Virus record (IMG/VR): IMGVR_UViG_3300044648_000351
Span: 1-33,948 of that record
Strand: one strand, 5' to 3'
Length of the DNA stretch: 33,948 nt
From: a virus
A program made the position numbers and the translations under genes. Below, piece by piece: positions 1 to 33,948 of the stretch (its first letter is position 1; the number at the start of each line of letters is the position of its first letter). Below the pieces are notes generated by a model. It did not search any database, was not told the origin of the DNA, and saw nothing but the letters and a program-made list of their open reading frames with translations.

Positions 1-127
1 CGTGCGCGCGAGACCATCCGGTGCGGGTGGACGATCGCGCCGTTCCACGTGGCGCTGACGGGCCGCATCAGGACACCACCACATCGGACGGCGTGCCGAT
101 GCGGTTCATCACGTCGCCCCACGTGGG
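1..127. repeat. Terminal direct repeat, left copy (assembly overlap)
   Basis: These 127 bases are identical to the last 127 bases of the window. An exact 127-base end overlap is what a de Bruijn assembler run at k=127 leaves on a circular contig. A biological direct terminal repeat of this length is the alternative. The repeat contains the 3' end of one minor tail gene and the start codon of the next, which argues for a circle cut inside an operon. Confidence 0.95.
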
Positions 128-1462
128 ATTGGCCGCCATGAGCGCCGACCACGTGGCGTAGGTGTTGATGATGCCCTGCCACGTCACGGTGTTGCCGACG
201 AGGACGGAGCTCGGGGCCGAAGTCTCTTCGAGCTCCAGATCGAAGTACCGGCGCGTGCCGAAGGTGGCCTCCGGAGGCCGGATCGTCACATCGCTGATCA
301 AGTAGTAGCCACCGGGGATGGTCTTGCAGTCGTGCGGGAGCTGGAGCAGCACGACACCGCCCGATGCCAGCACGGCTTCGAGGTCTTCGCGCGCCGAGTC
401 GGTCTCCGTCTTGAGGGTGAGCGTGTAGCTGTTGCCTCCGCGCAACTCGGTCACAGCAAAGGAGTTCCGTCGTCCGGCGACGACGAAGGACCCCGAGCGC
501 GACGGCTGCACGCGAGGGCTCAACGGGCCGACGACCGTCACCGTGCGGTTCAGAAACGGCTGCTGGATGTTCTTCATCCACACGGCCGTGATCGTCGGAG
601 TGACGGTCGCTGTCTCCTGCGAGATGTACGGGCGGCGCGTGAAGCGCAGCATCGCACCTTCGGACAAGGCCGAGGCACCGCCGGTCATCGTCACACTCGA
701 CGCCGTGACGCCAACGCTGGAGACGCGAGCCAATACGAAGATCGTCTGATCGTCGCCGGTGGTCGTCGGGCTCATGAACGACGTGGCCCAGTCCGCGTGG
801 ATCGCTGTAATCGTGGTGCTCTGTTTCCACCCGAGATAGAGAAACAGGTTGGGGGACAACGGGGCCGAGGCCATCGCAGGGTAGGCGACGTTCTGTGCTG
901 CGGCATTGGCCTGAAACAGAGCGCTGATCGAGTAGTCGGAGTTCCGGACGGCGATGATGCGCGCCGAAGTGTCGGCGTTCGCCACGCCGCCGGAGAACGT
1001 CACCGTCGGTGCCGTCTGGCCAGTCGCGTAGACCCGCACGAACACACGGACATTCCCGCCGTCAGCCCACAGGGTCCAGCCCGTCGGGGTGTTGACGCTG
1101 CCCGCGGTGTTCCGGATCGCGGCGAGCAGGACGAGCACGTCACCATCGGCGATGCCCGCTGGAAGACCGGGCGTCACCGATGCGTTGTTCGCCGTCGACA
1201 CGGTGCCGGTGCTGATCGCGCTCGGGTCCGCTGTGTCGACGTACCGGGCCCGGAAGTAGTTGATCTGGCCGGGCACGAACTCGTAGTCGTCGAGCTGGCA
1301 GGCTCCGGACACCAGCGGCACGGCCGCGCCACCACGTACCGTCACCCACGTAATCTGGTCTACCGAGCGCTCGATGGTCGCGTAGTCGGCAAGTGCCGGC
1401 GCCGCTGAGCACGAGATCCGGACGCGCGAGAGATCACTCGCGTACACCACACCGATGGTCAC
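68..1462 (-). CDS. Minor tail protein with fibronectin-like N-terminus
   Basis: 464 residues. The first ~90 residues resemble a fibronectin-III/Ig-like beta domain (YATIERSVDQITW, then YFRARYVD). The middle is rich in Thr, Ser and Val, as in virion beta-structures. The C-terminal ~150 residues (around QLPHDC and GGYYLISDVTI) look like the conserved end of actinophage minor tail proteins. The start is GTG at 1462, overlapping the tape measure stop as GTGA, with a strong GGAGGGGGAG site just upstream. The stop overlaps the ATG of the next tail gene, which lies across the circle junction at 33889. Its place directly after the tape measure suggests a distal tail or baseplate component. The exact role is inferred from synteny. 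Confidence 0.75.
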   Translation of the reverse strand: MTIGVVYASDLSRVRISCSAAPALADYATIERSVDQITWVTVRGGAAVPLVSGACQLDDYEFVPGQINYFRARYVDTADPSAISTGTVSTANNASVTPGLPAGIADGDVLVLLAAIRNTAGSVNTPTGWTLWADGGNVRVFVRVYATGQTAPTVTFSGGVANADTSARIIAVRNSDYSISALFQANAAAQNVAYPAMASAPLSPNLFLYLGWKQSTTITAIHADWATSFMSPTTTGDDQTIFVLARVSSVGVTASSVTMTGGASALSEGAMLRFTRRPYISQETATVTPTITAVWMKNIQQPFLNRTVTVVGPLSPRVQPSRSGSFVVAGRRNSFAVTELRGGNSYTLTLKTETDSAREDLEAVLASGGVVLLQLPHDCKTIPGGYYLISDVTIRPPEATFGTRRYFDLELEETSAPSSVLVGNTVTWQGIINTYATWSALMAANPTWGDVMNRIGTPSDVVVS

Positions 1463-3969
1463 AGGGCTCCCCCTCCGCTACGCGCCCTGCGCTTCTGCTC
1501 GCGCCGGTCGTTGTCGATGGCCGCCTTCACGATGCCCTCGAACTTCTGCCCGTCGATGTACACGGCAACGCTGGTGTTCGGCGCGGCCACGCTGACCCGA
1601 GGCGCCACGTTCGGCGCCGAGATGGACGTCGTGAGGTAGGCCGGTGTGCCGCCATCAGAGAAGCCCCTCAGAAGCCCCTGACGGGCCAGAGCGCGAAGCC
1701 GGTACATCGCACCATGGCCGCCTGCTCCGGCGACGTCAGCGGCCGACCAGACGTGCTCCTCGTCGGACAGCGCGAAGAGCCCTGCCGTGTCGGAGGTCCG
1801 CGTGCCGGGGCCGCGGACCCGCCCGTTGAAGAACGGGCGCCCGCCGGACGCGAGCCGACCGGCCGATGCGATACCGCCTGCGTCCCCGTGCGCGTTGACG
1901 AAGATGTCGATCTGCCTGCCGTTGTTCATGGTGATGAAGCGGTTCACGACGCCCTGCGCGGCCGAGGCATCGGCATCGACGCTCATCGTGGCACGCGATC
2001 CGGAAACGCGAGTCAGCAGCCCGAAGAGCACCTGACCGGCAGGTACCGGGTTACCATCCACGATCACCGTGCCAGAGCTCCGGTTGACCAGGCCGATGAG
2101 GTCTTCGAGCGCGCGCTGTGAGTTGATCGTGTTGCCGTTGACCTCAACCGTGCCCTCGCCAGCGTCGATCGCGGCAATGACGTCGGACAACGCCTGATCC
2201 GCCGTGCGCCGGTTGCCGTTGATCGTGACGTACTCCTCGGAACGACGAACCTGGTCCTTCAGGTCTTCGAGGTTCCGCTCTGCCTGCGAGATGTCGGAGG
2301 AGATCGTCAAGATGATCTCACCCTGCTGGGCGCCTTCGATGACCTTGCCCAGGCCGCCGACGACGGCATCGTTGTACTTCGTGATCAGGCCCAGGGCCCC
2401 GAACTCGGCGATCTTCCCGAGGGCACCCAGGACACCATCGAGCGTGATCTTGAAGTCGTGCGTCTTGGCGATCTCGCTGTCGTTGATGATGTCAATGGCG
2501 ACACCACCACCGACGATCGCCGCGATTCCGGCCAGACTGCCGACGAGCCCTGTGCCGCCGCTCTTCCCACCCTTGCCGACGGCGCCTTCGAGGTCCTTCG
2601 CCTTCTTCGAGTTGGTGTCGAATGCCGCGCTCAGGCCGCTGATCCAACCGGCGGCGTCCTTCGCCACGTTCAAACCCTTGTACGCCACCGCGGCGCCGAG
2701 GAGCAACGGCACGAGGTCGCCTAGGGTTTCCTTGTTCTCGCTCAGGAACCGCGCGGTGTCCTGGAGCATCGGGCCTACGATCTCCAGCGCGTCAACGAGG
2801 AAGTCACCGACGGATCGCGCGACCTCTTCAAAGGCCGGACCGATCTCCGTGACGATGGGGCCGAGCTCGCGCATGGCCGTCGTGAAGACGTTGCGCGCCA
2901 CATCGGCCGTTGTCTGGAGTGCGCTCGCCAAGGTCTCGATGACCTTCTGACCTTCGGCCGACTCCAGGAAGTCTTCGAGAGCCTGCGTCGTGTCGACGAG
3001 ACCGTCCAAAAAGGAGTCCTCGCCTTCGCCGAGAATCCGCCACACCTGAGCGGCGCTGGCCCCCAGGTTGCCGAAGGCCGTGCCGAACTTCTTCGCCGAC
3101 TCAATCCCGTTGTCGATCATCTCGTTGATACGGCCGGACTTGATCCCTGCCTCAACCCAGTCCTCGAACCGCTGCGTCACGTTGCTGACCGCGCGGCCGA
3201 GGGCAGGCAGCTTCGTCGAGCCGATGGAGCTGAGACCGAGGAGCCCCGTCAGCACGTTGCCGAGCGCGGGCCTCATCTCCTTGAGTCCATCGCGCGTGTC
3301 CCCGAGGACGGAGTTGACACGGCCGACGGCCTTCGGGTCGAGGAGTGCCTTCGTGGCCTCCCGGCCCATCTTGTTCAACTCGCCGGCGATCGCACCGCTT
3401 TGCTTGTTCAGGATCGGGAAGTACTTGTCGGCGAGCTGGCGAATGTCCTTGTCGAAACCCTCGAAGAAGTTGCTCTGAACGATCTTCTTCAGCTCCGTGA
3501 ACCGGCCGCCCTGATCGCGAACAGCCTGCGCGAGCTTGACGGCGTTCGGCGCCATCTCCTTCGTGACCTTGTTGAACTCTTCGAGGTCCTCGGCGGCGAT
3601 CGCGTCGCCGATGCCCGACATCGCCAGTGCGAAGACGCCACCAGCAGCCGCGCCCCCTGCCAGGATGCCCGGTAACGCGAGCGCCGTGCCCGCCAGAGTG
3701 GCTACCGCGGCCGAGGCGCCGATGAGCCCCTGAGCGCTCCCGGCCGCCGAGCCGATGGCGAGAATGCCCTTCGTGACGGTGCTGAAGGACGAGACGACCT
3801 TGTCGGCCGCGCGCGTGGTCGAGGCAGCGAATGAGGCCTGTGCCTTCGCGTGCTCGCGCTCCAGGCGCTTAAGCTCGCGCTCCATCGCGCGGGTAGCCCG
3901 AATTCCGTCGGAGGCGTCGCCGTCGAACTTCGTCTTGACGGTGCGCTCCGTCGTCGACTTCATCGCCAT
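1459..3969 (-). CDS. Tape measure protein
   Basis: 836 residues from the ATG at 3969, chosen because it overlaps the upstream stop as ATGA; an in-frame GTG-type start four codons earlier is possible. The protein sets tail length and is expelled during DNA delivery. The N-terminus is a charged coiled coil (RAMERELKRLEREHAKAQ). A hydrophobic Gly/Ala-rich stretch follows at about residues 70-125, with more helical segments and a second hydrophobic patch near 470-500. Near residues 580-665 there are three tandem ~27-residue repeats carrying V-x-[IV]-[ND]-G-N. The C-terminus is Gly-rich. It is the largest separate tail gene and follows the chaperone and a gp10-like gene, the normal tape measure position. 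At ~1.5 angstrom per residue the tail would be about 125 nm long (inference). Confidence 0.93.
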   Translation of the reverse strand: MAMKSTTERTVKTKFDGDASDGIRATRAMERELKRLEREHAKAQASFAASTTRAADKVVSSFSTVTKGILAIGSAAGSAQGLIGASAAVATLAGTALALPGILAGGAAAGGVFALAMSGIGDAIAAEDLEEFNKVTKEMAPNAVKLAQAVRDQGGRFTELKKIVQSNFFEGFDKDIRQLADKYFPILNKQSGAIAGELNKMGREATKALLDPKAVGRVNSVLGDTRDGLKEMRPALGNVLTGLLGLSSIGSTKLPALGRAVSNVTQRFEDWVEAGIKSGRINEMIDNGIESAKKFGTAFGNLGASAAQVWRILGEGEDSFLDGLVDTTQALEDFLESAEGQKVIETLASALQTTADVARNVFTTAMRELGPIVTEIGPAFEEVARSVGDFLVDALEIVGPMLQDTARFLSENKETLGDLVPLLLGAAVAYKGLNVAKDAAGWISGLSAAFDTNSKKAKDLEGAVGKGGKSGGTGLVGSLAGIAAIVGGGVAIDIINDSEIAKTHDFKITLDGVLGALGKIAEFGALGLITKYNDAVVGGLGKVIEGAQQGEIILTISSDISQAERNLEDLKDQVRRSEEYVTINGNRRTADQALSDVIAAIDAGEGTVEVNGNTINSQRALEDLIGLVNRSSGTVIVDGNPVPAGQVLFGLLTRVSGSRATMSVDADASAAQGVVNRFITMNNGRQIDIFVNAHGDAGGIASAGRLASGGRPFFNGRVRGPGTRTSDTAGLFALSDEEHVWSAADVAGAGGHGAMYRLRALARQGLLRGFSDGGTPAYLTTSISAPNVAPRVSVAAPNTSVAVYIDGQKFEGIVKAAIDNDRREQKRRARSGGGAL

Positions 3970-4409
3970 CAGAGCGCCCACTTCCGGTTGATCTCATCCA
4001 CCGCGGCGAGGTATTCGCGCTGAATGTACTCACTCTCTGCATCCACAGTGACGAAGAAGAAGTAGCCCCCCGAGTTGAAGGCGCGGAACTGCGCGAGCGT
4101 GACGGCGCCGAACTCCGCGCCGAAGAGGACCTTGTACGCAGGTACCCGGTTCCGGCCGACGCGCCGAGCGCCGCCGGCGACGATGACGGGGAGCCGGTCC
4201 TTCTGCGCGCGGACCGTCGGAGCGATGAGCGCCGACTGTGCGTTCAGCCGTGCCGATGCTCGGATCTTCGTCGCGACGTAGCCCGCGATGCTGAAGCCCG
4301 CGGCGCGAATCTCGGTGATCGCGTCGTCCGGCCACTTCTTGAACGCGCGGACCGTCTCCCGAAGGCCGGAGATCCGGATGGTGATGGTCAGCGTTCGCCT
4401 GTCGCCCAT
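3969..4409 (-). CDS. HK97 gp10-like phage structural protein
   Basis: 146 residues. The basic N-terminal helical part (RETVRAFKKWPDDAITEIRA) and the FGAEFG...F...GYFFFVTVD segment resemble the HK97 gp10-like family of tail-completion or virion morphogenesis proteins. The ATG at 4409 has GGAGG eight bases upstream and lies 14 nt after the stop of the chaperone frameshift extension (4423). Its stop overlaps the tape measure start. gp10-like genes normally sit in the neck-gene block before the tail tube; here it lies between chaperone and tape measure, so it could act in tail assembly instead. Family assignment is from pattern only. Confidence 0.65.
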   Translation of the reverse strand: MGDRRTLTITIRISGLRETVRAFKKWPDDAITEIRAAGFSIAGYVATKIRASARLNAQSALIAPTVRAQKDRLPVIVAGGARRVGRNRVPAYKVLFGAEFGAVTLAQFRAFNSGGYFFFVTVDAESEYIQREYLAAVDEINRKWAL

Positions 4410-4422
4410 CCGGATCGCCTCC

Positions 4423-4590
4423 CTAGATATTGTCCTTTTTGGACAGTAGATCGATCAGCGTAGCCCAGCCGTTCGGACCCGCGGCCTCAACCTCGCTGAT
4501 CGGTTGCCCTGTGCGCAGAGCTAGCTCGATCACCCTCCGCTGGAGTGACCCGACGGGGTAGGGAGATCCTCCGGGTCCGGCTCCTCGGCT
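4423..4590 (-). CDS. Tail assembly chaperone -1 frameshift extension (GpT-like)
   Basis: This ORF lies in the -1 frame relative to the 117-residue chaperone gene and has no plausible own start. It is open from 4590, where the -1 frame has a TGA just upstream, to a TAG at 4423. The translated part after the likely shift reads RRVIELALRTGQPISEVEA and ends LLSKKDNI, which looks like real protein. Tail chaperones of long-tailed phages are classically made as G and GT forms by a programmed -1 shift. The shift must occur between 4590 and the 0-frame stop at 4530. No classic X-XXY-YYZ heptamer is visible; the C-rich stretch around 4553-4566 (CTCCCTACCCCG) is the best candidate. The fusion product would be about 150-160 residues. 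Confidence 0.75.
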   Translation of the reverse strand, partial: SRGAGPGGSPYPVGSLQRRVIELALRTGQPISEVEAAGPNGWATLIDLLSKKDNI

Positions 4591-4883
4591 TCACGCTCCT
4601 CGTCCTCTTTGGACACCGATGCATGACCGAGATCGACTTCCGCCCACTCCCGGAGCTCGGTCTCCTTGCCTCCCCACAGACCTTGACGACGCATGGTCGC
4701 GAAGGACAAGGAGTACAGGTCGTCGAGACGGAAACCCGCCAGATTGATGACCTGGGCCGCGGCACGCCCCGGACCGGCCTTCTCCCACGCGAGGATGTCG
4801 CGCGCAGTGCACGTGAGCTCGAACTTCTCGCCTGCGTTGGTCGGTGCCTGCTGGTCGAACGTAACAGTCAAACGGATCTTCAT
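4530..4883 (-). CDS. Tail assembly chaperone (GpG-like)
   Basis: 117 residues. It has the usual actinophage chaperone pattern: an N-terminal beta part (IRLTVTFDQQAP), then ARDILAWEKAG, INLAGFRLDDLYSLSFATMR, ELREWAEVDLG and a Glu/Asp-rich C-terminal tail. These proteins coat the tape measure during tail assembly and are absent from the finished virion. ATG at 4883 has GAGG eight bases upstream and lies just after the previous stop. The gene sits between the tail tube region and the tape measure, as expected, and its 3' end overlaps a -1 frame extension. Confidence 0.85.
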   Translation of the reverse strand: MKIRLTVTFDQQAPTNAGEKFELTCTARDILAWEKAGPGRAAAQVINLAGFRLDDLYSLSFATMRRQGLWGGKETELREWAEVDLGHASVSKEDEEREAEEPDPEDLPTPSGHSSGG

Positions 4884-4885
4884 GC

Positions 4886-5242
4886 TCAGAGCCTCGCCGT
4901 TCCACGGGTGACCGAGGTCACCGCCGAGTAGTTGACCAGAACCTTGCCGCCGACATCGACGCCGACGTCCTCGGTACCGAGGTCCTGCCGGAAGCTGGAC
5001 GGAAGCGGGATGTGCCGCGTCGCGCCAGCCGCAACGGCGATGACCCTGTCGGCAACGTCGTCGCCGTACAGCGTCTTCGGGTTGACCAGCGTGACGTTGA
5101 TCGACCCGCCGGAGCCGTTCTCCACGACGAGGTGCGTCGCGTCGGAGGTGACGATGTCGCCGTCGGCCGGTGCCGCGGTGAGCGCGACGACCAGACCCGT
5201 ACGGGCGTCGGCGACCTGGGTTGCCGGGGTTCCACGTGCCAT
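4886..5242 (-). CDS. Small beta-rich virion protein, possibly tail-associated
   Basis: 118 residues, short beta-prone segments (GLVVALTAAPADGD, HLVVENGSGGSINVTLVN) with a pattern shared by small structural proteins of actinophages. ATG at 5242 has GAAAGGA upstream with eight intervening bases. It lies between the probable tail tube gene and the chaperone, so it is most likely a virion or tail accessory protein. No catalytic motif was seen, and the exact role is unknown. Confidence 0.6.
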   Translation of the reverse strand: MARGTPATQVADARTGLVVALTAAPADGDIVTSDATHLVVENGSGGSINVTLVNPKTLYGDDVADRVIAVAAGATRHIPLPSSFRQDLGTEDVGVDVGGKVLVNYSAVTSVTRGTARL

Positions 5243-5280
5243 GATCCGATCCTTTCAGGTGATCGTCCTAAGAGGACGGA

Positions 5281-5697
5281 CTACGGACGGGTGTAGGTCG
5301 GCTTCTCCAAGAGCTGGAAAGTCTGCTCCTGACGCTCGGTCACCTTGACGTCGCCGCCGGCGTTCGGTGCCTTGATGCGCATGACGCCTTCCCAGATGGT
5401 GTGCTCCTCCGGGATGTCGGGGTGGTGCTCCAGCGTGACCGCGGCGTTCTCGCCGTCGTTGGTCATGAGGAAGTCCGACAGGCCGCCGACTCGCCAGTCG
5501 GCGAACCAGCGCAGGGACAGCGCCCAGTCCTCGTCGGTCTCTTCGAGGTCCACTCCGTTGGGGCACATGGAGTAGATCTTCTCGCCGTCCGGCGTGTTGT
5601 TGATGAAGTTGAAGTTCTCGATCTGGCACTGGTAGGTCGTGCCGCCGATGTCGAGAACGATGGTCTTGATCTTACGGTGGTGCAGAGGGGACGACAT
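5281..5697 (-). CDS. Probable major tail (tube) protein
   Basis: 138 residues. Alternating beta segments (TIVLDIGGTTYQCQIENF, WALSLRWFADW, NAAVTLEHHP, WEGVMRIKAP) fit the single-domain tail tube fold. ATG at 5697 has AGGAGAG five bases upstream, one of the strongest ribosome sites in the structural block, as expected for an abundant protein. Position after the tail terminator-like gene and before the chaperone agrees with standard siphovirus order. It is shorter than many actinophage tube proteins. Confidence 0.75.
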   Translation of the reverse strand: MSSPLHHRKIKTIVLDIGGTTYQCQIENFNFINNTPDGEKIYSMCPNGVDLEETDEDWALSLRWFADWRVGGLSDFLMTNDGENAAVTLEHHPDIPEEHTIWEGVMRIKAPNAGGDVKVTERQEQTFQLLEKPTYTRP

Positions 5698-5719
5698 GGT
5701 GTCTCTCCTAAGTAGACGG

Positions 5720-6100
5720 TCAGACCTCGACGAGGATCATGTAACCAGGGAGCTGCGTTCCGCCGATCTCGATGATCGCGGGGAAGATGTCACCGGGGAT
5801 TTCCGCGTCCTCGACGAGTTCCCGGATTGCCGTTGCGACCAGCGGCACGAGCTTCAGCAGCTTGTTCGCCGAGGCCTTGTTGTCGGACACCATGATGGCC
5901 ACGGGAAAGCGCGCCGCCGTCGGCTCCGAGCTGATGCCTTCGAGCTGCAACTCCGGCAGGCCGACGATCGCGCAGGGCGGATGCACTTCGGCCTTCGGGT
6001 CGTCGTAGACCTTCAGCCTCTCCCCGGTCCCGTCGGGCAACTCGACCGTCCGGACGGCGTCACGGATTCGCTCCGCCGTGGTGAAGGCGTCTTCCATCAT
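5720..6100 (-). CDS. Tail terminator-like / neck protein
   Basis: 126 residues, mixed alpha/beta (TTAERIRDAVRTVELPDG, PPCAIVGLPELQLEG, FPVAIMVSDNKASANKLL). It lies between the head-tail connector and the tail tube gene, the standard place for the tail terminator that caps the tube and joins the head. Two adjacent ATGs (6100 and 6097) are possible starts. Assignment rests on position and general fold. Confidence 0.6.
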   Translation of the reverse strand: MMEDAFTTAERIRDAVRTVELPDGTGERLKVYDDPKAEVHPPCAIVGLPELQLEGISSEPTAARFPVAIMVSDNKASANKLLKLVPLVATAIRELVEDAEIPGDIFPAIIEIGGTQLPGYMILVEV

Positions 6101-6106
6101 GATCGG

Positions 6107-6472
6107 TCACCCCACTTCCGGAATCGCATGCTTACCGAGGCGCAACAGCCGATCGATGTCGGGGTCGAAGGACGGCACCCGCGCGCTTCCCATCTCTGCC
6201 GCGGCCACGAGCATCTGCGGTGAGCGTCGGCGAGTGTGCCAGCGCTTCGCGAGCATGACCGTCCCGAGCTTCAGGTTGAAGTTCGGCAAGGGCAGCGTCG
6301 AGGGCTGACCGGTGAAGTTGAACCGGCCGGAGTGGATGCGCTCGACGAACTCGACGGCCGCGTCAAAGACACGCTCCAGACGAAGACGCTCCGCTTCGCT
6401 GAGGTCCTCAGCATCGGTTGCGTCTTCGTTCAGCTCGTTGACGAACTCGTCGAGCGTCACCCACCCCGGCAT
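6107..6472 (-). CDS. Head-tail connector protein
   Basis: 121 residues, mostly helical (LDEFVNELNED, EDLSEAERLRLERVFDAAVEFVERI) with a central loop (FNFTGQPSTLPLPNF). This matches the helical-bundle head-tail connector family (gp6/gp15-like) that docks under the portal. It sits two genes after the capsid region. ATG at 6472, four bases after the preceding stop. Confidence 0.7.
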   Translation of the reverse strand: MPGWVTLDEFVNELNEDATDAEDLSEAERLRLERVFDAAVEFVERIHSGRFNFTGQPSTLPLPNFNLKLGTVMLAKRWHTRRRSPQMLVAAAEMGSARVPSFDPDIDRLLRLGKHAIPEVG

Positions 6473-6475
6473 GGC

Positions 6476-6895
6476 TCAGCCTCGCTGCTTCAACTGCTCG
6501 ACGGCCTGTTCGTGCCGGCGGGCAACCTCGTCGCGCTCCCGCTGGCGTTCCGCCCGAATGAGCTCATCCTCCGGCACGTAACCGCCCTCGACCGGTACGA
6601 CCCACTGCGGGCCGCCGGGGCCTTCGGCTCGGGGTGCGCGCTCGCGCCCCTCATCGTCCTCGACGGCGCCGAGCACATCGACACCCTCCGGCGCCTTGCG
6701 AACCTCCGGCTTCTCGACGGCCTGATCGACGATCGCGATCAGCTCGTGTCGGTCCTTGATGTGCTCCAGGTCGCCTTCGATCGAGCGGCCCGTCTCCTGC
6801 GCGGCGAAGGCGCGCCACGCTTCCTTGTCGGAGCCCGGACCGCTCACCGGAGGACGGCTCAGCGGCTTGTTCTGAGTGGACAGTGCGTCAGTCAT
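6476..6895 (-). CDS. Hypothetical protein of the capsid-neck interval
   Basis: 139 residues, highly charged, with helical segments at the N-terminal half (HIKDRHELIAIVDQAVEKPEVRKA) and C-terminus (DELIRAERQRERDEVARRHEQ), and a Gly/Pro linker. Not recognised by family. ATG at 6895 follows the capsid stop by 16 bases and has a GGGGAG site. Position suggests a virion or head-completion role. Confidence 0.7.
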   Translation of the reverse strand: MTDALSTQNKPLSRPPVSGPGSDKEAWRAFAAQETGRSIEGDLEHIKDRHELIAIVDQAVEKPEVRKAPEGVDVLGAVEDDEGRERAPRAEGPGGPQWVVPVEGGYVPEDELIRAERQRERDEVARRHEQAVEQLKQRG

Positions 6896-6911
6896 TTCGG
6901 ATCAACTCCCC

Positions 6912-8177
6912 TTACGCGCCGGCGTTGTCGTCGTACGCGAACTTGCGAACGCCGTCGGTGCGCGTGCACGCGAAGGCCTTGTAGCCCCAGATCGCGATGT
7001 CGACGAACGCAACGCGGTACTCGAAGTCGAGACGCTGCGGAGCCGAAGCCCAGCCGTGGACGTCCTCCCGGTTGAAGATGTAGGAGTCCGACTCGACGTT
7101 CGTCGTGTAGGGCAGCGCCCACGCCGGACGACCGGCCAAACCGGCGACATTCAGCGAGGCCATGAGCGGACCGGCCGAGCCGTCGGCGTTCTGCGGGCCG
7201 AGGATCGGCAGGAGCTTGCGCCCGTCGGCGTCCTTCGCCTGCGACAGCTTCTTGTAGAGACCCTTCTCCAGGAAGAAGTCCTGGAAACGGAAGCCACCTC
7301 GGATGAAGTGAAGATCCACGATCGCGCCCGTGACCTCGTCCACCAGGACGTCGTCCTCCGCGCCGTCGGTCAGCGTGATCGTGGCGACCGTGAGGCCTTC
7401 GAGGAGCGACGCGGCGCCCTGCTCCAGGGCCTCATCCCACGCCCGGACCATCTGACGCCACAGGATCGTGGAGAGCTGCGGGTTACCGCCCTGGTCCCAC
7501 GCCTCGCGCGTGATCTCGACCTTGCCGGAGACCGCCGAGGGGGTGATCGTCTGCGACGTGGTGGTCAGCGCACCCGGCGTCGGCTCGGTACCCTGAACGT
7601 GGTCGCCGACCAGACCGGAGCTCGTGTTGAACTTCGGCAGGACGAACGGCGTGTTATCGGCGATCGAGCCCTTCTTGATCGCGTCCCAGATCGGCGTGGG
7701 GTACTGGAGCTGATCCACGTACATGTCCGGCCGGTTGATGCTCGGGTTGATCGACGCGACGTTCGACGTGGTGACGGCGAACTCCGCGACCCGGCGGTTG
7801 TACTCCCGGTCGGAGAAGTACTCGCCGAGGAACTTCTGCGCGCGGTTCAGCGCTTCGTAGTCCTTGTTCTTGTGCGCGGCGACCAGGTCGGAGCTGAAGT
7901 CGTGGTCGCCCCGGATGCCGTCGAACCGGTAGCAGGGGGCTTCCTTCACCTCGAACTGAGCGACGCGCTTGCCGGTCGCCGGATCGACGGCCTCCGGGCG
8001 CTGCTGGGCCTCGATCAGGTCCTTCAGGGACTCCTGGAAAGCCTCGAACTGAGCGCCCATCGCCTCCGTCGCAGCGGTCACTCCCGCCGTCACAGCGGTG
8101 CTGAAGGCCGCGGCTGCCGTCTCGCTCAGTTCGAGCGTGCCGACGCCCCCGCCTTTGTTCTTGTCCTCGTCGGCCAT
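6912..8177 (-). CDS. Major capsid protein, internal start within the head ORF
   Basis: 421 residues from the in-frame ATG at 8177 (MADEDKNKGGG). AAAGGA lies eight bases upstream, the same site that precedes the 5242 gene. The N-terminal ~90 residues are Ala-rich and helical (FEAFQESLKDLIEAQQ), like the delta/scaffolding domain of HK97 capsids. The rest shows typical capsid features (TTSNVASINPSINRPD, TPIWDAIKKGSIADNTPF, SGKVEITREAWD). This start allows capsid subunits to be made in excess of portal, which stoichiometry needs (about 12 portal to several hundred capsid subunits). Confidence 0.75.
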   Translation of the reverse strand: MADEDKNKGGGVGTLELSETAAAAFSTAVTAGVTAATEAMGAQFEAFQESLKDLIEAQQRPEAVDPATGKRVAQFEVKEAPCYRFDGIRGDHDFSSDLVAAHKNKDYEALNRAQKFLGEYFSDREYNRRVAEFAVTTSNVASINPSINRPDMYVDQLQYPTPIWDAIKKGSIADNTPFVLPKFNTSSGLVGDHVQGTEPTPGALTTTSQTITPSAVSGKVEITREAWDQGGNPQLSTILWRQMVRAWDEALEQGAASLLEGLTVATITLTDGAEDDVLVDEVTGAIVDLHFIRGGFRFQDFFLEKGLYKKLSQAKDADGRKLLPILGPQNADGSAGPLMASLNVAGLAGRPAWALPYTTNVESDSYIFNREDVHGWASAPQRLDFEYRVAFVDIAIWGYKAFACTRTDGVRKFAYDDNAGA

Positions 8178-10040
8178 CGGCCCAGTCCTTTCGTTTCGTG
8201 AAGCGCGCACGGACGTCAGCCGCGCATCGTCGAACGACGGTGCCGCGGTAAGCGCACACCCAGTCAGTTGTCCATTGTGGACGTCGCGCACGAAGTCGTC
8301 TCCGGCTTCGGTGATCGACCACGACTCGGCGCCGGCGGGGAACGAGACCTCGATCGAGAACCCGTCCTTCACCTTGTCCTCGGCGTTGATCAGCGCCTTG
8401 TCACCCTCGTCGCCGCGGCCGATCTTGAACGTACCCATCAGCCCGCGCGACGTTGACCACACCTTCTGGGCATAGCCGACGGCGTTGCGCCGGTCGTGGT
8501 CGAGGTTCAGCTTGATGCGCGTGGTGTCGGTCCACTTCAGCGAGTCCTTGCCGAAGCGCCACTTCGCGAAGGTGCCGGAGTTGACCTTGCCCCAAGGCAC
8601 CATGAGCCCGGTGATCGTGCGCTTGTCCAGGTCGGCACTGAAGAGCTCAGCGTCATCATCGTCGACCGCGAACGTCAGCGTGACGTCGTCGGTCTCCGTC
8701 TCCATGCCGTTGACCCGGCTGAACGCCGCGCTGACGGGCGCCGTCGCTGCGACCTTGGCGCGACGTGGGGCGAGCTCATCCGGCGCCGCAGGCGGCTTCT
8801 GTGCGGCCGTCCGCTGCTCCTTGGCTCGCCGCTCCAACTCGGGGTTCGGATCGAGTCCTTCCACTTCGCGCACCTCCGCGATATCCATCGCGCCGATCTC
8901 GACAGCGATCTTGTGGCACGCCCAGCGCGTTGCCGGATCGGCCTTCAGGTAGTTGTTCAGGAAGAACGAGACAGCGTGCCCGCGGCGCGTCACGTCGTTC
9001 ATCGAGAGCCGGTCAGTAATCGCGCTCATGTACATCGAGAACACGTCATTGATCCGGTCCTGCCGGCGATCCACGCCGTTCTGGTAGGTGCGCGAGGTCG
9101 TCGAGACGTTGAGATCCTCGGCGTCGAGGCCCATCGCGTTCGCCACGCCGATGATCGCGTTCTTCAGGATGTCGATCAACTGGAGTTCGACGGGAGACAG
9201 CACGTCGACTTGCTTCAACTCCATCGAACCGGGCACGTAGCCGGTGGTGTTCGTCTTGCGTGCCTTGTGCCACGCGTCCAGCAACTCGACGATGTCCGTC
9301 TTGCTGAGGGGGTCAGCGTTCGGGTCCGGCGTGAAGTAGTCCTGAGCTCGGGTGTTGTCGGCGTACCGGACTCCCGAGTTCTGGAGCAGAAGTAGGTGCC
9401 GGATCGAGCGCGCGGCGGCACGAAGCACGCCGGGGTTCGGTGAGTCGAACCGGATCAGCACCGGGCGGCCGAGGGAGTCGCGCACGGGCGTCGGAACACC
9501 CTCGACGTACACCGTACCGACGGGGAGCTTCTGCTCCGAGGGCAGCGTACGAAGACCCTTCGCGTGGTCGCTCGGGGGGTTCATGGTGACGGTGTTCGCG
9601 TCGAGCTTCTCGGCCGACGTGGGGAACCCGGCCGAGTCCCACGCAGTACAACGCCACCAGGCGTAACCCTCGAAAACGAGGTCCTCGACCGTTCCGGCCA
9701 TCGTCACGACGTTCGGTGTGTTCGGGTCGATTTGCTTCAGCAGGTTGTTCTCGACGCGCTTCCCTTTGCCATCCCGTACGTGCATGGGGAGCGTCGAGAA
9801 CGAGCAGAGAAGGTTCCGGCCGCGCAGAACGACGTCTGCGGAAAGGGCCATGCGCTTCGTGACAGGCTGCTCGAACTGGTATTCCGGCCGCTGCGTTGCG
9901 GCGATCGCGGAGTCAATCGGCGTCGGGATGTCGGTAGAGAAACGGATGGAGGGCTCCGGCGCGTCGTCTGACGCTCCAGGAGCCCTACCCATCCACCCGA
10001 ACCAGTCGCCAAGGATGCCCACGCCGAGAACGATACGCAC
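6912..10040 (-). CDS. Portal-protease-major capsid in a single ORF
   Basis: 1042 codons without a stop carry three head proteins. Residues 1 to ~430 are a HK97-type portal (FSTLPMHVRDGKGKR, FEGYAWWRCTAWD, IIGVANAMGLDAEDLN). Residues ~460-615 are a U35-like prohead protease: DKRTITGLMVPWG, LDHDRRNAVGYA with the candidate catalytic His, and DGFSIEVSFPAG with the candidate Ser. Residues 622-1042 are a HK97-fold capsid protein with a helical scaffold-like delta domain at its start. The ORF start is GTG at 10040, with no clear ribosome site; GTG at residue 7 or ATG at residue 17 are alternatives. The capsid part has its own strong ribosome site, so both fused and separate forms may be made. Portal-protease and protease-capsid fusions are known; all three in one frame is unusual. 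Confidence 0.88.
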   Translation of the reverse strand: MRIVLGVGILGDWFGWMGRAPGASDDAPEPSIRFSTDIPTPIDSAIAATQRPEYQFEQPVTKRMALSADVVLRGRNLLCSFSTLPMHVRDGKGKRVENNLLKQIDPNTPNVVTMAGTVEDLVFEGYAWWRCTAWDSAGFPTSAEKLDANTVTMNPPSDHAKGLRTLPSEQKLPVGTVYVEGVPTPVRDSLGRPVLIRFDSPNPGVLRAAARSIRHLLLLQNSGVRYADNTRAQDYFTPDPNADPLSKTDIVELLDAWHKARKTNTTGYVPGSMELKQVDVLSPVELQLIDILKNAIIGVANAMGLDAEDLNVSTTSRTYQNGVDRRQDRINDVFSMYMSAITDRLSMNDVTRRGHAVSFFLNNYLKADPATRWACHKIAVEIGAMDIAEVREVEGLDPNPELERRAKEQRTAAQKPPAAPDELAPRRAKVAATAPVSAAFSRVNGMETETDDVTLTFAVDDDDAELFSADLDKRTITGLMVPWGKVNSGTFAKWRFGKDSLKWTDTTRIKLNLDHDRRNAVGYAQKVWSTSRGLMGTFKIGRGDEGDKALINAEDKVKDGFSIEVSFPAGAESWSITEAGDDFVRDVHNGQLTGCALTAAPSFDDARLTSVRASRNERTGPMADEDKNKGGGVGTLELSETAAAAFSTAVTAGVTAATEAMGAQFEAFQESLKDLIEAQQRPEAVDPATGKRVAQFEVKEAPCYRFDGIRGDHDFSSDLVAAHKNKDYEALNRAQKFLGEYFSDREYNRRVAEFAVTTSNVASINPSINRPDMYVDQLQYPTPIWDAIKKGSIADNTPFVLPKFNTSSGLVGDHVQGTEPTPGALTTTSQTITPSAVSGKVEITREAWDQGGNPQLSTILWRQMVRAWDEALEQGAASLLEGLTVATITLTDGAEDDVLVDEVTGAIVDLHFIRGGFRFQDFFLEKGLYKKLSQAKDADGRKLLPILGPQNADGSAGPLMASLNVAGLAGRPAWALPYTTNVESDSYIFNREDVHGWASAPQRLDFEYRVAFVDIAIWGYKAFACTRTDGVRKFAYDDNAGA
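8186..8191 (-). promoter_or_regulatory. Ribosome binding site for internal capsid start
   Basis: AAAGGA on the minus strand, eight bases before the ATG at 8177, inside the reading frame of the portal-protease-capsid ORF. No comparable site precedes the Met codon near 8705 at the start of the protease part, so only the capsid appears to have separate initiation. Confidence 0.7.
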
Positions 10041-10081
10041 GAGATCACGAAAACGGATAAAATTGCAAGGTAATGCAAATT
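10041..10081. other. AT-rich spacer between terminase and portal
   Basis: This 41-base gap is the most AT-rich spot in the structural region and contains TTGCA twice (minus strand TTGCATTACCTTGCAA). The portal GTG that follows lacks a Shine-Dalgarno sequence. A promoter or operator for the capsid operon is possible, but no clear -35/-10 pair could be fitted. Confidence 0.35.
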
Positions 10082-11710
10082 CTAGGAAATGTGCGACGGA
10101 AGCACGATTCCCGTAGGAGTGCTGGTCACGGGCATGGTGCGTGCGAGATACGACGCGCCGGCGGCAGCGTAGTAGCCGTCACAGTGCCCGTCGTCCTGAC
10201 GGGCAACGACCCATCGAGCGCCGACCATGAGCTTGTCGGCCCCTGGCACGTGCACGTTCAGCAACGGGTCGTCCGGATGTGCAATCAGCTTGTCGCGCAC
10301 ATCCTTCGCGAAGCCCATGCACACCGAAGACGTCTCACCGCGCAACGGCTCGACGACCGTGCGCCGCGGAAGCCACGCCGGACGCTTGCCGACCATCTTG
10401 AACTCGCCGGTGCCGGCGTCGACTTCAGCCCCGAGCAACGTGGCCGCCTGCGATGCCGCCGGACCGCCGGGGAACCACCCGATAGCCCGCGGGTTGATCA
10501 GCTTGACCTGCGCGCGGAAGCCTCGCGCGAAGTCCCTGATCTCGCTCGCGTCCCACGAGCGCACAACCTCGACACGCACCCGATCGTCCGGCAGGACCGC
10601 CGCGGCGACGAGCGTCGCATGCTGCTCATCGGCCGAGAAATCGAAGCAAAGAACAATACGATTCCTGAAAGCCGAGAGATCGCCGATATCCTTGCACGCA
10701 ATCCAATCTTCCACCAGCACGGCCGGGTCTGCCGCCTCGACCTTGATGCACATCTTCTCAGTCTTGAATCCAACGAGTTTCTTACCGCCGATGCGCATAG
10801 CCGTTGCCGCTTCGGCAAGTAGATCGTCGCTATCGTTGCCTCGGCGATTCATGTTCGGATTAGCCTGCGCTAGCTCCATAATGTCATTCGGTTTGGCATC
10901 GGGGTTCGCGCTGTACTCGATGAGGCCGACGCGCGGGTCCCCTACGCCTTCTTCAATGAACTTGATCGCTTCGTCACGCCAGTCGTTCAGCACAACGGAC
11001 TTATCGTTTCCTGCGTTGCTGAGTCCGACGATCATCGAAGACCACGGCACGGTGGTTGTCGGCTCGGAGGCATCCCACGCGCTGTAGTCGTAATGGTGCC
11101 GCAACTCGTCCAGCACGAGTCGATCGTTGGTCTGCGAGCGCCCGCCCTTCTCATTCGCAGGCGCGATCTTGTACTCGCTGCCCGTCTCTAGACGCCGCTC
11201 TTCCTCGTCGGCACGCCAGAGCACCACACCGCCGTTCACCGTCTTGACGGCGCCGCGGTGCGCGATCTCGGCGTACAGCTCCGGCCGGCGCTTGGCGAGA
11301 ACCTTCGCCTTCTTCCACGCGTCCTTCGCGTACTCCAGCTTCGTGCTCGTGCCGAGAATTTGCGGCACCCGCTGAACGAACATCCAATAGAGCGTGAGCA
11401 CGACGCACAAATGTGTCTTGCCATTCTGCCGAGCGACGAGAATGAGCAACTTCTTGTAGCGCGTGCGCCCGTCGGGCAGAAGCTCGAACCCATGAATGAC
11501 CGTCCACTCCTGCCATGGGTCCAGCGGCGCGTCAAGATCCTCCCTTGCGAAATCGATGATGTCGAACCCGAGGGAGGTTTCCGGCGTGAGCTCTCTAAGC
11601 GGAGGGGTCCACAGACGAGGAACCGTGAGCCCGAGCACTTTGCTCTCTGGCGGTAGCTGCAAGCCTCCGCCGTTCAAGGCTAGTGAGCTCTGGTTTTCCT
11701 GAACTAGCAT
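10082..11710 (-). CDS. terL: Terminase large subunit
   Basis: 542 residues from ATG at 11710. It translocates DNA into the prohead and cuts the concatemer. Visible are Walker A VARQNGKT (residues 92-99), Walker B DRLVLDE (196-202), and nuclease-domain acidic motifs: Asp in VLCFDFSADEQHATL near 360, and DGHCDGYYA near the C-terminus. The segment PRLWTPPLRELTPETSLGF at the N-terminus is typical of actinophage large terminases. GTG at 11638 (KVLGLTVPRLW) is an alternative start that shortens the overlap with the small subunit from 116 to 44 bases. Codon use around 10620-10900 is more AT-rich than in neighbours. Confidence 0.95.
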   Translation of the reverse strand: MLVQENQSSLALNGGGLQLPPESKVLGLTVPRLWTPPLRELTPETSLGFDIIDFAREDLDAPLDPWQEWTVIHGFELLPDGRTRYKKLLILVARQNGKTHLCVVLTLYWMFVQRVPQILGTSTKLEYAKDAWKKAKVLAKRRPELYAEIAHRGAVKTVNGGVVLWRADEEERRLETGSEYKIAPANEKGGRSQTNDRLVLDELRHHYDYSAWDASEPTTTVPWSSMIVGLSNAGNDKSVVLNDWRDEAIKFIEEGVGDPRVGLIEYSANPDAKPNDIMELAQANPNMNRRGNDSDDLLAEAATAMRIGGKKLVGFKTEKMCIKVEAADPAVLVEDWIACKDIGDLSAFRNRIVLCFDFSADEQHATLVAAAVLPDDRVRVEVVRSWDASEIRDFARGFRAQVKLINPRAIGWFPGGPAASQAATLLGAEVDAGTGEFKMVGKRPAWLPRRTVVEPLRGETSSVCMGFAKDVRDKLIAHPDDPLLNVHVPGADKLMVGARWVVARQDDGHCDGYYAAAGASYLARTMPVTSTPTGIVLPSHIS

Positions 11711-12092
11711 CGGGCTTCGCGCCCCCTCCCGGTTTCTTGGGCGTCATCGCGGCACGGGCCTTCGGAGAAGCACCCAATGATTCGAGCGCCGATTGCAACT
11801 TCGGGCCGAGCTGTTCAAGCACGGCCGTCGAGTCGGAGAACTTCACCAAGGCGTTCAGCAGTCGCTTGGGGACGTCCAGCGGGTCGTCCGGGTTCTCCAC
11901 CTTTTCGACGAGCTTGCGCGCGTCAACAGCGTTCGAGACGGCCTCATCGATCGCCGTCGCGTAGACCTCGACCAGCCTGCGCAGGCCTGCGTCCTTCTCC
12001 GCGTCGGCCGCCGGGAGCTGTGCAAGGGACTGCCGGGCCGAGGGCAACAGCTTGTGCTCGTCGGCCACGCTGAGCCGTCTACGCGGTGGCAT
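11595..12092 (-). CDS. terS: Terminase small subunit (probable)
   Basis: 165 residues from the ATG at 12092 (MPPRRRLSVADEHKLL), preceded by a GGTGG site. The N-terminus is basic; the body is helical (RRLVEVYATAIDEAVSNAVDARKLVEKVE, PKRLLNALVKFSD), and the C-terminus is a low-complexity Lys/Pro/Ser tail. The position immediately before the large terminase, with overlapping ends, supports the small DNA-recognition subunit. The long shared overlap with the large subunit suggests translational coupling. Confidence 0.75.
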   Translation of the reverse strand: MPPRRRLSVADEHKLLPSARQSLAQLPAADAEKDAGLRRLVEVYATAIDEAVSNAVDARKLVEKVENPDDPLDVPKRLLNALVKFSDSTAVLEQLGPKLQSALESLGASPKARAAMTPKKPGGGAKPDASSGKPELTSLERRRLAATAREQSARAHGSSSVDPSA

Positions 12093-12276
12093 CAGGCACC
12101 ACCGTGAACGCCGTCGTACGCGCCGACCAGCCCGTGCCCGCGGCACTGTGCCTGCCGCACCCGAGGGCCGAGTAGGCGCCGCTCACCGTGCGCTGGAACC
12201 ACACCCAGCGGCACCCGCACGCCGTGCTGGTGGGCAGAAGCCGCCGTGCGCCGGCGCGTGTGCTCGCGGCCCTCAT
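12079..12276 (-). CDS. Small Cys/His protein, putative zinc-binding
   Basis: 65 residues. An ACGCRWVWF segment and a later LGCGRHSAAG segment give a C-x-C ... C-x-x-H arrangement that could bind zinc. The ATG at 12276 overlaps the stop of the membrane micro-protein as ATGA, and its own stop overlaps the small terminase start by 14 bases. This tight coupling supports a real gene. Function unknown; possibly DNA binding during packaging. Confidence 0.6.
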   Translation of the reverse strand: MRAASTRAGARRLLPTSTACGCRWVWFQRTVSGAYSALGCGRHSAAGTGWSARTTAFTVVPDATA

Positions 12277-12422
12277 GGCTTGATCACCGCGCTCACCAGG
12301 AAGCCTGAGGCGAGGAGCAGGCCGATGCAGAAGGACCAGTTACCGACGACTCCGCAGTACACCCCGGCCACGAAGAGCAGGGCCGCCACGACAACGTGTT
12401 TGATCTTGTTGGTCGTCGTCAT
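12273..12422 (-). CDS. 49-residue two-helix membrane protein
   Basis: Begins MTTTNKIKH at ATG 12422 and ends with VIKP. Two hydrophobic stretches (VVVAALLFVAGVYCGVV and FCIGLLLASGFLVSAV) separated by a short GNWS turn predict a hairpin of two membrane helices. GGAAAGG lies nine bases before the ATG, and the stop overlaps the next gene as ATGA. It resembles small membrane proteins found beside phage packaging genes, but no function can be assigned. Confidence 0.65.
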   Translation of the reverse strand: MTTTNKIKHVVVAALLFVAGVYCGVVGNWSFCIGLLLASGFLVSAVIKP

Positions 12423-12532
12423 GACCTGCCGCCTTTCCGCATCGTGAAATTGTGCGTGCGCGCAGAAATTTGCGGGGAGAGAGAGGCCACAAGGACCGGG
12501 ATGTTCGGGTGATCCAATGTGGGGAAAAACCG

Positions 12533-12548
12533 CAGGTCAGAGGCTTGT
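12533..12548 (+). repeat. 16-bp direct repeat, copy 1
   Basis: CAGGTCAGAGGCTTGT, identical to the copy at 12581-12596 and 48 bp away from it. With its two preceding bases its first 14 bases (CGCAGGTCAGAGGC) recur at 14511-14524. Confidence 0.85.
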
Positions 12549-12560
12549 CCACTGTGGACA
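12546..12560. promoter_or_regulatory. Palindrome with DnaA-box-like half sites
   Basis: TGTCCAC and GTGGACA around a single T. Read outward, each half (TTGTCCACT and GTGTCCACA) differs by one base from the actinobacterial DnaA box TTGTCCACA. It could be a host DnaA site, or a dimeric repressor operator. Confidence 0.45.
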
Positions 12561-12580
12561 CTTGATCGACTGCGTTTCCC

Positions 12581-12596
12581 CAGGTCAGAGGCTTGT
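12581..12596 (+). repeat. 16-bp direct repeat, copy 2
   Basis: Second exact copy of CAGGTCAGAGGCTTGT. The flanks differ from copy 1, so the repeat is a discrete element rather than a longer duplication. Confidence 0.85.
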
Positions 12597-12611
12597 GATG
12601 CCATGATCATG

Positions 12612-13598
12612 TCAGGCACCCCCACCAGGGCCCAGGTTCACCACAGCTACCTGACCAGGCAGCGTCACATGACCCATGGTGTTACCACTGCCGTTGCTCC
12701 TGTACCTGAAGACCAACGTCACCTGACCAGCAACGATGTCCTCTGCTGCCACCACCCAGTCCAGCTGTCGCAGTACCCGCGTACCTGCTGCTGCCAGGTA
12801 CAGGCCACCGTGCCCAACACCAAGGGGCACAAGGGTTCCGCTGCTCAGGTGCCTGATCGGATCACCCAGCGCATCGAGCGAGGCCAGATCACCCACGGAC
12901 TCCTGGTCGCTCTGGTGGTAGAAGGCAGGGCTCCAGCGCAGGACGTCACCCACCTCGGCAGGGCAGGGCTCCGAACGGTAGGCCACCGGGCACGTGGTCC
13001 AGTCGCCTCCGTCGCCGGCGGGCCCGAAGGTCCCCGTGATCCCGTTCTTCACGGCGTAGGCCTTCAGCGTGCCGTCCTGACCGTCGGCGCCCGAAGCGCC
13101 AGCAGGCCCTTGCGGCCCGGCAGCACCTACGCTGCCCGCCGGTCCCGTTGCTCCGGTGGGTCCGGCTACCCCCTGGGCTCCCGTGGCGCCAGCGGGGCCC
13201 TGAGCGCCCTGAGGCCCTCGGGGTCCACGCACCTGCATCACGCCAGGCGCGAGCTCGGAGATGATCGGGCTCAGGAACGGGAGCTGAAACGGCCCGGTCG
13301 CGTCCTCCGGGATCACGACGGGGTACGGCGAGGCCTTCCACGCGTCGGTGTCGACCTCGACCAGCGGCGCCCAGTACCGCGGGCTGATCGAGTCGGATCG
13401 CGGGTCCGGGATCGTGACGGACCCGAAGCCCGCACCGTCGAGCACGACCCAGGCCTGCGGCACCGGGTCGCCGTGCACCACGCCGTCGTCCTCCGAGCTG
13501 ATGACCGGAGGCAGCCACACCCGGAACCTGCCGATGGCCGCCGGAGCGTCGGCCGCCATGCCGTGCTTCAGCGTGAGTTCGATCGTGACCATGTCCAC
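12612..13598 (-). CDS. Collagen-like virion (tail fibre-like) protein
   Basis: 328 residues. After a ~120-residue beta-rich N-terminal domain comes a run of about 17 Gly-X-Y triplets (starting RGPRGPQGAQGPAGATG) that should form a collagen-type triple helix. A globular C-terminal domain of ~150 residues with many Cys, Trp and Gly follows. Trimeric proteins of this kind serve as tail fibres or capsid fibres in many actinophages. The GTG at 13598 has GGGGGA six bases upstream and lies just after the HNH stop. The location, between HNH and terminases rather than among tail genes, is unusual. Confidence 0.85.
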   Translation of the reverse strand: MDMVTIELTLKHGMAADAPAAIGRFRVWLPPVISSEDDGVVHGDPVPQAWVVLDGAGFGSVTIPDPRSDSISPRYWAPLVEVDTDAWKASPYPVVIPEDATGPFQLPFLSPIISELAPGVMQVRGPRGPQGAQGPAGATGAQGVAGPTGATGPAGSVGAAGPQGPAGASGADGQDGTLKAYAVKNGITGTFGPAGDGGDWTTCPVAYRSEPCPAEVGDVLRWSPAFYHQSDQESVGDLASLDALGDPIRHLSSGTLVPLGVGHGGLYLAAAGTRVLRQLDWVVAAEDIVAGQVTLVFRYRSNGSGNTMGHVTLPGQVAVVNLGPGGGA

Positions 13599-13599
13599 G

Positions 13600-13929
13600 T
13601 CAATTCCCCCAATTCGTTACTCGGATCGGTTTCGGGTCAACACGATTCGGCCCCCAGGTAATGCCACTGCACGCTGCGCATGAGCGTGGGTGCTTCTGAG
13701 GATCACCGATGTGTAGATTGCACTCCGCACAGATGGCGACGATGAATCTAGGATCGTCCCCCGTGACGTTCCGTCCCAGAGTGTGATGCGCACTCGTCGC
13801 GACAACCGTGCAAATGTCTTTACATCCGGCACGGCACTGTCCTCCGTTCTTGATTCGATTCTCTTCGAGGATCAGCGCCCGGAGCTTTCTCCACTGCCGA
13901 GTGCTTCCACCTGCCCACGCCGTGCTCAC
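13600..13929 (-). CDS. HNH endonuclease
   Basis: 109 residues. A helical start (WRKLRALILEEN) is followed by a zinc pair C-x3-C (QCRAGCKD), then AHHTLGRNV with the catalytic His, and CAECNLHIGDP with the second Cys pair and the Asn/His of the HNH signature. HNH proteins encoded beside terminases are needed for DNA packaging in several cos-type phages such as HK97; this would nick at the cos site. ATG at 13929 overlaps the HTH stop as ATGA. Confidence 0.88.
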   Translation of the reverse strand: MSTAWAGGSTRQWRKLRALILEENRIKNGGQCRAGCKDICTVVATSAHHTLGRNVTGDDPRFIVAICAECNLHIGDPQKHPRSCAACSGITWGPNRVDPKPIRVTNWGN

Positions 13930-14276
13930 GCGCCACCGGCCTCACGACGGCGGATCTCCGCGTCCAGCGACGCCGAGCTGATGAGCGCGTGCCCGGTCTC
14001 GTCGTTCATCGCGTCGAGTCGGCCCTGCCCCCGGAGGTAGTCCACCTGGCGGCGCGACACCCCGAGGCGCTCGGCCGCGTCGGTCTTCGAGACCCAGCCC
14101 GCATGGGTCTCGCGAATCCGGGCGGCGGCACGACGGGCCTCACGGGCCGAGTACGGACCCTCATCGGCCACCACGGCGACGGCGTACGACCCGCGGGCCC
14201 CGTGCCGATGCAGAACCACCCGCGCCTCAGGGCCGAGGGTGTACCCCGCCGGTCTCGTCGTCTCGTCGTTCGTCAT
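13926..14276 (-). CDS. HTH DNA-binding protein, MerR/excisionase-like
   Basis: 116 residues from ATG 14276, with AAGG nine bases upstream; an in-frame TTG two codons earlier is less likely. The C-terminal half has a helix-turn-helix of the excisionase type: VSKTDAAERLGVSRRQVDYL followed by RLDAMNDETGHALISSASLD. The N-terminal half has a short beta segment (ARVVLHRHGARGSYAVAVVA). The gene starts directly beside the repeat-rich region 14277-14516, which may hold its binding sites. It may regulate the late operon or bind cos DNA together with HNH. Confidence 0.75.
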   Translation of the reverse strand: MTNDETTRPAGYTLGPEARVVLHRHGARGSYAVAVVADEGPYSAREARRAAARIRETHAGWVSKTDAAERLGVSRRQVDYLRGQGRLDAMNDETGHALISSASLDAEIRRREAGGA

Positions 14277-14336
14277 GTGCAAGACCTTACGGGTCGAAGG
14301 GCCGAAGTCGTCATCGTTTCGTCGTCCAAATCAGCG

Positions 14337-14462
14337 TGTGTCCCTCTGTGCCCCTCTTATAAAGCTGAGGGGCACAGAGACACAGGGGGCCTGTGTCCTT
14401 CATCCGAACCCCTGTGTCCCTCTCTGACCTGCGTGCCCCCGTGTGTCCCTCTTGTGTCCCTC
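14337..14462 (+). repeat. Iteron-like TGTGTCCCTC repeats
   Basis: TGTGTCCCTCT occurs exactly at 14337, 14413 and 14442. A 10-base copy is at 14453, a degenerate copy at 14392, and inverted copies lie near 14378 and 14466. The last two direct copies are spaced 11 bp apart, about one helical turn. Confidence 0.8.
14344..14379. repeat. 13-bp perfect hairpin
   Basis: CTCTGTGCCCCTC and GAGGGGCACAGAG flank the 10-base loop TTATAAAGCT. No T-tract follows on either strand, so it is not a classic intrinsic terminator, although actinobacterial terminators can lack one. Confidence 0.85.
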
Positions 14463-14522
14463 GAAGGACACACAAGATCAAAAGGGCCTGTATCGAAGAA
14501 CTTCGAGGCACGCAGGTCAGAG
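14422..14522. repeat. 16-bp inverted repeat with nested hairpins
   Basis: CTCTGACCTGCGTGCC (14422-14437) is the exact reverse complement of 14507-14522. Between the arms lie a 7-bp hairpin (14453-14459 with 14466-14472) and the palindrome TCGAAG-AA-CTTCGA (14493-14506), which directly abuts the right arm. The right arm overlaps the last codons of the 91-residue gene. Confidence 0.85.
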
Positions 14523-14524
14523 GC
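14511..14524 (+). repeat. Third copy of CGCAGGTCAGAGGC element
   Basis: CGCAGGTCAGAGGC is identical to 12531-12544 near the terminases, 2 kb away. Its reverse complement is partly present at 14422-14433. The stop codon of the 91-residue gene (14517-14519) lies inside it. Confidence 0.8.
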
Positions 14525-14792
14525 CTCTTGATCGGTTCCGTGTGTCTTTCGAGACCCGGTCGTATCGATACGTGTCTCCGGGGTCCTCCGGCTGCACACC
14601 TGCACGCAGCATGGCCGCGCGCAGACGCTCGGCGTACCACTCGCGCATGCCCTCGGCCATCGCCTCGTCGGAGTAGTGGCCGTCCAGCACCAGCACGATG
14701 TCCCAGCTGTGCACGGCTTCGTTCCACACCCGACGCACGCCGTGCCACCCACGCCGGCTGCACAGGAACTCACCGGGCGTCTCGTCGCTCAT
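14517..14792 (-). CDS. Hypothetical 91-residue protein
   Basis: Contains an aromatic/basic N-terminus (FLCSRRGWHGVRRVWNEAVH), a beta strand (WDIVLVLDG) and a helical Glu/Arg-rich part (DEAMAEGMREWYAERLRAA). ATG at 14792 overlaps the primase stop by four bases, which supports it as the last gene of the replication block. Family not recognised. Confidence 0.7.
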   Translation of the reverse strand: MSDETPGEFLCSRRGWHGVRRVWNEAVHSWDIVLVLDGHYSDEAMAEGMREWYAERLRAAMLRAGVQPEDPGDTYRYDRVSKDTRNRSRGL

Positions 14793-16780
14793 TCGTCCTC
14801 CATCACATCGTCTTGCACAGGCACACCCACGCTCTTGGCGTACCGCAGGATGGCAGCACGCAGCACATCGTTCTTCGCCTTGACGTTGAGCTCCTTGCGC
14901 AGCGTCGGCGTCAGCGCGCGCACCGTGGCCTTGCTCGTTCCACCGGTCGCGTAGTACTCCTTGATGATCTCGACGATCTGCATCACCCGTGCCTCGGTCT
15001 CAGCTCCAAGGGCTGAATCGAAGAACGACATTCCGTCGTTCTGCCTTCGGTTCGAGGGCTCGACCACCAACCCGCCGCCGTATCGAATGAGCTTCAGCTT
15101 GATCTGTTTGGCTCGCTCGATATAACGTTGCTTCGAATTGGTGAGCGTGAGCGTCCCTGCATTATCCGTCGTCAGCATCAGTTCGGTGTCCATGCCGTTG
15201 TTCGCCGCAGTGGACCCGCGTGCCCGGGTCTTGTCCTCCCAACCGGTGTGGTGCAGCAGGATAGGTCCGGCGCCCGTTACACGAATGAGTTGATTCAAGC
15301 GCAGAATCATCATGTTGCCGTGGTCGTTGTCGTTCTCTTTCAAACCGCTGGTGATCGCGCCTTGCGTATCGAAGATGACGTGCCGGTACTCGTCGCCGGC
15401 GATCGAGGCGCAGAAGTCATCCCACTCACCGTGTGCGATCTGGACAGCGTCAGGGAGCAGGCGTACGCCAGTGTTGCGCTGGTGGTACTCCCGCCAGGCG
15501 CGCATGCGAGGTCCGAAGCTCGGAGCACCCTCGGCGGCCACGAACAGCACGCGCCCCTGAGCCACGTCGCGCCCCTGCCACGCCATGCCGTTGGCGATGT
15601 GCGCCGCGAGGTCGAGCGCGAGCCATGTCTTGCCGACGTTCGAGGCCGCCGAGAGCCGGGTGATGCTCCGCGAGAGCACCAGCCCTTCCACCGTGTAGTC
15701 CGGTGTCGGGATCGCCTCGGCCTCGAACTCATCGAGCGTCGCGAAACGGCGCGCTACCTCACCAGCCGGCACGGCGCTCGCAGTGCCCGCCCATCCGGCA
15801 AGGCCAGCAGGTGAAGCACCGTCCAGCACCGCGGGTAGAGAGGTGCCCGGTGAGGGCGTGGCACCACCTCCCGAGAAGAACAGCTCGGCGGGACTGAGCT
15901 CGGAGTCCGACACCACGACGTCCGGCACGGCCTTCTCGATCGCGCTGTGCAGCTTCGCGAGGTCGTCGGCGTCCGGCACGGCACCCGCCGCCTCGAAGGC
16001 GTCGAGGAACCCCTGCTCGGCGGTCTCGGGGCTCAGGCGCGCGAGGCGCGTCGTGACGGCGAGGATCGAACTGTGCGCCTCCCCGCCCCACCCGATGCGC
16101 TGCCAGCGGCGCACGGAGTCCGTCAGCCCCGACACCGCGGCATCCCACTCACGACGGGCCTGTGACATCGAGACCCGCCGGGGCGTCTCGCTGGCCGCCG
16201 TGCGCCGGATCTCCAGCACACGGGCCCTCAGCAGCCCGCCCGAGCCGTCCTGAGCGAGCTGGTCGGGCGAAGGCAGCACCGGACCCTTCGGCCCGACGAC
16301 CCACCGGTACTCGCGCGGCACCCCGTCGACCTTCGACGCCCTGACCGTCGGCGCGATGAACGCGAACCCGCGGCCCTCACCGGCCATCGTGCCGCTCTTC
16401 ACGTCGATGCCGGCGGCCACCTTGCCGTCCAGCGATGGCACGCCGAGCGTCTTGACGAAGTGGTGTCGCCCGCCGGACGGTGTCTCGGCGGTCAGGTAGC
16501 TGTGAGGCATCGCCGCGCCGAGGTCGGCCTCCGAGCCTCCGCTCCTCGGGTCGACGTCCACCAGGTCGAACGTGTGCCCGGTGACGGCGCACAGCAGCAT
16601 CCCCGGCCGCCACGCATCCACCACCGAGACATCGGGCTCGTTGGTCTCCCACCCGAAGGGCAGGCGCCACCCGGTCCGGGTCGTGGGGTCCGGGTGCGCG
16701 ATGAACATCGGCATCCCCGCCTTGACGAGCATCCGGGCGATGTCGAGCGCCTGTTCCTGCTGCATGCTGATCTCATCCAC
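14789..16780 (-). CDS. Prim-pol / RepA-like primase-helicase
   Basis: 663 residues. The N-terminal ~200 residues resemble the bifunctional primase/polymerase fold: LVDVDPRSGG (near residue 75) gives the metal-binding acids, and TPSGGRHHFV (near 105) the conserved Gly-Gly-x-His. A ~150-residue linker follows. The C-terminal part is a RecA-like ATPase of the RepA/RSF1010 type, with Walker A AASNVGKT near residue 378, Walker B VIFDTQGA near 470 and ILLHHTGWEDKTRARGS near 510. Together they would unwind DNA and make primers. GTG at 16780 has GGAGG seven bases upstream and overlaps the previous stop by 8 bases. Confidence 0.9.
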   Translation of the reverse strand: MDEISMQQEQALDIARMLVKAGMPMFIAHPDPTTRTGWRLPFGWETNEPDVSVVDAWRPGMLLCAVTGHTFDLVDVDPRSGGSEADLGAAMPHSYLTAETPSGGRHHFVKTLGVPSLDGKVAAGIDVKSGTMAGEGRGFAFIAPTVRASKVDGVPREYRWVVGPKGPVLPSPDQLAQDGSGGLLRARVLEIRRTAASETPRRVSMSQARREWDAAVSGLTDSVRRWQRIGWGGEAHSSILAVTTRLARLSPETAEQGFLDAFEAAGAVPDADDLAKLHSAIEKAVPDVVVSDSELSPAELFFSGGGATPSPGTSLPAVLDGASPAGLAGWAGTASAVPAGEVARRFATLDEFEAEAIPTPDYTVEGLVLSRSITRLSAASNVGKTWLALDLAAHIANGMAWQGRDVAQGRVLFVAAEGAPSFGPRMRAWREYHQRNTGVRLLPDAVQIAHGEWDDFCASIAGDEYRHVIFDTQGAITSGLKENDNDHGNMMILRLNQLIRVTGAGPILLHHTGWEDKTRARGSTAANNGMDTELMLTTDNAGTLTLTNSKQRYIERAKQIKLKLIRYGGGLVVEPSNRRQNDGMSFFDSALGAETEARVMQIVEIIKEYYATGGTSKATVRALTPTLRKELNVKAKNDVLRAAILRYAKSVGVPVQDDVMEDE

Positions 16781-17174
16781 GGTCGGGCCTCCGGCGTTCA
16801 GCTTGCTCGAGCTCGAGCAGTCGGCACGCGAGGTCGCCGTACGGCTCGAGCCCGCGCCTCACGAGGGTACGTTCCGGCGGCGCGGGCCACATCGCCCTGA
16901 GCATGGCCGCGTGCTCGGCCCCCCAGTCGGCGCACACCACGTCCGGCCAGTGGTGCAGAGGGCAGGTACGCGTCCCCGCGTCGTACACCCACTCGATCCT
17001 CAGTGGCTCCAGCCTCGGATACGTGTTGTCGATGAAGTCGAGCCACGTGTCCAGGCACCCCACGCACACAGGGACGACGCGGTGCGCGTGATCGGTGACG
17101 TTGGCGACAGCGATCCCGTGCTCGGCCCCCTTGTAGGCCGACCAGCCGCAACGGACGTAGTGGGCTTGGCTCAT
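16773..17174 (-). CDS. Hypothetical Cys-rich protein
   Basis: 133 residues from ATG 17174, which overlaps the previous stop as ATGA; a longer upstream reading frame is out of context. Cys residues occur in YVRCGWSAYKG, CVGCLDTW (a C-x-x-C pair) and RTCPLHHWPDVVC, so zinc binding is possible. Lies between another Cys-rich protein and the primase. Not recognised; may be a replication accessory factor. Confidence 0.7.
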   Translation of the reverse strand: MSQAHYVRCGWSAYKGAEHGIAVANVTDHAHRVVPVCVGCLDTWLDFIDNTYPRLEPLRIEWVYDAGTRTCPLHHWPDVVCADWGAEHAAMLRAMWPAPPERTLVRRGLEPYGDLACRLLELEQAERRRPDRG

Positions 17175-17704
17175 GACGACAGCACCGCCGCTCTCTTGGC
17201 GTAGGCCTTGCGGCACGACACGTCGCAGTACTTCTTGTGCGTCGCGTGCGCGAACGACGCGACCATCTCCGTACCGCAGTTGAGGCACGGACCCGCGGGC
17301 ACCTGGCGCCACACCGGCTCCTTCTTCGGCGGGCGGCCTTGCTTCGTCGCGCCGGCGCACCCCTCAACGTGAGGGGTCGTCACATAAGGCAGCGTCTCGA
17401 TACCCCCGCGGCCGTTGCCGACCTCGCGCGTGACCACGTTGCCGTCCTCGTCGAGCACCTCCGTCGGCACGGCGCCGCAGTGCACGCACTTGACGAGCTC
17501 CCGCAACCGGCGCAACTGCTCGGGGGTGTAGCGCTCCGATGTCCGGCCGCGCAGCTCCGAGAGCACGCCGACCTCATCGGAGGCCGCCGAGCCCGAGCAG
17601 ATGCGGCAGTGTCGCGCGCCCGTGCTCCTGTTGATGTACGTGCTCTCCGGCGTTCGCGGGTGCCCGTTGCGGCACACCTCTTGCCTGCCAAGGATTGCGG
17701 TCAT
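17171..17704 (-). CDS. Multi-zinc-ribbon protein
   Basis: 177 residues with several Cys pairs: CRNGH followed by HCRICSG (residues ~11-37), KCVHCG (~72-77), PCLNCGTEM (~140), and KKYCDVSCRKAYAKRAA (~160). The last part resembles the short zinc finger with SCRKA.YAKR seen in phage and transposon proteins. Nucleic-acid binding is likely. ATG 17704 has GAAGGA seven bases upstream. It sits in the DNA polymerase-primase operon. Confidence 0.8.
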   Translation of the reverse strand: MTAILGRQEVCRNGHPRTPESTYINRSTGARHCRICSGSAASDEVGVLSELRGRTSERYTPEQLRRLRELVKCVHCGAVPTEVLDEDGNVVTREVGNGRGGIETLPYVTTPHVEGCAGATKQGRPPKKEPVWRQVPAGPCLNCGTEMVASFAHATHKKYCDVSCRKAYAKRAAVLSS

Positions 17705-17707
17705 CGT

Positions 17708-18088
17708 TCAGTCCTTCCACGGGGCGAGCGGGACGGTGGTGTACTCCATGCGCGCCAAGCCGACACCGTGGCCGAACGGCGTCAGGCGAACGGGGCTCAT
17801 CGAGACGACGGACTCCTGATCATTCATCGCGTCCTGCATGACCGCGCGCTTCAGGTGCTCGAAGATCATGCCGTCGCGCGCCGAGCCTGCCAGGTCGTCG
17901 GCCGTCGAGTACGGCACCTCGGCGTAGCGACGCTTCGCCTGCGAGCTGTGCCGGCGGACGGCCTCCCACAGGTGCGGGATCATCCCCTTCGAGACGACGA
18001 GCTGCCCCATGATCACGCGTCCGTCGTACTTGTCGACGTCCATCGGAACAGTGATCAACATCGGTTCGTACCCGTGCCTTGCGTCCAT
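17708..18088 (-). CDS. Hypothetical protein downstream of DNA polymerase
   Basis: 126 residues from ATG 18088, chosen because GAGGAG lies eight bases upstream. A GTG at 18097, overlapping the polymerase stop, has the site too close. Mixed alpha/beta (MLITVPMDVDKYDGRVIMGQLVV, IPHLWEAVRRHSSQAKRRYA) with no recognised motif. Operon position suggests a replication-linked role. Confidence 0.7.
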   Translation of the reverse strand: MDARHGYEPMLITVPMDVDKYDGRVIMGQLVVSKGMIPHLWEAVRRHSSQAKRRYAEVPYSTADDLAGSARDGMIFEHLKRAVMQDAMNDQESVVSMSPVRLTPFGHGVGLARMEYTTVPLAPWKD

Positions 18089-18093
18089 TGTGG

Positions 18094-20175
18094 TCACTCC
18101 TCATCATCGAGATCGGGCAGGCCGTCGGCGCTGAACTCCGTCGGTTGCTGCATCCACGTCTTGCCTTCGATCACCGCGTCGCACTTCAGCGTGACCCCGC
18201 GGTACGTGATCGTCATCGCCTCTTCGAGCGCGAGCCGTGCGGGCTCCGCCATCCACCGCGGCACCTCCAGCATCAGCTCGTCGTGCAGCGGGAATCGGAA
18301 CGCCCACGTCCAGCCGCCGTGATTCAGCCGGTGCATCGCGAGCTTGAGCAGATCGGCCTGCGTCCCCTGCGTCTTGCCGTTGAGTCCCTTGCGGGACGGC
18401 CGGTTGCGCAGGAACAGCGAGCCGTCGGCCGAGACCCCGAACCGGTCCCACAACGGGACCTTGTGGCCTGAGTCGAGGTCGAGGACGGCCGCCTGGTTGT
18501 ACTCGTCGGCCTTCGCCCAGAAGACCGGGTAGGCGCCGTGCCACGTGGCCAGCGTGCGCTCACCATTGATGTCCAGCAACGCCAGGAGCTCGGCGGGGAT
18601 GTTCTGGCCGAGTGTCCACTCCAGCTTCGCCGCGCCGCCGCCGTAGCAGCACAGCAGCCACCCTGCCTTGCCGTTCTGCCGCATGAAGTAGTGGATCGTC
18701 CCCGCGGTCTTGCCGTACCGGCGGTCGTAGCCGTGCGGGCACGTCACCGGGTCGTACACGCCGTAGACCATCTCGGCGATCTTCGAGTTGATGTCCCCTT
18801 CGAGCAGATCCCGGAGGTAGTCGAGGTCGCCGGTCAGTGCGGCCATGGTGAACGGCTCGCCCTGCTCGAAGTCCGCGGTCACCAGCACCCAGCCCCGGCG
18901 GCTCCGGACGGCGGCGCGCACCCTCGGGTCCTTCTTCGGCAACTGCTGGACGGGCCCCGAGCTCGGCGTCTTCTGCGCCGACATCCTCGTGGTCACCGTG
19001 CCGTTGGCGCGCACCGACGTGTGCATCGCGCCGTCGCCGAACGCGCAGGCGTTGACCATCGGATCGACGTACGCCGTCTTGAACTTGCCGGCACGGCGCG
19101 TGGTGCTGATCGTCTGCGCGAGCTCGCGGACCTTCGCGTTCTCGTGCTGCGACAACGCCTTCAGCGCGTCCTTGTCCCAAGACTCCTTACGCACCACAGA
19201 GCCATCGTCCTGCCGCACCTCCTTGACGACAGGCGAATCGATGCCGCGCGACTTGAACGCGTGCCCGACGGCCGGACCGGAGGCCTTCTCGCCGATGCCG
19301 TAGGTGGCCAGCAGTCCGGCGTTGCGCTCCAGCAGATCGGCGAACTGAGCCTGAAGCCACAGGGCGTACGGCGCGTCGATCTGCATCCCCGGAATCCGTG
19401 CCTGATCGAGCATCCATTGCTCGACGAGAGCAGCCTTCGCCCGCGGCCACTGCCCCCGGTTCGTGAGGTGCGCGCGGCACAGGTTGAAGTACCGGAGGCC
19501 GTAGATCGCATCAAGCCCCGCGTAGACCGCGAAGATCTCGTGTGTCGGGTCGGCGTGCTCGAAACCCCAGGCCTTCGGCAGTTGCTTGCCCGCGCGGTGA
19601 CCCTTCGGCGCCTGCTCCTTGAACCACTCCTCAAGCCGCGTCTCCGCGTTGTGCAACGCGGGGCCGAAGTACAGCTCCGTGTTGGGCTTCAGGCCCTTCA
19701 GCCTCGGGATTCGTGGGTCGATACCCTTGCGGCTGCTGACCGTGCGGGGATCGAACATCGCGCCGACCACCTGCGAATCCATCACGTGCGGTGTCTCTTG
19801 CCCGAGGCGGATGGGGCTCTCCGTTCCGAGGTTCCAGCGCGGCAGCCCTCGGTGCGCGAACGCGATGTCGTTCTCGCTGAAGTGCGCCACCCACGCGTCG
19901 TGCCGATGGATTGCGTACGAAGCGAGCTCGCCGACTTCCTCGCGCACCACGTTCGAGTCGGTCACCACGACGAAGGCCTGATTCTCGTCGCCGAACTGCG
20001 CCGTGCGCGAGAAGAACCCGGCGTGCCACGGGTCCCGTGCGTTGGTCTCCAGGTCGAGACCGTTCACCTGACCCTGCCGACGATCGAGCCACGGGAACAC
20101 GTACTGCTCCATGTCACGGGCCGTCGTCACGACGTGGATGAACGCCTCGGCCTCACGGACCTCAATCGTCCTCAT
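18094..20175 (-). CDS. DNA polymerase, family A, with 3'-5' exonuclease
   Basis: 693 residues from ATG 20175 (ATGA overlap with the upstream gene); a GTG three codons earlier is possible. The N-terminal proofreading domain has GLDLETN (near 43), the Asp pair partner near 100, and YAGLDAIYG (near 225). Polymerase motif A is LVTADFEQGEPFTMAALTGD near 430, keeping the catalytic Asp and the later Glu but with a changed middle. Motif B-like is RQNGKAGWLLCCYGG near 495. Motif C is PLHDELML near 630. Phage replication enzyme, encoded with primase/helicase. Confidence 0.95.
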   Translation of the reverse strand: MRTIEVREAEAFIHVVTTARDMEQYVFPWLDRRQGQVNGLDLETNARDPWHAGFFSRTAQFGDENQAFVVVTDSNVVREEVGELASYAIHRHDAWVAHFSENDIAFAHRGLPRWNLGTESPIRLGQETPHVMDSQVVGAMFDPRTVSSRKGIDPRIPRLKGLKPNTELYFGPALHNAETRLEEWFKEQAPKGHRAGKQLPKAWGFEHADPTHEIFAVYAGLDAIYGLRYFNLCRAHLTNRGQWPRAKAALVEQWMLDQARIPGMQIDAPYALWLQAQFADLLERNAGLLATYGIGEKASGPAVGHAFKSRGIDSPVVKEVRQDDGSVVRKESWDKDALKALSQHENAKVRELAQTISTTRRAGKFKTAYVDPMVNACAFGDGAMHTSVRANGTVTTRMSAQKTPSSGPVQQLPKKDPRVRAAVRSRRGWVLVTADFEQGEPFTMAALTGDLDYLRDLLEGDINSKIAEMVYGVYDPVTCPHGYDRRYGKTAGTIHYFMRQNGKAGWLLCCYGGGAAKLEWTLGQNIPAELLALLDINGERTLATWHGAYPVFWAKADEYNQAAVLDLDSGHKVPLWDRFGVSADGSLFLRNRPSRKGLNGKTQGTQADLLKLAMHRLNHGGWTWAFRFPLHDELMLEVPRWMAEPARLALEEAMTITYRGVTLKCDAVIEGKTWMQQPTEFSADGLPDLDDEE

Positions 20176-20318
20176 GAGAGCCACAATCCGACGAGCACGC
20201 CGAACGAGAAGATCATCAGAATTCCCGCCACGACCGCCACCCGCACACCACGCCGTGTCTTCCCCACAACGGCCATGTAGTACGTCATGCCCTCCGGCAC
20301 GTCGATAGTCCCTTTCAC
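20172..20318 (-). CDS. Small single-pass membrane protein
   Basis: 48 residues from GTG 20318 (GTGA overlap with the previous stop), or 42 residues from GTG 20300, which has AAAGGG nine bases upstream. A positively charged segment (VGKTRRGVRV) precedes one hydrophobic helix (AVVAGILMIFSFGVLVGLWL) at the C-terminus. It carries the peptide PEGMTY, also present in the RusA-like protein. Function unknown. Confidence 0.6.
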   Translation of the reverse strand: MKGTIDVPEGMTYYMAVVGKTRRGVRVAVVAGILMIFSFGVLVGLWLS

Positions 20319-20518
20319 AGCCGCTCCCCGTTCACGCGCACCGTCGGGACGCGGGAGCCGAGGCCGTCGGCGAAGAAGTGCCGCTGCTCGGGCAGCACCG
20401 CCCACTCACCCATCTCCCAGCGCAACAGCCGCCGGCGCACCCGAGCGCGGTAGGCCTTTTTCTCGGCGGCCGTGAATCGGCGCCACGTCGTCACCTGCGT
20501 GTTTCGTCCTGTGCTCAT
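20315..20518 (-). CDS. Hypothetical basic 67-residue protein, first gene of leftward unit
   Basis: Begins MSTGRNTQVTTW at ATG 20518, with a GGTGG site nearby; a longer reading frame reaches into the divergent promoter region and is less likely. Very rich in Arg/Lys (EKKAYRARVRRRLLRWEMGEW), suggesting nucleic-acid or membrane binding. As the first leftward gene it is probably expressed early. Confidence 0.65.
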   Translation of the reverse strand: MSTGRNTQVTTWRRFTAAEKKAYRARVRRRLLRWEMGEWAVLPEQRHFFADGLGSRVPTVRVNGERL

Positions 20519-20613
20519 GACGCCACCGTAGCACGGTGTTTGCAATGTCCGGAAGAGTGTGGTTGACTGCGTCGGCACCACCACGAAGGACCACAGGACC
20601 GAAGGAGCACGAC
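20519..20613. promoter_or_regulatory. Divergent promoter region between the two arms
   Basis: The only divergent gene pair in the circle flanks this 95-bp gap. On the plus strand TTGCAA (20540-20545), a 17-base spacer and TTGACT (20563-20568) fit a sigma-70-type -35/-10 pair, with a ~40-nt leader to the ATG at 20614. A minus-strand promoter must lie here or just inside, but none stands out. Confidence 0.55.
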
Positions 20614-21312
20614 ATGCAGCACACCCGCACCGAGCTCGACGCCCTCACCGCGAAGGCGCTGCGCCCGATTGCCGCCGACCTGCGCATCGTCGGCGCGTCG
20701 CGTATGCGGAAGGACGAGATCATCTCCGCCATCATCGCGGCCGAGGACACCGACGCGGCGAAGAGCGAAGGCGACATCGCGGACTTCAACGAGGAGGCCG
20801 TTTACGCGCAGGCCGAAAACCCGTTGTCCGCCTGCGAGCACGGCACGGCACCTCAGCAGTTCTGCGCAGGCTGTGCCGAGAGCAAGCCCGCCTACGCCGC
20901 GCAGGTGAGCAAGGTCGAGGAGATTCGCGCTCGTGTGCTGGCGTCGCGGGCCGCCGTGCGCGTCGTCCCGTCGCCGCAGGACCTGCCGGAGATCCCCGAG
21001 CCCGCACCGGGCGCCGTCTCGATCGAGCTGACCGACGGCTTCCCCTCCGTCGAGGAGATCAAGCGCGAAGCCGAGCTCATGGCCGCGATCGACGTGGACG
21101 AGCCCCTGCGCACCGCGCTCACGCCTCTCCCGGCGGAGGAGTACTTCGCCCGCAAGACCCGCCGGGGGACCGAAACGGTGGTCGTCGAGCGCGAGCACGG
21201 CGGGCGCGTCGACTACCGGATCATCGACTCCTACACCGGCCGTCGCAGCCCCGCCAAGTACTCCCTGAAGGCGCACCGTTTCTCGTCGCGGTACGTCAAG
21301 GTGCCCTCGTGA
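20614..21312 (+). CDS. Rho_N/SAP-like domain protein, first gene of rightward unit
   Basis: 232 residues from ATG 20614, which has GAAGGAG six bases upstream; a longer frame from 20536 overlaps the promoter. Residues ~5-45 (ELDALTAKALRPIAADLRIVG, then RMRKDEIISAII) match the Rho N-terminal/SAP-like DNA- or RNA-binding helical domain. A C-x-H...C-x-x-C segment (ACEHGTAPQQFCAGCAES, near 70) could bind zinc. The C-terminal ~60 residues look beta-rich (ETVVVEREHGGRVDYRIID). Likely an early regulatory or nucleic-acid-binding protein. Confidence 0.7.
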   Translation: MQHTRTELDALTAKALRPIAADLRIVGASRMRKDEIISAIIAAEDTDAAKSEGDIADFNEEAVYAQAENPLSACEHGTAPQQFCAGCAESKPAYAAQVSKVEEIRARVLASRAAVRVVPSPQDLPEIPEPAPGAVSIELTDGFPSVEEIKREAELMAAIDVDEPLRTALTPLPAEEYFARKTRRGTETVVVEREHGGRVDYRIIDSYTGRRSPAKYSLKAHRFSSRYVKVPS

Positions 21313-21521
21313 GGGACCACAGCGCGAAGGCCCTCCCCTTGGTCAAGCTATGGGGAGGGCCTGATGACGGGACGGATTACGAGACGGTGCTGATGGACCC
21401 GTACGGGCAGCCTCCGGAGTTCCTCGGGGACAACTACCGGATCGCCGCATGCCGTCGACACATCGAAGACCACAGGCTGTGTACGTTGCTCTACGTCTGG
21501 CGGGAGGTGTGGGAAGAATGA
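21309..21521 (+). CDS. Hypothetical 70-residue protein
   Basis: Starts at GTG 21309, overlapping the previous stop as GTGA, and ends overlapping the methyltransferase ATG. Carries LVKLWGGPDDGTDYE, a motif recurring in small phage proteins, and C-terminal RLCTLLYVWREVWEE. Function unknown. Confidence 0.75.
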   Translation: MRDHSAKALPLVKLWGGPDDGTDYETVLMDPYGQPPEFLGDNYRIAACRRHIEDHRLCTLLYVWREVWEE

Positions 21522-22183
21522 GCACAGGCAAGCCGTGGTTGCTGGACTTGTTCTGCAAGGCGGGCGGGGCTTCCGTTGGCTACGCGCGTGCGGGCTTCAA
21601 CGTGGTCGGCGTGGACATCGAGCCGCAGCCGAACTACCCGTTCGAGTTCATCCAGGGCGACGCGTTGGTGTTCATCGAGAAGATGGGGTGGATGTTCGAC
21701 GTGCTCACCGGGTCCCCTCCGTGTCACGACCACACAGCGTTGAAGTCCCGTGCGGGAACGAACGGCACGGGATGGCTGCTGAAGGCGACTCGTGACGCAT
21801 TCGAGGCTTCGGGAAAGCCTTACGTGATCGAGAACGTACCCGGGTCTCCGATGCGCGCCGACGTGATCTACTGCGGTGAGATGTTCGACCTACGCACGGT
21901 GCGCCACAGGTGGTTCGAGACGAACACAGGTCCGATCGAGGCACCGCCGCATCCGCTCGGCAGCGAGCACCCCCGCCGGCACCTGCGCAAGACATCGACG
22001 ATCAAGCGCCGGAAGTGTCTCGCGGCAGGGCACAACATCTCGATCACGGGCGACGTCGGCTCCTACCTCGGCCCGATCTGCATGGGTATCGACTGGATGA
22101 CCGGAAACGAGTTGTCCCAAGCGATTCCGCCTGCCTACACCGAGCACCTTGGGCGACAACTGATCGAGAGGTTGGGCCGATGA
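21518..22183 (+). CDS. DNA (cytosine-5) methyltransferase, solitary
   Basis: 221 residues from ATG 21518 (ATGA overlap). Motif I LLDLFCKAGGASVGY binds S-adenosylmethionine. The catalytic motif IV appears as GSPPCHDHTAL, with the Pro-Cys nucleophile but Gly-Ser in place of Gly-Gly and HD after Cys. Motif VI is VIENVPGS, and RHRWFETN corresponds to motif VIII. It is short for the family, so the target recognition domain must be very small. No partner restriction enzyme is present; it probably protects phage DNA from host restriction. Confidence 0.88.
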   Translation: MSTGKPWLLDLFCKAGGASVGYARAGFNVVGVDIEPQPNYPFEFIQGDALVFIEKMGWMFDVLTGSPPCHDHTALKSRAGTNGTGWLLKATRDAFEASGKPYVIENVPGSPMRADVIYCGEMFDLRTVRHRWFETNTGPIEAPPHPLGSEHPRRHLRKTSTIKRRKCLAAGHNISITGDVGSYLGPICMGIDWMTGNELSQAIPPAYTEHLGRQLIERLGR

Positions 22184-23835
22184 GCCTCAGGGGCTACCAG
22201 CAAGAAGCCATCACGGCGCTGGAGAAGGACTTCGCCGACGAGCTCGCGTGCCTCGGGATCAGCCTGCCGACGGGCACGGGTAAGACGCACATCATGACCG
22301 AGCTCGGGAAGCGCGGTGCCGACGACGTGGCACCGTTCGACGGCCCGGGGCGCGTGCTGTACCTGCTGCACCGTGACACGCTGATCGAGCAGACCGCGGC
22401 GAAGCTCCGGCAGTACTGCACCCCCGGTACGTCGATCGGCATCCTGAAGGCGGCGCGGAACGAGACCGGGGCGAAGATCATCGTCGCGTCGATCCACAGC
22501 CTGCGCAACGAAAGCCGACGCACGAAGCTCCCGCCCATCAAGCTCGTGATCGTCGATGAGGCGCATGTCTCGGTGTCGGCTACCTACCGCGCGGTGTTCG
22601 ATCAGCTCGGCGTCGGCAAGCCCGGCGGCCCGAAAATGGTCGGCTTCAGCGCGACGTGGACGCGGTCCGACGATACCGGCCTCGGGGACGTGTGGCAGAA
22701 GATCAGCTACTCACGGACGATCAAGTGGGCCGTCCAGAACAAGCACCTCGTTCCGCCGCGGGCGATTCAGGTGGGGCAGGGTGTCGACCTCTCGGAGGTG
22801 CGCGTCTCGCGCTCGACGGGTGACTACCGGGAGGACGATCTCGGCAAGGCCGTCATGCTCGAAGAGCTGCGGGACTCCGTGGTCGCGGCGATGCAGCGGC
22901 ACGGCGCCGGACGACCCGCGGCGCTCTTCGCCCCGACGGTCGAAGCGGCCGACTACTTCGGCGAAGCGCTCAACGGCGCCGGCATCAGGGCTGAGGGACT
23001 CTACGGCGAGACGTCGGCGGCCGTCCGCCGTCAGCGCTTCGCCGCACACCGCGAAGGCACCACGCGTGTCCTGACGACGTGCACGGCACTGGCGGAGGGG
23101 TGGGACTGCCCGCCGTGCTCGCTGATCCTGCTCGTCCGACCCATCCGGCACGAAGGCCTGTTCGTCCAGATCTTCGGCCGAGCGCTCCGGCCGTGGCCCG
23201 GTAAGTCCGACGCCCTGCTGCTCGACTTCGTGCGGGCGACGGACGATCTGAAGCTGCGCAACGCCGTCAGCCTGTCGGAGACGTCGTACCGCGAGATCGA
23301 CGACGGCCTTCAGGAGATGCTGGACGACGTCGAGCGAGAGCCACGAGAGCGCGTCAAAGCGCCGATCCGTCAGCGGAAGTCCTCCTACGAAGTCGAGCTC
23401 TTCGCCGGCACGTCGGTGCAGTGGCTCATGGGGCCGAGCGGGATCCCCTTCGTGCCGCTGGGCAAGTCGGGCCTGTGCTTCATCGTCGAGCGGCTCGATG
23501 GCTGGTGTGTCGTCGAGTGCGATGGCACGTGGGCGCCGGTCGGCAGGCCCGTCGGGAAGTTCATCTACGAAGCCCTGCCGACGCAGGACGACGCGCTGGA
23601 GCTCGCGTCGGAGTACGCCGAGGAACACGGGCAGTACGTCGCACAGCGGGGTGCGTCCTGGCGCTCAGGCGCCCCGTCGGAGGCTCAGCTCGACTTCGCG
23701 AAGGGTCTCCGCATCGAGCACCCCGAGCTGTTCTCCCGCGGTGCCCTGAGTGACGAGATTTCGGTGCGCCGGGCGTCCTCGATCCTGAACTACTTCGCGC
23801 ACTGGTCGCGAAGTCAACTGATGATCGGAGTCTGA
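22180..23835 (+). CDS. DEAH-box superfamily 2 helicase
   Basis: 551 residues from ATG 22180 (ATGA overlap with the methyltransferase). Motif I is LPTGTGKT (residues 29-36), motif II DEAH (126-129), motif III SAT (157-159), and motif VI QIFGRALRPWPGK (near 335-347). The family includes type III restriction-like and RecQ/UvrB-type unwinding enzymes, and phages use them in recombination-dependent replication. The C-terminal ~170 residues (LFAGTSVQWLMGPSG, LDFAKGLRIEHPELF) are an extra domain also seen in phage helicases. Expected to work with the downstream exonuclease, SSB-like and RusA proteins. Confidence 0.92.
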   Translation: MSLRGYQQEAITALEKDFADELACLGISLPTGTGKTHIMTELGKRGADDVAPFDGPGRVLYLLHRDTLIEQTAAKLRQYCTPGTSIGILKAARNETGAKIIVASIHSLRNESRRTKLPPIKLVIVDEAHVSVSATYRAVFDQLGVGKPGGPKMVGFSATWTRSDDTGLGDVWQKISYSRTIKWAVQNKHLVPPRAIQVGQGVDLSEVRVSRSTGDYREDDLGKAVMLEELRDSVVAAMQRHGAGRPAALFAPTVEAADYFGEALNGAGIRAEGLYGETSAAVRRQRFAAHREGTTRVLTTCTALAEGWDCPPCSLILLVRPIRHEGLFVQIFGRALRPWPGKSDALLLDFVRATDDLKLRNAVSLSETSYREIDDGLQEMLDDVEREPRERVKAPIRQRKSSYEVELFAGTSVQWLMGPSGIPFVPLGKSGLCFIVERLDGWCVVECDGTWAPVGRPVGKFIYEALPTQDDALELASEYAEEHGQYVAQRGASWRSGAPSEAQLDFAKGLRIEHPELFSRGALSDEISVRRASSILNYFAHWSRSQLMIGV

Positions 23836-23927
23836 TGATCACGCGATGGGTCATGCGCGGCTGGACGTGCATGTGTGGCTACATCAACGGAGACAACCGA
23901 ACGACGTGTGCGGGGTGTGGTAGGTGA
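23835..23927 (+). CDS. 30-residue zinc-ribbon micro-protein
   Basis: ATG at 23835 overlaps the helicase stop (TGATG arrangement). A GGAG site lies just upstream. The peptide is MITRWVMRGWTCMCGYINGD followed by NRTTCAGCGR, with a C-x-C and a C-x-x-C pair about 12 residues apart, a minimal zinc-ribbon pattern. Its stop overlaps the next start, so the whole frame is translationally coupled. Too short for most gene callers. Confidence 0.65.
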   Translation: MITRWVMRGWTCMCGYINGDNRTTCAGCGR

Positions 23928-24178
23928 TGACCATCCCGCCACAGGATGACGATGCGTGGTTGGAGCGCGTCGAGGAACTCGCCGAGCAGCACCCGATTCC
24001 TGCTGACCTCGCGCGGCAGATCGCCGACCAGATCGAGCCCGTCACGATGAATTCGGGCGTTGACCACGGAGACGTCATGGGCGCGATCGACGTCGCGTTC
24101 CCGTTGATTCTGGGGTACTTCCGTCTTGTGAAGGACCTTGATGAGACCATGCTCCGTCACTTCGCGCCGGAGGAGTGA
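23927..24178 (+). CDS. Hypothetical acidic 83-residue protein
   Basis: ATG 23927 overlaps the previous stop; GTG 23924 is an alternative. Mainly helical and acidic (DDDAWLERVEELAEQHPIPADL, FRLVKDLDETMLRHFAPEE). No recognised family; could be a small DNA-mimic or regulatory protein (speculative). Confidence 0.7.
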   Translation: MTIPPQDDDAWLERVEELAEQHPIPADLARQIADQIEPVTMNSGVDHGDVMGAIDVAFPLILGYFRLVKDLDETMLRHFAPEE

Positions 24179-24180
24179 CC

Positions 24181-24267
24181 GTGAGACTTCAGCCTCCGAT
24201 CTGCGGCATGCCGACGCCCAACGGCCCGTGTGGCAAGCCTCGCGGGCACAGCGGGAAATGCGGATGA
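24181..24267 (+). CDS. 28-residue CG-rich zinc-knuckle micro-protein
   Basis: GTG at 24181 has GGAGGAG five to six bases upstream, a very strong site. The peptide is MRLQPPICGMPTPNGPCGKP then RGHSGKCG, giving C-x8-C-x5-H-x3-C, a possible zinc knuckle. Similar CG..CGKP.GH.G.C short motifs occur in other actinophage proteins. Role unknown. Confidence 0.65.
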   Translation: MRLQPPICGMPTPNGPCGKPRGHSGKCG

Positions 24268-24268
24268 T

Positions 24269-24298
24269 TTGACATAGCTAGAAGGCCTGTGGGACGCT
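24269..24298 (+). promoter_or_regulatory. Putative promoter of the rightward unit
   Basis: A perfect -35 hexamer TTGACA (24269-24274) followed at 18 bases by GACGCT (24293-24298), a weak -10. It lies in the 63-base gap before the 145-residue gene, one of the few gaps in this unit. Confidence 0.35.
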
Positions 24299-24330
24299 GA
24301 GGACTCGAAGCCACGAAGGGACGAAGGATC

Positions 24331-24768
24331 ATGGGGAAGATGGACGAGGACGCGGTACGCCGGCGTCTGGAGCAGGAAGCGGCCGATGAGGAGTTGGCGA
24401 AGAAGCTCGACAGCGACCCGGATTTCGCCGCGGATTTCGACAAGATCGAAAAGAAGCTGTTGCGTGACCTCGAAGACGGCACACTGAACAAGATCGCGCG
24501 TGAGAAGAACATGAGCGACAGCGAGAAAGCGGCGATGATGCGCGCGGCCGAGAGGGCCCGAGCGGCGGCGAAGGGCGGCCTGTTCCGCTCCCCGGACCCC
24601 GCGAAGGCCGAGAAGATCATCATGTCGAACCGGGGCTTGCGGGAGGCGCGCAAACACCAGCAGGGCAAGGGTTGCGTCGTCGTCGCTCTGCTCTTCCTTG
24701 GCTCCAGCGCGACGGCCGTCGGCACGCTGTGGGCCGCGGCCGAGGTGATCGTGCGGGCGCTGTCGTGA
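24331..24768 (+). CDS. C-terminally anchored membrane protein
   Basis: 145 residues, highly charged and helical (EAADEELAKKLDSDPDFAAD, KAAMMRAAERARAAAKGG). A basic stretch precedes a single hydrophobic C-terminal helix (CVVVALLFLGSSATAVGTLW). The topology suggests a cytoplasmic coiled-coil tethered to the inner membrane. ATG 24331 has GAAGGA upstream inside a conserved leader shared with 27292 and 28200. Not recognised. Confidence 0.75.
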   Translation: MGKMDEDAVRRRLEQEAADEELAKKLDSDPDFAADFDKIEKKLLRDLEDGTLNKIAREKNMSDSEKAAMMRAAERARAAAKGGLFRSPDPAKAEKIIMSNRGLREARKHQQGKGCVVVALLFLGSSATAVGTLWAAAEVIVRALS

Positions 24769-24872
24769 TGTACGGCGGGCACGACGTCAGCCTGATCCTG
24801 TTCGCCGTCATCATCACGGCGCTCTTCCTCGGGACGCACTACCTCGCTCACCGACTGACCACAAAGGACTGA
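24768..24872 (+). CDS. 34-residue membrane micro-protein
   Basis: ATG 24768 overlaps the previous stop (TGATG). One hydrophobic helix (SLILFAVIITALFLGTHYLA) followed by a basic end (HRLTTKD). Starts at the junction of the previous gene and lies in a run of tiny membrane genes. Function unknown. Confidence 0.6.
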   Translation: MYGGHDVSLILFAVIITALFLGTHYLAHRLTTKD

Positions 24873-24873
24873 T

Positions 24874-24996
24874 ATGGCGAAGCACGAAGACCCGACGACC
24901 GCTCCGAAGTCCGGCGACCTCATGTCCGGACGTGACCTGTTCGAGCCGGTCATCGAACCCGGTCCGAAGCCCCACCCGGCACCGCCGAAGAAATGA
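24874..24996 (+). CDS. 40-residue Pro-rich hypothetical protein
   Basis: ATG 24874 has AAAGGA five bases upstream. Contains MAKHEDPTTAPKSGDLMSGR then a Pro-rich end (PGPKPHPAPPKK); no membrane helix. The stop overlaps the next ATG as ATGA, supporting real translation. Confidence 0.6.
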   Translation: MAKHEDPTTAPKSGDLMSGRDLFEPVIEPGPKPHPAPPKK

Positions 24997-25079
24997 GCGA
25001 AGACGCCCGAGTGATGCTGATCATCTGTGCGATGGCCTGCCTCACGTTGATCACGATCGTCGCAATGATCACCAACTGA
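24993..25079 (+). CDS. 28-residue membrane micro-protein
   Basis: ATG 24993 (ATGA overlap). Almost entirely one hydrophobic helix (VMLIICAMACLTLITIVAMI) with acidic N-terminal MSEDAR. May be a small holin-like, exclusion or regulatory peptide. Function inferred only from topology. Confidence 0.6.
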   Translation: MSEDARVMLIICAMACLTLITIVAMITN

Positions 25080-25098
25080 CCAAAGGAAAGAAGGACTG

Positions 25099-25383
25099 AT
25101 GAAGCGCAAGCTCGCAGCCCTCGGCACGGCAGTGTTCGCACTGCTGGTGCTGGCAGGATGCAAAGAGATCGACGTCAGCAAGACCGGCGCGAAGCAAGTT
25201 CAGGGCACCGACGACCTGTGGTGGTTCTGCGACGGAACCACGCTGATCTACGTCGAGAAGTACAACGGTGACGACTCCTACGAAGCCTTCTTCGCCTGGG
25301 GCTGCAACCCGGATGGCTCCCGCACGACCGGCTTTCCTGACCTCACGTCTGAGGGTCAGGGCAACCAGGAAGAGGGCAAGTGA
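25099..25383 (+). CDS. Phage-encoded lipoprotein, possible superinfection exclusion
   Basis: 94 residues. The N-terminus MKRKLAALGTAVFALLVLAG ends in a lipobox LVLAGC with Cys21, so the mature protein should be lipid-anchored outside the membrane. The exposed part has an internal Cys pair (WWFCDGT and AWGCNPD) and acidic/Gly tail. AAGGA precedes the ATG. Phage lipoproteins often block injection by related phages; that role is an inference here. The stop overlaps the exonuclease start. Confidence 0.85.
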   Translation: MKRKLAALGTAVFALLVLAGCKEIDVSKTGAKQVQGTDDLWWFCDGTTLIYVEKYNGDDSYEAFFAWGCNPDGSRTTGFPDLTSEGQGNQEEGK

Positions 25384-27089
25384 TGAACGCAGGAACGTTC
25401 TTCAGCAAGCCGGAGTACCCCGATCGGGAACCGCCGCGGCCGAAGGCGGTGAACCCCCGCACCGGCAAGGAACAGAGCTGGACGCGGGCGAGCAACTTCG
25501 CGGCGTCGCTCGACAACCCGCACGCCCTGATCAAGTGGAGTAACCGCAACGCGATCATGGGTGCGTCGCGTCGCCCGGACCTCGGTCGGATGATTCTGTC
25601 CGGCGCGCTCGTGGATGACGTGGCGAAGACCGACGAGTTGATCTCCTCGGCACACGCGGTGATGGCGACCGACGCGAAGGCGAACGAGGGTACGGCGGCG
25701 CACGCGGCGATCACCCGTGCGTGGCAGCACCCCGAGGCCGAGGTGCCGGAGGAGTTCGTCCCGATCGTGAAAGCCTTCGCCGCGGCGCTGAAGGAGCACA
25801 GCCTCACGATCAAGGCCGCCGCGCAGAAGGTCATGAACGTGACCTACGACAGCCTCGGCGAGTTCGATCTCCTGCTCGAAGAGTCCGACGGCACGTGCGT
25901 CATCGGCGACATGAAGTCTGGCAAGCTGGAGCACGCCAAGCGGAAGTTCGCCGTCCAGCTCGCGATGTACGCCGGAGCCGAGTACTGGTTGTGGGACAAG
26001 AGCCCCGCAGGCGACCCGCTGTGGCCGGTCGCGCAGAGCCACGGCGTGCTGCTGCACCTCGACCTGGAGCACAACACCGTCAGCCTGTACCGCATCGACC
26101 TGCGCATCGGCCGCTACGGCGCCAGTCTCGCCGAGCAGATCCGCCAGTGGCACACGCTCGATCCTCTGAGCCCCTACGTTCAGCCGATCTACCGGTCGGA
26201 CCGCTCGAACGCTGTCGGCCCGCCCACACCTGAGCGCCGTGGGGTGAGCGCGCCTCCGTCCTACGATGAAGCCGTGCCGTCGGTCGTGGTCGAAGAGGCT
26301 GCGGTTCGCATCTCAGCGGAGGCCGACGTCTCGTACGCCGAGGCATTGGCTCAGGTGGCCGACGACCCCGGACCGGACGTCATGCGCCAGATCGAGGACG
26401 CTGACGAACGCGGTGTCGTGCTGGAGTCCGATGGCTCGATCCCGGAGGACGCACCGGAGCAGTCGGCGTCCGAGCGGTTCGACGAGCTGATGAAGCTCGA
26501 CAAGGCGCCGCTCCAGATGTTGCTGAAAAGCGACTTCGACTGGTCGGACGTCAGTCACAACCGGCGTTGGCTGGCGCGGGCGATCGTCGCGCTGGAGAAC
26601 GGACTCACGGGGCGCGACGTCGTGAAGTACGCGCAGGAGAAGGGTCCGGTCTCGGAGCCGATGACCGTCCCCGAGGCAGCGCAGGCGGTCGCCGCAGCTG
26701 ACGCGGAACGCGCGGCGGGGCCGAGCACGGCGACGCTGCTCGAAGCGATCGCCGGCGCACACTCCGAGGGCGCGATCAACGCGCTCCGGCAGGACGTCGT
26801 CGAGCGCCGCGGCGATCAGGCGTGGACGGACGAGCTCGTGACGGCCGCTCGCGCTCGGGTGCTGGAACTCCTCGGTGCGGAGAACAACGCCGTCGGGACG
26901 GAGGAGCGAGCGCTCGCGCAGATCGCCTCGGCGAACTCGCAGGCCGACCTGAAGGAGATCTGGGACCGGGTGACCCTCGGCAACACCGTGCCGGAGAACT
27001 GGACGCAGAAGCTCACCGATGCCGGGCTCGCGCGGCTCGACGAGATCAAGCGCGCCACGCCTCCGCCTCCCGCGAATCCGTTCGCATGA
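25383..27089 (+). CDS. PD-(D/E)XK exonuclease (RecB/Cas4-like) with long C-terminal extension
   Basis: 568 residues from ATG 25383, with AGAGG seven bases upstream. Residues ~155-200 carry the nuclease core: GEFDLLLEESDG, VIGDMKSGK (Asp and Lys of the PD-(D/E)XK centre) and VQLAMYAG (Gln and Tyr of the RecB/Cas4 motif). The last ~300 residues are Ala/Glu-rich with helical repeats (PLQMLLKSDFDWSDVSHNRR, TLLEAIAGAHSEGAINAL), and the C-terminus is PPPPANPFA. Likely a DNA end-processing nuclease acting with the helicase and SSB-like protein. Confidence 0.85.
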   Translation: MNAGTFFSKPEYPDREPPRPKAVNPRTGKEQSWTRASNFAASLDNPHALIKWSNRNAIMGASRRPDLGRMILSGALVDDVAKTDELISSAHAVMATDAKANEGTAAHAAITRAWQHPEAEVPEEFVPIVKAFAAALKEHSLTIKAAAQKVMNVTYDSLGEFDLLLEESDGTCVIGDMKSGKLEHAKRKFAVQLAMYAGAEYWLWDKSPAGDPLWPVAQSHGVLLHLDLEHNTVSLYRIDLRIGRYGASLAEQIRQWHTLDPLSPYVQPIYRSDRSNAVGPPTPERRGVSAPPSYDEAVPSVVVEEAAVRISAEADVSYAEALAQVADDPGPDVMRQIEDADERGVVLESDGSIPEDAPEQSASERFDELMKLDKAPLQMLLKSDFDWSDVSHNRRWLARAIVALENGLTGRDVVKYAQEKGPVSEPMTVPEAAQAVAAADAERAAGPSTATLLEAIAGAHSEGAINALRQDVVERRGDQAWTDELVTAARARVLELLGAENNAVGTEERALAQIASANSQADLKEIWDRVTLGNTVPENWTQKLTDAGLARLDEIKRATPPPPANPFA

Positions 27090-27295
27090 GCTCGTCGGAC
27101 CCGCGTGAGCGCGCGGTGCGAGATGTCGTGCTACTGCTCGAAGAGCATGGCTATCAGGTACGGTCCTGGGACATGTCGGGCACTTTCGGAAGCGCGCTGG
27201 TCGAGATGGATGTTCGTCTGACCTTCGACTGGACCGACGCACCAAGTAACCAGCAGGACAACGCAACGAAGGACGAAGGGACGACGGGATCATGA
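27086..27295 (+). CDS. Hypothetical 69-residue protein
   Basis: ATG 27086 overlaps the exonuclease stop as ATGA, and its stop overlaps the SSB-like start. Short helical-beta pattern (RAVRDVVLLLEEHGYQVRSW, ALVEMDVRLTFDW). Not recognised; probably a small recombination-module accessory protein. Confidence 0.7.
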   Translation: MSSSDPRERAVRDVVLLLEEHGYQVRSWDMSGTFGSALVEMDVRLTFDWTDAPSNQQDNATKDEGTTGS

Positions 27296-28050
27296 CCGGA
27301 GCACACGGAGGGTTCTTCTCGGGGGGTGGCGGCGCGAAGTCGCTGAGCTACGGGAAGACGCACGACACGACGTACCTGAACAAGGTGCGCGGCGGGAAGA
27401 TCGTCAACATCGCGGCCGAGCGTCAGCAGACGCACATCAACACGGGAGCGCCGCAGTTCCAGAAGGACGGCGTCACGCCGAAGAACGAGCTCCCCGTGAC
27501 GATGCTGTGTGACGGCGGGGGCCCGCAGCTCCGCGCCGCGTACGCGACGGGAGACACGAAGGTGGTCGCCTTCCTGAACAAGTACGGAGGCCCGCTGAAG
27601 GAGTTCTCCGGCGACCCGACGGACGACATGCGGCGCACGATGTACGTCAAGGGCACCGCGACGTTCGCCATTCGAGGCTTCCTCGAAGAGAACCAGATCG
27701 ACCCCTCACTCTTCGCCGTCGGCGCCGAGCTGTACATGGTGTGGGTCGGCATGAGGAAGATCCCGAACACGGAATTCGACGGCCGCGATTGGGAAGTGCT
27801 GTTCTTCCCGCCGGTCCCCGGCTCGCAGGCCGGAGGCTTCTTCGCCGATGCTCCGGCTGACGCCGCTCCGCAGGCTCAGCAGCCCGCTGCGCCGTCGGCC
27901 CCTCCGGCGCCACCCGCTGACCCCTTCGGCGGTGCCGCGGTGCCTCAGCAGGGCAACCAGGCCCCCGCACAGGGGTCTCCGTTCGGAGGGACTCCGGCCG
28001 CTCCCCCGGCTCAGGTCCCTGCGCAGGCGACGAATAACCCGTTCGCCTGA
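27292..28050 (+). CDS. Putative single-stranded DNA-binding protein
   Basis: 252 residues. The N-terminal ~170 residues form a beta-rich domain (KIVNIAAERQQTHINTGAPQ, RRTMYVKGTATFAIRGF, LYMVWVGMRKIPNTEFDGRD), compatible with an OB-fold. It is followed by a ~80-residue disordered Pro/Ala/Gln/Gly tail ending SPFGGT... NNPFA. SSB proteins typically have a disordered tail that ends in a Phe-containing peptide. ATG overlaps the previous stop and follows the same purine-rich leader as two other genes. Identification rests on architecture and neighbourhood (exonuclease, RusA). Confidence 0.65.
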   Translation: MTGAHGGFFSGGGGAKSLSYGKTHDTTYLNKVRGGKIVNIAAERQQTHINTGAPQFQKDGVTPKNELPVTMLCDGGGPQLRAAYATGDTKVVAFLNKYGGPLKEFSGDPTDDMRRTMYVKGTATFAIRGFLEENQIDPSLFAVGAELYMVWVGMRKIPNTEFDGRDWEVLFFPPVPGSQAGGFFADAPADAAPQAQQPAAPSAPPAPPADPFGGAAVPQQGNQAPAQGSPFGGTPAAPPAQVPAQATNNPFA

Positions 28051-28091
28051 TGTGATGAGGGGCGCCGTCGATTCCCCCGGCGGCGCTCCGA

Positions 28092-28168
28092 GGTCCCGAA
28101 GTGCAAGGCGCACCCGCCGATGTGGCGGCCGATCGCTCGGGCAGCAGGTTCGAATCCTGCCGGGGCCA
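28092..28168 (+). tRNA. tRNA-like gene, atypical anticodon arm
   Basis: 77 bases folding as a cloverleaf. The acceptor GGTCCCG (28092-28098) pairs with CGGGGCC (28161-28167, one G-U), and the T arm GCAGG-TTCGAAT-CCTGC (28144-28160) is canonical. The D arm GTGC/GCAC has a short loop with GG. A CCGCC/GGCGG arm encloses a 5-base loop GATGT, and CCGA/TCGG resembles an extra arm. U8 and a normal 7-base anticodon loop are missing, so the anticodon is unclear (ATG or GTG readings are possible). The CCA end is not encoded. Confidence 0.5.
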
Positions 28169-28199
28169 CGAACACCACCGACCGAAGGGAAGAAGGATC

Positions 28200-28571
28200 A
28201 TGAGCGACGAAAGCAAGTTCGAGGCCGGACGGTGGGGTGACGTCGACAACGGCACGGTGGACTACGCGGCTGATTGGCTGCGCAACCGCCCCAACTTGTT
28301 CGACCCGGATACCCGTACGCGCGTCTTCCGGGTGGTCGCCGAGCTCGACCGCTTGCGCGCCAAGGCCGAAGGCCCGAGCGCGCCGGAACCGAGCCTCGTC
28401 TACGCGGACCCCTTCGGTCGCTTCGAGTGCAAGCCCGCTGAGGCCAGTTGGCTCGAAGGTCAGCCTCAGCAGTTCCTCAGTTGGCTGGAGCTGCGTGTCA
28501 TGCGGGCGCACCTGTTGACTGCACTGAACAACGCGAACGCGGCCTTGCGTCGGAAGGGCGACGAATCATGA
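28200..28571 (+). CDS. Hypothetical 123-residue protein
   Basis: ATG 28200 with the shared GAAGGGAAGAAGGATC leader directly upstream. Helical (YAADWLRNRPNLFDPDTRTR, RVVAELDRLRAKAEG, LRVMRAHLLTALNNAN). Not recognised. Stop overlaps the next gene as ATGA. Confidence 0.7.
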   Translation: MSDESKFEAGRWGDVDNGTVDYAADWLRNRPNLFDPDTRTRVFRVVAELDRLRAKAEGPSAPEPSLVYADPFGRFECKPAEASWLEGQPQQFLSWLELRVMRAHLLTALNNANAALRRKGDES

Positions 28572-28888
28572 CTCTCGAAGAGCCGGCAGCACAGTTGCGC
28601 AAGCAACTCGACTCGGGGTACTGGAGCAAGGTTCCCGTCACGGAGGCGAACATCCGTGCCGTGCTCGACGCGACCGAACCCACCGCGCCTCCGCACCCGA
28701 TGGAGAAGACCCGCGAGGCTCGGGAGAACGCACGGCGCGACGAGCGCACGGTGGAACGCAGGGCGAAGGCCTTGGAGCTCGCAGTGTCGGCAAGCGTCGG
28801 CGGTATCGTCGTGGATCAGGAGTTGAGCTGCCTCGCCGTGGCGGATTTGTTCCTGACCTACATCGAAACGGGGGAGCGTCCGGCATGA
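28568..28888 (+). CDS. Hypothetical 106-residue helical protein
   Basis: ATG 28568 (ATGA overlap). Contains EEPAAQLRKQLDSGYWSKVP, a Glu/Arg-rich coil (KTREARENARRDERTVERRA) and a more hydrophobic C-terminus. Not recognised. Its stop overlaps the RusA-like start. Confidence 0.7.
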   Translation: MTLEEPAAQLRKQLDSGYWSKVPVTEANIRAVLDATEPTAPPHPMEKTREARENARRDERTVERRAKALELAVSASVGGIVVDQELSCLAVADLFLTYIETGERPA

Positions 28889-29514
28889 CCCCCGACGCTG
28901 AGGGCTTCACATTCGTCGTGCTCGGCCGCGCGGCGCCGCAGGGCTCGAAGGTCCTCGACAAGGGCAAGGACGGCAAGCCGTTCATGCGCGAGTCGAGCGG
29001 CGGTGTTCACCCATGGCGCAAGAAGATCATCAAGGCGGCGATGGGGTCCGACGGCCGTCCGATGGCGACGTTCAAGGGCCCGGTCGAGATTCACATCGAG
29101 TTCGAGTTCCGGCGGGCGAAGTCCAACACGGACGACTTCCCGACGGTGCGCACGATCGGCGACGGCGACAAGCTGACCCGAGCGGTGTGGGACGCGCTCA
29201 CACAGGCCGGTGTGATCGAGGATGACGCGTACTGCGTGGACTGGTCCGGCTCGAAGCGCTACGCCGAGGAGGACCGGACGTACATCACGGTCCGGAGCCC
29301 TCGGGGCTACAGCCCGGATGCCTTCCCCGGTCCTCCGGCGCACGGGTTCATCGTGGACTTCGCCCAGCAGATCGGCGTGACGATCCCCGAGGGCATGACG
29401 TACACGGAACTCAGTCCGTCGTGCTGCAACACCGTCGATCACAAGGGATGCAAGTTGTTCGGTGACGGGAGCTTCGCGGGGGCCACGTGTCCTTGCCCGG
29501 ATCACTGCGTCTGA
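28885..29514 (+). CDS. RusA-like Holliday junction resolvase with Cys-rich tail
   Basis: 209 residues, longer than the usual ~120-150. The core has GRAAPQGSKV, PVEIHIEFEFRR, TDDFPTVRTIGDGDKLTRAV and ALTQAGVIEDDAYC, giving the Asp residues expected of RusA. It should resolve recombination junctions before packaging. The last ~40 residues (after VTIPEGMTY) hold a Cys cluster (SCCNTVDHKGC and TCPCPDHC), an unusual extension that could bind zinc. ATG overlaps the previous stop. Last gene of the rightward unit. Confidence 0.85.
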   Translation: MTPDAEGFTFVVLGRAAPQGSKVLDKGKDGKPFMRESSGGVHPWRKKIIKAAMGSDGRPMATFKGPVEIHIEFEFRRAKSNTDDFPTVRTIGDGDKLTRAVWDALTQAGVIEDDAYCVDWSGSKRYAEEDRTYITVRSPRGYSPDAFPGPPAHGFIVDFAQQIGVTIPEGMTYTELSPSCCNTVDHKGCKLFGDGSFAGATCPCPDHCV

Positions 29515-29527
29515 CTGACGACACAAC

Positions 29528-29574
29528 GAAGCCCCCTCCGACTGCCGGGTGAGATCGGCAAGGGAGGGGGCTTC
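29528..29574. terminator. Bidirectional terminator between converging units
   Basis: GAAGCCCCCTCC (29528-29539) pairs exactly with GGAGGGGGCTTC (29563-29574), with an inner TGCCG/CGGCA stem in the loop. It sits between the resolvase stop (29514) and the end of the leftward unit (29608). No T-tract, as is common in high-GC bacteria. Confidence 0.85.
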
Positions 29575-29607
29575 GCGTTACGCCCGACCAAAGGCGAGAT
29601 CAGGTTA

Positions 29608-29925
29608 TCAGGCCGAGCGGTTGCCCGGTACGAGCGTGTTGCCCTGGTTGTCCCGCGGGTCGGCGACCGGCGTCACGTCGGGCTTCGCGATGTCGCGCAC
29701 GCGGAACGACGCGATCACCGTGCCGACGAGCGCGACGACGCCCGGGATGGCACCCAGCAGCGCCGTACCGGCGCTCGCCTGCTCGACGGTGATCAGCGCG
29801 ATACCCGCACCCGAGACGGCCGTCAGCAGCGCGCTGAGCGTGCCGACCACCTTCGCCACTCTGGACGCAGCGTCGTCGAGCGGAGTCGGCCGAGGTGCGC
29901 TGAAGCCTTCGTCTCTGAGATTCAT
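29608..29925 (-). CDS. Holin-like membrane protein
   Basis: 105 residues with two closely spaced hydrophobic helices (VVGTLSALLTAVSGAGIALI and ALLGAIPGVVALVGTVIASF) and charged ends, the topology of small holins. It is the last gene of the lysis cassette, three genes after the amidase. ATG 29925 follows the previous stop by two bases. Confidence 0.75.
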   Translation of the reverse strand: MNLRDEGFSAPRPTPLDDAASRVAKVVGTLSALLTAVSGAGIALITVEQASAGTALLGAIPGVVALVGTVIASFRVRDIAKPDVTPVADPRDNQGNTLVPGNRSA

Positions 29926-29927
29926 GA

Positions 29928-30254
29928 TCAGTTACCCTTCATCGGTTCGTCGTACAAGAAGAGTGCCGGCGGGTCTTCGACCTCGATCCCGAGGTCGGTC
30001 AGCGCGCGGACCTGTCTCCAGTCCCACCGCAAGTGCTGTCTGGCGAGTTCGTCGCGTCTGTTCTCCCGGTCTTCCAACGCGTCGATGCGCTTCAGCGCGG
30101 TGTCGAGCCGGTCGCTGACGTCCTTCGCGACCTTCGTCGCGTCAGCCACCACCACCGAGTGTGCGTCGGCCTTCGTCTTGCGCTTACCGACCATGCCGCC
30201 GACGAGCAAGGCCAGTGAAGGCCCGCCTACGCCGAGAACCGCTGCCCAGTCCAT
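29928..30254 (-). CDS. Membrane-anchored coiled-coil protein of lysis cassette
   Basis: 108 residues. An N-terminal membrane helix (VLGVGGPSLALLVGGMVG) is followed by KRKTKAD and a coiled-coil (KVAKDVSDRLDTALKRIDAL). Similar proteins lie in the lysis region of many actinophages, perhaps acting as an anti-holin or envelope-spanning factor. Assignment by topology and position. Confidence 0.65.
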   Translation of the reverse strand: MDWAAVLGVGGPSLALLVGGMVGKRKTKADAHSVVVADATKVAKDVSDRLDTALKRIDALEDRENRRDELARQHLRWDWRQVRALTDLGIEVEDPPALFLYDEPMKGN

Positions 30255-30257
30255 CCG

Positions 30258-30665
30258 TCACCCCTTCGGATTGAGCGCGGCCTTGAGTCTGCGCTCCTGC
30301 CAAAAGGATGCGACACAAATGGTCAAAAGCCACGACACGATCACAAATGGACGAACGAAGCCGAGTGCCTGGACCGCCCACCCTGAGTAGACCAGGCACA
30401 GCGACCCGAGAGCGACGTTCGCACCGCGCTTGATCCGCAGCCCTCGGGTGCTCCGCAGCCACATGCCGTAGAGCAGCGCCACGCCGGAGACGACCAGCCC
30501 CACGAAGAGGATGTAGACGCCGACGGCCGGAATGCCGACTGTAGAAGCCGGTGGCGCGTAGTGGTAAAGCGCCGCACCACCGACACCCCAAAGCACGCAC
30601 CAGACCGGCACGAGGACCGTCAGGGGGTCAGGCCGAGGGATGACGATGACCGGCGCCTCACCCAC
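30258..30665 (-). CDS. Four-helix membrane protein of lysis cassette
   Basis: 135 residues with about four membrane helices (near 15-37, 43-70, 81-103 and 104-126). GTG 30665 has GGAG nine bases upstream and follows the endolysin stop. Position next to the amidase suggests a holin or holin partner. Confidence 0.7.
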   Translation of the reverse strand: MGEAPVIVIPRPDPLTVLVPVWCVLWGVGGAALYHYAPPASTVGIPAVGVYILFVGLVVSGVALLYGMWLRSTRGLRIKRGANVALGSLCLVYSGWAVQALGFVRPFVIVSWLLTICVASFWQERRLKAALNPKG

Positions 30666-30668
30666 GGC

Positions 30669-31448
30669 TCAGGACTCCAGACGCTTCGCGAGGTCGAACA
30701 CCGGCTTCAGGTCGTCGAGCAAGCCGAGGCGCACCTTCGCGGCGATGGCGTCACGGTCGGCCTCGGTCATGGTCACCGGAACCTTCCGAGTCGCAGCCTC
30801 GGCGGCCTTCTGCTCGATCGACTCGAACACGGAGACCAGCGAGCGCTGACCCGGTGTGCTCTCGCCCCCGCGGTACAGGCCTTCGTACACGGCGGTGAGC
30901 TTGTTGGACTCGTCGGCGTTCATGTCTTCCTCACTGTTGATCGGCGCTCCGCTGGTGGCGAGCTGGTTGATGGGGCCGATGCGCGGTGCCGCGTGCCTGC
31001 CGGGGCAAGCGGTCGCGTAGACGGCGCTGTGTGGTCCGTCGATCGTCGCGCCGAGCTCGCGCAGGAGCAGCGCGACCGAGCGTTCCATCACGGCGGGCAA
31101 CGTGTTCACGTCGTAGTTGCCTGCGAGGCAGATCGCTCGTGCTCGGTTGTTGCGCTGGTAGGTGTGCGAGCCCTGCCGGTCGATCGAGTGACCCTCGAAC
31201 ACCCGACCCGACGGCATGACCACCCACGTGTAGGAGATTCCGCCGCCGAAGCGGTTCTGTCCGATCTGCTCGAAGTCCCGCATGTGCTGGCAGTCCTGCG
31301 CCAGCGTGGCATCCGGGCCGAAGGGGTTGGTCACCGAGTGGTGAAGCCAAATCTCCTTGCCGGCGGCCAACCATTCGCCAGTCCCGATGACCGCGAACCC
31401 GTTGGCGTAGCGCGGTCCCCACACGGAGCGCGGAATGACGATGCTCAC
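30669..31448 (-). CDS. Endolysin, N-acetylmuramoyl-L-alanine amidase
   Basis: 259 residues. The amidase_2/PGRP domain has WLHHSVT (His36-His37), YTWVVMPSG with a Tyr-Thr-Trp pattern, and CPGRHA (near 150), consistent with a zinc amidase. The last ~90 residues (helical, VRLGLLDDLKPVFDLAKRL) could be a cell-wall binding or oligomerisation region. GTG 31448 has AAAGGAAGG nine bases upstream. No mycolyl-esterase lysin B is encoded. Confidence 0.93.
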   Translation of the reverse strand: MSIVIPRSVWGPRYANGFAVIGTGEWLAAGKEIWLHHSVTNPFGPDATLAQDCQHMRDFEQIGQNRFGGGISYTWVVMPSGRVFEGHSIDRQGSHTYQRNNRARAICLAGNYDVNTLPAVMERSVALLLRELGATIDGPHSAVYATACPGRHAAPRIGPINQLATSGAPINSEEDMNADESNKLTAVYEGLYRGGESTPGQRSLVSVFESIEQKAAEAATRKVPVTMTEADRDAIAAKVRLGLLDDLKPVFDLAKRLES

Positions 31449-31500
31449 ATTGAGCCACCTTCCTTTGGTCGTAGGTGTAACAGCACGCCGAGGGTACCCG

Positions 31501-32046
31501 CTACGGGGCGAGGACGAACAGCGAACGGTCTGCGAAAACGCCAGTACCGCCAGTGACCCGGTACTGGAGCTTGTAGTTGTTCAAGCCGGGGTTGATCGTG
31601 TGGACGCTGAAGCACACGCTGGTTCGGTTGCCGTCGTTGACGATCAGACCAGCAGCGTCGGCCGGAGCCGACGTGGTCGCACCGCTGATGTTCAGCGCCG
31701 TCACGGCAGTACCCGCCGACGACCCCTGGACAAGCTTCCAGAACGCGATGGCACGAGTTCCGACGCTGGTGATCGACACCTGAGGACCAGGAGTCGCAAG
31801 ATCGACGTACGTCGCGCTGGTCGTGCCTTCGTTGGTGGCCACCGAGCTGACGGCCGCCTTGGTGCTCAGCAGCGAAGCGAGCATGGCCGTGATGAGTGCG
31901 CTCGCGGCGTCGTTCCGCGTGGTGGCGTACGGTCCGGCGAGCAGCGTCTCCACGGCCTCGGCCAAAGCCTGACCGAGAAGAGGGCCGTTCGGGGAGTCGT
32001 TGACTCCCTGATACGGCAGTGCGTAGATCGGTGTTGCTCCGGCCAT
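31501..32046 (-). CDS. Minor tail / virion protein
   Basis: 181 residues. The N-terminus (PIYALPYQGVNDSPNGPLLGQ) is followed by a helical part (ALITAMLASLLSTKAAVSS) and a beta-rich C-terminus (VSITSVGTRAIAFWKLVQG, VCFSVHTINPGLNNYKLQY). The pattern resembles actinophage tail-tip or receptor-binding adaptor proteins. ATG 32046 has a GGGGAG site. It lies between other tail genes and the endolysin. Confidence 0.65.
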   Translation of the reverse strand: MAGATPIYALPYQGVNDSPNGPLLGQALAEAVETLLAGPYATTRNDAASALITAMLASLLSTKAAVSSVATNEGTTSATYVDLATPGPQVSITSVGTRAIAFWKLVQGSSAGTAVTALNISGATTSAPADAAGLIVNDGNRTSVCFSVHTINPGLNNYKLQYRVTGGTGVFADRSLFVLAP

Positions 32047-32060
32047 CGGACTCCCCTTTC

Positions 32061-32750
32061 CTAGAACGGCTGTACGGTGATCTCCCGGTCGGAGATCGAT
32101 CCTCCGCCACCAGCAAATTCGATGCCAGTCCGGTACACCATGGTGAACACGTTCACGCCTTCGTTCAGCCCGTCGGCCGCCGAGAGGTAGACCGTGCGTG
32201 TTGAGGCCCCGTACGGCTGCACGGGGCTGTCGCCCGAGAGCTGACTACAGCCAAGCCACAACGCCTTCTTGTAGTCGGCCGCGATGGTCGAAGCACCGCT
32301 GACCGTGAAGCCCGCGACGATATCGCCCGCGTAAGCCGACATCCACGCGGTCAGATCTACTCGGCATCGGCGCGCTGACCCGATGTAGACGGAGACCGCG
32401 GGCCCTCCGGCCATCGTGAAGAAGGTCGCGCCGGAGCTCGTGGCCCAGTCGACCAGCGTCGGCTCCCGGTCGGTGACGATGCCGAGCGCCCGCTGCTCGA
32501 CACCGAAGGATTCGAGGCGGCCGAAGACGGCGTAGGTGTGGTTCAGCTTGGCGATCACCACCGGGTCTCCGGGCCGCATCAGCCCTGACTCAGAGCCGAT
32601 CATCGTTTGTAGGTTCTCCATGCGCTGACCGCGCACGCGCACGGCATTCGTTCCGGCCACTGCGTCCCAGGCTTCCACAATGCCCTGGAGAAACGGGGAA
32701 TCGCCGGCACCGGGACGTGGTCCGTACGACGGAGCGAAGATATCCGACAT
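32061..32750 (-). CDS. Minor tail protein
   Basis: 229 residues, beta-rich throughout (NAVRVRGQRMENLQ, DPVVIAKLNHTYAVFGRLES, RTVYLSAADGLNEGVNVF). Its ATG overlaps the stop of the DUF5047-like protein. Expected to belong to the tail tip or baseplate. No enzyme motif seen. Confidence 0.7.
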   Translation of the reverse strand: MSDIFAPSYGPRPGAGDSPFLQGIVEAWDAVAGTNAVRVRGQRMENLQTMIGSESGLMRPGDPVVIAKLNHTYAVFGRLESFGVEQRALGIVTDREPTLVDWATSSGATFFTMAGGPAVSVYIGSARRCRVDLTAWMSAYAGDIVAGFTVSGASTIAADYKKALWLGCSQLSGDSPVQPYGASTRTVYLSAADGLNEGVNVFTMVYRTGIEFAGGGGSISDREITVQPF

Positions 32751-33889
32751 CAGACCAGCCTCCTCGGTTGCATGCGTGTCGTCGCCCGCATCGCCCTGCG
32801 CGCGATGAGCGGAATGGTCAGTGTGTCAAGCACATGCGGTTCCCAGACACCGGCCTTGGCGACCTCAACGCCGATGAAATCCATCGGCTCCAGCGCGGGG
32901 TTCGGGATCATGTTGAAATCCACTGTGTACGGAAGCCCGATGCTCCGCGCCAGCATGGCCTGTGCGGCCGAGAGCGCTTGGGCGTCGGTGCTCAGGAACG
33001 ACGAGTCGTAGTAACGCGGCACCTGACCGAAGGGGCCGTTCCACCGGGTGATGCTGCTCGGGTCGAGGTCATAGGCGATGCCGATCGCGGGCGTCGTGTC
33101 GCCGACCTGCTCCCCGTTCGCCACGACGGCGTTGAAGACGCTCTCCCGGCTCAGCTTCCGGGCGGCCGAGATCAGCACGCCGTCGGCGCCGCGCTTGACC
33201 ATCCAATTAGGACGACCCTCGGGGATCGGGACCGGCTTCATGACGAAGCTCCCGTCGTAGGCGAAGAACATCGTGCACCCGTGCGCCTTCGCGATGTCGT
33301 TCAAGAACGTGTACCGCTCTTTTTCGCAGATCTGGTCAGCGGCGATCGCGGCGTCTGCATTGAAGCCGGTGATCGTGATCGTGGCCGCCGGGTAGATCTC
33401 CAGCACGAGATCTTCGATCATCTGACGCCACGTCGTGCCGGCGCTGTACTGCCGAGGCACCACAAGACGGGCGTCGATGATCGCGGCCATGCGATCGGAG
33501 GCTTCGAGGGAGATAGCACCAAGAGGCGCGTTGTCCTGCTCGACGACGTCCAGCCTGAAGTAGCCGAGGCTGCACCACTCGCGTGTGCCGGAGCCGTAGA
33601 CCAGACCACGCTCCAGGAAGAGGTCCGCCGCGCCGTAGGGGTTCAGCATGTCGAATACCGAACCAGGCCAGTCGGCGATCACGGATACCTGAGCCGTCGA
33701 GCGGATCTCTGCTGACGCGCTGGAGATCACGTCTCCGCCCACAATGGCCAGAGGGTACATCGGCTCACCGTTGCTCGCCAACGGGCCTGGATTCGTACCC
33801 TGCTGGCCCGGAGTGCAGAGACGTGCGCGCGAGACCATCCGGTGCGGGTGGACGATCGCGCCGTTCCACGTGGCGCTGACGGGCCGCAT
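32750..33889 (-). CDS. Minor tail protein, DUF5047-like
   Basis: 379 residues from ATG 33889, which overlaps the stop of the 464-residue tail protein at 33889-33891 (and at 68-70 in the repeat copy); an 18-codon longer frame is an artefact of the linear end. The start (NGAIVHPHRMVSRARLC), the ISSASAEIRSTAQVSVI segment and a central folded region match the phage-tail DUF5047 pattern as I remember it. Probably a tail-tip/baseplate component. The gene order continues across the circle junction. Confidence 0.8.
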   Translation of the reverse strand: MRPVSATWNGAIVHPHRMVSRARLCTPGQQGTNPGPLASNGEPMYPLAIVGGDVISSASAEIRSTAQVSVIADWPGSVFDMLNPYGAADLFLERGLVYGSGTREWCSLGYFRLDVVEQDNAPLGAISLEASDRMAAIIDARLVVPRQYSAGTTWRQMIEDLVLEIYPAATITITGFNADAAIAADQICEKERYTFLNDIAKAHGCTMFFAYDGSFVMKPVPIPEGRPNWMVKRGADGVLISAARKLSRESVFNAVVANGEQVGDTTPAIGIAYDLDPSSITRWNGPFGQVPRYYDSSFLSTDAQALSAAQAMLARSIGLPYTVDFNMIPNPALEPMDFIGVEVAKAGVWEPHVLDTLTIPLIARRAMRATTRMQPRRLV

Positions 33890-33948
33890 CAGGACACCAC
33901 CACATCGGACGGCGTGCCGATGCGGTTCATCACGTCGCCCCACGTGGG
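33822..33948. repeat. Terminal direct repeat, right copy (assembly overlap)
   Basis: Second copy of the 127-base sequence at the left end. Removing one copy gives a circular unit of 33,821 bp, in which the minus-strand tail operon continues without interruption from the 464-residue tail gene into the DUF5047-like tail gene. Confidence 0.95.

Follow-up and report, generated by a model that had tools for sequence, protein, structure and literature searches.

A virus contig carries portal, prohead protease and major capsid domains in one uninterrupted reading frame, and the best model overall is a single head-core gene with two nested products, to which we assign a probability of about 0.7. The window analysed here comprises positions 1-33,948 of IMGVR_UViG_3300044648_000351, and coordinates refer to this window. 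How tailed phages limit themselves to a single portal vertex in each head, and how the protease gets inside it, are long-standing questions. The gene presents a conserved natural arrangement: portal, protease and capsid would be made as a single chain, with a supply of extra free capsid built into the same gene.

One reading frame with three head domains

The portal-protease-capsid ORF (6912..10040, minus strand) comprises 1042 codons, has GTG as its first codon, ends with TAA and contains no internal stop; the same frame stays stop-free upstream as far as 10178. It is placed between the terminase large subunit gene immediately upstream (10082..11710, minus strand; PHROG 9, E 1e-60) and two head-tail connector genes immediately downstream (6107..6895, minus strand; PHROG 6587, a weak match at E 0.0025, and PHROG 5938, E 3.6e-13). 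Upstream of the head genes, the minus strand at 12612-13598 and 14789-20184 encodes a collagen-like tail fibre protein, an AAA ATPase and a family A DNA polymerase. None of the window proteins scanned was recognised as an integrase.

We compared the ORF with that of L001, a separate viral contig 98% identical to the window, which holds the same frame (1041 aa). The two differ at 171 nucleotides, 143 of them at third codon positions, and pN/pS is 0.16 for the protease and ~0.05 for each of portal, portal-protease linker and capsid. The architecture is shared by 46 non-redundant loci. Because of this shared frame with its third-position bias and low pN/pS, and because of the 46 loci, the three-in-one frame is real and is not a product of chance or sequencing error. 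An assembly or sequencing artefact that took out stop codons or frameshifts is refuted by the independent L001 contig and by the 46 loci, which come from metagenomes and cultured strains; we found no support for it and give it next to no weight. An earlier note on this DNA had described the uninterrupted 1042-codon frame correctly and had considered that homologues with separate genes might expose it as an error; instead, the frame is conserved over a clade. What required correction was the strand, which is minus, and the start, for which GTG codon 7 (10022) is better supported. Separately, synonymous divergence between the window and L001 falls from ~0.21 to 0.08 over the protease and its joint (8120-8650), which could reflect recombination or constraint at the nucleotide level.

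Profile searches and structure prediction on the individual segments recovered all three domains that the earlier note had proposed, namely a portal, a U35-like protease and an HK97-type capsid. The portal domain of the HK97 family spans residues 81-395 (8856..9800, minus strand; PF04860, E 1.9e-17, above the cut-off), and its AlphaFold2 model resembles HK97-family portals in Foldseek (3kdr, E 3e-15). The TIGR01537 score of this part is under the equivalog cut-off. The prohead protease domain follows at residues ~465-615 (8196..8648, minus strand; AlphaFold2 pLDDT ~80). PHROG 2263, a protease-capsid fusion family, matches residues 465-1037 (E 8.8e-31). A profile search gave no direct PF04586 match for the window's own protease sequence; most relatives match S78/proheadase_HK97 profiles, with 33/47 matching Peptidase_S78 (PF04586) and 37/47 the HK97 proheadase model TIGR01543. 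The two putative catalytic residues named beforehand, His515 in LDHDRR (8496..8498, minus strand) and Ser562 in DGFSIEV (8355..8357, minus strand), occupy near-invariant and invariant columns of the family alignment, respectively. Judged by these profiles and the conserved His and Ser, the protease part belongs to the S78/U35 family of prohead serine proteases.

The HK97-fold major capsid region covers residues 622-1042 (6912..8177, minus strand; PF25209, E 1.3e-7; AlphaFold2 with Foldseek, E 2e-12). Full-length AlphaFold2 prediction with 11 sequences modelled the capsid poorly, hence this part was refolded alone with 44 aligned relatives. The resulting model has an HK97-like core (pLDDT 80-95), and its best Foldseek matches are the D3, phiXacJX1 and HK97 capsids (1ohg, E 2.5e-12). 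Disordered stretches and a 38-residue helix precede the core. By analogy with HK97, this N-terminal helix (residues 641-678; 8007..8120, minus strand) is a candidate delta-type scaffold domain that would be lost at maturation. The mature capsid is predicted to begin beyond a disordered stretch at residues ~747-766 and to retain ~275 aa.

Start sites of the two predicted products

Exactly at the protease/capsid joint lies a second start. A Shine-Dalgarno sequence, GAAAGGA (8186..8192, minus strand), is found 8 nt before an in-frame ATG at codon 622 (8175..8177, minus strand), from which a free scaffold-capsid of 421 aa is predicted. An internal start with a Shine-Dalgarno just after the protease is present in 46/46 fused ORFs, with ATG in 40 and GTG in 6, and it lies within 16 codons of the protease end in all except L107, where it is at +18. 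The best start site at this joint ranks at a median 2nd percentile relative to equal-sized windows of the same ORFs (KS p 2e-29). The site of the window's own family is middling, at -5.9 kcal/mol and the 10th percentile within its ORF in L001. Residues around the internal start appear unconstrained, with pN/pS of ~1 in several divergent pairs. Shuffling of synonymous codons gave a combined p of 5e-5 and a median p of 0.25 for the Shine-Dalgarno; it thus appears moderately stronger than the encoded amino acids predict, lending modest support to selection at the nucleotide level.

The protease joint served as a control. A Shine-Dalgarno energy of -6 kcal/mol or lower was found in 3/46 ORFs in the control window before the protease, versus 39/46 at the capsid joint. 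Since there is a start signal at the capsid joint and none at the protease joint, it is the capsid, not the protease, that has its own start, and the protease is apparently produced solely in fusion with the portal. We considered an independent protease start at Met446 (NGMETE) and rejected it, as this residue is Thr in L001 and there is no start signal at this place across the clade. Two loci, L016 and L018, depart from the rest of the clade: their portal/protease joint (stop-to-stop ORF, codon 454) carries an additional ATG with a strong Shine-Dalgarno, AGGAGG-8-ATG.

The conserved internal start probably makes abundant free capsid. The same internal Met and Shine-Dalgarno are seen in most of the isolated phages with a two-way protease-capsid fusion. 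The idea that portal and protease are covalently linked to some capsid subunits needs a qualification that had been missed: with a Shine-Dalgarno start exactly at residues 621/622, most of the capsid could be made without any fusion partner.

A different signature, likewise overlooked before, marks the first start of the ORF. The likely full-length start is GTG codon 7 (10020..10022, minus strand; VGILGDWFGW), which aligns with the MG-x-W N-terminus of homologues. It has no Shine-Dalgarno and is preceded, 7 nt upstream, by a putative -10 box TATCGT (10030..10035, minus strand) that matches TANNNT, a candidate promoter for a leaderless mRNA. With the start codon in each locus picked among candidates, TANNNT lies 6-7 nt before the first start in 35/46 fused ORFs, a strict match being absent in 11/46; the background is 1/2680 for internal in-frame start codons and 59/15593 for start-like triplets of any kind. 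First starts of the fused ORFs mostly lack a Shine-Dalgarno. The portals of relatives with separate genes mostly have a Shine-Dalgarno-like site, and three such members of the same clade (L072, L077 and L105) retain TANNNT. In mycobacteria, TANNNT serves as the -10 motif and transcripts are commonly leaderless, as for a quarter of the M. tuberculosis genes with a mapped start (PMC3898074). The motif suggests that translation of the long product begins on a leaderless mRNA.

Distribution and history of the fusion

Relatives were collected with TerL as bait, because the divergent alignments A1 and A2 offered no conserved stretch for the search. This gave 13 viral contigs and then 80 viral and 79 bacterial-genome loci, which were scanned with the three domain profiles. 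A portal query against viral contigs had recovered only the same contig, and a short-pattern search of bacterial genomes for the query protein P0001 gave no match. Loci were selected for portal and protease in one frame, the presence of a capsid not being required. Removing redundancy from the 58 locus entries with a continuous portal-protease ORF left the 46 loci above, most of which share 32-55% identity over the ORF. A capsid is also present in 43/43 of those ORFs that are not cut by a contig end. The homologue survey thus places the frame in 46 loci spanning two actinomycete families, with cultured-bacterial hosts in Micromonospora, Salinispora, Asanoa, Amycolatopsis, Prauserella, Labedaea, Actinophytocola and Saccharomonospora. 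The group thus consists of phages of soil actinomycetes and includes prophages of Micromonospora, Salinispora, Amycolatopsis and Prauserella.

In the portal tree, the 46 fused rows need 4 state changes, against a mean of 28 for shuffled labels. The fused loci thus form essentially one portal clade, and the fusion is the rule in one portal lineage. Four members of the clade (L037, L072, L077 and L105) have a separate portal gene, therefore the fusion is not essential. The portal stop codon shares an ATGA overlap with the following start at L037 and L072, and also at L135, which lies outside the clade; changing a single base could therefore merge or separate the portal and the gene after it. In isolated relatives, phages of Arthrobacter, Gordonia and Microbacterium, the portal is separate and the protease and capsid are fused; in more distant loci, portal, protease and capsid are three separate genes. 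Among 50,697 records searched, no isolated phage covered 80% of the three-way query. The earlier note had called a three-way head fusion rare, and this holds among cultured phages, the relatives found there having a separate portal gene. Its account was sound on domains, frame and rarity; it was incomplete in lacking the internal capsid start and the finding that the fusion is the rule of a clade, not a lone oddity.

We used the portal and protease trees as the frame for this history. The TerL tree was rejected for the purpose, as TerL swaps between head modules: the terminase nearest to that of the window (L028) adjoins separate head genes, which indicates that terminases swap freely between fused and unfused modules. 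The terminase tree also contains a clade of 16 relatives (L116, L117, L132, L041, L045, L047, L048, L056, L067, L069-L071, L074, L076, L079 and L080) in which no such portal was recognised on the available stretch, some of the contigs ending early; their head genes may belong to another family. Between L019 and L021, synonymous divergence is 0.10 over the portal and climbs to 0.35-0.41 over the protease and capsid. This jump suggests a recombination breakpoint within the fused gene, and hence that modules still swap although fused. Among the database records, OR067381.1 (Pseudomonas phage Hadban) and MH834594.1 (Arthrobacter phage Adaia) show identical match positions and near-identical scores in the head region, and the Pseudomonas host label may reflect a mislabelled or contaminated record.

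A model for head assembly and its relation to known systems

Tailed-phage heads contain about 12 portal subunits and several hundred capsid subunits. This ratio bears on the first of two alternatives to the two-product gene, an obligate polyprotein in which all capsid comes from the full chain, the protease cuts everything, and the internal Shine-Dalgarno and ATG are a relic of an ancestral capsid gene. Such a polyprotein would fit the single frame and a protease acting in cis, and the encoded amino acids do explain part of the Shine-Dalgarno. However, its output of portal and capsid would be 1:1, and the internal start has been kept in 46/46 loci at mostly 32-55% identity while the flanking residues are free and ATG and GTG alternate. 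We regard it as unlikely. The other alternative, to which we also give little credence, is an incidental fusion: a portal-protease and a separately started capsid would do the work, and the C-terminal capsid of the long chain would be tolerated read-through that is cut off at once. The existence of the internal start, the long and variable joints and the split versions within the same clade are all compatible with this, yet a stop could arise at the weakly constrained protease/capsid joint and all 43 non-truncated ORFs remain open there; isolated two-way phages likewise hold protease and capsid in frame. Both alternatives explain less of the conservation pattern than the two-product model does.

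The two-product model builds on direct observations: the three domains in one conserved frame, an internal start that is conserved together with its Shine-Dalgarno, the lack of a protease start signal, and the -10-like box at the first start. We propose a promoter shortly after the terminase gene, which would place the mRNA 5' end on the start codon or within a few bases of it, giving a leaderless transcript. Initiation at the first codon would yield the full portal-protease-capsid chain, of ~113 kDa, as the minority product, while initiation at the internal Shine-Dalgarno and ATG would yield the free scaffold-capsid, of ~45 kDa, as the majority product. Full chains and free capsid would co-assemble via their common capsid domain. 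Each of the twelve portal subunits would thus bring along a tethered protease and capsid, and together they could nucleate a single vertex of the shell, with the protease thereby already within the prohead. The protease would then cut the linkers (~416-470 and 611-640) and take off the N-terminal capsid scaffold helix. How much of each product is made, the assembly by tethering and the cleavages are inferred from the biology of HK97 and lambda, and cleavage by the protease is plausible from what is known of its family. More tentatively, at somewhat less than even odds, the scheme can be taken further: a single leaderless chain would deliver portal, protease and one capsid, the nested Shine-Dalgarno start would give the surplus capsid, the tethered capsids would nucleate the unique vertex, and the two modes of initiation would set the portal:capsid ratio. 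If true, the problems of one portal per head and of protease delivery are addressed genetically in a lineage of actinomycete phages.

Searches of the open-access literature found no published portal-protease-capsid fusion, only the two-way kind, and NCBIfam includes a two-way fusion model, while no three-way model was matched there. Gene callers are likely to label such genes merely 'portal protein' or 'capsid protein'.

Comparison with known head modules indicates which elements are shared. In HK97, portal, protease and capsid are three separate genes, and the capsid carries a delta scaffold domain. The locus described here agrees with HK97 in the families of its portal and protease and in the fold of its capsid, and its capsid too has an N-terminal helical domain; it differs in encoding them in one frame instead of three genes. 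The nested protease-scaffold genes C/Nu3 of phage lambda have an in-frame internal start that gives a shorter, more abundant C-terminal product. The likeness is the nested in-frame start in one gene, recognised here from the conserved start and ribosome-binding site; the shared part is the scaffold in lambda, neither portal nor capsid, whereas it would be a scaffold-capsid in the fused gene. With the leaderless mRNAs of mycobacteria (PMC3898074) the gene shares the spacing of the TANNNT -10 box, from which transcription would begin at the start codon; it differs in belonging to a phage head operon, with a transcription start predicted from the motif.

Also close are the two-way fusions of small Arthrobacter (cluster AN), Gordonia and Microbacterium phages (PHROG 2263, NF045541), in which a homologous protease and capsid are in frame with the same joint. 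A 'fused protease-capsid' has been published for small phages including Arthrobacter cluster AN (PMC5513430), in a report whose consulted passages make no mention of an internal start. An internal-start capsid has probably been overlooked in many such published protease-capsid 'fusions'. In the two-way phages the portal is a separate gene, whereas the fused gene described here includes it.
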